A stretch of DNA of 64,000 bases from Bimastos eiseni (Eukaryota > Annelida > Clitellata > Crassiclitellata > Lumbricidae), in the NCBI GenBank assembly GCA_959347315.1, contig OY365822.1, positions 15,142,519 to 15,206,518 of the forward strand. Direction: 5' to 3'. Positions 1 through 64,000 of this stretch are shown here, in pieces; the stretch's first letter is position 1, and each line of letters begins with the position of its first letter. Under the pieces are notes generated by a model. It worked only from the letters and a program-made list of their open reading frames with translations, was not told the DNA's origin and ran no database searches. The position numbers and the translations under genes were made by a program.

Positions 1-717
1 GTCTTGAATAATGTAACGGATGTGGCTTAACGGACTGTAGTTGGGAGACTATTCCATTCTGTGGGTCCTGCGACTGAGAATGCACGGTTCCCAGACTTCT
101 TGTTGGTGCGAGGTATGGTAAAGTCACCTCCCTCCCGCGTAGAGGAACGGAGCCCTCTTGAGGTAGAGGCAGAAGACGGACCAAAATAGAACGGGTTTTG
201 TAACTTTTGTTCAATTAGCCATAATTAGCGCCATCTAGTAAATTCAGTTGGAATTAGCTCATTGTGACATTCGCCACTTTCGTCAAATGGGTGGGAGGCG
301 TAAGACCAGTCCACGTCCATTGGCAAAATATCTCTAAATAGGCCTATAAGTAGCTCACTCTTCGATTCGGTAGATTCTGCAGAAGGATTGAAGTACAGTT
401 TCGATTTAACAATTATTTCAGCCACTGTTTGGACTTTGACAGTGCCAATTCCAAGCCTGAAGAAACGAGGAGGGCGACACCAATTAAGTCATCTTCGATA
501 TGGAGTGGTGTCGTTAAAAAATCAACATTTATTTCAGCGCAGACAGAGCTGCGTTGCATTTTGGATACAATTACGTGACACGTCGGACAAATTTCTATTC
601 GAGCAGAAAATTATGCGATGTTCGTTAATCAACAGTAATTTGGTGACGTCACGAAGCATTGCCAAGCCAATATTTGCACCAAAACAACAGCGAGGAACTT
701 CGCCACTGTAACACTCA
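1..717. other. no recognisable gene
   Basis: I see no exon of a known family and no clear transposon in this stretch. A 66-codon open frame lies on the minus strand at 225-425 and a 107-codon one on the plus strand at 388-711. Neither resembles a protein I know. Confidence 0.4.
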
Positions 718-775
718 GCGCAATTACTCAGTGTAATTACTCAATGTGATTACTCAGTGTAATTACTCAGTGTGT
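718..775. repeat. short tandem repeat, 13-bp unit
   Basis: About four copies of a unit close to GTAATTACTCAGT, with single-base differences between copies (AAT for AGT, GTGATT for GTAATT). It lies in otherwise unannotated DNA. Confidence 0.8.
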
Positions 776-1813
776 TATTGTCACATGTTAATTTATAGTG
801 TGCATGTGGTTAGCTGGAAACTCGGCCACTGTTCGCACAGTGCAAGGGAGAAGTGCGACGCTAGTGATCTATGTTACAAAACGGTGTCGTGAAAATAAAG
901 CGTGCTGCGCTGTAAATTGAAGGTTTGTCGATATGATCAGACTCGTTTTTGTCAACAGTTTCAACCACTATCGCTGTCTACTGAGGCTGAGAAATTGAAG
1001 TCGCTATCCATACGTGCCATGCTGACCTATATCCGTTGGCCTTAAAGGACAACAAGACCGTGTTTTTTCAATTGTTAACTTCAAATTTATAAAACGCCAC
1101 TAATAGGCTAAGCGTGCGGCATCAACTTATTCACGAGCGCTTTGTCGTGTCAGCAGAGTGTCTCGATTCTCACTCTATTGCCTGGCGTGATTTTGTGTAG
1201 GCCTATTGCTGAGATTTTTTAAAATATACATTAACCAAGGATATTTTCGTCAAGGGAGATGAGCCTATCAGTGTGGCCGGGTCAGTCTGGAAACGGGACC
1301 TCTTAGACTTCGAGCAAGTAACGATTACTACCTCTCCGGTCACCCTACTGGTGAGGGTGACTGGAGAGTATCGAGGGCCACGATGAACAAACCCCCAAGA
1401 GGTTGGAAAGGCCAAAAACCAATTGGATGAGTCGTGGAGAACCGTAGAGAATGATCAGCTTCTATTCAGCGTATACAAGAAGTTAAATGGGAGAGAAGGG
1501 AGCTAGGTGCCACATCTACTCAATTTTTAAAACAATGCCAATCAATATTTTATAATTGTTCCTCTCCAAATATTGAAGTATGCGCCTTCCTTCGTGTAAA
1601 TAGACAGATAATGTGTTAGTACTTAGGACAAAGTAGGCCTACATAGACCTAGATACACAGATAAATAGATAAATTTTCATGAAAATTCTGACAGATGTAG
1701 GCCTAGGCCTATATCAAAAACGGTAGGCGTAATTTCCACACTATTTAGATCAAGGATGCGCCCATGTTTCTTTTTGTCGTCGATTATTGCCATTTAAGTG
1801 CTGTTTCAATCTG
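776..1813. other. unannotated stretch
   Basis: No gene or element was recognised. Several copies of the palindrome TAGGCCTA occur here (near 1198, 1637 and 1698, where two copies overlap). Confidence 0.4.
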
Positions 1814-2054
1814 CAGGTTGGGCCATTATAAAGTAACCCCTTAGGTGTTTTGCTAATATTTCGTCCAAAAGTACAGATTAGTAAATGCAATTTTACAGGC
1901 ACACAACTAATTCATACCTGCATACAATGGCCAAACTTGAATGAAATACTGTAAACAGAACAAAAGTTATGTCACTTTTAATGAGCCCAACCGTGGTTTT
2001 TAGATGGTAAAAAACATCCAACGCAGGAAAAATGACAAAAAACGATTTTATGAA

Positions 2055-2216
2055 ATCACTTCTTAAGTTATTGCTGTGTAGCAAACTTCAGAATTATCAT
2101 TATTATTGAGAAGAGAAACAGAGGAAAAGCGTATAATCACTTCTTAAGTTATTGCTGTGTAGCAAACTTCAGAATTATCATTATTATTGAGAAGAGAAAC
2201 AGAGGAAAAGCGTATA
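2055..2216. repeat. 81-bp tandem duplication inside the mariner
   Basis: Two near-identical 81-bp copies starting ATCACTTCTTAAG lie at 2055-2135 and 2136-2216. They sit at the inner edge of the left inverted repeat. The near-identity implies the duplication is younger than the decay of the transposase. Confidence 0.9.
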
Positions 2217-2257
2217 CGGACATCACTTAGACGTCATTTAACGAGCAGTCGATCAAA

Positions 2258-2850
2258 TTGGCAAATAAACATCGCTTTCCCTTGCGTTGCTGGGCAGATT
2301 ATCATCACCGAAATTTTAACGCTCCTCAGCACTATAATATATGCCGGCTGAATGTTCGCGAGACGAAGCGTGTGTTCCTCACGGATGAGAAGAATTTCTA
2401 CCTCAATCCACCAATCAGCAACCAAAACAATAGTGTTTGGTCCAGCGGCAAAAATCCTATGTCGAACCTGGTCGGCTGATTGTTGAACGCAAGTAGTTCG
2501 CACCACATGTTATGGCTTTGGCTGGTGTTTATTTTGTTGGCAAAAGTCGACTTCATTTTGTTGATGAGAAAGTCAAAGTGGATGCTGTATATTACGTTGG
2601 TAGCTGCTTCCGCAATTAATATCCGATTGCAAGCATCTGCTGTGAGTGCTGCCAGCTGGATTCATCTTTCAGCAAGACGAGGCACCAGCGCATACTGCTC
2701 GACTCACGCAAGATTGGCTCAATTGAGGTCAATTGAGAAGGACCAATGGCCACAAGCTAACCGGACTTGAACCCCTTGGATTATCACGTGTGGAGCTATG
2801 CTCGACAAACATCACAATCTGCCACCAAAACCAAAAAAGATGAGAGAATT
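2258..2850 (+). pseudogene. mariner-like transposase relic
   Basis: A DDE/D transposase relic in several frames. Visible landmarks are FLTDEKNFYLNPP near 2375-2410 (first catalytic Asp), FQQDEAPAHT near 2668-2697 (second catalytic Asp), and PDLNPLDYHVW near 2763-2795, which carries the third acidic position in a shifted frame. Stops and frameshifts between these blocks mean no functional protein can be made. The start is missing or badly decayed, and the tandem duplication lies just upstream. The superfamily assignment rests on these motifs and on the flanking inverted repeats. Confidence 0.85.
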
Positions 2851-3276
2851 AAAGTGACTTAGTAAAATCGTTTTTGTTACTTTTTCCAGCGTTCAATTTT
2901 TTACCGTAAAAAAACCGTGGTTGTACTCATTAAAAATGATATAACTTTTGTTCTGTTTGAAATAGGGCCTATCTAAGTAAATTTTGGCCGTTGTATGTAA
3001 ATATGAATTAGCTTAGCACACGTAAAATTTCATTTACTAATTTCTACTTGTGGCCGAAATATTAGCAAAACACCTAAGGGGCTACTTTTTAATGGCCCAC
3101 CCTGTATAACACAATGAGTCATCGTCAGATGATAATGATGACTCACCTGGACCAAGTCACAATCAGTTTATAATATCCAGAAGATAAGTCATTACGAGGG
3201 AGTATTCCTGAAGAATTCTTATCTGCCCTTGAGTTTATGCATGGCTGCAACTATTTCACCTATGTCGGTTTCTTGT

Positions 3277-3425
3277 AAGTAAGTAAGCAAGCAGCCCTAG
3301 TTAGCGTAACTGAATTCAGAATAGCCCAGACTATACGGGGTCAGAGTTCGAAGGCTCGAAGCTGCGTTGCATATGTGATAACCAACGCCATGCTAACCGC
3401 GAGGCCAATGCGCCATCTGATTGAT
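3277..3425 (-). repeat. possible tRNA-derived SINE
   Basis: On the minus strand, GCGGTTAGCATGGCG resembles a tRNA/Pol III A box. About 40 bases on, TTCGAGCCTTCGAACT resembles a B box. A (GTAA)n run at 3277-3292 on the plus strand lies nearby. The match is weak and only one copy is seen. Confidence 0.35.
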
Positions 3426-3527
3426 TTGATTATAGGCTACATTTACTAGCTAATATCTCGTGGCTTCGGTTCATCCTTAATGTCGCTGTTCGTCTCATTG
3501 GAGTTTTCCCTGGGTTTTTAACACAGA

Positions 3528-4264
3528 TTGAAGCTTGTTAAGCCGGGATGCCTTGTACTGGAACCCATCCAGCTGATCATTCAGTTTAAGTCACAATGCA
3601 TGACTGAAAATCTCAGTTTTGAACCTCATATAAGTAGAATATGTTGTCAGGCAAGGCATATTATTAAGATCAATGTATGCTTTGCGCATAATGGTGGCAC
3701 ATGGCCTCTCAGTACTATTGCTCTTTGACGTTGTGCTTTCGACTACAGTGGCCCGCATGCTGTATGCGGCCCCGGCCTGGTGGGGGTACGTGGGGCAGCA
3801 GGAGCGTGCCCGAATATAGTCAGTTATGAATAGACTGATTCGCCAACGCTATCTGCCATATGATGTTCCTACTTTCGAACATCTGATTCGGTTGGCGGAT
3901 ACGGGTCTATTCAAAGCAATACTGGAGAACCCAGGTCACGTGCTGCACCGGTTCCTTCCTCCTATCAAGGCAACCTTCCACTCCCTAAGTCCGCGCCCAC
4001 ATGACCGTGAAATCCCACAGGCAGACAATCTAAAGCGAAAATCCTTTTTAATGAGACTGTTGTATTATTAAGATTAATGTATTGCTATTTTTAAGATGAT
4101 CTGCTAATCCCCACAACTGCACGCATGTTGGAGACAATTCAGAGTGGAAATTCATTATTTTTCAATTGTTTAATTAGAATGCTGTACTTTAAAATGTTTT
4201 GTACACCAGAGTGCGGATAAGCAGTTGGTTCAATAAAGAATATTCTTACTTACTTACTTACTTA
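3528..4264 (+). pseudogene. non-LTR retrotransposon pol, C-terminal relic with (TTAC)n tail
   Basis: Frame pieces read as the region after reverse transcriptase in jockey/CR1-type elements: a DLSF-like block (NLSFEPHISRI), then a MLYAAPAWWGYV block near 3757-3795, then RLIRQRYLPYDVP...FKAILENPGHVLHRFLPP, and an RPHDRE..ADN block before the stop near 4070. At least two frame changes occur. The element ends with an AT-rich 3' UTR and a (TTAC)n tail at 4247-4264, as expected of a 3' end generated by target-primed reverse transcription. It is 5'-truncated. Confidence 0.8.
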
Positions 4265-4490
4265 GATCCCGGCCCTTTTGAGCAATAACTGTATCGTTGG
4301 CTCCGCTCCATCATATCTTAGCAACTTTTGCATTACGTTCTCCCTGGTCCTGGGTCGTGCACCCTTCGGTCATCTGCTCGTGGACTCCTAGCAGCCCTCA
4401 TACGCGTATTGCTATGGCTCAGTCCAGAAGCATTGCCTATGTCGGACACACCAACTGGAATCGCATATTTCTAGAACTGTGATTCGAGCT
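4265..4490 (+). pseudogene. second non-LTR retrotransposon 3'-end fragment
   Basis: The frame starting at 4297 contains PHTRIAMAQSRSIAYVGHTNWN, a decayed version of the common CR1/L2-like C-terminal pattern P-R-T-R-x-A-x-A-R-S-F-A-x-x-G-P-x-x-W-N. A related and better preserved version is at 54525-54850. The fragment abuts the (TTAC)n tail of the previous element. Confidence 0.6.
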
Positions 4491-4523
4491 CCTCAGTAGT
4501 TTGTTCTTTCCATTTTCAGCCCT

Positions 4524-5805
4524 ATCGTTCGACCTGAGGCTTATCAGAGATTTCTAAAGCTTATTTGCAAGCATCTGATAAAACTCATTTATACAGTGCT
4601 CTCACTGATTGAAGTCGGAAGTGCTACTGGTGAGTTTTAGGCGTATATCAAGTGGGGCTTTTAAAAAAATGCCAGATTACAATTGCAATAACTAAGTATA
4701 CGGTCGTGTTTGCGCCTGAACTGCCAGCATTTCTATAACTTTCTGGGCTCTGTATGGAGCTTCGGCGATCCGGGGGTCCAAGGGTGACAAGTCCCTCCCT
4801 CCTCATTTTTTACAGATAGGGAATACGTACGTTTGTCCTCTTCAAATGTATTACTCCTCTCATTGGGTGTCCTCCAACATCTTATAAGAGATCGCCGCCT
4901 CTGTCTGTATGGGTCGCATGAGTGCAGGACATATGCCACTCCCGGACATTTTCCCCCCGGATATATGCCCTCCCGGACATATGTCCCACTAGGACAATTG
5001 CCCCCCAGTGTAGATCATAAGCTCACTGAAATTATATATGCATGCTTTTATGTGTGTGCATATGATACAAGAGTGTATGCACAATACGTATGTGTGCAAG
5101 GATGTGACAATGTCAGCTACGTGTTATTAAACCTGTAAAATATTTATTGTTAGCGGGTTGACATATTGCTTTGCTTTCAATACCTGTTAATTACTCTTCG
5201 TGCTCGGTTCTTCACCCACTCTCAGAGAGATGATTATCGCGTGTCACTGTCATCAAGCATACTTAATTAGTAGCTGACCTTCACCGCGTATATTCTGAGA
5301 TTATCATCTACATAGAGGTATTCACCCACTCTCACTCTTATTAACGGGAGATGATTATCGCGTGTCACTGACGGTTTGGTAACCAACTGTAGCTGCTTAC
5401 TAACTGACCTTCACAGCTTATTAAGGCGTGTCACGGACTGTATGCAGTATTTATGCATCCAGCAAGGTTAAAAAAGATTCAGAACTGGACTCACTTTGTC
5501 TCCTGTACGACACGATAATTAGTTGCTTGTTTTCACATATTTTAAATAATGGCAGTTAAATATATAACTTGCCCGTTCATACTTCACACTAGGGGCAATT
5601 GTCCGGAGGGCAAATGTCCTACCCAAAGTGGGGGGAGACAATTGTCCGGGGTCAAATGTCTGGGGGCATATGTCCGGGGGCATATGTCCGGGGGCAAATG
5701 TTCGTTCCCCGGGTCGCATATTGGAACATGGGTCCCACATGGGCACACTGGTAATGCATCCTATCGTTCGACCTGAGAGCCAGGCTTCTTAGAGATGTTT
5801 CTACA
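4524..5805. mobile_element. inverted-repeat element rich in CATATGTCC units, flanked by a direct repeat
   Basis: The left block at 4930-5010 carries CCCGGACATATG-type units. The right block at 5590-5720 carries GGGGGCATATGTCCG units in the opposite orientation, so the core (about 4930-5720) looks like a non-autonomous DNA transposon with repeated subterminal motifs. Outside it, CCTATCGTTCGACCTGAG occurs at about 4527 and again at about 5759, followed by similar sequence in both places. This suggests a segmental duplication or insertion into a repeated sequence. No transposase is visible. Superfamily unknown. Confidence 0.55.
5212..5425. repeat. direct repeat of ~110 bp
   Basis: TTCACCCACTCTCA followed by GAGATGATTATCGCGTGTCACTG occurs at about 5211-5256 and again at 5320-5370. 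In both copies it is followed by a CTGACCTTCAC block. It lies inside the inverted-repeat element. Confidence 0.7.
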
Positions 5806-5810
5806 GAAGC

Positions 5811-6739
5811 GTAGGCCTACATGCATTAATTAATACAGGTGTGATACCATTTACAGGTGTGATACCTTTGCCGCTATTGCCTTGACGAGATCTTATTGAG
5901 GTGTAGGAACAAGTCCGACACCTTTGTGTGTCTGTGAGTTTCCATGAATATTAGTACGCTGCACCCATTGCCTTTCCATATACCATATAATACTGTAATA
6001 CTATAATATTGTACACTTTCTTAATGCGCTTCTGTCGACGTCTTCTAGACCTCAGCCTCCCGTTTAGCATGGAATGCTATTCAACGCGATAAGGCCAATG
6101 GAGCGCTGTTTATCGCAAAATTATTGTCGGCGTTCCATCAACGCGAGCGCCTCATAAGCGGTTGTTGAGGGTTCCGAGAAAATTTAGTGAAACGACAGAC
6201 AACGTGTTATGAGTAATTATGGAACACCGTTTAACGCTAAATATGGCCTCTATAATCGTCTTGCAACGATTTACTGCACAATTGCATGCAACGCGCTCTA
6301 AGAGACCAGTGAGGTATGGAAATTAGAGCTGAGAAATCAGTAATATTTATTGTATGGTTGGCATCTCGAAAGCATAGGATTTGTACCTAATCTCCTCAGA
6401 TAATCGGTCACTGTCTCGTTTGCTTTGCCGTTGATCGCCTCTTCTTATCCTGTTCGCTGGGTAAGGATCGTCCAGGATCTGAACGGATTGTCTGGATTAG
6501 TCTGCTTTGAGACGGTTTTTATCCAACCCTGGAATTGGTTGCAATTATAACTATCTATCAAAACCAAGTTTTCTTGTCTGGTTGTGGTGTTAGGCCTACC
6601 TAGTGTGGTTTGGAAACGTTGGATATATTTTAATTTGATCTTTTGGTTTTGGATTGATTGTGAGTTTGGTTTGAATTTCTGGTTAAGGTCGAGTCTAATC
6701 TGGTGGATTGCTTTGGTCAGCGTTGTATGCAAGACTTGA
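5811..6739. other. unannotated stretch
   Basis: No exon or element was recognised. One TAGGCCTA palindrome is at about 5812 and another at 6592. Confidence 0.35.
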
Positions 6740-7250
6740 AACTTCAAGACCAAGATGAGACCGAGACAGTGAGGTGCTGAGACCGAGACAGTGAGGTACC
6801 AAGATCGAGACCGAGATACTATAAATTTGCGCATAATAATTTATCCTTACTCACCCTGAGAAACTCGAAGTTGTTCCGGCCTTACGGTGGTTTTATATCA
6901 ACGACAAACAGCACGCCATAGCTGTTGTTTCGTCAACAACTTCATGTTGCGTTAACGCAAACTTCACAATTTCAGGTTCTCTCTCAGACATTTTTCCATT
7001 TTAAGGTAATTGAATTTTTTTATTACCGTGTCTCACAGATTCCGATTTCAGTTTCTAGCGCAGGATTTTAAGCTATTTAACGCGAAACTTATCGAGACCG
7101 CTTGTTCGAGACAGAACAAGACTTTCACTTCAAGACAGTTTCTAAAAATTCGAGACACTACCCCGAGACCAACACAGCAGGCTTCCGAGACCGAGACACT
7201 AAGCAATTGTCTCGAGACGTCTCGAGACCTAGACACTGTCTCGAGATCAT
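6740..7250. repeat. GAGACC-rich region
   Basis: Two clusters of the hexamer GAGACC/GAGACA (6755-6822 and 7095-7245) bracket about 270 bp of ordinary sequence. In the second cluster TCTCGAGACGTCTCGAGACC forms a local palindrome. It may be a repeated element whose boundaries I cannot define. Confidence 0.5.
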
Positions 7251-7535
7251 ATAACTCTGGCTTTGGATAAAAATTTTAAGTTGGTGAGCGTTGGATTTTA
7301 GTTTAGCTGCAGGGATCAGACTTTGGTTCGATCTTAAATTAATTGAATTTACTTTTATTTGAATAACGTTTCATTGGCTCTGATCGACTTGAATTGACCA
7401 ATCAATCACTTTCATCTCGCCATCATAATATTAACGCCTGTCTGGATGTCACTCTGCTCACCTTGTATTATGGTCATTGGTTACAATTTGAGGATTGCTT
7501 GCTGTCATTTAGTTTACGACCTGGTAATTACCCTC

Positions 7536-7637
7536 CTGGCAGACGTAACTTCATGGCCAGACGTACATGTGTAACTACTAGTTACACATGTACGTCTGCT
7601 TCATGGGCAGGTCTGGTCATGAAGTTACGTCTGCCAG
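7536..7637. repeat. nested palindrome
   Basis: Outer arms of 27 bases (7536-7562 and 7611-7637, one mismatch) start CTGGCAGACGTAACTTCATG. Inside them lies a perfect inner hairpin with 19-base arms and a 3-base loop (7558-7598). Twelve unpaired bases separate the inner hairpin from the right outer arm. The structure abuts the next hairpin directly. Confidence 0.9.
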
Positions 7638-7638
7638 A

Positions 7639-7805
7639 TTTATATGGCGCCTAACGCGACCATACCGCTACAAGGGTGCCTCACATACAACTAAAGATTA
7701 AGTTGTAACCTAGTTGGATACGTAGTTACTATGTTACAATTTAATCTTTAGTTGTATGTGAGGCACCCTTGTAGCGGTATGGTCGCGTAACGGCACCATA
7801 TAAAT
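7639..7805. repeat. long near-perfect hairpin (foldback)
   Basis: The arms 7639-7709 and 7733-7805 are about 72 bases each with about four differences. The inner ~50 bases (from CGCGACCATACCGCTACAAG inward) have a single mismatch. The loop is 23 bases. There is no coding potential. It resembles a foldback MITE or a hairpin-RNA precursor. It lies between the nested palindrome and a (TTA)n tract. Confidence 0.9.
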
Positions 7806-7807
7806 CA

Positions 7808-8135
7808 TCTTTATTATTATTATTACTATCCTTTTTTTCGAGATACATAGGATCCCTCAGGGACTAGGACATTATTTAAGAAAAATAGAAAAACGTCTAT
7901 TCGTTGTCGAGGTCCATTGTTGCAAATGTACTACGAAATGCAACCGCATTGAATCGCTGGACTATGATGGCTAGGCGCTGAAACAGATAGGAGGTCTCGC
8001 GTTCATCACCAGATATTGTGCTGAGATTCCGTCCCAAGGAGGAAATGTAAGCCAAGCCTTCAGCACACACGTGGCCCATAGTTTCGAAGGCAAGAGGAAC
8101 GAAGTGATGGACTGCTGAGAGTTCGATGTACTTGT
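7808..8135 (-). pseudogene. non-LTR retrotransposon 3' end, copy A
   Basis: Minus-strand reading starts at about 8130, next to (TTA)n, and ends at 7897. It shows FVPLAFETMGHVCAEGLAYISSLGR then [21 protein letters not shown], the C-terminal end of the same protein family as the copies at 8241 and 48904. It is strongly 5'-truncated. The short 3' UTR (7831-7896) runs into (ATA)n at 7810-7830 on the minus strand. Both ends therefore lie in TTA/TAA microsatellite. Confidence 0.8.
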
Positions 8136-8136
8136 C

Positions 8137-8160
8137 ATTATTATTATTATTATTATTATG

Positions 8161-8222
<62 letters not shown>

Positions 8223-8223
8223 G
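8137..8223. repeat. (TTA)n microsatellite
   Basis: About 85 bases of nearly pure ATT/TTA trinucleotide repeat. It separates retrotransposon copies A and B and serves as the 3' tail of copy B. Confidence 0.95.
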
Positions 8224-8938
8224 TTATCGCCCATGATGAGCTAAGTGAGTGTTGGCAATGTCCCGAAGAGGCAGGCTGCGTTCCCACGCTGAAGAACAAC
8301 TGAGATACGTTGGAACAGAAATGACGTCTCCATTGGATCGTGGGTTGCAGCACTCGTTCGACTACCCAACTCTGAGATGAACTCCAGTCCTTCACTGCTC
8401 CAAGCGCCGCCGGATTCCAAGGAGAGGGCTACGAAGTCGTGGGTGTTGGTTATGGTGGAATACTTGGCCCTCTTCGTCTTAGCTGCGCGTTCGGCTGCTT
8501 CGCCAGCTCTGATAGATGTGTCGACAAGATGTGACTTGGCGTAGGTGTCGGGCACTGTCACATCCCATGTCAGACATCGACCACGTGTCCAAGGAATGAG
8601 CGTGACGCCGTCCGGTCGCTTTCCATTGTCTCTTAGCAAGCCGAGAGGTTCCTTTTGCGCTGGAATCTTCGCCCTGCCAAGAGCTCTCCAGATGACATCG
8701 TTCAACATGCTATGTCGTTGATGTTTTCCGCTGCCTCTTCTACAAATTAGTCCATGGAGCCCTTTTGCGTCGACGCTCTCTTGACATTGGTGACACAAAT
8801 GTGGCTCGCAGAGCGTCGTTCCCAGCCTCAACCCGGCTGCCAGTCGTACATCCTCATTTGAGAGGCGCAGGCCTAGGGCAGTCACAGGGGGCGCTAGCAT
8901 CCAGTCTCCAGAATGAGGTGCTCGTGAGGCCAGCAGTG

Positions 8939-8940
<2 letters not shown>
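8224..8940 (-). pseudogene. non-LTR retrotransposon 3' end with restriction-like endonuclease motif, copy B
   Basis: The minus-strand open frame is free of stops for most of this interval (8938 to 8241). It shows SGDWMLAPPV, then GLRLGTTLCEPHLCHQC and GLHGLICRR (a CCHC-like zinc knuckle), then KRPDGVTLIPWTRGRCLTWD, which fits the K/R-PD-x(12-15)-D pattern of the restriction-like endonuclease in R2/R4-type non-LTR elements, and finally ETSFLFQRISVVLQRGNAA. Reverse transcriptase is missing because of 5' truncation exactly at a (TTA)n tract. I cannot name the clade. Dong-type R4 elements are a precedent for insertion into TAA repeats. Confidence 0.8.

Positions 8941-8985
<45 letters not shown>
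8938..8985. repeat. (TTA)n microsatellite
   Basis: About 48 bases of pure TTA repeat between copies B and C. Confidence 0.95.
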
Positions 8986-8987
<2 letters not shown>

Positions 8988-9057
8988 GTCAAGCTCTACA
9001 TCGTGTCGAACAACAAAAGTGCTGTGGAATGTGATTGCGTTGAATCGTTGGATCATT
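8986..9057 (-). pseudogene. non-LTR retrotransposon 3' end, copy C (about 70 bp)
   Basis: The minus strand reads IQRFNAITFHSTF, the last residues of the same family (compare [12 protein letters not shown] in copy A). Both sides are (TTA)n. The copy is so short that only its flanks and the homologous peptide reveal it. Confidence 0.7.
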
Positions 9058-9162
9058 ATTATTATTATTGTCACTATTATTATTAACATTATTTATATAA
9101 TTATTAATCTTTATTGTTATAGGCTATTGTTATTGTTATATTATTATTATTATTATTATTAC

Positions 9163-9198
<36 letters not shown>

Positions 9199-9357
9199 TG
9201 TTATTATTATTATTATTATTATTACTGTTATTATTATTATTATTATTATTACTGTTATAATTATTATTATTATTATTACTGTTATTATTATTATTATTAT
9301 TACTACTGTTATTATTATTATTATTATTACTGTTATAATTATTATTATTATTATTAC

Positions 9358-9396
<39 letters not shown>
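9057..9396. repeat. interrupted (TTA)n tract
   Basis: About 300 bases of TTA repeat, broken every 25-40 bases by CTG (TTACTG). This makes a higher-order array. The apparent Tyr-rich open frame is an artefact of the repeat. Confidence 0.95.
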
Positions 9397-9397
<1 letters not shown>

Positions 9398-10183
9398 TTT
9401 TAACTAAAATTTTGGGCTAGCCTATTTTGCCATTTTCCGTGGATTTGGTCGAGCTGGATTTGGGTTAGAACGAGCATTATTCCTGGTGTGTTTGGAAACT
9501 TTGGATTTGTTTGTAATTCAATCTGTCAGCTGAGGTATTGAACTGACTAGTTACAAAGACCTTTGGAATCGGAATCTCCACAGATCTTTAAACTGTTTTT
9601 GATACCTTTCCATAAATAGGATAGGATCCATTTTATTGCACACGTTTTAGATTTTATAGACAGCAGTGACTTTGTGTAGCCTATTTATGTTGACCCTATG
9701 TAGGCCTACATGGACGTATTTAGGGGATAATGGGTTAAACCAAGAGAAATTAATGCATTACTGTTATTAAAAAAGCAACTTAAAGTATAGAAAAGTTGCA
9801 ATGTCCAATGGACAGAAAAATTGACCCCCAGAAAATTAAACCCCAAATTGTTTCTGGCTACAAGGTTTCGTCTTTTAATGACATTGAAAGCTGTTCAATA
9901 AGCGACTGTTCGTTTGCTGCTTGCCGCTCAATGCAAAGCGATGTATATGTTTTATTAAACCAACGGCTTGCCGTGAAAACGAATATGTTTTTTAGGGCAG
10001 CGGCTTGCCATAAAAGTGTCGCAACTTAAAGACAAATCGACCGCGCAATGTATATAAAAGGTGATTTGCCAAGCATCTAAGACTGTTTTCACCACCAGGA
10101 CTTACCATGCAGACGAGGTAAGTGGTGGCCAAGTCTGATCGAGCGAGACTTCGACCCATGACCAGGTCCTGTCACCTGTGTAA
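9397..10183. other. unannotated stretch
   Basis: No exon or element was recognised. One TAGGCCTA palindrome is near 9709. Confidence 0.35.
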
Positions 10184-11310
10184 GGTCGGGTCGGGTCCCA
10201 AACCCGGACCCATTTCGACTCGCACATGTTTTTCCAACTCAGTGGTAGTTATAATGTTCATCAGCTACAATCAAATAATTGAATATGGCGAAGGAGTTAG
10301 CGCAAAAACGTAGGGCAACACCGTATTTGTTCCTTTTTACACCGAACTCGGCGGAAGCAGTCATATGGACTAATTTCACATGAATTTATGAAAAAACGAA
10401 AGGTCAGGGCATTTTTTACAAGCGTACGAGTTAGCTGAGGAGGCAACGCTGGGATATGGGGCCGTCCACATTATACGTATGCAGCGAGAGTGAGGGGGTT
10501 TCAAACTTCGGCCATTTTGCACACGGGTGCGTATGGTGGGGAGGGGTCCAGAAAATATGTACGTTTGCAAATATAATTGTCTGATTATGACGTTCACAAT
10601 GCAGAATATGAAAATCAGAACTGTAAATGTAATCACAGACTATGTTCCTGTTTAAACAAGTTTATGTAGCATTAAAGCGGTTTAAAATGCAAGTGTTGTT
10701 AGTGTTTTAATTATTCATAACTGTTAACAAATTTAAGCTGTTAAATGTGATGCTTAGCAAAAATAAATAGCCTGTGTTATAATCAATGTCTTATATATGA
10801 TTTCTTAGCTATTTAGCCTTTGCAATGGGGATGGTAGAGGTCAAATGTACGTACGCATGGGGGAGGGGGTCCGCGAAATGTACGCGGTGCAACAGGGGAG
10901 GGGAGTCCGAAAATCCGATTTTTGCGTAGGTAATATATGGATGGGCCCTAAGGGACCGGACTCTTACGTACCCATTAATATCCGGAATTCTTTTGCAAAT
11001 ATTTATGGAGAAAGTAAGTTTATGCCAAAACAAATGGAATAAGCGAAGGGCCTCCTCCCAGAGTCGTCCCACACAAATCGATATTATGACCATGCACATA
11101 TGTACTGTACTGCGTTTTTGCGACGTTAGAATTTGACGATAAATAAGTGAACATTAGTAAAATTAGCATTAAAGGCGGGTTGGATTGGGTCGGGTCAAGG
11201 GTCGGGTCAGATAGTTGGCATTGGAAGTCGATCGAGTCGGGTCCATTTTCAATGGGTCGGGTACGTTGGGTTATGAAAATTGGACCCATTGACAACGCTG
11301 CGTGTAACAT
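10184..11310. mobile_element. GGGTCGGGT-rich inverted-repeat element containing a second MITE
   Basis: The left end (10184-10225, GGTCGGGTCGGGTCCCAAACC) and the right end (11160-11300, several GGGTCGGGTC and a final GGACCCATTG) have related, partly inverted composition. Within them, about 10455-10950 has its own ends: GGGGCCGTCCACATTATACG on the left and, reversed, GGGCCCATCCATATATTAC on the right. This suggests one MITE nested in another. Exact boundaries and target duplications are not clear. A related GGGG(C/T)CATTCACA end occurs at 47974 and 44225. Confidence 0.45.
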
Positions 11311-11536
11311 CATGTCATGTTGCGAACGAACCATACAAATACTCAACGACGTAGGCCTAAACATACGACGACGATGAGTTCACGCAGAATAAATAAGAAT
11401 ATAGCCTACGAGATGGTAACTGTAACTGTTGCCACAGTTTATTACGTTCTGAACAAGGTTGTTGAGTTACTATATAGGGCCTACGAGGTTAACAGAGCAA
11501 GTAAGGCTACGAAGGCTGTCTGTGATATCTTCCAAC

Positions 11537-11826
11537 CAGGGGTGTAACAAGCGGGGGAGGGGGCACCGGTCCCCCAGTTTCAAAACTGGGCAAAGCCCCC
11601 CAGTTTTAGTGCTCAGTGCCCCATGTGACCCCAAATCAGTTCTTTTTATGTTTCTCAGATGGCTTCTTAAGATGACTTTTGTTAAGATAATTTGTGCCCC
11701 CCATTTTTTTAAATTTCTGAGGAACAAAATTCAAAAAGTAGGGGCAAAAAAAAATTTTCCGCTTCGCGCAATATTTGGCAAAAAAAAATTATGCCCCCTA
11801 CTTTTCAAAACCTTGTTACACCTCTG
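11537..11826 (+). mobile_element. hAT-type MITE, copy 1, with exact 8-bp target duplication
   Basis: The ends are CAGGGGTGTAACAAG and, reversed, CAGAGGTGTAACAAGG. The flanks are CTTCCAAC at 11529-11536 and CTTCCAAC at 11827-11834, an exact 8-bp target-site duplication diagnostic of hAT. The inside is non-coding, with runs of C and A (CCCCCAGTTT, GGGGCAAAAAAAA). The same element lies in reverse orientation at 44936-45191. Confidence 0.92.
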
Positions 11827-12083
11827 CTTCCAACTATCTCTAAGTCCCTAATCGACTAAATGACTATGACTGGATTACTAAATGGCTTAGTGACTTATAT
11901 TAACAACAATAGACGAATGAAGGACTTATTGATTAAGTGATTGCGTAACTAATTGGTTGCATTGCTCTCTTAGGCCAAGACCAAGCAGCAATTCATTCAG
12001 TAAGAAATTCAACAGTCAGCAGCCAATGAATCCACAACTCAACATGTCCGATTGACTACAGTACCCTGCTAGTGATCGTTCTG

Positions 12084-13632
12084 ATGATGATGATAACAAG
12101 AGCAACAACGACAAGGGCTCCCTTGTTGTTGTCTTCATCATCACCATCTGGTGTAGTCATCCCCTCAGCTTGCAGGCCTGTTCGCAAGTCCCTGGCTTTG
12201 GTCATCGCAAGCACCGTCTGCGTTGTCGCAGGCCTCGTCCTGGTGCTCTGCGTCACAGTCCTCTGCGTGACGCCGACCGTGAAGTCAGCAGTCGTCACGT
12301 GCCACGTCGAAGAACTCGTCATCCGGGGCGAGTCAGATGACAATGACGACACTGGCGTGACGTCATCGTCAACGTCACGAACACAGTTCACTCGGTATTT
12401 GTCGCCGTCAGTGACGACGTTGACGTCATTCTCGTCATCTTTGACCTCGTCAACATCAGCAGCGTATAACGCGTCGCTACAGACGTCGTTGTCCTCGTTT
12501 GACATAACGAATTTGTCGTTGGTTGGGCTTGTAAAAGAGTCCGTATTATGCGGCTTAGGTCAGCCTCCGGAAGCACTTACGGCCGAGCATCCGGCTTGTC
12601 TAGAAATAAAAGTCCGGTACAGTTTGCCAGACGGTTCCTTTCGTTTTGGATTTCTTCATCGGGCAAGATACGGCAACGAAACCGTAGCAGAAGTCGATGA
12701 AAATATGGTGGTGCGTTAGTAATTAATTCATTCATTAATTTCGTTGATGCCAAGTAATAGCCTACGGTTCAACCGTTCATTGCGCAATGGCCTAGTGATT
12801 TGTAGGCTTATATGCAATTAGGCCTAGTGGCGGAGCTGCATGGAATCGAAATACGCAATTGAGTACCAAAAGATAGATAAAAGATCAATTTTTACAAAAT
12901 TAGGGTACGTCGTTCAATGTGATGTGCGGAACATGCGTAGGCCTATTGCCGCTATTGCGTAGGCTACCAAATTTTCAAGGCCTATGTCGCCACTATGATC
13001 AATCCATTAAGCCTATGTCTTGCGTAGACCTACCAATCCTCTGCCATGGATGATGGCGCCGGATCATTCCAGACGGTTTTTACTGGGGTTTTGACATTCT
13101 GGAAGTAGGCCTACTCAGACCTATATATGCCAGAAGGGCATTTAAACATATTTTTGGTGTCCCAGAGCTAGCGTCTTCTTGCGACAAGCAAGGTTTCCGT
13201 TTAAATTGGGTCACATGTTTCATGTTTACTTTGCTTTCAAATAACTGTGTGCTGTTTTTGATCTTCCAGTGTTACTGTGAAGACTGCTGCACCGCGGCTT
13301 CCTTTTCCACTGGGAGCGTTATACCACGGTCGATTTCTACAGCAACGACGATAGAAACGCAATCCATCACTTCCGGCGACACTTTAGAATGTTTTTTGCG
13401 ACGTCATCCTGGTACAGCTAAGACCGAGACTGAATTACGTAACCGAACGCGAGGCGTCAGCGTAAGCATGTTGAATGCCATGTTTTGGCCGACGCTTTTG
13501 TTTGTCGTCGGCGTTGTTGGACTGTTTTTTGGGTGGATTAATTTGGCGCAGGACAGGTACACGAAATTTAGTCATCAGCGACGGACAACTGGGACTCACC
13601 TGCGGTCAACGAACCTTACCGACATTGTCTGA
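12084..13632 (+). CDS. BK-type potassium channel beta-subunit-like protein (two exons)
   Basis: Exon 1 is 12084-12710, donor GTGCGT; exon 2 is 13270-13632, acceptor CTTCCAG; both junctions are phase 0. Total is about 329 residues. ATG 12084 is the first Met after an in-frame stop at 12027. Topology: a cytoplasmic N-terminus of ~37 residues, TM1 (LALVIASTVCVVAGLVLVLC), a large extracellular loop with spaced cysteines, TM2 (FWPTLLFVVGVVGLFFGWI) and a short tail. The loop shows CYCEDCC and LECFLRRHPG, and TM2 begins LNAMFWP, matching the KCNMB pattern C-F-L-W-P...F-V-V-G-V. Such subunits sit beside Slo channels and change their gating. Odd: the first half of the loop has a ~70-residue Ser/Thr-rich insertion, so the protein is longer than vertebrate members (190-280). 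An upstream 5' UTR exon is possible. A TipE-type subunit is the alternative. Confidence 0.72.
12711..13269 (+). other. intron of the K-channel beta-like gene, TAGGCCTA-rich
   Basis: A phase-0 intron of 559 bases, GTGCGT...TTCCAG. It carries several exact or near TAGGCCTA palindromes (12826, 12938, 13108) plus GTAGACCTACC and AAGGCCTATG variants, the densest cluster in the window. Confidence 0.7.
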
Positions 13633-15339
13633 AGTCCCGCTCGTCTGGTTCAGTTGGAGTTTGAAGACAAATGCTTGTTAATACTCAAATTTAATCCACT
13701 GCATATATGGGCTCATTGCCATTAACAGCATTTTGCTTATAAGCCTGATCTCTGAGGCTGTGTTTGTTTTTGGGTAATCATACGTACGTAGGCTACATGC
13801 AAATATTTTAGCCAATATGCGATGAGGCCTATACGTGTGAGAAAATCGCACCACTTCACACAACCTGTAAGTAGGCTAATACACTAGGCCCAAAGATATT
13901 GGTCCTTGCACTAAGCCTAATTGGAATTTTAATTGCTTCGCCACTTAATACATATAGCATGATCATTGTCGGAGATACCTGCCCACGTAGCGAACTTCGA
14001 ACTTGAAACAAAGAGATATTTATTAGTAACAAATTCCGTTCTCATAAAAGTCAGCCAATTCGCCTTTATCAGGTGGGAATGGATTTGATTAGATCGGCAC
14101 TGATTAGATTAGGGATGCAAGATAATCTAGTGGAATGCATCATTTCGCCAGGGACACCGACGCATGTGCAGTTTGGTCTGCGCATGCGCCGTCGCTATTC
14201 GGTTATTCGCTTCCGGCAGGGTGGATTTTTCCAACCGTTAGATAAATATTTTTCTGAATAGTGAAAACAAACTTTATGTCATACCGGTTTGAAGCATTAG
14301 CACAGTCTGTGTTTACTTGTTGTACGACATTTCAGGAAAGATATCTAATCAAGCGTAAAGGGAATGTTTTAGGACGGAACCCGGATGTGAGGCGATACGT
14401 GTACATGCGATACAGCTAGTAACATACACACCTTTAAATAGCGAAGAAAGCAGATCGATCAATAGAAGGCAAGCCGGTTTTATGAATGTCTTTTGAGCTT
14501 TTATGAAATGTACGTTTTTTGATTGGCGAATAACTAACGACAGTTTATAACATCAGATTTTCTGACACCTGTCACTTGGCGGCGATGGTTACGAATAAAT
14601 GTCTTCCGGTGGCCTTCATGTCATGTCCCTTGCTCCTGTCAGCGTTAGTTCAAGTGTTATATTGTGTTCATATTGTCTGCTTATGTTTCTTTTTCTTTCG
14701 AGTTTTGCGTATGATACATATAATGCATTGTGTGTTGTTCGGTCCAACTGGGGTTCTCACTACATCTCCAAACCAGCTAATATTAGTCTTATAGCATCTC
14801 CATATTGCGATTTCAGTGAAGCACAGTTTTGTAATCTGATTTAATCTTCTAGAAGGTAAATGTATTTTTATTCTGGTTTTGGAACAGTGCATCTAGTAGC
14901 CAAATCTCGATTATTTATCATTGATTTTTAAATCTTTTAATGTTCAAAGTCCTGATGAGGAAATGTTTTGCTAGTCCTTTATTTGCTTCACCCGTTTTGA
15001 TTGGGATAATGCGGTTTAGACACATAGATATGGATATTGTAGTTTAAAGTTTATCATTTTGTATTTTAGGTTTAAATATTAGCTACAATCTTAAGAGCTA
15101 AATGCATTTTTGTGATGAATGTAAATTGCTACACTTTAGATGAATAGATTTGTTACAATTTATCTGAAATCAGTGTAATTGTTGTAAAAACCTGCTATAG
15201 TTAATTGGGGTTTAAGAGGGTGCAATGACTGAACCCAGAGGTCAGCGATTCATATTCTTACTTGGGCAGAGTGATGGAACTTATGGTTCCCTTGTGCCAT
15301 AACAAACTCAGATATAAAATGTGTATGTTGATTGTTGAC
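13633..15339. other. unannotated stretch
   Basis: This lies downstream of the channel subunit gene. No second gene was recognised. Its 3' UTR is presumably at the start of the stretch. Confidence 0.4.
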
Positions 15340-15600
15340 CATACACCATCATTGTTGTTCTGTGCTGGCACTCTGCTACAGCCAAGTCGAAAAGCTTTGC
15401 CTATGTTGGCTTGGAACTGTCTTCCACAGTCCCTGCACCTGGAGTTACTGACCCTCTCACCTTGCCAGTTTCGAAGATGCCTTAACAGTCTTAAATAAAA
15501 CTCTTTTCTTGCCCAAGCACAGACGCCCGTTGAGAGCGCTGCCGATTTCAAACGGCGCTATATAAATGTTTGATTAATTTACATTACATTAACCCTTCAA
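15340..15600 (+). pseudogene. CR1/L2-like non-LTR 3'-end fragment
   Basis: The frame beginning near 15375 reads PSRKALPMLAWN, and an adjacent frame reads KSFAYVGLELSSTVP, a decayed form of the family's SFAxxGPxLWNSLP block. It ends with GGCGCTATATAAATG at 15556-15570, a 3'-terminal motif shared with 23738 and 63150, then ATTACATT repeats. Confidence 0.55.
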
Positions 15601-15720
15601 GGTAACTGCTCCCATCTCCAGCCTGGACAATTAGACAGAAGAGGTGTTTAGGTGTGGACTGTGTAACGCTTAATTCGACTGATTAATCCGACCCACTGAG
15701 TGAGTTTATATTATAATTAT

Positions 15721-16296
15721 GGGCTCTGATTAAGGCATAACGGACATTCGCCTCGGCCGAATATTGGACTATTCGGAAGTATTCGCCTCGGCAAAAATTA
15801 CACCCGCAAATAGCTAAAAAATAATTTTTTTGATAAATATTTTTTTTATAAAATAATATTTTTTTATAAAATATTTTTTCATCAAATAAATTTAGGACTA
15901 ACGGGCTTATTTTAATTGACTCCACCCACTTTCCGGTAAACATTAGAGAGTAAGGACGTCGTTGATAACTTCATATTTCAAATTTTATAACAAGGTTTTA
16001 CATTTTTTTCACAAATAAAGTTATTGAACAATAAATATAATGATATAGCCTGGAGTGTGATGATAAGCTATAGGAAGGATATTGCGATAGATTTCGTCGA
16101 TTATAGATAGTTCTCCATAGCTGTGGCAGACTGGCAGGTTATCTACGCATTGCCTACGGGTGGTAATCGCTGAATAACTGGCCAGATTTGCCGCTAATAT
16201 TTGGTTTGTACCCGGATCCAGCAAATAGTGCATCCAAATACTCGGATTCGGTACTCAGTGGAAATTGTCTACTCGGTTATGCCCTAGCTCTGATAT
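15721..16296. mobile_element. probable MITE with GGCATAAC inverted ends
   Basis: GCTCTGATTAAGGCATAACGGAC at the left and, reversed from the right, CAGAGCTAGGGCATAACCGAG are similar inverted ends. Internal CTCGG/ATTCGG motifs repeat near both ends (TTCGCCTCGGC; ACTCGGATTCGG). There is no coding content and no clear target duplication. Confidence 0.5.
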
Positions 16297-16587
16297 ATTG
16301 GTAAGTGGACATTGATGACATCATAGATCAGTAATTTCAACATAGAGCTATCAACATACCAAAGCTGCAGAACTATCAACTTAAAACATGTAAAACCACA
16401 CAAAGGCAAATCTATGATGATTATCCAGTGAAATATTTGAAGGTTAAGCAAAACTGTGCCAAACAGGTCGTAAATTAAAATGTTTTTACCCTACTGGCAC
16501 TGTGTTGGTTTGAACACCCAGAGGCGCCACCTAGAGTTAATTTGAGGTTGTGTTTCTGTTCTTTTTACTTGAAAACAGTTGCCCAAA

Positions 16588-16970
16588 ATTAAGGCTGTTA
16601 ACAGGTACCCGGGTGCCCACCCGAGGCTGACTGCCTGGGCAATGAAATTGGTTCTCGGATGCTTGACATTCTGTAAAAATGCGCTATTTTACCTTAACAT
16701 ATACAAGAAACAAAAAAATTTAAAAAGTTATTTTGCACGATTATTTCATTAAAGTTTGGTCTGTAGTGATTTGAAGTAGTTGTGCACAGTTTATGCTGAT
16801 CGTCATTGTCCGTGCACATCAGCTCACAAGTTACAACACAGTACATGTTATTTTTTTACAATTTTTTCAAGATTTCTACATTTATTAACAAAGTGTCAGC
16901 GCAGTCGGATACCCAGGTACTCGCTCTGTGGGTCGACAGGTGATTTAAGCTTTTTTTCACAGCCTTACCC
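16588..16970. mobile_element. possible MITE
   Basis: AAGGCTGTTAACAGGTACCC at 16592 is partly inverted by GGTACTCGCTCTGTGGGTCGACAGGTG...CACAGCCTT at 16917-16967. The inside is A/T-rich. It ends shortly before the coronin start codon exon. Confidence 0.4.
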
Positions 16971-17013
16971 TAACTTTTCTAGAGAATGAATGTTTCCCAG
17001 GGCTTTATTATGA

Positions 17014-29563
<12,550 letters not shown>

Positions 29564-29799
29564 GGTCAGTGCACTGGACAAATTATGGGAAACATCAGTA
29601 GGGCATGGATACTATGCACAGTCGGAAACCTTCATTGCAAGGTCTTTTACTGGTACATATTTAAAGGAAATTGGGGTGACCCAGAATTCTCATGTTTTGT
29701 TACAAGGATTTAAACAGGTTCCTTAGGATATTAGAGAAGTTTGGCCAATATGAAGATTTATTCGTGTACCATTTAAAGAAATACACGTTATATGGGGTC
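29564..29799 (+). other. probable coronin 3' UTR
   Basis: This sequence follows the coronin stop. No unambiguous polyadenylation signal was identified before the next repeat. Confidence 0.4.
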
Positions 29800-30050
29800 C
29801 ATGGACTCTCTGGGAGTAATGGAGAACACACTGTGGCGAGTTTGAGACCCATATCCCCATACGATTGACTGATCTTACTTTTGTTTGGCGACGTTTATTA
29901 AAATGAGATGTAGAACATAATGATGCCTTGCATGGCTGATGACAGCTATATTCGACTCCGGTAATAACTTGTCATCATTCGTTCATACTGTACATGTAAT
30001 CATACTGTGGTTTATCAGTTTGAAATTAAGCGAAAATTATTATTATAATA
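29800..30050 (+). repeat. dispersed SINE-like repeat, copy 2
   Basis: Matches 26010-26300 through GTAATAACTTGTCATCATTCG, TGTAATCATACTGTGGTTT and GTTTGAAATTAAGCGAAAAT, ending in TTATTATT. Confidence 0.65.
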
Positions 30051-32779
30051 TACGAGTTGTACAAATGCTTCTGTTGCTTTTCAGGTTTGATGCTGTGCTG
30101 ATCCAATGCAGTTGGGCTGAGAAAGCTCCAAACAAAGGTTGTTTGTCTTCGTATTTCACCGACAGGAACCAACCAGCCACTCTGCCCATACGGGGCTTTC
30201 CATAGATGGACGCAAGAATTTATAACGTTAATAAATTTGCATAGACTGTGTATATAATCAAACGCATTACATTTGGCATCGTTCCATAGAAGAAGATGAA
30301 GCCTTCGTTTTATGCAAAGCAGTTTCGTTTCAGAGGTATTTTAGTTTTACTGGCGCATGTACTTTTTAATATAGTGTCCAATGTTATGAGATACAATTAT
30401 GGCCATGTCAGGCACCTAATGTGGCCTTTTCTGGTGTCTACATGTCGGCCACAATTTCTGTTTGCAGCAGTCCCTTATTAAGAGGTGCAGAAAAACGTTA
30501 TTAAATTGAGTTCTGCAAAAGTTTGGATGCTACTGTGACTGGGGTTGCTGCTCTTTGCCATCGGTTGTGTCGATTGTTGAATCTATCCGTGCTTCTTCTT
30601 TTTATGTGGTTTGTGGGCTGCATGGAGTTCATTATGGATGAGGCATGTCTCGCCCGCTGGGTCCAAATCCTGCATCTCTTATGAAATATCATATGGTCTA
30701 TTGCAAGACTTTACTAATTGTCCAAGTAGATAATCCAGTTTGACAGCTTCTTATGTTAGTGCTTCAGTCAGATCTTGGCAATAGATAGCAGTGAGGACTT
30801 GTATATAAGCTTCTGCACGTCCAGAGCAAATTATTGCTTTAATTTAGTAGCGATCCCTTCCAGTTTTCTTCGAGTGGTACTGGCCGCTCTCCTGATTGAC
30901 ATATATATATCTGCCGTCTCTCTTTGATATTTATTTGCCTAGCTTTGCCTAACTATTTATTACTCAATATTTGTAGTAATATAATGAAGAGCTGCTTTTT
31001 TGGTTGTAGTTTTATGCCAGCTTCTTTTAAGGCTGTTTTGGATTTGCCATGATGATGGTGACTCTTGTGTGAGATGTAACAAGGAGGCCATCTTTGTTCC
31101 TGTGCTTGTAATAATAATTAGCATAAATGACAGCAGGTCCTTAGATGAATCTTTTGGATGTTGACTTTGATGATGATAATTAATAAGTTTATCACTTATC
31201 ATTTTCATTGTTATCTTGTATTGTGTAATTATTACAAATTTTTTTAAATTTTTTGTCACCTGATATACGTATGGTTTTTCAGAATCCCATATAATATTGT
31301 TCTTTTATTATTATTATTATTATTATTAGACATTAGTTTGATACTGTTTTCATCTATTGAAGGCTTAATTTGAAATAGTGTTGCTCATTTGTGAATTTCT
31401 CTTCATAGGAATTTATTCTGAGCCATCTACCTATAATTACGTGCACTGTTGCCAGCTTTTGTGTGTGTCAGAATCGTTCATTCCAGTCTGCACAGGGTTT
31501 AGATGTGAGAATTTTCTAGAAAATTTTGTTGCGATGGCATTATTTCAGAATATTTTTATGCATGAGAAATTTTCCAAGACTTTTTATTGTCGGAATTATA
31601 TTTTATTCGATATTACTTGATTATTAGCATGAAATTTTGTATAGCCATTAGACTTATTCCATTATTCGTGGGAGTATGAAATTTATTCCAGTTTTATTCT
31701 TATTCCATTTTGTGAACCTGGTCCAAAACAGAATTTTTCTAGAACTTGTTAGTTGCGGTCATTCCATCCAGTTTTTCGTTCTGCTAGAACCGAAATGTCC
31801 CTAACGACTAAACAGAGGTAAGAGGAATGGCCATTGAAGACTTTCCGATTGAGGTGCATAATTATTTGGTTATGACGTACAATACATTGCCTTTCAATGT
31901 GTCTTGTGACTGGTGCTTTGAGTTTCATTAACATTGTAAATGTAAAGTAATTATGCTGATGTGTACTAAAAAAATTTGTGCGGCCTGTAGTAATAGGTCG
32001 TGTCAGTTTTAGTGGGATTGTGTTGCTTAATACTTGCTATGTAGTTGTATTTTCTGTGCTTAGCATTGGAATCGGTGTTTGGGTGCATTTCAAAATCTAA
32101 CATTTGCACATCCTTCTCTGTGATTTTCTGTAATCAAATGTGGACATTTTTATGCCTAGAAATTGGAAATTGATCGGAAGTTAGAAAAATTGATCGACGT
32201 CAGTTGTTAGTAACGTCTGTGAATGTTCCATCTGAAATTGTCAGATGTTTCTTTTGGCAGCGATTTCTTTCCAGCTGTGAATGTCACCATGAGCGGTTTC
32301 TGGATCACAGTTACCTTGTCTTTTGGGATATATCAAAAGTTTGTGTAGTCTGAGTTTTTACTTAAGGATATTTTGAGATGTAATTAACAATTTTTCTTAT
32401 GAGTGCTTTTTAAAGTGTCATTATAAATGGGTTGATATGTATTTCAGTTAGCACTTTGTTGAGTTTTTTTTATCTAGGTCCCAGTTGTTGGTGCACTTTG
32501 ATTTGAGGCAGTCTTTAACATTGCTAGCACTTGTTTAACCTTAAAAGATATCATTGATGCGTTCTTAGAGGCACTATGTGAAGGTAGCATCGTCATCGGC
32601 AAAGGATTTATTTCAAATGGGGTTCATAGTTTATTAAACACTTGCCTCTGACCATCCACAGTGAAATTTGAATCAGGTCTTATTGCCCAGAATTATCATT
32701 ATTTAAACCTCTGGTTTTATCTAAAACTAATATGTTTTTGATGAGTAGCTTTTTCAATTCATGGGCCTTGATTTTGTAA
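30051..32779. other. unannotated stretch downstream of coronin
   Basis: No exon of a known family was recognised. A short (TTA)n tract is at 31308-31328. The rest is AT-rich unique-looking sequence. Confidence 0.4.
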
Positions 32780-33372
32780 CTCTCTGTCTCAATCTGTCTC
32801 TCTGTGTCTCTCTCTCTGCCTCAATCTGTCTCTCTGTCTTAATCTGTCTCTCTCTGTCTCAATCTGTCTCAATCTGTCTCTCTGTGTCTCTCTCTCTGCC
32901 TCAATCTGTCTCTCTGTCTTAATCTGTCTCTCTCTGCCTCAATCTGTCTCTCTCTGTCTTAATCTGTCTCTCTCTGCCTCAATCTGTCTCTCTGTGTCTC
33001 TCTCTGTGTCTCTCTGGCTCAATCTGTCTCTCTCTGCCTCTCTCTGCCTCAATCTGTCTCTCTCTGTCTTAATCTGTCTCTCTCTGCCTCAATCTGTCTC
33101 TCTCTGCCTCAATCTGTCTCTCTGTGTCTCTCTCTGTGTCTCTCTGGCTCAATCTGTCTCTATCTGTCTCTCTCTCTCTGCCTCAATCTGTCTCTCTGTG
33201 TCTCTCTCTGTGTCTCTCTGGCTCAATCTGTCTCTATCTGTCTCTCTCTCTGCCTCAATCTGTCTCTCTGTGTCTCTCTCTGTGTCTCTCTGGCTCAATC
33301 TGTCTCTCTCTCTGCCTCTATCTGTCTCTCTCTGCCTCAATCTGTCTCAATCTGTGTCTCTCTCTGCCTCAA
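32780..33372. repeat. CTGTCTC/CTCAATCTG minisatellite
   Basis: About 590 bases built from TCTCTCTCTG, TCTCAATCTG and TGTCTCTCTC blocks. Higher-order units of ~60 bases recur around 32990-33300. The open frames here are repeat artefacts. Confidence 0.95.
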
Positions 33373-33453
33373 TCTGCTCATTCTGCTCAGCTGCTGTCAT
33401 TATATATAAATATAATTATCAGCAGTTATGCAGCTGAAATTGTTATTGCAGGA

Positions 33454-33917
33454 TCTATATATATAAAGAACAAAGTATGTATGTAACTATCTAACTAACT
33501 ACAATCCAATCCTCTACAAAAAGTTTTGATCTATTCGACAAACAGTTCCCAAATTTTCCACGAAGACTCTTTACCACTCCATTACATATATAGGGGGGCA
33601 TGTGATCACAAAACCTTACCCATTTCCCTAAAATTTCTTCCATAAAGTGGCGAATCGAGCTAAATTAAACTCGCACCGTTTACAAAATACAGATTAATTA
33701 ATATGCGTGATGTTGCAGTATTTTGAAATAGCTGATATCTAATTGGCTAAGGTAATAATGCACACAATTCTATGAGTCACCGACAGTGTCATAAATTGCC
33801 CGCTTTTCTCTTATAATGTTGTACAACTATCAAAGGGAAGCAATGTTCAACACATTACATAATTGTAAGACTACCTTACATTATTTCGACCCGGACAACA
33901 CCGGGTGATTCAGCTAG
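33454..33917 (+). mobile_element. non-autonomous Helitron-like element
   Basis: The 5' end is TCTATATATATAAAGAACAA. The 3' end has the hairpin ACCCGG-ACAACA-CCGGGT followed by GATTCAG and terminal CTAG (33914-33917). TC...CTAG with a GC hairpin about 8 bases before the end is the Helitron/HINE signature. It has no coding content and is ~464 bp long. It lies about 80 bases after the CT minisatellite. Confidence 0.85.
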
Positions 33918-36119
33918 TTTCTAATATATTGCACGATTATTTTCCATTTGAATTTTGCTGCTAGTATATTGATTTAGGAATTGCATTGTGGTTTATCCAT
34001 ACTTAGCCATTTTGTTAATGGCATGGATGTAGATGCATAAGTGATTTCTTTCTTTCAATTCTGGTATATTGCACAATTAATTTTCTATGTGAATCTGCGT
34101 ACACGTTTGTGTTTTGATGGAAACTGAAACTGTGGTTCGATCATACTCGACCACTGTTCCATACTGGCAATGTACATGGGTTTTGGCTGCAGAGTGTGAG
34201 CATTGTATCGAGGATTTGGTGTACTTGTTAACCTGCGTCACTCTTGGTGGCTGCTACATTCCGTTCAGTGGTTGCTCTGTGATAACGTCGACCATTCATT
34301 CCTCTCTGTGTCATGTGTTGTCGTTGCATTACTCAAATTTTCAGGAGCATTCGATTTGAAAGAGAAGCTGAAGAGAATGTTTGCACTTGAGGTTGTTAGT
34401 TAGGCCATACAAGTCCACTGCAGTGCTAATGCTCATCATTTCGGTATCTGGCTGTGAGGTCTTGAGATTATCGTTCTTATTGCATCTATAATGCGTGTAA
34501 GGTCAATGAGGTGCTCAACAATTGTGAGTAAAGGTCCCTTTATATAGAGTCACAGTATCAGGGAAGGAGGTTCAAACCCACGTTGTCTGTATTAGGAGCC
34601 ATATGCTCTAATTTTCAGTCCAGTGCTTTGTTTAATATGCATCTGATTTTAATTTCCACCTACATAGGCTCATTAAGCTAAGCATGCTGTTATTAGCTCC
34701 TAGTTTTATTATTGACTGTGAGATCGTACTGTCTTTGATTCGATACTGGCGCTTCTATTTTTTATCATTAATGACTTTCGTAAATTAGAATTTACCTGGT
34801 GATCCTGAACTGAAGATATGAATAAATTGTCGGAGTAAATCAGACTGTTTTACGTCTTATTTAAAACTTTTATCAAAGCTAAAAGAACTACCTGAATTTC
34901 CAAACAAGATGATTGATTATGATTAACTTAATTGCACTGGGTAGTAAGACTAAATGAGGCAGGTAGTAAGACTAAATGAATAGCTGTCTGTGTTTCTACT
35001 CATATGCCTGAGTGTTGCTTATGCAGCACCCATTGAAACCTAGGTGAGGCCTCTTCAACATTGCATTTAAGTCTTATAACAAGAGTCTGTACTGTAATTG
35101 TTTACATTACATGTTTGCTGGACATGTAATTAATTATAGTGTAATCTGTGTGACCAAATGTAGTCTCATTTGAAATTGACTTTAAAAGCCTAGGTTTTAG
35201 AAAAATTTAGCATTTTGGGTTCTTAACTTAATATTCATTTAGATTAATAGTGTTTGTAGCTAATTAGAATTATTCTAGGATCCTTGTGCGCTAAGATTGA
35301 GACAGTAGACAGACCATTGACGTCACCGTTAACGTCATTATAAATAATAGCGATGCACAGATGTCCACGGACAGCCATCGCATTAAATTTCTAACAATTT
35401 CTGCAATTTCTGAAAATCTTCAGTTATTCATCGAAGTTCGTCCTATTTCTGCTGCGCCAACTGATGTTTCGATCGAATCTTCGTTGAATAGTATCAGGTA
35501 AACCCACTAATTATTACGAAACAAGTAACAACGATATATTAATCGAAAGTTTCGATTTTATAGCGATGTAGGCTAACGGTTTGTATATAAGCCAAGGGTA
35601 AAATGTTCGAAGTAGCGCTTTCTTAGATCAGACTCGTTTTAACTTATGTGGCGTCGCCAATGAGGTTATAATTAGCTATATGGGCGTCACAACATAATTA
35701 CACTGGAGAACAATTTTGAATTTATTTTCTGTTGAGTTCGATTTTTCACTTGATTTAGAATAAATTTGGGGTACTGATTTTTAAAAAATAGTCAGTTTTT
35801 TCGATCACGTCACGTTTTTTCTGCACAGCATACCCTCTGAATGTGCAAAGTCGTATTAATTGTCCATAAGAATAATTAATAGGACTGGTCAGTTGACTTG
35901 CTTGTGTTAATTATATTATTATAATTAATCTATTTATAATTATATGAAGGAGAAAAGCTAAATTTGTTATTTTAATAAAAACGACTTCAGAACTCCTAGA
36001 TTGAATATGAAAAACTTGCATGCAAAATGAGCGGCGGGTCGGCATCTCACTTTCGATCCAGAGGAAGTGCATTTCACAGCACTTTCGAAGTGACAGTAGT
36101 GTAATATTGTCGAAACATA
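33918..36119. other. unannotated stretch
   Basis: No gene was recognised. A possible tRNA-like B box (GGAGGTTCAAACCCACGTTG) lies at 34566-34585 and could be part of a SINE. Confidence 0.35.
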
Positions 36120-36955
36120 CAGGGTTTACTAGAGGAAATGGAAATTGATTGGATGGCGACTGTTCATCGATAGCTCAAAGCGCAGCTTAAAGTGTGTCCT
36201 CCTCCATTATGGCCGCTCATGTCGTGCAGTCCAAAGAACATGGAGCCAAAAAGAGTTGTTGCAATATTACAAACACAATTGGATCTCTGTTAATATTAAA
36301 ATAGTATGCTTTCATCTTGGTCAGCAAAGAGGATACACCAAGTCTCCCTGCTTTCTGTGCATGTGGGGCTACAGAGCTAGAGCCAAGCATTGGGTGAAGA
36401 GGAATTGGCCTACAAGATCTTAATTACCCCAAACCCGGTGACTCCAAAATTCTACATTAGACACTTGTTGACAGAAAGAAAATTATATTCCAACCTCTGC
36501 ACATAAAACAGGGTCTCATGAAGCAATTTGTTAGAGCATTGCCAACCACAGGCAGCTGTTTCAAGTACCTCATCTCGGAATTTCCTGGCCGGTCAAAAAG
36601 GCGTCATTTGAAAACTAAAGGCCGGTGTGTTTCATGGTCCAAAGATTTGGCAGCTCATTATATAATGAACATTTCATAGGAACATTGTCAGAACTCGAAA
36701 AGAATGCTTGGTTATCATTCAAGGACCTTGTCAAGAACTTTCTTGGAAATGCCTGAGCAAAAAATTAGGCCTACACCGAAATTGTCCAGAAACTATTGGA
36801 GAGCTATAAAACGCTCTGTGTGCAACATTCTGCTAACTTCTCAGAAAATCTTGGCGTCGTATTTGATTAGCAAGGTGAACGATTCCACCAAGATTCAAAG
36901 GAAATGGAGGAACGGTATGATATCAGAGTAGATGGTATATGAATATGATGGCATG
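36120..36955 (+). pseudogene. relic of a repetitive transposon-type ORF, interrupted by an LTR element
   Basis: Frame pieces read GQQRGYTKSPCFLCMW, RARAKHWVKRNWP, LEKNAWLSFKDLVKNFLGN and GERFHQDSKEMEERY, in that order but in several frames with stops. They match, from memory, a large repeated ORF family seen in many invertebrate genomes; I cannot give it a secure name. The relic breaks off at 36955, exactly where the LTR composite begins. Confidence 0.65.
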
Positions 36956-36979
36956 CAACTGTGGCGGTTTTCGTCTGCA

Positions 36980-37142
36980 CCCAAGTGGGAGCATTTTTGT
37001 GCTCCCTTTGGGAGCAATTTGAGCTCTCGGTGGGAGCAATTTGTGCTCCCTATGGGAGTAATTTGTGCTCCCAGTGGGAGCAATTGTGCTCCTATGCGAG
37101 CAATTTGTGCTCCCTATGGGAGCATTTTGTGCTCCCTCTGGA
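36980..37142. promoter_or_regulatory. array of GGGAGCA...TGCTCCC stem-loops in U3
   Basis: Consecutive units of the form GGGAGCAATTTGTGCTCCC, seven in LTR1, some with a changed arm (GAGCTCTC, GGGAGTA). Each folds to a 7-bp stem with a 5-base loop. The array lies immediately upstream of the TATA box. LTR2 has three units (41895-41963). It is a likely enhancer or RNA-structure module; its function is inferred from position only. Confidence 0.8.
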
Positions 37143-37144
37143 GG

Positions 37145-37155
37145 CTATATAAGGG
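37145..37155 (+). promoter_or_regulatory. TATA box of LTR1
   Basis: CTATATAAGGG directly follows the stem-loop array. The equivalents are CAATATAAGGG in LTR2 (decayed) and CTATATAAAAGG in LTR3. Confidence 0.7.
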
Positions 37156-37547
37156 ATGACTGCATGTGATTAGGTTGTTGTTAGACGATGATAAGAAGAA
37201 CATTATAGCTCGATTCGACAATGACTGTGTCGATTTATTTTGATTCTATTTCACGAATTTAATGTTGGCTGCTGCCTTTACTTCGTATTAAAGAATATTT
37301 GTCGAACAACGATTGATTCCGTCTCTAGCCTAGTGACTTTCGAGTTCGTAGCAGTCGTGAAATCCTGCATCAGACCGGGTAGGTCTTACTCGGCGGACAG
37401 TCAAGAAGAAGGGAGAACCTCGGACTCGGCCTTCCGGGGCACCAGGAGAAGACGGGAAGGAACACAAGGTTTTCCCTGGGCGTTCGCCCAAGCTGCTGCT
37501 GATACGTGAACGCCCGATGCCGGACCTAAGAGGGGTTCACCACAACA

Positions 37548-38660
37548 TAGTACCAAAAGTGGGGTCAATTGGCTTTAAAATCCGAGAAGTGTGTTGAAAG
37601 AGCCTGCTACCGATCTTCGAGGGACACCAGTGCTGATGGAAAACGGAGCCAACTGGGGTACGACACTGAACGTTGCCTTGAAGGCCGGGCCGGGAAGAAA
37701 GTCAAGCACGCTCTACTCTCGTAACCGATTGCTGGAGAGCATCGACTTCGATAATCCGAAGCCGATATAGTTGGGGCCGCCGGAGAGAGCAGATGAATCA
37801 ACTTTGACGACGAAGCTGCTGGAGGGCATCAAGGGTCTGCTCCGGGACCGACTGTCGCAGATGAAACCTGGCAATTTCGACGGGAGTGGGTCTTTCGAAT
37901 CATCCTTGGCCCAGTTCGAGGTTTGCGCCAAACTTAAGCAATTGACCAACGTGGACCGAGTTGACTATATACGCTGCGCTCTGGAGAAGGCCGCGACCCA
38001 GTTGCTGTGGGAATTTTGGAGCTCGGCACTGCGCTTCGCCTGGAAGCCTACCGGGCGACGATGAACTTGGACGACTGAAGACGGTCGACGAACCGCGTTC
38101 GTGGGACTCAAGCGACCGACGAGAGTTCGCAACACCAGACCTGGCTGGAGCACTTCCTGACCAAGCAACAAGAGGAGCAGAGACGCTGGCAACGGGACAT
38201 GGAGACCAAGTTCAACCGAAAACTCCGTGAGCTGAAGAGCCGAACTACTCCGACGAACGACCCGGGTCTGGACGTTCGTCCTGCTGGTAACGATCGGCAG
38301 AGACGGACTGGCACCAACCATCGCCGATCTGCCCCGCCTGACGACCGGGGTCTGGACGTTCGTCCTGCTAAAGGCAACTGGCAGAGACGGACGGGGACCT
38401 GCTTTCGCTGTGGCCGGGCCGGACACTTCGTCTGCGACTGCCGGCAAGGTCGATATCACCGAGCCGACGCCTCTGGAGGCGGTGATCGTCAACCACGCCA
38501 CCAGGTCGAGAGCTCAGAACCGAGCGACCAGCAATGTGATCTACATCCGGGGCACGCTCAACGGACATCAACAGTTGTGCCTGGTCGACACCGAGTCTGA
38601 GGTGAGCCTCGTGCTGCATCTGCCTTGGTAGGGGTAGAGATTCATCCATGTGACCATTTC
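37548..38660 (+). pseudogene. gag region relic with CCHC knuckle and protease start
   Basis: The frame from 37771 gives a Gag-like N-terminal part (LLEGIKGLLRDRL, FESSLAQFEVCAKLKQL, YIRCALEKAA). A shifted frame contains CFRCGRAGHFVCDC near 38401-38442, a CX2CX4HX4C nucleic-acid-binding knuckle. The next frame carries VIYIRGTLNGHQQLCLVDTE, where the aspartic protease D-T/S-G box reads D-T-E, so the active site is lost. At least two frame changes separate these parts. Confidence 0.75.
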
Positions 38661-39062
38661 TTGATGGCTGCTAACGGGTCCAACATTAATGTTCTCGGGG
38701 AGGTTAGGCTGCCCATTAAGGTACGACCGGGGCTAGAAATCTCCAGTGCATTTCTTGTGTCTGACCAGATAACCGAAATTATGTTGGGCATGGTTTGGCT
38801 TAGGGAGCATCGCTGCCGATTAGGCTTCGAGTCCGGTGCATTATTCATTGGCCGCCAACGCATTCCCTTGGTGAAATTTATTGGGTCCATTTGGTGTAGG
38901 CGAGTTGCCGTCGCTGAGGACGCGGTCATTCAGCCGAAATGTCAGAGCGACGTACCCGTGCGTTCAATGTACGGTGATTTTGTTTCTGTAGCGCCAGCTT
39001 GGATGAATGAGGCCAAGAAAATTAGGCCGGTCGTTCATCTCGCTCGGGTTTTTGGGAGATAG
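38625..39062 (+). pseudogene. retrotransposon protease C-terminal part, relic
   Basis: An open frame of ~145 codons with IMLGMVWLREHRCRL, the decayed form of the I-L-G-x-D-W-L box that follows the aspartic protease in gypsy elements (the Asp is changed to Val). It lies directly after the frame break at the protease active site. Confidence 0.65.
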
Positions 39063-39389
39063 CACCAACACAACTTGAGTGAGAGTAGTTAATTAAGTGA
39101 TGACCTTGTCCTATTCGGTAAGGATCAGGTAATCGCGGGGCTTCACGCGATGGAGGTCGAAGTGAGTCGGGCGGCCGATGAGAGTCGAGAGCCGGGCGGT
39201 CATGCGCCGTCGTATGAGGGCATATTGTCCGACCTTCCAGAGGAGGTGATGCCTGATATCCGGGCGCGATTGGGTGAGTTCCTGCATGAGTTTAACGATG
39301 TCTTTTCCGAAGGGGAATAAAATCTCGGAAGGTTCGTTGGTTCTGAAGCATAGAATTGTCACGGGGAATGGGCCCCCCTTTAGGCAGCC

Positions 39390-39990
39390 CCTACGTAGAC
39401 AGCCGTTATCCCACCGAGTGGCGATCGATTAGCAGTTGAATAATTTGCTGGCGGCCTACTGCTAGCGAGTGGTCGACTAACGTGGTGTTGGCCGTAAAAA
39501 GGACGGGTCTTTACGCTTTTGCATAGACTATCGGCAATTAAACGAACGACCGAGAAAGGACAATTTCCCGCTTCCCGGTTAGATGAGTGCCTGGATGCCT
39601 TTGCCGACGGTGGGTGGTTCAGCACGCTGGACCTTCATAGCGGCTACCATCAAGGGGCTTTGGACCCGGAGCACGCCGTCAAAACAGCGTTTGTAACTCG
39701 CAGGAGTACATTACATTGGAAGGTGATGCCCTTTGGGCTCTGTAATACGCCAGACAAGTTTCAGAGGCTTATGGACTAAATTTTGCGGCCCATCTTGTAT
39801 ATCTGCACGATGTAATTATTTCTGGAGGACCCCTCGGCAACATCTGGGACGATTGAGATTGGTATTTGAGCGCGTGCGGGGGGCGATTCTTAAGCTAAAG
39901 CTGAGTAAGTGCCATCTGCTGCGTAGGGCAGTTAATTTTCTTCACCATGTGATGACCCCCAGAGGGAGTTGCTGTGGATAGTGCGAAAAT
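39390..39990 (+). pseudogene. gypsy reverse transcriptase relic
   Basis: Blocks in order: [42 protein letters not shown] (then a stop), followed in another frame by VYLHDVIIS. The last is the catalytic Y-x-D-D box with the first Asp changed to His. Inactive by both stops and catalytic substitution. Confidence 0.85.
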
Positions 39991-39999
39991 TCGCGATGT

Positions 40000-40560
40000 G
40001 GTCGAGTGGGCGATCCCGCAGCGCTTGAAGGATGTTCGATCTTTCCTCTGGCTATGCTCATATTACCGTAGGTTTATTCGAGACTTTTCGGTGCTGGCTT
40101 CTCCCCTGTTCGAGCTTACCAAGAAGGGGCGAGCTATTGTTTGAGTCGACCATATGAAACGAACTCTGACGACTACCCCAGTCCTGTCTTTGCCCAAAAA
40201 TGAAGGGATATATATATTGGACTGCGATGCCTGTGACGTTGGCATCGGGGGCATTGTTGTCCCAGAGGATAGATGGGAAAGAACGAGTAATCGTATATGG
40301 GAGTAGGTTGCTGTTCTCGACTGAGTGAAACTATTGCGTGACCCGGAAAGAGTTGTTAGCGATAGTACATTTCGTGAAACTCTTCAGGCAGTATCTGTTA
40401 GGGCGGCCGTTCGTGTTGAGAACGGACCATGCCGCCGTACAGTGGCTACAACGCACCAAGGTCGATGGTTGGAGCGGCTTGCAGAATATGAATTTCAAGT
40501 GATTCACAGGCCCGGAAAGAAGCACGGGAAAGCTGATGCGATGTCGCAGCGGCCTTGCCG
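40000..40560 (+). pseudogene. gypsy RNase H / connection relic
   Basis: IYILDCDACDVGIGGIV (RNase H first Asp region) at about 40205-40255 with broken frames around it. The frame 40325-40560 ends in RLAEYEFQVIHRPGKKHGKA, matching the usual H-R-P/G-K-x-N-x-x-A-D-A-L-S hinge that precedes integrase. Confidence 0.75.
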
Positions 40561-41302
40561 ACAGTGTGGGTCGGAGGAGTGGAGCCAGAAGTCGGCCTGT
40601 GGTATGATTTCGATGCACAGGATCGTGTTGCTCCGACTGCGGACGTCGTCTATCTATATGAGGGGCCCACTCAGGCAGCTGGTGAGCGTACCCCATCAGT
40701 CCTCTATGATGGCGAAAACAGAGACGACTTCCTGGATTTTCTTTTGCCCGCAATTCCGGTACTTGTCAGTAGGGCTTCCTCACCTGTTGTTTTTGATGAA
40801 ATGGACCCGGGACCGCCCGGTCCTGCGGCTGTTGACCAGCCTTCCCTTCTGGCGATTCCAACTATCGCCGAGCTCGAGTCGATCATCCGTTAGTCTCTCA
40901 TAGCGTCCGCCCCTCGGGAGCGGGTGTCGTTCCTGATGGCGGCCCTGAGGTGCTTCCCCATGACATCGGAACAAGTTCTCGACGAGGTTTTCAGTGCTTG
41001 TCAGCCTGGAGCAGCGGCACAGTCAGCGACATAGTCTTGAGCCTCGTCTACAGTGCATTATTATAGAAGAGGACTTTGAGGAAATTCCACCGCCTCCGGG
41101 AAGTCCACTTCCACCGGAGATTCCGCTTCCTCCGGATGACTTCTGGGAACCCGTGGTTTCTTCCATCTCCGTTTCTCCAGATCGCCCCTCCGATCCGGAG
41201 TATGTTCCAATAGCCTCTGAGTGGGAGTATGCCAGTGGCTCTTCGGAAACGCTCCCTGGTTATTCCTCGCCTATTGGAGGTTCGGATGTCGACGATGACT
41301 GA
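40555..41302 (+). pseudogene. unassigned acidic/proline-rich reading frame in place of integrase
   Basis: Frame 1 is open at 40555-40893, has one TAG, and continues to 41032. It contains PSLLAIPTIAELESIIR and, after the stop, RERVSFLMAALRCFPM and QVLDEVFSAC. Frame 2 (40994-41302) then gives IIEEDFEEIPPPPGSPLPPE, PPDDFWEPVVSSISV and an acidic end (GGSDVDDD). No integrase HHCC or DDE motif is visible. It may be an accessory or third ORF brought next to RNase H by deletion of integrase, or an unrelated captured sequence. I do not recognise it. Confidence 0.5.
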
Positions 41303-41874
41303 AACGACGGGTGATATAAGACCAGTTGTTTTGTTTAAAAAAATACATTTTGAGGGATTTTATGTCAAGTTGTGCATAAAAGTCTCATGATTAAGTTTTG
41401 ATGAGTCGAACGGCACCTGGGTAATGCCTCTTATTTCTGTTGTGCTGTCGGGCTCGGCATTAACTTTTAGTTCTATTTAGGAAGTCTAGGTTGCATCATT
41501 GTATCTCTCTGATAATTAACGACATAAATGGTGATATCTGTTAGATCACGAAGTATGATGAATTGCTGGCTAATAATTTCACTCTGGATTTAAGTTGCTG
41601 ATGATTGTGCATGGCCCCAGGCGGGGTTAGTGTATTAATTGGACTAGTGGTCGAGGAACTGAAACTTTGGTACTGCATTTTTATAGGATGCTTAAGTTGC
41701 TTAAACGATCAGTAACTTTTAGTTAGCCTTGGAACTTTCGTTTCGTTATAAGTGGTCATTACTGTTATTATAGTAGAGTGCTAATGCTACTGCCTGAGTG
41801 AACTTCTTGTTGATGTGCTTCATATATATGTGTTACCTGGGATGAGGGCACCGTAATCGTTACTGAGGGAGGCG
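41303..41874 (+). other. retrotransposon 3' non-coding region with purine tract
   Basis: No open frame. GAGGGAGGCG just before LTR2 at 41875 could be the polypurine tract that primes plus-strand synthesis. Confidence 0.5.
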
Positions 41875-42373
41875 TGAGGCGGTTTTCGCCTGTGCACCCG
41901 AGTGGGAGCATTTTGTGCTCCCTATGGGAGCAATTTGTGCTCCTATGAGAGCATTTTGTGCTCCCTCTGGAACCAATATAAGGGATGACTGCATGTGATT
42001 AGATTGTTGTTAGACGATGATAAGAAGAACATTGCAGCTCGATTCGACAATGACTGTGTCGATTTATTTCGATTCTATTTCACGAATTTAATGCTGGCTG
42101 CTGCCTTTACTTCGCATTAAAGAATATTCGTCGAACAACGATTTATTCCGTCTCCAACCTAGCGACTTTCGAGTTCGTAGCAGTCGTGAAGTCCTGCGCC
42201 AGACCAGCCAGGTCTTACTCAGCGGACAGTCAAGAAGAAGAGAGAAACTCGGACTCGGCCTTCCGGAGTACCAGGAGAAGACGGGAAGGAACTCAAGGTT
42301 TTTCCTGGGCGTTCGCCGCAACTGCTGCTGATACGTGAACGCTCGGTTCCGGACCTTAGAGAGGTTCACCATA
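41875..42373 (+). repeat. LTR2 of the gypsy composite
   Basis: Begins TGAGGCGGTTTTCG and ends TTCACCATA. It has three stem-loop units, a decayed TATA box, and a body close to LTR1. It is followed by the primer-binding-site-like TGGTACCAGAAGTGGGG at 42378, better preserved than after LTR1. Confidence 0.88.
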
Positions 42374-42810
42374 ACTTTGGTACCAGAAGTGGGGTAAATT
42401 GACTTTGACACCCGAGAAGTGCGATGAAGGAGACTGCTACCGATCTACGAGGAACACTAGTGCTGATGGAAAACGGAGTCAACTGGGGTACTACACTGGA
42501 CGTTGCCTTGCCGCCTGATTTCCCGATGGTCTTAACGCTTGCTGCGAACGAATTACCGACGAGAATTCCGTACGCGGATTGGGCCGCCAATCACTAGTTC
42601 GACGCCGGCCGAGCCCGAGAAGAAAGCCAAGCACGCTCTACTTTCGTAACCGATTGCTCTAGAGCATCGACTTCGACAATCCGAAGCCGATGAAGTCGGG
42701 ACCGCCGGAGAAAGCAGATGAATCAACTTTGACGACGAAGCTGCTGGAGGGCATCAAGGGTCTGCTCCGGGCCCGACCGACGCAGATGAAGCCTGGCAAG
42801 TTCGAGGGGA
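42374..42810 (+). pseudogene. second 5' internal fragment (leader and gag start)
   Basis: Parallels 37545-37887: the same leader, the same gag start region (KLLEGIKGLLRAR), then an abrupt join at about 42810 to the middle of an LTR. It carries about 80 bases missing from the first internal copy (42511-42600), so the two copies are independent lineages. Confidence 0.8.
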
Positions 42811-43239
42811 CTCTGGAAGCTATATAAAAGGATGACTGCATGTGACTAGGTTGTTGTTAGACGATGATAAGAGGAACATTACAGCTCGATTCGACAATGA
42901 TTGTGTCGATTTATTTTTATTTCATTTCACGAGTTTAATGATTCTATTTTACGAATTCAATGTTGGCTGCTGCCTTTACTTCGTATAAAAGAATAATTGT
43001 CGAACAACGATTGATCCCGTCTCTAGCCTAGTGACTTTCGAATTCGTAGCATTCGTGAAATTCTGCGCCAGTCCTGGCAGGTCTTACTCGGCGGACAGTC
43101 AAGAAGGGAGAACCTCGGACTCGGCCTTCCGGGGTACCAGGAGAAGACGGGAAGGAACTCAAGGTTTTCCCTGGGCGTTCGCCCCAACTTCTGCCGATAC
43201 GTGAACGACCGGTGCCGGACCTAAGAGGGGCTCGCCACA
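42811..43239 (+). repeat. LTR3, 5'-truncated
   Basis: Starts within U3 at CTCTGGAAGCTATATAAAAG and ends CTCGCCACA. It lacks the stem-loop array and contains a ~45-base partial duplication (two ACGA(G/A)TT(T/C)AATG blocks at 42918-42965). It is followed by CAAC, the outer target duplication. Confidence 0.85.
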
Positions 43240-43243
43240 CAAC

Positions 43244-44881
43244 TATTGCAGTAAACTCAAGTAACATTGTTCACAGACAATATGCGTAAATTTTTACCTT
43301 AACTACTTGCACACATAAATTCGACTTAAAGTAACAATATCTTTTGTATGAACAACATAGATTTGCACAGACATTACAGCGAAGCAATTTTCTTCATATT
43401 TTCGATTTCATTTTCAAACAATCTGTAAAATAAGCACATATTTGTTAAATGTGGTATTTTATGGTTTCTGAGACAAAGTTAGGTTATCCTATAGCTTAAA
43501 AAGCTTACGTGATAGATAAAACGGGGGTCATATTGGGATTCAGAGGTCACAAGTTAGTCAAGAGCAGGTGTCAGATCAAACTCAAAAAAATTGTGTTCCC
43601 AGTGTTATTTGTAGGGCCTATGTTTTTAAATTTCAGTTTTATTAATATAAAAAACAAACTTGAGTTTCATTTAGTAGGCTAAGCCAGTAAGACTTAGTAA
43701 ATTCTATACGCCAAGATGCATTTTAAAGATAAGCTTTTATAGTAACTGTTTTCTTATCCAATTTTTAAATTTAATTTAATATTTAAATTTATTTGAATAA
43801 GTCCACCAAAGTATGTTTTTATATTTTTTATTTCAGTTTATTTATTTACTTTCTAATAATTACTGCTTATACAAAATAAATTCTTTATTTGATTAAGAGT
43901 AGGCCAAGTTATCGAGACTTGGTGACTTAAACAATTATTTCTTTTGCATTAAAACATTTCATTTTTTGCTTCTGAATGCAGAAAAAAGCCCTGATGGTCG
44001 TTTCCATCTGAAGACGACTTGCTTCCTTAGACTCGAGCCACGACTCCACGAGAAGGACGTTAGTTGAAGAATCTCGGCCGCAGGAGGTGAATGTTTAATT
44101 ATGCTAAAGCAGTGGCGGATCTAGGCCTTTCCTTGAAAGGGGGGAGGGCGATATCATGGACTAACTACTGTTAGTTGTCCCGGCCTTGCAAGGATTTTCT
44201 GTGAACTGGATCGGTTCTACTAAGGGGCCATTCACATATTATATAACGCTGAAGGGGTAGGTGGGTGGGTTCCTAATTTGTTAGCGTTATATTTAATGTT
44301 TAGGGTGGGGGTAGGTTGAAGGTTTTGTTATATAACAAGCTTTTTCAGCTTATGATATTTTGCCTGTTTGCCTGCCAATTGGAAATTCCGTGTACCACTG
44401 ACCTTCTTTGTTTAATCGAAGTTCGCAATACGTTGTGAACCAAAACTAGCACCATCAGCTGACACCTGGCAAATTGATTTGACGTTCTTACTTATTATTT
44501 ATAAATCCACTTTTAGCAATTTCCTGTTTACAATTTTAACAATTTCCTGTGCATCGCTTTAAACGTCTTAAATTCAATTCTGTGTGATTTGTTATGATTG
44601 TGGTTTAGATTATAATTAATTCACTTGAAATAATTATTTTGGTTCGTATTATCAAGATCTTTGATTTCATTTTTATAGCTTGTGTAAATAGTTTATAAGT
44701 TTGCTTAAATACCCAATTGTAGTTGTACAAGTATCATTCGCTACTAAATAGGTAGAGTTGTTCCGCGAACCTATCGATGAAGATCGTTCCCTCCGCAAGC
44801 ATTTGTTGCTATGGGCAAACAGAAACATTTTGGGCTGCTTTGTATATTTGCATATAAAATTATAATTATTATCGTTATTAT

Positions 44882-44925
<44 letters not shown>

Positions 44926-44927
44926 CA
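43244..44927. other. unannotated stretch
   Basis: No gene was recognised. CAGTGGCGGATCTAGGCC at 44109 looks like a hAT-type MITE end, and AAGGGGCCATTCACATATTA at 44223 resembles the ends at 10455 and 47974. A (TAC)n microsatellite is at 44880-44935. Confidence 0.4.
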
Positions 44928-44935
44928 CCTACTAC

Positions 44936-45191
44936 CAGAGGTGTAACAAGGCTTTGAAAAGTGGGGGGACATAATTTTAAAAATATTGCGCGAAACGCAA
45001 CAAAAATTTTTGCCCCCCCCACTTTTTTAATTTTGCCCCCCATAAATTTGATAAATGGGGGCACAAATTATTTTAACAAAGGTAATCTTAAAAAGCCATT
45101 GGATAAACATAAAAAGAACCGGGCTTTGGCCCCCCAGTTTTGAAACGGGGGGGCCGGTGCCCCCTCTGCCCCCTTGCTTGTTAAACCCCTG
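44936..45191 (-). mobile_element. hAT-type MITE, copy 2, inserted in (TAC)n, exact 8-bp duplication
   Basis: The ends are CAGAGGTGTAACAAGG and, reversed, CAGGGGTTTAACAAGC. The flanks CCTACTAC (44928-44935) and CCTACTAC (45192-45199) are identical. It is the same family as 11537-11826, in reverse orientation, and contains the same CCCCCCAGTTTTGAAAC and GGGGCACAAATTATTTTAAC blocks. Confidence 0.9.
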
Positions 45192-45199
45192 CCTACTAC

Positions 45200-45320
45200 T
45201 ACTATCAGTATAGTCATTATCATCATTATGATCACTATTATTATTATTATTATTATTACCATAATTATTATTATTAATACTACTATTATGATTATCAATT
45301 TATTATTGCTATAATTATTA
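45200..45320. repeat. ATT/TAC-rich low-complexity tract
   Basis: Degenerate trinucleotide repeat, the continuation of the (TAC)n tract interrupted by the MITE and then turning into TTA. Confidence 0.8.
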
Positions 45321-45442
45321 TTACACTCCCATTATACAGTTTCAAATATTGCAGTTAGTCGGCTATGTCCTCGATTTCTCTTCTGGTCAAGCCTTGCTTC
45401 AGTCTGGAGGTAGATAGTTCAGTCTATAAATACACAGATTCT

Positions 45443-48400
45443 TCACGTCATTGAAAGACAAACAATAATCGCAGGTAGAACCATGGCAACGGTAACCAGT
45501 GGCGACGACGACGACGAGGTAGGGCGGGATGAACTCGTTGACGTTGTCATGGTGAAAGAACCGGAACGCTGACTAGATGGCGCCACCTGGTGCCGAAGGA
45601 AGCCGCCCATGTCAAATCTAGAGAACAGATTTTTTAATCATTTTAGTCAGCGTCTTACTCTTTATCATCATACTGATCCGGGATACTGGATCATATTGAT
45701 CACGATAATCGTCGTCGTCATCGACATCGTGATTATCAGAATACTTCGTGACTGTTACCTGAGTAGGTAGGGCGTACGTATACAGAGTTGCTGAGCTCTA
45801 AATGGGGCTACATAAATTTACGATTACATCAAATATACCCATAATATTATAACTTCCATGATAGCGCCACTGTCATAATATACACTACATGGGTTGATGG
45901 TAGCTACCAAGCCAAATTTTTGGGTAAGTCCGGTTGAAGAGAAGGAGGGAGTCGGACGTGGAAAACACCCGACTTAGCAAATCAGTCTATGAAGATACTC
46001 AATTTAAGATGATGACGATGAGGAGGAGGAGGAAGAGGAAGGATTGGGCGGATGCCATGAGGGCTTTGTGCAAACAGGATCTGCACAGTATGGAAAAAGG
46101 ATGAGGAGTTGTGAATTGTGGTTCTTCCTTTGGACATCTATATGGATCATACTGAGATGATGATGATGATGATGATGACGATATAATCTATGTTAATATT
46201 TTTCAGTCGCAGTCACTTACTTGGCGCTATCAAGTCGAATCCAGAGATCGTTGAACTGCGATCGTTTCAAGTGTAAGCTGTCGGTGACGGGGGCGGGGTC
46301 AGTGACTGGCAGCAGCCAATGACGATGTCTCTCATAAAAGGGGGCGGGGTCAGTGGCACCCTGCAGCCAATTACGATGACCAGCTTTACGGCGATCATGC
46401 CTTGCTCTAGGCTTCTGTCTAAAATATAAATTGGTAATTAAATTATCAAAACAGATTTGAAATGGATTTGTGAAGAAATGAGAATTTATAACAACCAAAT
46501 CTAGGAACGTATGCATTACGATTAAGATTAAGGTGTTACTTTACGACCTAACCTTCTGTTATCATAGGCCAGTTAAAACCATGCGTTCTACTATTTACAT
46601 ATTATAGCCCGCCTCCTATTTGAACGATGCATGAAGATTGGCCTCGTTGGCCACTCCCTCCGGTATTTAACCCAATAACATAGTTTTTATGCAAGACGCT
46701 TAATTTCCTTAAGGGGTTACAAACTTGTGTCTGATTCGGATTGAAAACCTAGGTAGCAACTTTCGTAGAAAACAACTGACAACTTAAAAAATAAAATTTT
46801 ATGATAAATTCGTTCGCATTACTCTGGAGTTATATTGGGCCAGTACTTTTTAAATGGAACAAACAATCTTATTGACATTCAATTTCTACGGTAAATCAGT
46901 AATTCTAAAATTTCTAGTAATGCAAGCTGTAGGCCTACCATTACTTGATAAACATTTAACTTAAACTTAGATGCAGTGGTTAAATTCAGCTGGATTTCAG
47001 AGCCAGAACCCCGGATTCCGGGATTTGAGATCCACCACCTCAACAATGAGCTCCACCAACTAAATACGTTTTTGTTACAAAAAAACAATCATACACAAAT
47101 TACAAAAATTTTATGCTTATCCAGAATATTTTGCAAATAGCGATTATATCTGTTATAAATTCTCCACTTATCCTGACTTATATAGGCTTAAGTTATAAGT
47201 TTACAATATTTGGAGATTCGGCACCTCTGTATTTAACCATTGCCTAGATGACAAAACTCGCCTTCTCTCTCGATCACCAGATGTCATTTCATCGTCTGCC
47301 TGGAACGGAACAACTGCCGTGTCATGTGACCTCACAAAAGCGGAGGAAGTGTCTTCGACGACGTTCATGCTGAAATGTAAAACGTTCCCTCTGTAGACCT
47401 CCAATCAGGTTTAGCCCAAGCTGCGACCAAGACTTTCGTCAAAAGAAAGCTAGCTATAATTATAGGCCTTATACACTATTGAGGTCACTTTCAATTCACG
47501 CATATAATCCTTGTCATGGATGCGTCGTTAAATAAACTTATTACACATGAGGTCGAATTCCATGTTTATCTTAGGAGATTGCTGTATAGTTCTAGAATGC
47601 AAATTGAGTTTACGTGTTAAAGAATCTGTGTCTTATAACAAAGGCGAGTGGCGTCGTCCACCTCCTTTATCAACGCTTGGGACTGGCACTATCCAGTTCG
47701 AACAGTGATTGAATACCCTACGGTTCTGCTATAATTGGTCCATTGAGAGACCTCTTTGGCAGAGGTGTTTGTGTAAGGGTAGGCTTGCCATTACCTGAAG
47801 TCAATGAGGTGACCAGGTGAGGCGTGAGAGATGTTGTATCCCTTCCTTCTCAGTAGATCAATGACAGATCGTTGACCGAGAAAGTGACCTAACGATGTCC
47901 ATTTCAACAGAAACGACAGGCACAGCTACAGATGTTATGCAAAATTACGACAAAACAACAGTTGATGACCGATAAGGGGTCATTCACAAAAGGACGTCGG
48001 CAACGAGAGGGGAGGGGTAGGTGAAATGCGGACGTCCGTATGTGACCATACTAAATTATCGCCAGAATCACGTCTAAAGGTAGTTACGTCATAATCTTAG
48101 TTCTTTATTAGTAGTTTTAGGTTATACTTTACATTTGCGAGAACGATATACGAAGCTTACATGCAAATAAGCATTTATTAAATTTAGTTTTTAAATAGCG
48201 TTTAATCCTATCCCATTCTTTGTCAATAAATGTTATCAAAAACCGATGCAGTAAAATAATTATCAGCAGTTGCAATAGTGGCTGATACATGTGTGATGAG
48301 GACGTCCAAGAAGGGTGGGGAGGGAGTCAGCGAATACGGACAAGTGGGGACCAGGGGAGGATTTGAAAAAATTGGGGTTTTTTGTGGACATTACCTGATC

Positions 48401-48796
48401 ATCACCTGATCACCACCTGATCACCACCAGATCATCACCTGATCACCACCAGATCACTACCCGATCACTCTCATCAATTAAACCAAACTTTCGTTTGTTC
48501 AGCGTTTTCATTGACCACGCCATAGAAGCGTCCGATGAAAGTTGAAGCATGCGACTCTCTGTTGAGCAACTCATATACGGAAACCGTCGACTAACCGTCG
48601 ACTGCAGATGCGACGGAATCAGTTCATTCTCATGAAGTGAAGTTGCAGACTAGTCAGCAATAATGCGTTCACGTATATTAGATAAAAAGGTTTAAACGTA
48701 ATCAATGTACGATAGTTTGCTGGATTGATCTGGTTCAGACGAAATTGGAAAAACGAAGGATCGTTTCTATGAGAAAAGAGTATTAGGAACTGTTCA

Positions 48797-48827
<31 letters not shown>

Positions 48828-49451
48828 TTATTATCATCATCATCATCATCATCTTATTATTATTATTATTAATATTATTATTATTATTATGTCACATATA
48901 GTGTCATTCATCATTGGCATTGCCAACGGATCTGTCATCAGACCATCTGGGTCGCCGCTTGTCAGTGGATGGTAATTTTGACATAGTGCCCTGAAAAGCC
49001 ACCGCATTGAAACGTTGGATCAATGCCGACAAGTTCTGGAAAAGGAAGTTTGTCTCTCGGGTGTCACCGGTAGTTGTCGAAAGTCGGCGTCCAGTCTCAG
49101 ACAGAAAGGCGAGGCCCTCACTATTGAGGGGACCGAAGGTTTCTATAGCGATTGGAACAAAAGTGTATTTCTTCTCCAGCTTAGAATATTTTGTGTGTTT
49201 CCTTGTGGCTGCTATCTCCGCCTCTCCTCCAGCTGTGGAAGCTGTCTCGGGGATATAAGAAGCGGCCACTGTCGCGTCCCAAAGTAAGGCCCGCCCCCCA
49301 CTCCACGGTATCAGGGTCTGCACGTCCGGTCTCTTTCCATCTAATCTAGAAAGACCTGACGGTTCCTTGACCGCTGGAATACCGGCTCTGTTGACGCTGC
49401 GATGGATAAGGTCGTTGATATTACAGTGTCTTGCTTTACGGCCAAAACCCA

Positions 49452-49486
<35 letters not shown>

Positions 49487-52400
49487 CACTATAATCAATA
49501 TCTGAATCGGAATCATCATCATCATCAATGATGAGGATAGTGATCGACATCACCTGCTCCGAATGCGAAGAAGAACGCTGTTCGTGGATTGTGTGTGAGC
49601 AATCGCTCCACTCGATCGGCCATCCTCTCATTCCTCCGATAGATCAACTCCTCACGAAAGTAGTCGTCGATCTCACGAGCAGTATCCGAGGATGCNNNNN
49701 NNNNNNNNNNNNNNNNNNNNNNNNNNNNNNNNNNNNNNNNNNNNNNNNNNNNNNNNNNNNNNNNNNNNNNNNNNNNNNNNNNNNNNNNNNNNNNNNNNNN
49801 NNNNNNNNNNNNNNNNNNNNNNNNNNNNNNNNNNNNNNNNNNNNNNNNNNNNNNNNNNNNNNNNNNNNNNNNNNNNNNNNNNNNNNNNNNNNNNNAGGAG
49901 GATAAAGAAGGGCGAGGAGTATTGATGAAAAGGTGACGCTGAGGAATAAAGATGCCTGCTCAAAAGAAATGGAGGATGAATAGAATGAGGAGAGAGGGTT
50001 GGAGAGTGATAAAGAGGTGGTATAAGGAGAGGACATGGAATGGGCTGAAGAGGAACATAACTATCATCTCCTTCGAAGTAACGAAGACGTCTTTATCATC
50101 GCCCAAATGAATGTCTTTGTATCGACCGAATGACACATTCCAGATCCAGATGTTGACGAAAATAATCTCCATCTCTATCTCTCATTTGGAGAGAGTGGAG
50201 AGAGGGAAGGGAGAGGGAAAGAGGAAGGAAGAGAGGGAAGGGAGAGGGAAAGAGGAAGGAAGAGAGGGAAGGGAGAGGGAAAGAGGAAGGAAGAGAGGGA
50301 AGGGAGAGGGAAAGAGGAAGGAAGAGAGGAGAGAAGAGGGAAAGAGGAAGGAAGAGAGGAGAGAAGAGGGAAAGAGGAAGGAAGAGAGGGAATGGAGAGG
50401 GAAAGAGGAAGGAAGAGAGGGAAGGGAGAGGGAAAGAGGAAGGAAGAGAGGAGAGAAGAGGGAAAGAGGAAGGAAGAGAGGGGAGAAGAGGGAAAGAGGA
50501 AGGAAGAGAGGGAAGGGAGAGGGAAAGAGGAAGGAAGAGAGGGAAGGGAGAGGGAAAGAGGAAGGAAGAGAGGGGAGAAGAGGGAAAGAGGAAGGAAGAG
50601 AGGGGAGAAGAGGGAAAGAGGAAGGAAGAGAGGGGAAAAGAGGGAAAGAGGAAGGAAGAGAGGGGAGAAGAGGGAAAGAGGAAGGAAGAGAGGGAAGAAG
50701 AGGGAAAGAGGAAGGAAGAGAGGGAAGAAGAGGGAAAGAGGAAGGAAGAGAGGGGAGAAGAGGGAAAGAGGAAGGAAGAGAGGGGAGAAGAGGGAAAGAG
50801 GAAGAAAGAGAGGGGAGAAGAGGGAAAGAGGAAGGAAGAGAGGGGAAAAGAGGGAAAGAGGAAGGAAGAGAGGGGAAAAGAGGGAAAGAGGAAGGAAGAG
50901 AGGGGAGAAGAGGGAAAGAGGAAGGAAGAGAGGGAAGGGAGAGGGAAAGAGGAAGGAAGAGAGGGAAGGGAGAGGGAAAGAGGAAGGAAGAGAGGAGAGA
51001 AGAGGGAAAGAGGAAGGAAGAGAGGAGAGAAGAGGGAAAGAGGAAGGAAGAGAGGAGAGAAGAGGGAAAGAGGAAGGAAGAGAGGGAAGGGAGAGGGAAA
51101 CAGGAAGGAAGAGAGGAGAGAAGAGGGAAAGAGGAAGGAAGAGAGGGAAGGGAGAGGGAAAGAGGAAGGAAGAGAGGGGAGAAGAGGGAAAGAGGAAGGA
51201 AGAGAGGAGAGAAGAGAGAAAGAGGAAGGAAGAGATGGGAGAAGAGGGAAAGAGGAAGGAAGAGAGGGGAAAAGAGGGAAAGAGGAAGGAAGAGAGGGAA
51301 GGGAGAGGGAAAGAGGAAGGAAGAGAGGGGAGAAGAGGGAAAGAGGAAGGAAGAGAGGGGAGAAGAGGGAAAGAGGAAGGAAGAGAGGGGAAAAGAGGGA
51401 AAGAGGAAGGAAGAGAGGAGAGAAGAGGGAAAGAGGAAGGAAGAGAGGGGAGAAGAGGGAAAGAGGAAGGAAGAGAGGGAAGGGAGAGGGAAAGAGGAAG
51501 GAAGAGAGGAGAGAAGAGGGAAAGAGGAAGGAAGAGAGGGGAGAAGAGGGAAAGAGGAAGGAAGAGAGGGGAGAAGAGGGAAAGAGGAAGGAAGAGAGGG
51601 GAGAAGAGGGAAAGAGGAAGGAAGAGAGGGAAGGGAGTGGGAAAGAGGAAGGAAGAGAGGGGAGAAGAGGGTTGAAGAAAATGAGCATATAATATAATAC
51701 ATACACACATACATACACATGCACACACATACATACATACACACATACAGATGAAGAACAGGAGGCAGGGCACTTACCCTTACATGGATTACCCATAGAA
51801 CACACAGAAAGAAAGGCGTGAGACACAAGAAATCACAGAGAAAGAAAGACGGAAAGAGAGACAGACAGACAGGCGCAGAAAGGCAGACAGACACAGAGAC
51901 AGATGACTGACCTGTCATGCACTCACCTGTGATAGACTCATTTCGTTGAGTGGCGTGCAGTGTTCCTCCACCTTCTCAACAGCCCCTCTTCTCTTCTTAA
52001 GACGCTGTGCCTCCTGAGCCAGGTAAAGGTCAAGGACGGGGGTCCCCCTCAACCGGATGTCGGCCTCATTCAGCGAGTTCAGCATCATCATGACGTAAAT
52101 GGGACGCTTCCGCTCCCAGTTTCCGGTGAGAGCATCGAACAGGTGGTCTGCGTACAAGCCCTGACCCCGCTGGTCAGAGGTCAACCAGTGGGGCATGCTG
52201 GTGCGCACGTAGTGAAGATGTTGCTTGAGTCGGCGATAGAGGGCGCGAGGTATGACGTCAGCGATGGATTGGCCGTGAGGGAGGAGCTGACAGCGCTGGA
52301 GGTCAGAGATGGTGGCAGGGTCAAGGAGGTCAAGTTCAAGGTGAAGGGTGTCGGAGTGGAGGAAGGCGTCCTTGGCATTAGAAGGGATGGAATCCCAGAC

Positions 52401-53977
52401 AAGGGTGTAAGGAACATGGATCGTTCCGAAGAAGAAGGACGGACGCAGCAGGCGACCCTCGATCACCCAAAGGAACGAATTGACGGACACAGACACAGAC
52501 TGTAACAGACCAACAGATACGTTGCAATTGACATCATCATCGTCTTGGTCATCAACATCATAATTCTCCACTTTATCATCTTCATCATCACGGATATCAT
52601 TTAGATCGTCATCATCATCATCAACATCCTCGTAAACATCAGTAACATCGTCATAATCATGAACAATCCTAGCCTCATCATCAACATCAGCAACAATGAC
52701 TACATAACCATCATCCTTTAACGGTCATTATCATAATTATCGTTATTGTCATCGTTTGTGTCATCGTTGTCGCCTTTTTTTTATTATTCCCATCATTATC
52801 ATCATCATCCATAACAATATCTTCTTCATCCCAAGCATCCTTATCATCATCGCAATCATAAGTTCTTGACGCTAGTTATTTGACGGAACCAGTAGAAATG
52901 AGCTGTTTCCATTGTAATCGGTCATTTACTCAAAGCTTCCATCAGCGTTACTTCAAATCGTGTTCAGATTTTGACTGTCAATTCCGACTAATCATAGTCC
53001 GCAATTGATTTTCTTTCATTCAAATGTAGTGCGTTGTGTTAAAATCATTAAATAACATATCATATTAATATCAGTAACTATCAAAATAATATCACATAAG
53101 GCAGATTATCACATTGAATATCACATCTAGCTGATGGTCTTACTTGATCAATCCATTAAGAGCAATAAGTCTAATTTGAAAGCAATGAGTACTAACTAAC
53201 GCATCGTAACTCTATACAAATACGGAGGAGAGTGGAGAATAAAGAGGATAGGACGAAGAGGAGAAGATTGGTAAATAGAGGAGAGGGAAAGGTTGGAGAT
53301 GGGAGAAGAAAAGAGGAAAATATGATAGGAGGGAGATGAAGGTAAGATAAGATAGGAAGTAAGAAGTAAGAAAAGAAGTGAGGAGAGAACAAAAGAGGAG
53401 AGGAGAAGGGAGAAGAGAGGTGAGAAGAGGTGAGGGGAAATGAAACTAAGAGGGAGAGGGAAATGAAACTAATGTGGGAGAATAGAGATGAGGATAGGCG
53501 AGAAGCCGATGAAAGGAGAGGAGCGGACACTGGTGAATATCTCGTAGAAAGATGTCGATAGAACTCGTAATTGCTACTGCAGTCTCATCTCAAAACGATG
53601 GTTCTTATCATAGCGTCGATCGTTAGACACCCCTTCCCTTCTCTCTGCCCCTCGCATTCCCTCCTCCACCCATCCTCTCTTCCTCTCTTCCCTTTCCCTC
53701 TTCCATCCACTCATCATCCTCCTCCTCATCCACCCTTCCCACTTTTCCATTAATGCCGAAGAAGAGAGTGGATTGATTTGAAATGGTAATTAACTCAAAA
53801 CAGCATGTGGCAATGTAATAGGGGAACAGATACCATAATTGCTTTAAGAAATGGCCAGGATAATGATGAAGACGAAGATGAAAATGATGACGATGACGAT
53901 GATGATGACATGATGATGGTTATGGCAATGCTAATCATGGTAAAAAATACTGATAAATACAATGATAGTGATATTAA

Positions 53978-54008
<31 letters not shown>

Positions 54009-54441
54009 AGGGCCTACTAACAACGATAATTTCTAGGACGCTGTAACACAGCACTTACCGTTAGAAGAGCATCCTCGCAAGCAATCAAGCATATGCAGTA
54101 TAAGAGTGAGTTAGCGATACGAACTTCTACAGCATGAAAATCCATAGGATAAATTCCATGCTGTGACCTAAAGAAGTCTACGTGACCAAAAGTTCCAAAT
54201 ACCACAATAAAGGAGTCAACACAGGACAGGAAAATCCGTCAAATGCGCTCACCCTATTATTGGAGCATCGTAACCCGATGCGGTTCGATGCGTTTGAGGT
54301 TCGAATCGCGTCCTCATTGCGTCCACTGCTGGCTGCTGGAAGAGGAGGACTGCTGAGGACTGAACGGAGAACGAGGCCATGACGTCCAAAGGAAATTAAC
54401 ACCAAAACAATGGAGCTTAATAAGCGACGTGAGAAAGTCAT
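45443..54441 (-). CDS. TRABD2: TIKI/TRABD2 membrane metalloprotease, six exons placed, central part missing
   Basis: Exons (minus): 54441-54253, 52499-51927, [missing], (≤49695)-49554, 47888-47795, 46418-46221, 45617-45443 (stop). Phases 0, 0, ..., 1, 2, 2 fit exactly. Exon 1 gives [19 protein letters not shown], a signal peptide. Exon 2 holds NSFLWVIEG, then [18 protein letters not shown] (first GX2H), [39 protein letters not shown] and [12 protein letters not shown]. The exon at 49554 holds [20 protein letters not shown] then FFFAFGAG. The next starts with [17 protein letters not shown], so the second GX2H motif (GAGH) is split by a phase-1 intron. Later exons give [14 protein letters not shown] and a Ser-rich tail ending in a hydrophobic segment ([16 protein letters not shown]), a membrane or GPI anchor. 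Family role: cleaves the N-terminus of Wnt proteins in the secretory pathway and inactivates them. About 60-70 residues after exon 2 are absent, lying in or beside the N gap. Confidence 0.93.
47974..48395. mobile_element. MITE in TIKI intron
   Basis: The left end GGGGTCATTCACAAAAGGACGTC and, reversed, the right end GTAATGTCCACAAAAAACCCC are inverted. The inside has GAGAGGGGAGGGGTAGG and its counterpart GGTGGGGAGGGAGTC. It is similar to 10455-10950 and 44223. Confidence 0.55.
48392..48470. repeat. ATCACCTGATCACC tandem repeat
   Basis: About six degenerate copies of a 12-13-base unit (ATCACCACCTG / ATCACCACCAG). Confidence 0.85.
48798..48900. repeat. (ATC)n then (TTA)n microsatellite
   Basis: Trinucleotide tracts that also serve as the 3' tail of non-LTR copy D. 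Confidence 0.9.
48901..49452 (-). pseudogene. non-LTR retrotransposon 3' end, copy D, in TIKI intron
   Basis: The minus-strand open frame from 49452 to 48904 has no internal stop. It shows [40 protein letters not shown] (restriction-like endonuclease PD...D motif), then [20 protein letters not shown] and [20 protein letters not shown]. It is the same family as copy B but a diverged copy. The 5' end (49452-49486) is a pure (ATT)n tract and the 3' end is (TTA)n at 48850-48890, so it too is flanked by the microsatellite on both sides. The orientation matches the host gene. Confidence 0.85.
49453..49489. repeat. (ATT)n microsatellite
   Basis: A pure ATT tract directly at the 5' truncation point of retrotransposon copy D. 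Confidence 0.95.
49696..49895. other. assembly gap (200 N)
   Basis: Exactly 200 unknown bases. The gap cuts into the TIKI exon whose readable part is 49554-49695. The 3' side of the gap is GA-rich. Open frames across the Ns are artefacts. Confidence 1.
50193..51671. repeat. 1.5-kb purine satellite (30-bp unit)
   Basis: About 49 copies of a ~30-base all-purine unit (GAGGGAAAGAGGAAGGAAGA plus GAGGGGAGAA or variants GAGAGAAGAG, GGGAAGGGAG). Because the unit is a multiple of three, every frame is open on both strands. The 400-570-codon open frames here are therefore not genes. It lies within the TIKI intron after exon 2. Confidence 0.97.
51690..51910. repeat. (CA/TACA)n and GACAGACAG microsatellites
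   Basis: Short tetranucleotide tracts between the purine satellite and TIKI exon 2. Confidence 0.8.
52540..52860. repeat. (ATC)n-rich low-complexity tract
   Basis: Degenerate ATC/ACATC repeats upstream of TIKI exon 2, inside the intron between exons 1 and 2. Confidence 0.7.
53215..53530. repeat. purine-rich GGAGAG tract
   Basis: Plus strand of GGAGAGAAG-type sequence, degenerate, about 300 bases, in TIKI intron 1. Confidence 0.7.
53855..54010. repeat. (GAT)n and (AAT)n tracts
   Basis: GATGATGATGA-type repeat (53860-53930) and AATAATAAT (53976-54009). The tract lies inside TIKI intron 1, on the 3' side of exon 1. Confidence 0.8.
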
Positions 54442-54524
54442 GTCCGACTCTGATTAGAGTTTATTGGATCTAAAATTAAATCAATATATCTTAATATAAA
54501 TTAAAACATCATATTATTTATATG

Positions 54525-54905
54525 ATAGGATTCATTTCAAAGTTCTCTTACTTACATTCAAAGCGTTGTTGGGTCAAGCTCCACTCTATCTGTGTGATCT
54601 TATCAGGAAACCTATCTCAGCTACCACCGGACGTCCTCTCCGTTCTTTAGACCGTCACGATCTTGTAGCACCGCAGTCTAGAACTGCCACAGCTCAGCAT
54701 CGTGCCTATGCCTCTGTTTGCCCTTCGCTATGGAACAGCCTTCCTGCTGTGACTCGTGCTGCAATCTTATCTAGTAGCACAACTGTTTCTGCTCGTTCTC
54801 TTAAGACTTTTCTTTTCTCTAGGGGTTTTTCGCACTGGGAGCGCCTCTGATTAGGTTGTTCTGTGAAAGGCGCTTTATAAATCCGTAAATAGAATAGAAT
54901 AGTAT
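54525..54905 (+). pseudogene. CR1/L2-like non-LTR C-terminal end with (AATAG)n tail
   Basis: A nearly intact frame reads FKVLLLTFKALLGQAPLYLC, RSLDRHDLVAPQSRTATAQH, then SVCPSLWNSLPAVTRAA and SLKTFLFSRGFSHWERL before the stop at 54848. This is the standard C-terminal sequence of CR1/L2 elements. The 3' UTR contains GCGCCTCTGATTAGGTTGTT and AAGGCGCTTTATAAATCCGT, followed by the tail AATAGAATAGAATAG. It lies just upstream of TIKI exon 1, on the opposite strand. Confidence 0.9.
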
Positions 54906-57000
54906 GTTTGAAAAAGAATCCTTTAGGATCATTGCAATAATTATTAGAAACAATTACCGATTTTTTAAATCCCAAAACCGTTTACATCCTTACATAATAT
55001 GTTAATCCTGGTCAAACTGTAAAAGTCCATGTCGTCCAATAATGACGTCAAGATAGCGTCATTTGCATCAAACGAGGGCCAAACGTAGGCCTAACGATGG
55101 TACAAAGTATGATCTTTAAAATTCATCATCATTTTAAAGTTATTTGTGAATTTAAACAGTTAGTTTCATCAGATTTTTATATTTCAGTAATACTGGGCTA
55201 ATATGGGGTGCTCAAAGCCTTTGGCCTCAATCAAGCTTCAAGACGCGAGGTCCATTTTGGGTGATGTTAACATCAGATCAAGTTCTTCCCAGACTTTAAC
55301 GATTCGCTCACGGAGTTCTTCAGTGTCTCTGAAATATTCCTGTACACCACTTTCTCTTGCATTGTTATACCCCAATCATCAGTCTGGGCAACATAGCAGA
55401 TGTGAAATCATCCGGAGTCTCTTAGTTGTCAACAGTTCAACAATTTAAGGAGCTCGGTCGGTGAACCGGAGCGCCGCCATCTTGTTGAAATGTCCAATAA
55501 TCCTAGTATTCGCAGATATCAGAAAACTTTATCAGCAGCTGACAATCCTGGTAATAAGCTTCCATTATTTCCACTCATCGTTCCATGATGTGGATTTCCG
55601 TTATACCAAGAGTCGATAGTCGTCGACTCGATACATCAACTGAAACCATGTCTGACTGACATGAAGCGAGTATGAAGCCACCTATCAGTTGTGAGTTCCA
55701 GCGCGGGCAGCATAGACCTACACGCGATCGTTTTGACTGTTCTCTGGTGTGGCCATGGTAAACAACGTTTACCTTTCGTCTGTGAACCATATAACATCTC
55801 ATCGTATACCATGTGAGAATGATGGCGATGAAACAGTTGCCTTGAACGCTCAAGCCCTGCCTGATTGTTGGCTTCTGTTAATTCCGTCGCTCAACCTTTC
55901 TTAAAACATCATAAGGCAAAGTCTTTCTGGACAATTTCACGCAGAAGCTTCTGAAATGACAATCTCTCGACTGATTTCTCTTAGCGCTAGATGCGACTCT
56001 ATAGTTGGTTCTCTCGACTTAGGGGGCCTAACACAAGCTCTTGCACCTCTTCGATATTTCCATGTTTCTACCGGCAACTGCGCCACGCTCAGAACTGGTT
56101 ATATCAATTTTCCTTGGAGGATGCTTCAGATCGCCTGATGGTCAACCCTTGTCCTAAAATTTTATACTCAACCGCTTGCGCCGTAATTTGTTTCCTTGGT
56201 AAAAAATTTTTTATTGACTCAGTCTTTCAGATGCGATTTAGAACGTAATTTTCTAACCGTTTATATTTATACTCTTTTTCTGCTGATACAGTCTAAACTT
56301 TTCACGTGAACTTTTCATCAATATCATCATCATCATCATTTATCAGTTCCTGAAGCCAGTCATGTCCGACGATGGTTACGAATAACCATCTCCATTGTCC
56401 TTAGTTATTTATCCATTTTTCGTCACAGTGTTAACGTGATTTCGTGTCCTCAAATAAATAAATAAATAAATGTATATATATATTATATATATATATATAT
56501 TATCAGTCACATTAAATATCACCTTAACTATCATATTGAATATCATAAAAAATATCATATTAGACTTACAAACTTACGAACCATTTCGTTACAACGCATT
56601 TTCAATCCACCTCAAGACTTCGATCTGCCGCATATTAAGCGCTCTATTGAGATTCTAAGAAGGCGATTCAGAAATTGTCCGATATTACAAGCATAAATAT
56701 CAAACTAGGCATAAAATTTGTGCTATACCGAGTCTTACTACTTCACTTTCGAAATTGCCTTATCGGTCTATCAGCGATAAAAATCCTATTAACCGATCGA
56801 TTTATTAATAGAGCTCGATACGAAAGGTCGTGACCTCAATCGAAGCGTCAAAGCTGCCACGCGCAATCGCGTTGAGATCTCAAGGAAAGACTCGACGAAT
56901 CAAAGAGACGGACAGAAGGGATATGGACACACACAGTCGGAATGACACATACAGACTAGGGGACATAGAACTCTGATAGGAGACGAATATGTATGCAGAC
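54906..57000. other. unannotated stretch
   Basis: No gene was recognised. It contains (AAAT)n at 56448-56470 and (TA)n at 56471-56500. Confidence 0.35.
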
Positions 57001-57099
57001 ATTAAATGCAACAGGAGAGAGGCAGACGCACATTTATATTGAGATATGCAGAAAGACAAAGGCTACAGAAACAACAAAGAAGAGCATACTGTGTCCATC

Positions 57100-57104
57100 T
57101 GTCC

Positions 57105-57148
<44 letters not shown>

Positions 57149-57150
57149 GC
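57100..57150. repeat. (TCTG)n microsatellite
   Basis: A pure run of about 12 TCTG units. Confidence 0.95.
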
Positions 57151-58345
57151 TTCTTAGTCTGTTTGTTGCTGTTGCTGTATTTCTTGGCCGATAAATCTCT
57201 CGTCAATGTTGAACTCTTCAAAACACTATTCCGTCCGAACAAAACTGTCTCCCTCCATCTATCTTTCTGTCTGTCACTACGTCTCGCTGCGTCCCTGAAT
57301 CTTTCTCTCTGTCTCCCTCTGTCTCATTGTTGATGCGTCTGTTTCTTGTTGCCTTTGTCTGTCTATCTATCTGTCTGCCTAGCCCAGAGTTTGCACCTAA
57401 CTGCAAATAGTATTTCGATCATTGCCCCCCTTCATCTAACTCATAAACATGTTCATGTCTAACCCTACCCATAAACATCTAGATACTAGCCCCTATCTAG
57501 ATGTTTATGCTCCATCTTCTATTCAAATCTTTAAAGCGTCACAAACACCTATGTAGACAGCGCTATAAGAACTGCAATAGCGACAGCTAATCGTCCATGA
57601 TCTAAGAGACCCGAATCCTATCCATGCTGGGGCGGCAACCATATATATCCAAACATTTAACCCTCATATCATACAACCAGATCCTCACAGCAAGACACCG
57701 TAAGAACAAACAATCAGAAAACGGTTGACGCTACTTGAGTAACATAAGGTATAGTGAAGCGATGTAAGCCAGGGAAAGATAATGAATGTAGTGAAAGATA
57801 AGGTAAATTGAATAGATAAGGTAGATTGAATATATAAGGTAAATTGAATAGATAAGGTAGATTCAATAGATAAGGTAACACCAGATAAAGTTAGGTCAGA
57901 AGAGGAAAATATAAGAAAAGATGAGTAAAGTAAGGTCATTTATAATTCAAGTCAAGGTAAACATTTATATAGCAGCTGTATTTAAACAAGTCCTACCTGT
58001 GCCAGCTGATCCCTGTGGTGCACTGGTTGACCCAACGGTGATCCTAAAATTAGAGAGCCCTAATATTCATAGACGCCTCAACAGCTAGATTACCCAAACA
58101 CATACATACTTACATGCATACATACATTCAGAGTAATTGTCCCTTCACCACATCATCATCATTCACAATTCTCATCATTATAATCATCAATAGTCATCGC
58201 CATCGTCATCATCATCACCACCAATTTCGTCATCACCTTCTTCATAATCATCATCTTCTTCTTCCTCCTCAAACATTGAGGCAATGTATTGTCACATGAT
58301 ATTTCTTAACGGATACGTCTTTATATCAATCACCCACGTATTACA
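57151..58345. other. unannotated stretch with small repeats
   Basis: AGATAAGGTAAATTGAAT repeats (57795-57880, about 19-base unit) and ATC-rich sequence (58150-58270). No gene was recognised. Confidence 0.45.
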
Positions 58346-58364
58346 CATACATAAATACGTACAC

Positions 58365-58406
<42 letters not shown>

Positions 58407-58495
58407 ACATACATACATACACACATACACACATGCATGCATACATACATACACACATGCGTGCATACATTTATACATACATACATACATAGACT
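58346..58495. repeat. (ACAT)n/(AC)n microsatellite
   Basis: Mixed ACAT and AC repeats; the overlapping His/Thr-rich open frames are artefacts. Confidence 0.95.
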
Positions 58496-58731
58496 AAACA
58501 GAATGCAGCCTGTGGGTAGTCATCTTCTTATTCGTCATCATCACAGTCAACACATCATCCTCAGCTTCATCATTTTACAAAGGATAACGATTGTCATCGT
58601 TATCTGCGTTGTCAGTAATTTCACTAAATTCCTCTGTTTCACTTAGACTTGGCGATCAATTCCCGCAACAGGCAAAACATATATATGAATAGAAAAGATT
58701 AGAAGAGAGGATTATACAATAGGATAGAACA

Positions 58732-59063
58732 GAAGATAATAGAACAGAAGATAATAGAACGGAAGATAATAGAACAGAAGATAATAGAACAGAAGATAAT
58801 AGAACAGAAGATAATAGAACAGAAGATAATAGAACAGAAGATAATAGAACAGAAGATAATAGAACAGAAGATAATAGAACAGAAGATAATAGAACAGAAG
58901 ATAATAGAACAGAAGATAATAGAACAGAAGATAATAGAACAGAAGATAATAGAACAGAAGATAATAGAACAGAAGATAATAGAACAGAAGATAATAGAAC
59001 AGAAGATAATAGAACAGAAGATAATAGAACAGAAGATAATAGAACAGAAGATAATAGAACAGG
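58732..59063. repeat. 15-bp minisatellite AATAGAACAGAAGAT
   Basis: About 22 tandem copies, nearly identical over the whole array, with one GAACGG variant near the left end. The unit is close to a degenerate AATAG/GAACAG repeat, related to the CR1/L2 tails at 54890 and 59930. On the minus strand it reads as repeated SIIFC. Confidence 0.95.
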
Positions 59064-59925
59064 AATGTAGAATGGACAATAATAGATTAAAACACAACAG
59101 TGGCTAATAGAACATAGAAGATTGAATTGAATATATATTTGAATTCACCGAAAGTAACACAGAAGAACAGAATATAATAGAACCAGATATAACAACACAG
59201 GAATTAATGGAAGAAAATAGAACCGAATAGAATAGAATAGAATTTATATAAAATAGAAAACATTTATGAGTTCAGATGAGATTAGATCTTAGAGTCAAAT
59301 GCAAGTGAATTGACTCTAAGTAGAATGCAGTCGATGTACCATATCAAACTAGACATATTAGGTCTGAGCAATGGGCCACTCTCAGTGTGCATATTAATCC
59401 AGACACTGTGCTTTATTCATAACCAGTATATCTTTGATATATCTGTTTATGCTGACCCAGTACATAAATCAGACACTTTGTGCCTGCCTCCATAAACCAC
59501 ATTCTGTTTAAGGCTGTACCTTGACTCCAATCATTCAGTACGTTTATGGCATTAAATTATTAACGGCTGGTTCAGTGTAAACAGATACATCCTTCCAGAT
59601 ATTTGTTTATCAACATAAATTACCTGAATTATAAACAACATGGCGGCCAGACGCTCATTAAACTTCACTTGACATTTGACCTTTGTGTCCTGGTTCCACT
59701 CTCCGCATATCTTGTGGATGTTCTTTGCCAAGTGGATTCATGCAATCGGTCTTTACTAAATGTTATTCTTGATTCAGGACCGAATGATCTTTCGGTCTCA
59801 GGACGAGGAGGAGGAGCACAACGGTTCACAGAGGCAGCAGCTGTTAATGAAGACTTAACCAAAGTCTACGTCAGCTCAATTGGAGTCGCCTCACCTCTCT
59901 TCACGAATTAACCTAATATGACATT
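59064..59925. other. unannotated stretch
   Basis: Contains ATAGAATAGAATAGAATT at about 59227. A 102-codon open frame at 59603-59911 resembles nothing I know. Confidence 0.35.
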
Positions 59926-59926
59926 G

Positions 59927-60135
59927 TCTTTATTCTATTCTATTCTATTCTATTCTATTCCGTTCTATTCCGTTCTATTCCGTTCTATTCCGTTCTATTC
60001 TGTTCTATTCTGTTCTATTCTGTTCTATTCTGTTCTATTCTGTTCTATTCTGTTCTATTCTGTTCTATTCTGTTCTATTCTATTCTATTATGTTTACGGA
60101 CTTACAAAGCGCCTCTCACAGTACAACCTAATCAG
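59927..60135 (-). repeat. CR1/L2-like 3' end whose pentanucleotide tail has expanded
   Basis: The minus strand reads CCTCTGATTAGGTTGTACTG and GAGGCGCTTTGTAAGTCCGT (60135 down to 60090), the same 3' UTR as at 54848-54890. It is then followed by AATAGAATAG and a run of AATAGAACAG/AATAGAACGG decamers over about 150 bases. This links an element tail to a young satellite. Confidence 0.85.
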
Positions 60136-61090
60136 AGGCAAAGCACCGCTCGAGAAAAGAAAATCATCCTAATTTTACACCGATTTCTCAACTAAGCGCT
60201 TTGACTGGGAACAAAAGGCAAATGTAGCTAAATAAAATGTGTAGAAAAGACGCTTCATACATTTGATGGAACAGCGAAATGAGTGTATGTATGCGTCTGT
60301 GTGCGTGCGCGTGTGTATGTCTGATGTAATGTAGTGTGTGTGTGTGTGTGTGTGTGTGCGTGAGTGTGTGTGCGTGTGTGTGTAATAATGTGTTTATGTA
60401 TGAAAGTTGGACAAATAAGGACCCACTGAATGATTCCCTCCGGATGAGAGGGTAGCCTAAGTATTAAGTAGCCAATTATAGAAGCCAAATTGGAAAGCTG
60501 TATGACATCAATTGAGGCTATTATCATAACGTTGCAAGGTATCTATTGGATCAGTTACAACCTCTTGATTATTAGTAGTATTAGTATCTCAGTATTTCTC
60601 TCTGGAGCAAATCCTCTTTACCAATAGTATGCATATAGAACTTCTAACCAGAAACATTCTTCATATCGTACTTTGCAAATATACTTTCCTTTAAGAGGAA
60701 GTTGCATAATCGTTAAACACTGCCTTGAAATAATAGACAATAGCCAAATAAAACAAGTATTCAAAAAGCCGGACAGTGTCCATGTTTTTCGGACATGAGG
60801 TCAAATACAAGTTTAAGTAAAAACATGTAATTTTATGGACCCTCTTTTATCTGGTAGATGGGCAATCGTTCCATTTCCTTAAGAGATTTTTGATTACATA
60901 TCGTTGATGATGTAAACTTGCCAAAGTGGAGCTCGTCAAGGAAGAACATACCTGAAAAGCAGTTCAGAGATTACAGTCCGACCGTGACAAACTTTATGCA
61001 AGCCATGTTAAATAAATTAGGGTAATAAGTACATGTCTGCTTTTGCTAGATGTCTGGCAACTGTAGACATACATAGGACACTCCAGGCAT
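60136..61090. other. unannotated stretch with (TG)n
   Basis: (TG)n at 60333-60382. No gene was recognised. Confidence 0.45.
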
Positions 61091-61230
61091 ACATATATAT
61101 ATATATATATATGCAAATATATGTGTATATATATATAAATTATATATATATATACAGACAGACAGATAGACATACATACATACACACATACATACATACA
61201 TGCATACACACACACACACATACATACATG
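61091..61230. repeat. (AT)n and (ACAT)n microsatellites
   Basis: Mixed dinucleotide and tetranucleotide tracts. Confidence 0.95.
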
Positions 61231-62980
61231 CACGCATGGATAATTAAACAAATACATACACAAATGTATACATACAAACATATCAATGTAGTTGCATACA
61301 CAAGGATACACCTGTATAATTGTATATTAGCACAAAGTACCCAAAGTATTAATTGCAGTTCAGCGCATTTTGAAGTCATCTTACATCTCAGCCTCACATA
61401 AGAGAACAACTCATTACTAATCAGATGAAAGAAATCCAATCTCAGCAATACATAACAAATCCAAGGCTTACACCCTCCAACCATATAATATAACTAACAG
61501 TCATATATGCATACTTACACACCCATACACAAGCATATATAATTCCTCTTATAATTTATATATATAAATTATATAATATATATTATATATGTATATGTGT
61601 GTGTGTGCCTATAGTGTACTTATATATACAAATGCGCATGTGTTTATGTATGGGATTACAGTTTATCTTATATACGTCGTATATATTTTATGAGAACCTT
61701 TGATGTATTTTGCAGAGGAATTCCATCCAACCAGATACGTTGTTATAAATCGACAGGAATTCCTTTGAACGAATGGCAAAGGGCACGGGGTAGGGTAAGG
61801 TGTAACCATCCGGATGTAGCGATGATTCCGATGAATGCATTAAATTGCCGGACATCCACAGTAAGGTCACTGCTGAAGTGACCGGTGGCGCAGTCTTGAG
61901 AAGTCTGTGTGAAAGCTGCTCACACTTTCAGAAGTGAATGGATTATTCGACTGAGACGTGCACAAGGTCATAGCAACTGGACATCTTATCGTGTGATTAT
62001 TATTACAATCTGCGATGGTCTCTACCGTTCTGTGGGATAATGTAGCTGGACTGCTGGACCGTCAATCAACTGATCTCCTAGAAACTGGACTCTGACCTCC
62101 CACGGACTATCCTTTGGACAACTCATTCGATTTGATACAGCGCTAGTGAATAAGCTGGTGCTTAGCTTTCAAGTGACGCTTTAGAAATTTGGAGATTACG
62201 ATAACGATAAAGAGATCCGAGTTCAAATTCAAATCCTTGCAGGAACAGAAATTTGATTCCTAGGCCTATTAACGTTGATTTAAGTCTTTGTTCAAACATT
62301 TCAAGAATCCTCTCATTTCCAGAGATTTATTCAAGCAGTTTTTTCATCCATCAGTCTAGATTCCTCAAACATAATAGAATTCTTTCCACAAAACCCTGTT
62401 GGCCTTTGTTTGTGAAATCCATTCATTCTCTTGCTTCTTTTTCAATTTTTCTGTCTTGATATAACACAGGTGCGTTTCTCCACGCATTCGTAGCAATGAG
62501 CAAAGATATACGACAGTATGCTTTGCAGCTATGAGCAAACAAAGTGCTTATCCTAAATTTTCATCCAGAAGGGCTTCTTCCAAACCTTGGCCATTCACCC
62601 CGTTTGGCATACTTGGCATCTAGATCTGTCTGTAGCGTCGTCGTTTATATAATGGAAGAATTGAAAACTTGCTGCTTCCCTCTGACCAAAATTCTCGAGA
62701 AACTAATAATTTCTAAAATTTTCGATCAAATTGAAATTGACGTACGCAACAGAGGTCGTTTTATAAGCACGTGCGACTATTAGAAAAGACAATTATTCTT
62801 AGACAACCAAGACCAAAGATATACCATAGTATGCTCTGCAGCTCCTTCAGCCCAACGCAGTCCTCCATTATGTTTGGATTGTGTGTGAAAATTCAAAAGT
62901 AATGTTCGTTACGGTTGACAAAATCGTTTATTTCTACTTAATTTTGTTAGTTTTCGCATGTAAACAAGAACATCACTGTC
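61231..62980. other. unannotated stretch
   Basis: AT-rich palindromic (TA)n at 61555-61600. No exon of a known family was seen. Confidence 0.4.
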
Positions 62981-62984
62981 ATAC

Positions 62985-63990
62985 CCCTTATCTCCTCCTC
63001 CTTCTACATCATCTCCCTCCTCTCCTCCTCGTTTTCCTCCTTCTCCTCCATTTCCATCTTCTTCACCTTTCCTTCCTCCTCCTCTTCTTCCTCCATCACC
63101 CTCTGCTTCTATTCATCTCCCTCCTTCTCAAAGAGCGCCTCTAATAACGAGTGGCGCTATATAAGTTTTCAATTACAATTACAATTCTGCTCCATCCTGT
63201 TCTCCCTCTTCTCCTTCTCTCCTTCCTCCTCGTCTACTTCCCTCTCCCTCTTCTCCTCCTCCTATTCTTCTCCATCTTCCGCTTCTCCTCCTATTCTGCT
63301 CCCTTCATCTTCCTCTCCTCCTCCTATTCTTCCCCCTTCCTCTTCCTCTTCTCCTCTACTCCTCCTCCTATTCTTCTTCCTCCCTCTTCCTCTCCTCCTC
63401 CTATTCTTCTCCCTTCCTCTTCTCCTCCTCCTATTCTTCTCTCTCTCTCTTCCTCTTCTCCTCCTCCTATTCATCTCTCTCTCTCTTCCTCTTCTCCTCC
63501 TCCTATTCTTCTCCCTTCCTCTTCCTCTTCTCCTCCTCCTATTCTTCTCTCTCTCTCTTCCTCTTCTCCTCCTGCTATTCTTCTCTCTCTCTCTTCCTCT
63601 TCTCCTCCTCCTATTCTTCTCCCTTCCTCTTCCTCTTCTCCTCCTCCTATTCTTCTCCCTTCCTCTTCCTCTTCTCCTCCTCCTATTCTTCTCTCTCTCT
63701 CTTCCTCTTCTCCTCCTCCTATTCTTCTCCCTTCCTCTTCCTCTTCTCCTCCTCCTATTCTTCTCCCTTCCTCTTCCTCTTCTCCTCCTCCTATTCTTCT
63801 CCCTTCCTCTTCCTCTTCTCCTCCTCCTATTCTTCTCCCTTCCTCTTCCTCTTCTCCTCCTCCTATTCTTCTCTCTCTCTCTTCCTCTTCTCCTCCTCCT
63901 ATTCTTCTCCCTTCCTCTTCCTCTTCTCCTCCTCCTATTCTTCTCCCTTCCTCTTCCTCTTCTCCTCCTCCTATTCTTCTCCCTTCCTTG
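62985..63990. repeat. pyrimidine satellite (36-bp unit)
   Basis: From about 63240 it is an array of roughly 20 copies of a 36-base C/T unit (CTCCTCCTCCTATTCTTCTC then CCTTCCTCTTCCTCTT), nearly pure pyrimidine on the plus strand and running almost to the window end. A variant unit contains TCTCTCTCTC in place of TCCCTTCC. Confidence 0.92.
63140..63180 (+). repeat. element 3'-end motif GTGGCGCTATATAAG
   Basis: GAGTGGCGCTATATAAGTTTTC followed by AATTACAATTACAATTC resembles the tails at 15556 and 23738. It interrupts the pyrimidine tract. Confidence 0.5.
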
Positions 63991-64000
63991 GTATTATTAC

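Follow-up and report, generated by a model that had tools for sequence, protein, structure and literature searches.

Retrotransposon 3′ ends and TTA repeats in the window

The window analysed here is a 64,000-nt stretch of Bimastos eiseni DNA (assembly GCA_959347315.1, contig OY365822.1, forward strand, positions 15,142,519–15,206,518). The minus strand of 7811–9395 holds three non-LTR retrotransposon 3′ ends with (TTA)n between them, which reads as (TAA)n in the element sense. Copy A (7831–8135) is a 5′-truncated 3′ end that carries an ORF for the C-terminal restriction-like endonuclease (RLE) region, with a stop codon at 7897 and a 3′ UTR of ~70 nt; a (TAA)5 tail (7811–7825) lies on its 3′ side. 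Copy B (8224–8938) keeps the final ~715 bp of an element 3256 bp long and encodes a CCHC zinc knuckle and the RLE region, and the (TAA)n tract at 8137–8222 is both its 3′ tail and the 5′ flank of A. Copy C (8987–9055) is a short 5′-truncated 3′ end of a related element, found by tblastn at 8988–9050 with weak protein homology (E 8e-5, two proteins) and too short for family placement; its 3′ tail, a (TAA)15 tract at 8942–8986, is also the 5′ flank of B. The 5′ flank of C is a long imperfect (TAA)n array (9055–9395), which belongs as a tail to no mapped copy and so is possibly the original target. These repeats were placed, in the minus-strand sense, from the tract list and the reading of the junctions, and in the element sense each of A, B and C has (TAA)n on both sides.

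A fourth element, copy D (48890–49452, minus strand), is a 5′-truncated RLE element of another family, also with TTA on both sides. Its (TAA)n tail (48854–48889) borders on (CAT)n, read on the plus strand, and a (TAA)11 tract (49453–49485), placed in the same way as those around A–C, lies at its 5′ truncation point.

Searches with tblastn find a shared C-terminal protein common to the minus-strand 3′ ends of A, B and, weakly, C. Amino-acid identity is 41% between A and B, 50% between A and D and 49% between B and D, and A, B and D thus represent separate families within a single clade. The first-pass annotation had described A, B and C as three copies of one family with TTA on both sides. Their positions and boundaries are borne out by the (TAA)n junctions and by the distances to the tract edges; the assignment to one family was wrong, A and B being separate families, and the count of three stands for A–C and overlooked D.

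Within the window, each of the four mapped 5′ ends is close to the edge of a TTA/TAA tract, at distances of 1, 3, 0 and 0 bp, and a random point would fall as near with p ~0.001, a rough analytic estimate in which the ten tract loci are treated as fixed. Since the tract to the right of A is the tail of B, and that to the right of B the tail of C, those two ends are not independent evidence. Copies C and D are independent evidence for TTA at 5′ ends, and with tracts that serve as the tail of another copy left out, these two alone give a product of ~4e-7.

Other repeats are present in the window. Next to copy A, on its 3′ side, are two hairpins (inverted repeats at 7654–7788 and 7536–7637) that look MITE-type; their arms are 61 nt matching at 97% and 27 nt matching at 96%. 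ORFs at 38079–40903 resemble, by eye, remnants of a gypsy-type LTR retrotransposon, and a long GA-rich minisatellite with periods of 30 and 91 occupies ~1.5 kb at 50199–51671.

The copy B family across the genome

The host assembly comprises 660 Mb in 118 contigs. Copy B was searched against it with the best 40 of 1865 candidates scored, a sample that therefore favors young copies keeping the last 713 bp, and the 41 matches listed are the copy in the window, one 46-bp piece and 39 others of 711–713 bp that are 98.7–98.9% identical. All 39 copies were fetched and their 5′ ends set against the 3256-bp copy at locus L025. Fifteen are full length or nearly so, including one with an internal deletion (L009), one starting at position 7 (L034) and one, counted as full length, that is lengthened by a tandem duplication within it (~220 bp, about four units; L023); the other 24 start at positions 79 to 2542. 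The full-length ORF (L025:3616–6567) encodes 983 aa and is kept open in 9 of the 15 full-length copies, so the family, which is abundant and young, may be recently active. Directly upstream of the full-length copy at L025 is a 5′-truncated copy of the same family (L025:1965–3206), and the TAA tract flanking the full-length copy is the tail of this truncated one.

A 5′ junction was scored as passing if a TAA/TTA tract with four or more units lay within 40 bp upstream of the 5′ end, and 35 of the 39 copies pass (15/15 full-length and 20/24 truncated). As controls, 0.3% of points drawn at random from the window (55/19,192) and 3.9% of points from the upstream flanks of these loci (441/11,236) pass on this measure. 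Three of the four failing copies (L032, L037, L045) have imperfect or three-unit TAA and the last (L016) has none, such that perfect or imperfect TAA/TTA is present at 38 of 39 loci. At 30 bp, 10/15 full-length and 19/24 truncated copies pass. Strict abutment, with at least four units ending within 6 bp, is seen in 16/24 truncated copies and 1/15 full-length copies; in the full-length copies the tract and the copy are separated by other sequence, part of which is a shared 5′ end. TSDs are unreadable inside a microsatellite. The insertion into TTA repeats proposed in the first-pass annotation is supported by these counts, and non-TTA sequence at most 5′ ends, the finding it had named as contrary, is not what this sample of 39 copies holds.

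All 39 copies are followed by a TAA tail, and their 3′ ends take three forms. In 24 copies the shared GATAA is followed by GCATAATGTGAA and then TAA, whereas in 11 (L009, L011, L019, L026, L030, L033, L036, L039, L040, L042 and L043) two TAA runs follow it with a 26-bp insert between them; the remaining four have other ends or pass directly into TAA. The second form resembles a transduction, in which read-through RNA would have carried along a microsatellite flank from downstream, and the shared 26-bp segment possibly marks one source lineage.

The orientation of the flanking repeat separates tail from target. The nearest 5′ tract is TAA, in the orientation of the tail, in 28 of 39 copies and TTA in seven, with none passing in four. 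Where copy and target share an orientation the two repeats are indistinguishable, but in four of the seven TTA-flanked copies (L018, L033, L034 and L047) TTA repeats come after the TAA tail. The change to TTA is immediate in L034 and L047, after 36 and 33 nt of TAA, and in L018 TTA begins a few bases beyond a 36-nt tail. These four, inserted in reverse orientation, are flanked by TTA on either side, with the TAA tail lying between as a separate piece; they answer the earlier remark that a tail alone explains one side, and suggest that insertion can do without pairing between the tail and the flanking repeat. In the other three TTA-flanked copies TTA does not directly follow the tail: in L039 it occurs further out, and L015 and L038 are outside the pattern. 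A short TTA run also follows the tail of L016, the copy without a 5′ repeat, and TTA occurs at +13 and +133 in L019 and L043, which have TAA at the 5′ side.

Other elements lie near the sampled B copies. With 83 of the 247 protein relatives described below, copies A and D, and the full-length ORF as queries, 36 further fragments (at least 100 bp, E up to 1e-6) were found at the 39 loci, a few of which may be other reverse transcriptase elements. Because every flank was selected beside a B copy, the density does not represent the genome at large. TAA is present at the 5′ side of 20 of the 34 fragments that are not at a locus edge; the other 14 have no TAA tract where the protein match ends, which may be short of the element end, and two of the 14 abut runs of N. 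At loci such as L011 and L017 several elements follow one another, separated by TAA, and the A–B–C row is therefore not a lone case. Such nests suggest a simple feedback of the kind proposed earlier, with each insertion supplying a new target.

Protein content and class

The region of copy B encodes a C-terminal CCHC zinc knuckle and a predicted RLE fold. Neither Pfam nor single-sequence PDB searches with copy B returned anything useful, and in a profile search R2Bm appeared at E 0.31, behind an unrelated match at 0.06, so classification leans on fold comparison. The full-length L025 ORF matches RVT_1 (Pfam, E 2.2e-16), its best PDB matches are R2 proteins, and the reverse transcriptase (RT) lies upstream of the RLE in a single ORF. 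RVT_1 is the sole Pfam match in the full ORF at E up to 1, and the scan found no APE endonuclease, Myb or zinc finger; a CxxC...HxH stretch is seen near the start of the ORF by eye only. The RT motifs may be HERO-like. The protein is of the R2/R4/HERO endonuclease group, within which R4/Dong and HERO are candidate clades.

Assignment to the R2 clade by a 28S rDNA target was considered and rejected, as 35 of the 39 copies are at TAA/TTA tracts instead. An Rfam scan of the 64-kb window gave no match at gathering score, and a search of the 5′ end of L025 found no ribozyme family; a CrcZ hit there is an A-rich chance match far below the gathering score.

Three protein searches found 592, 1726 and 14 relatives, the 14 being those of copy A; up to 120 matches per search were listed, and these contain 247 distinct proteins. 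No related loci were found in genome-contig or viral-contig scans, or in plasmids by tblastn. In this set of 247, the 5′ edge of homology carries an N or I run in P0183 and P0239, and the 3′ edge carries one in P0120 and P0125. P0035 has an L run that the targeting reading does not account for. Where a leader is visible before a truncated start (n = 31), a TAA-type run is clear in two, weak in two and absent from 27, and the TAA habit therefore may not hold across the whole group; as a TAA run would be visible in some reading frames only, these counts weigh little either way.

Target choice and comparison with known elements

We are highly confident that A–D are 5′-truncated copies of RLE non-LTR retrotransposons (R2/R4/HERO group) inserted into (TAA/TTA)n microsatellite DNA. 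The sampled B copies have a target repeat at the 5′ side nearly always, are inserted in both orientations and are nested, and the families of A, C and D presumably act genome-wide as their window copies do. In the mechanism we favor, the element protein, with its RT, zinc knuckle and endonuclease, would nick the microsatellite, and reverse transcription would be primed at the UAA-repeat 3′ end of the element RNA. It would often stop early, leaving a 5′ truncation within the remaining microsatellite. The element's own TAA tail is 33–36 nt long (~11–12 units) in three copies with a clean junction of tail and target. Each insertion would leave fresh TAA, so that later insertions of the same or other families could land beside it and form nests such as A–B–C. 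Site selection would be by the endonuclease rather than by chromatin or breakage.

An unlikely alternative is that the site is set by DNA breaks or opening, or by base-pairing between the RNA tail and a TTA strand, and not by endonuclease recognition. Pairing could yield the observed bias, in which the nearest 5′ tract is tail-oriented in 28 of 39 copies and opposite in seven. However, in the four reverse-orientation copies the tail presumably could not prime by simple pairing, and the predicted endonuclease fold appears to be conserved.

Less probable again is a single origin for A, B and C, with the reverse transcriptase jumping between RNA templates to lay them down head to tail in one orientation. 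The pieces do share an orientation and have clean tails between them, but A and B belong to different families (41% aa identity), and C has a long degenerate array as its 5′ flank. D, like most of the 39 B copies, occupies a separate locus with microsatellite on the far 5′ side.

It is very improbable that insertion is random, with the 3′ TAA as a templated tail and the 5′ TAA arising by chance, slippage or from nearby tails. Every sampled B copy does end in a TAA tail, and other elements often contribute TAA tracts to the surroundings, as the 3.9% of flank points indicates; against this stand the 5′ tract in 35 of 39 copies, compared with 0.3–3.9% for the controls, and the TTA on both sides of the four reverse copies, outside the tail. 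That the assembler fused unrelated fragments ending in TTA repeats is barely credible: false assembly joins usually fall in microsatellites, but true TTA would still be needed at the 5′ end of each element, the 660 Mb lie in only 118 contigs, and TAA/TTA is present at 38 of 39 loci.

Returning to targeted insertion into TAA/TTA repeats, a broader version, to which we give slightly less than even chances, is that several diverged RLE families share the TAA/TTA duplex as a target in either orientation and form a self-feeding community. If so, each insertion enlarges the target for others and microsatellites and retrotransposons grow together, and the reverse-orientation copies would make this growth measurable. 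As the B family is abundant and young, its target choice is biochemically testable.

Among known systems, R4/Dong elements (Dong of Bombyx mori, Darwinula stevensoni) are alike in having RT followed by an RLE endonuclease and in their (TAA)n target. According to section 3.3 of PMC7998251, Dong targets (TAA)n in most insects, molluscs and cnidarians; PMC3774820 uses a Dong 5′ junction with seven TAA repeats, and DongAg and DongBg are listed in microsatellites in PMC3636483. By description Dong may differ from the elements here, since it has a Myb-like domain and lacks N-terminal zinc-finger motifs (PMC7998251, section 3.3), whereas here there is a CxxC...HxH stretch by eye and no Pfam Myb. HERO, compared by description, shares the RLE group and, in some families, microsatellite targeting: a passage of PMC4640811 says that some families target microsatellites, citing a leech family, and describes many as non-specific, and HEROFr, HEROTn and HERODr are listed as non-specific in PMC3636483. 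R2 is similar in its CCHC and RLE fold and supplies the best RT matches, but its target is 28S rDNA rather than TAA/TTA. Togen, a fish RLE element near NeSL/HERO (described in a passage of PMC4640811), also has a microsatellite target, although the repeat differs, being (TG)n in place of TAA/TTA. Microsatellite-targeted insertion is already known for Dong and a few other families, and the Bimastos eiseni genome displays the choice of target unusually clearly.
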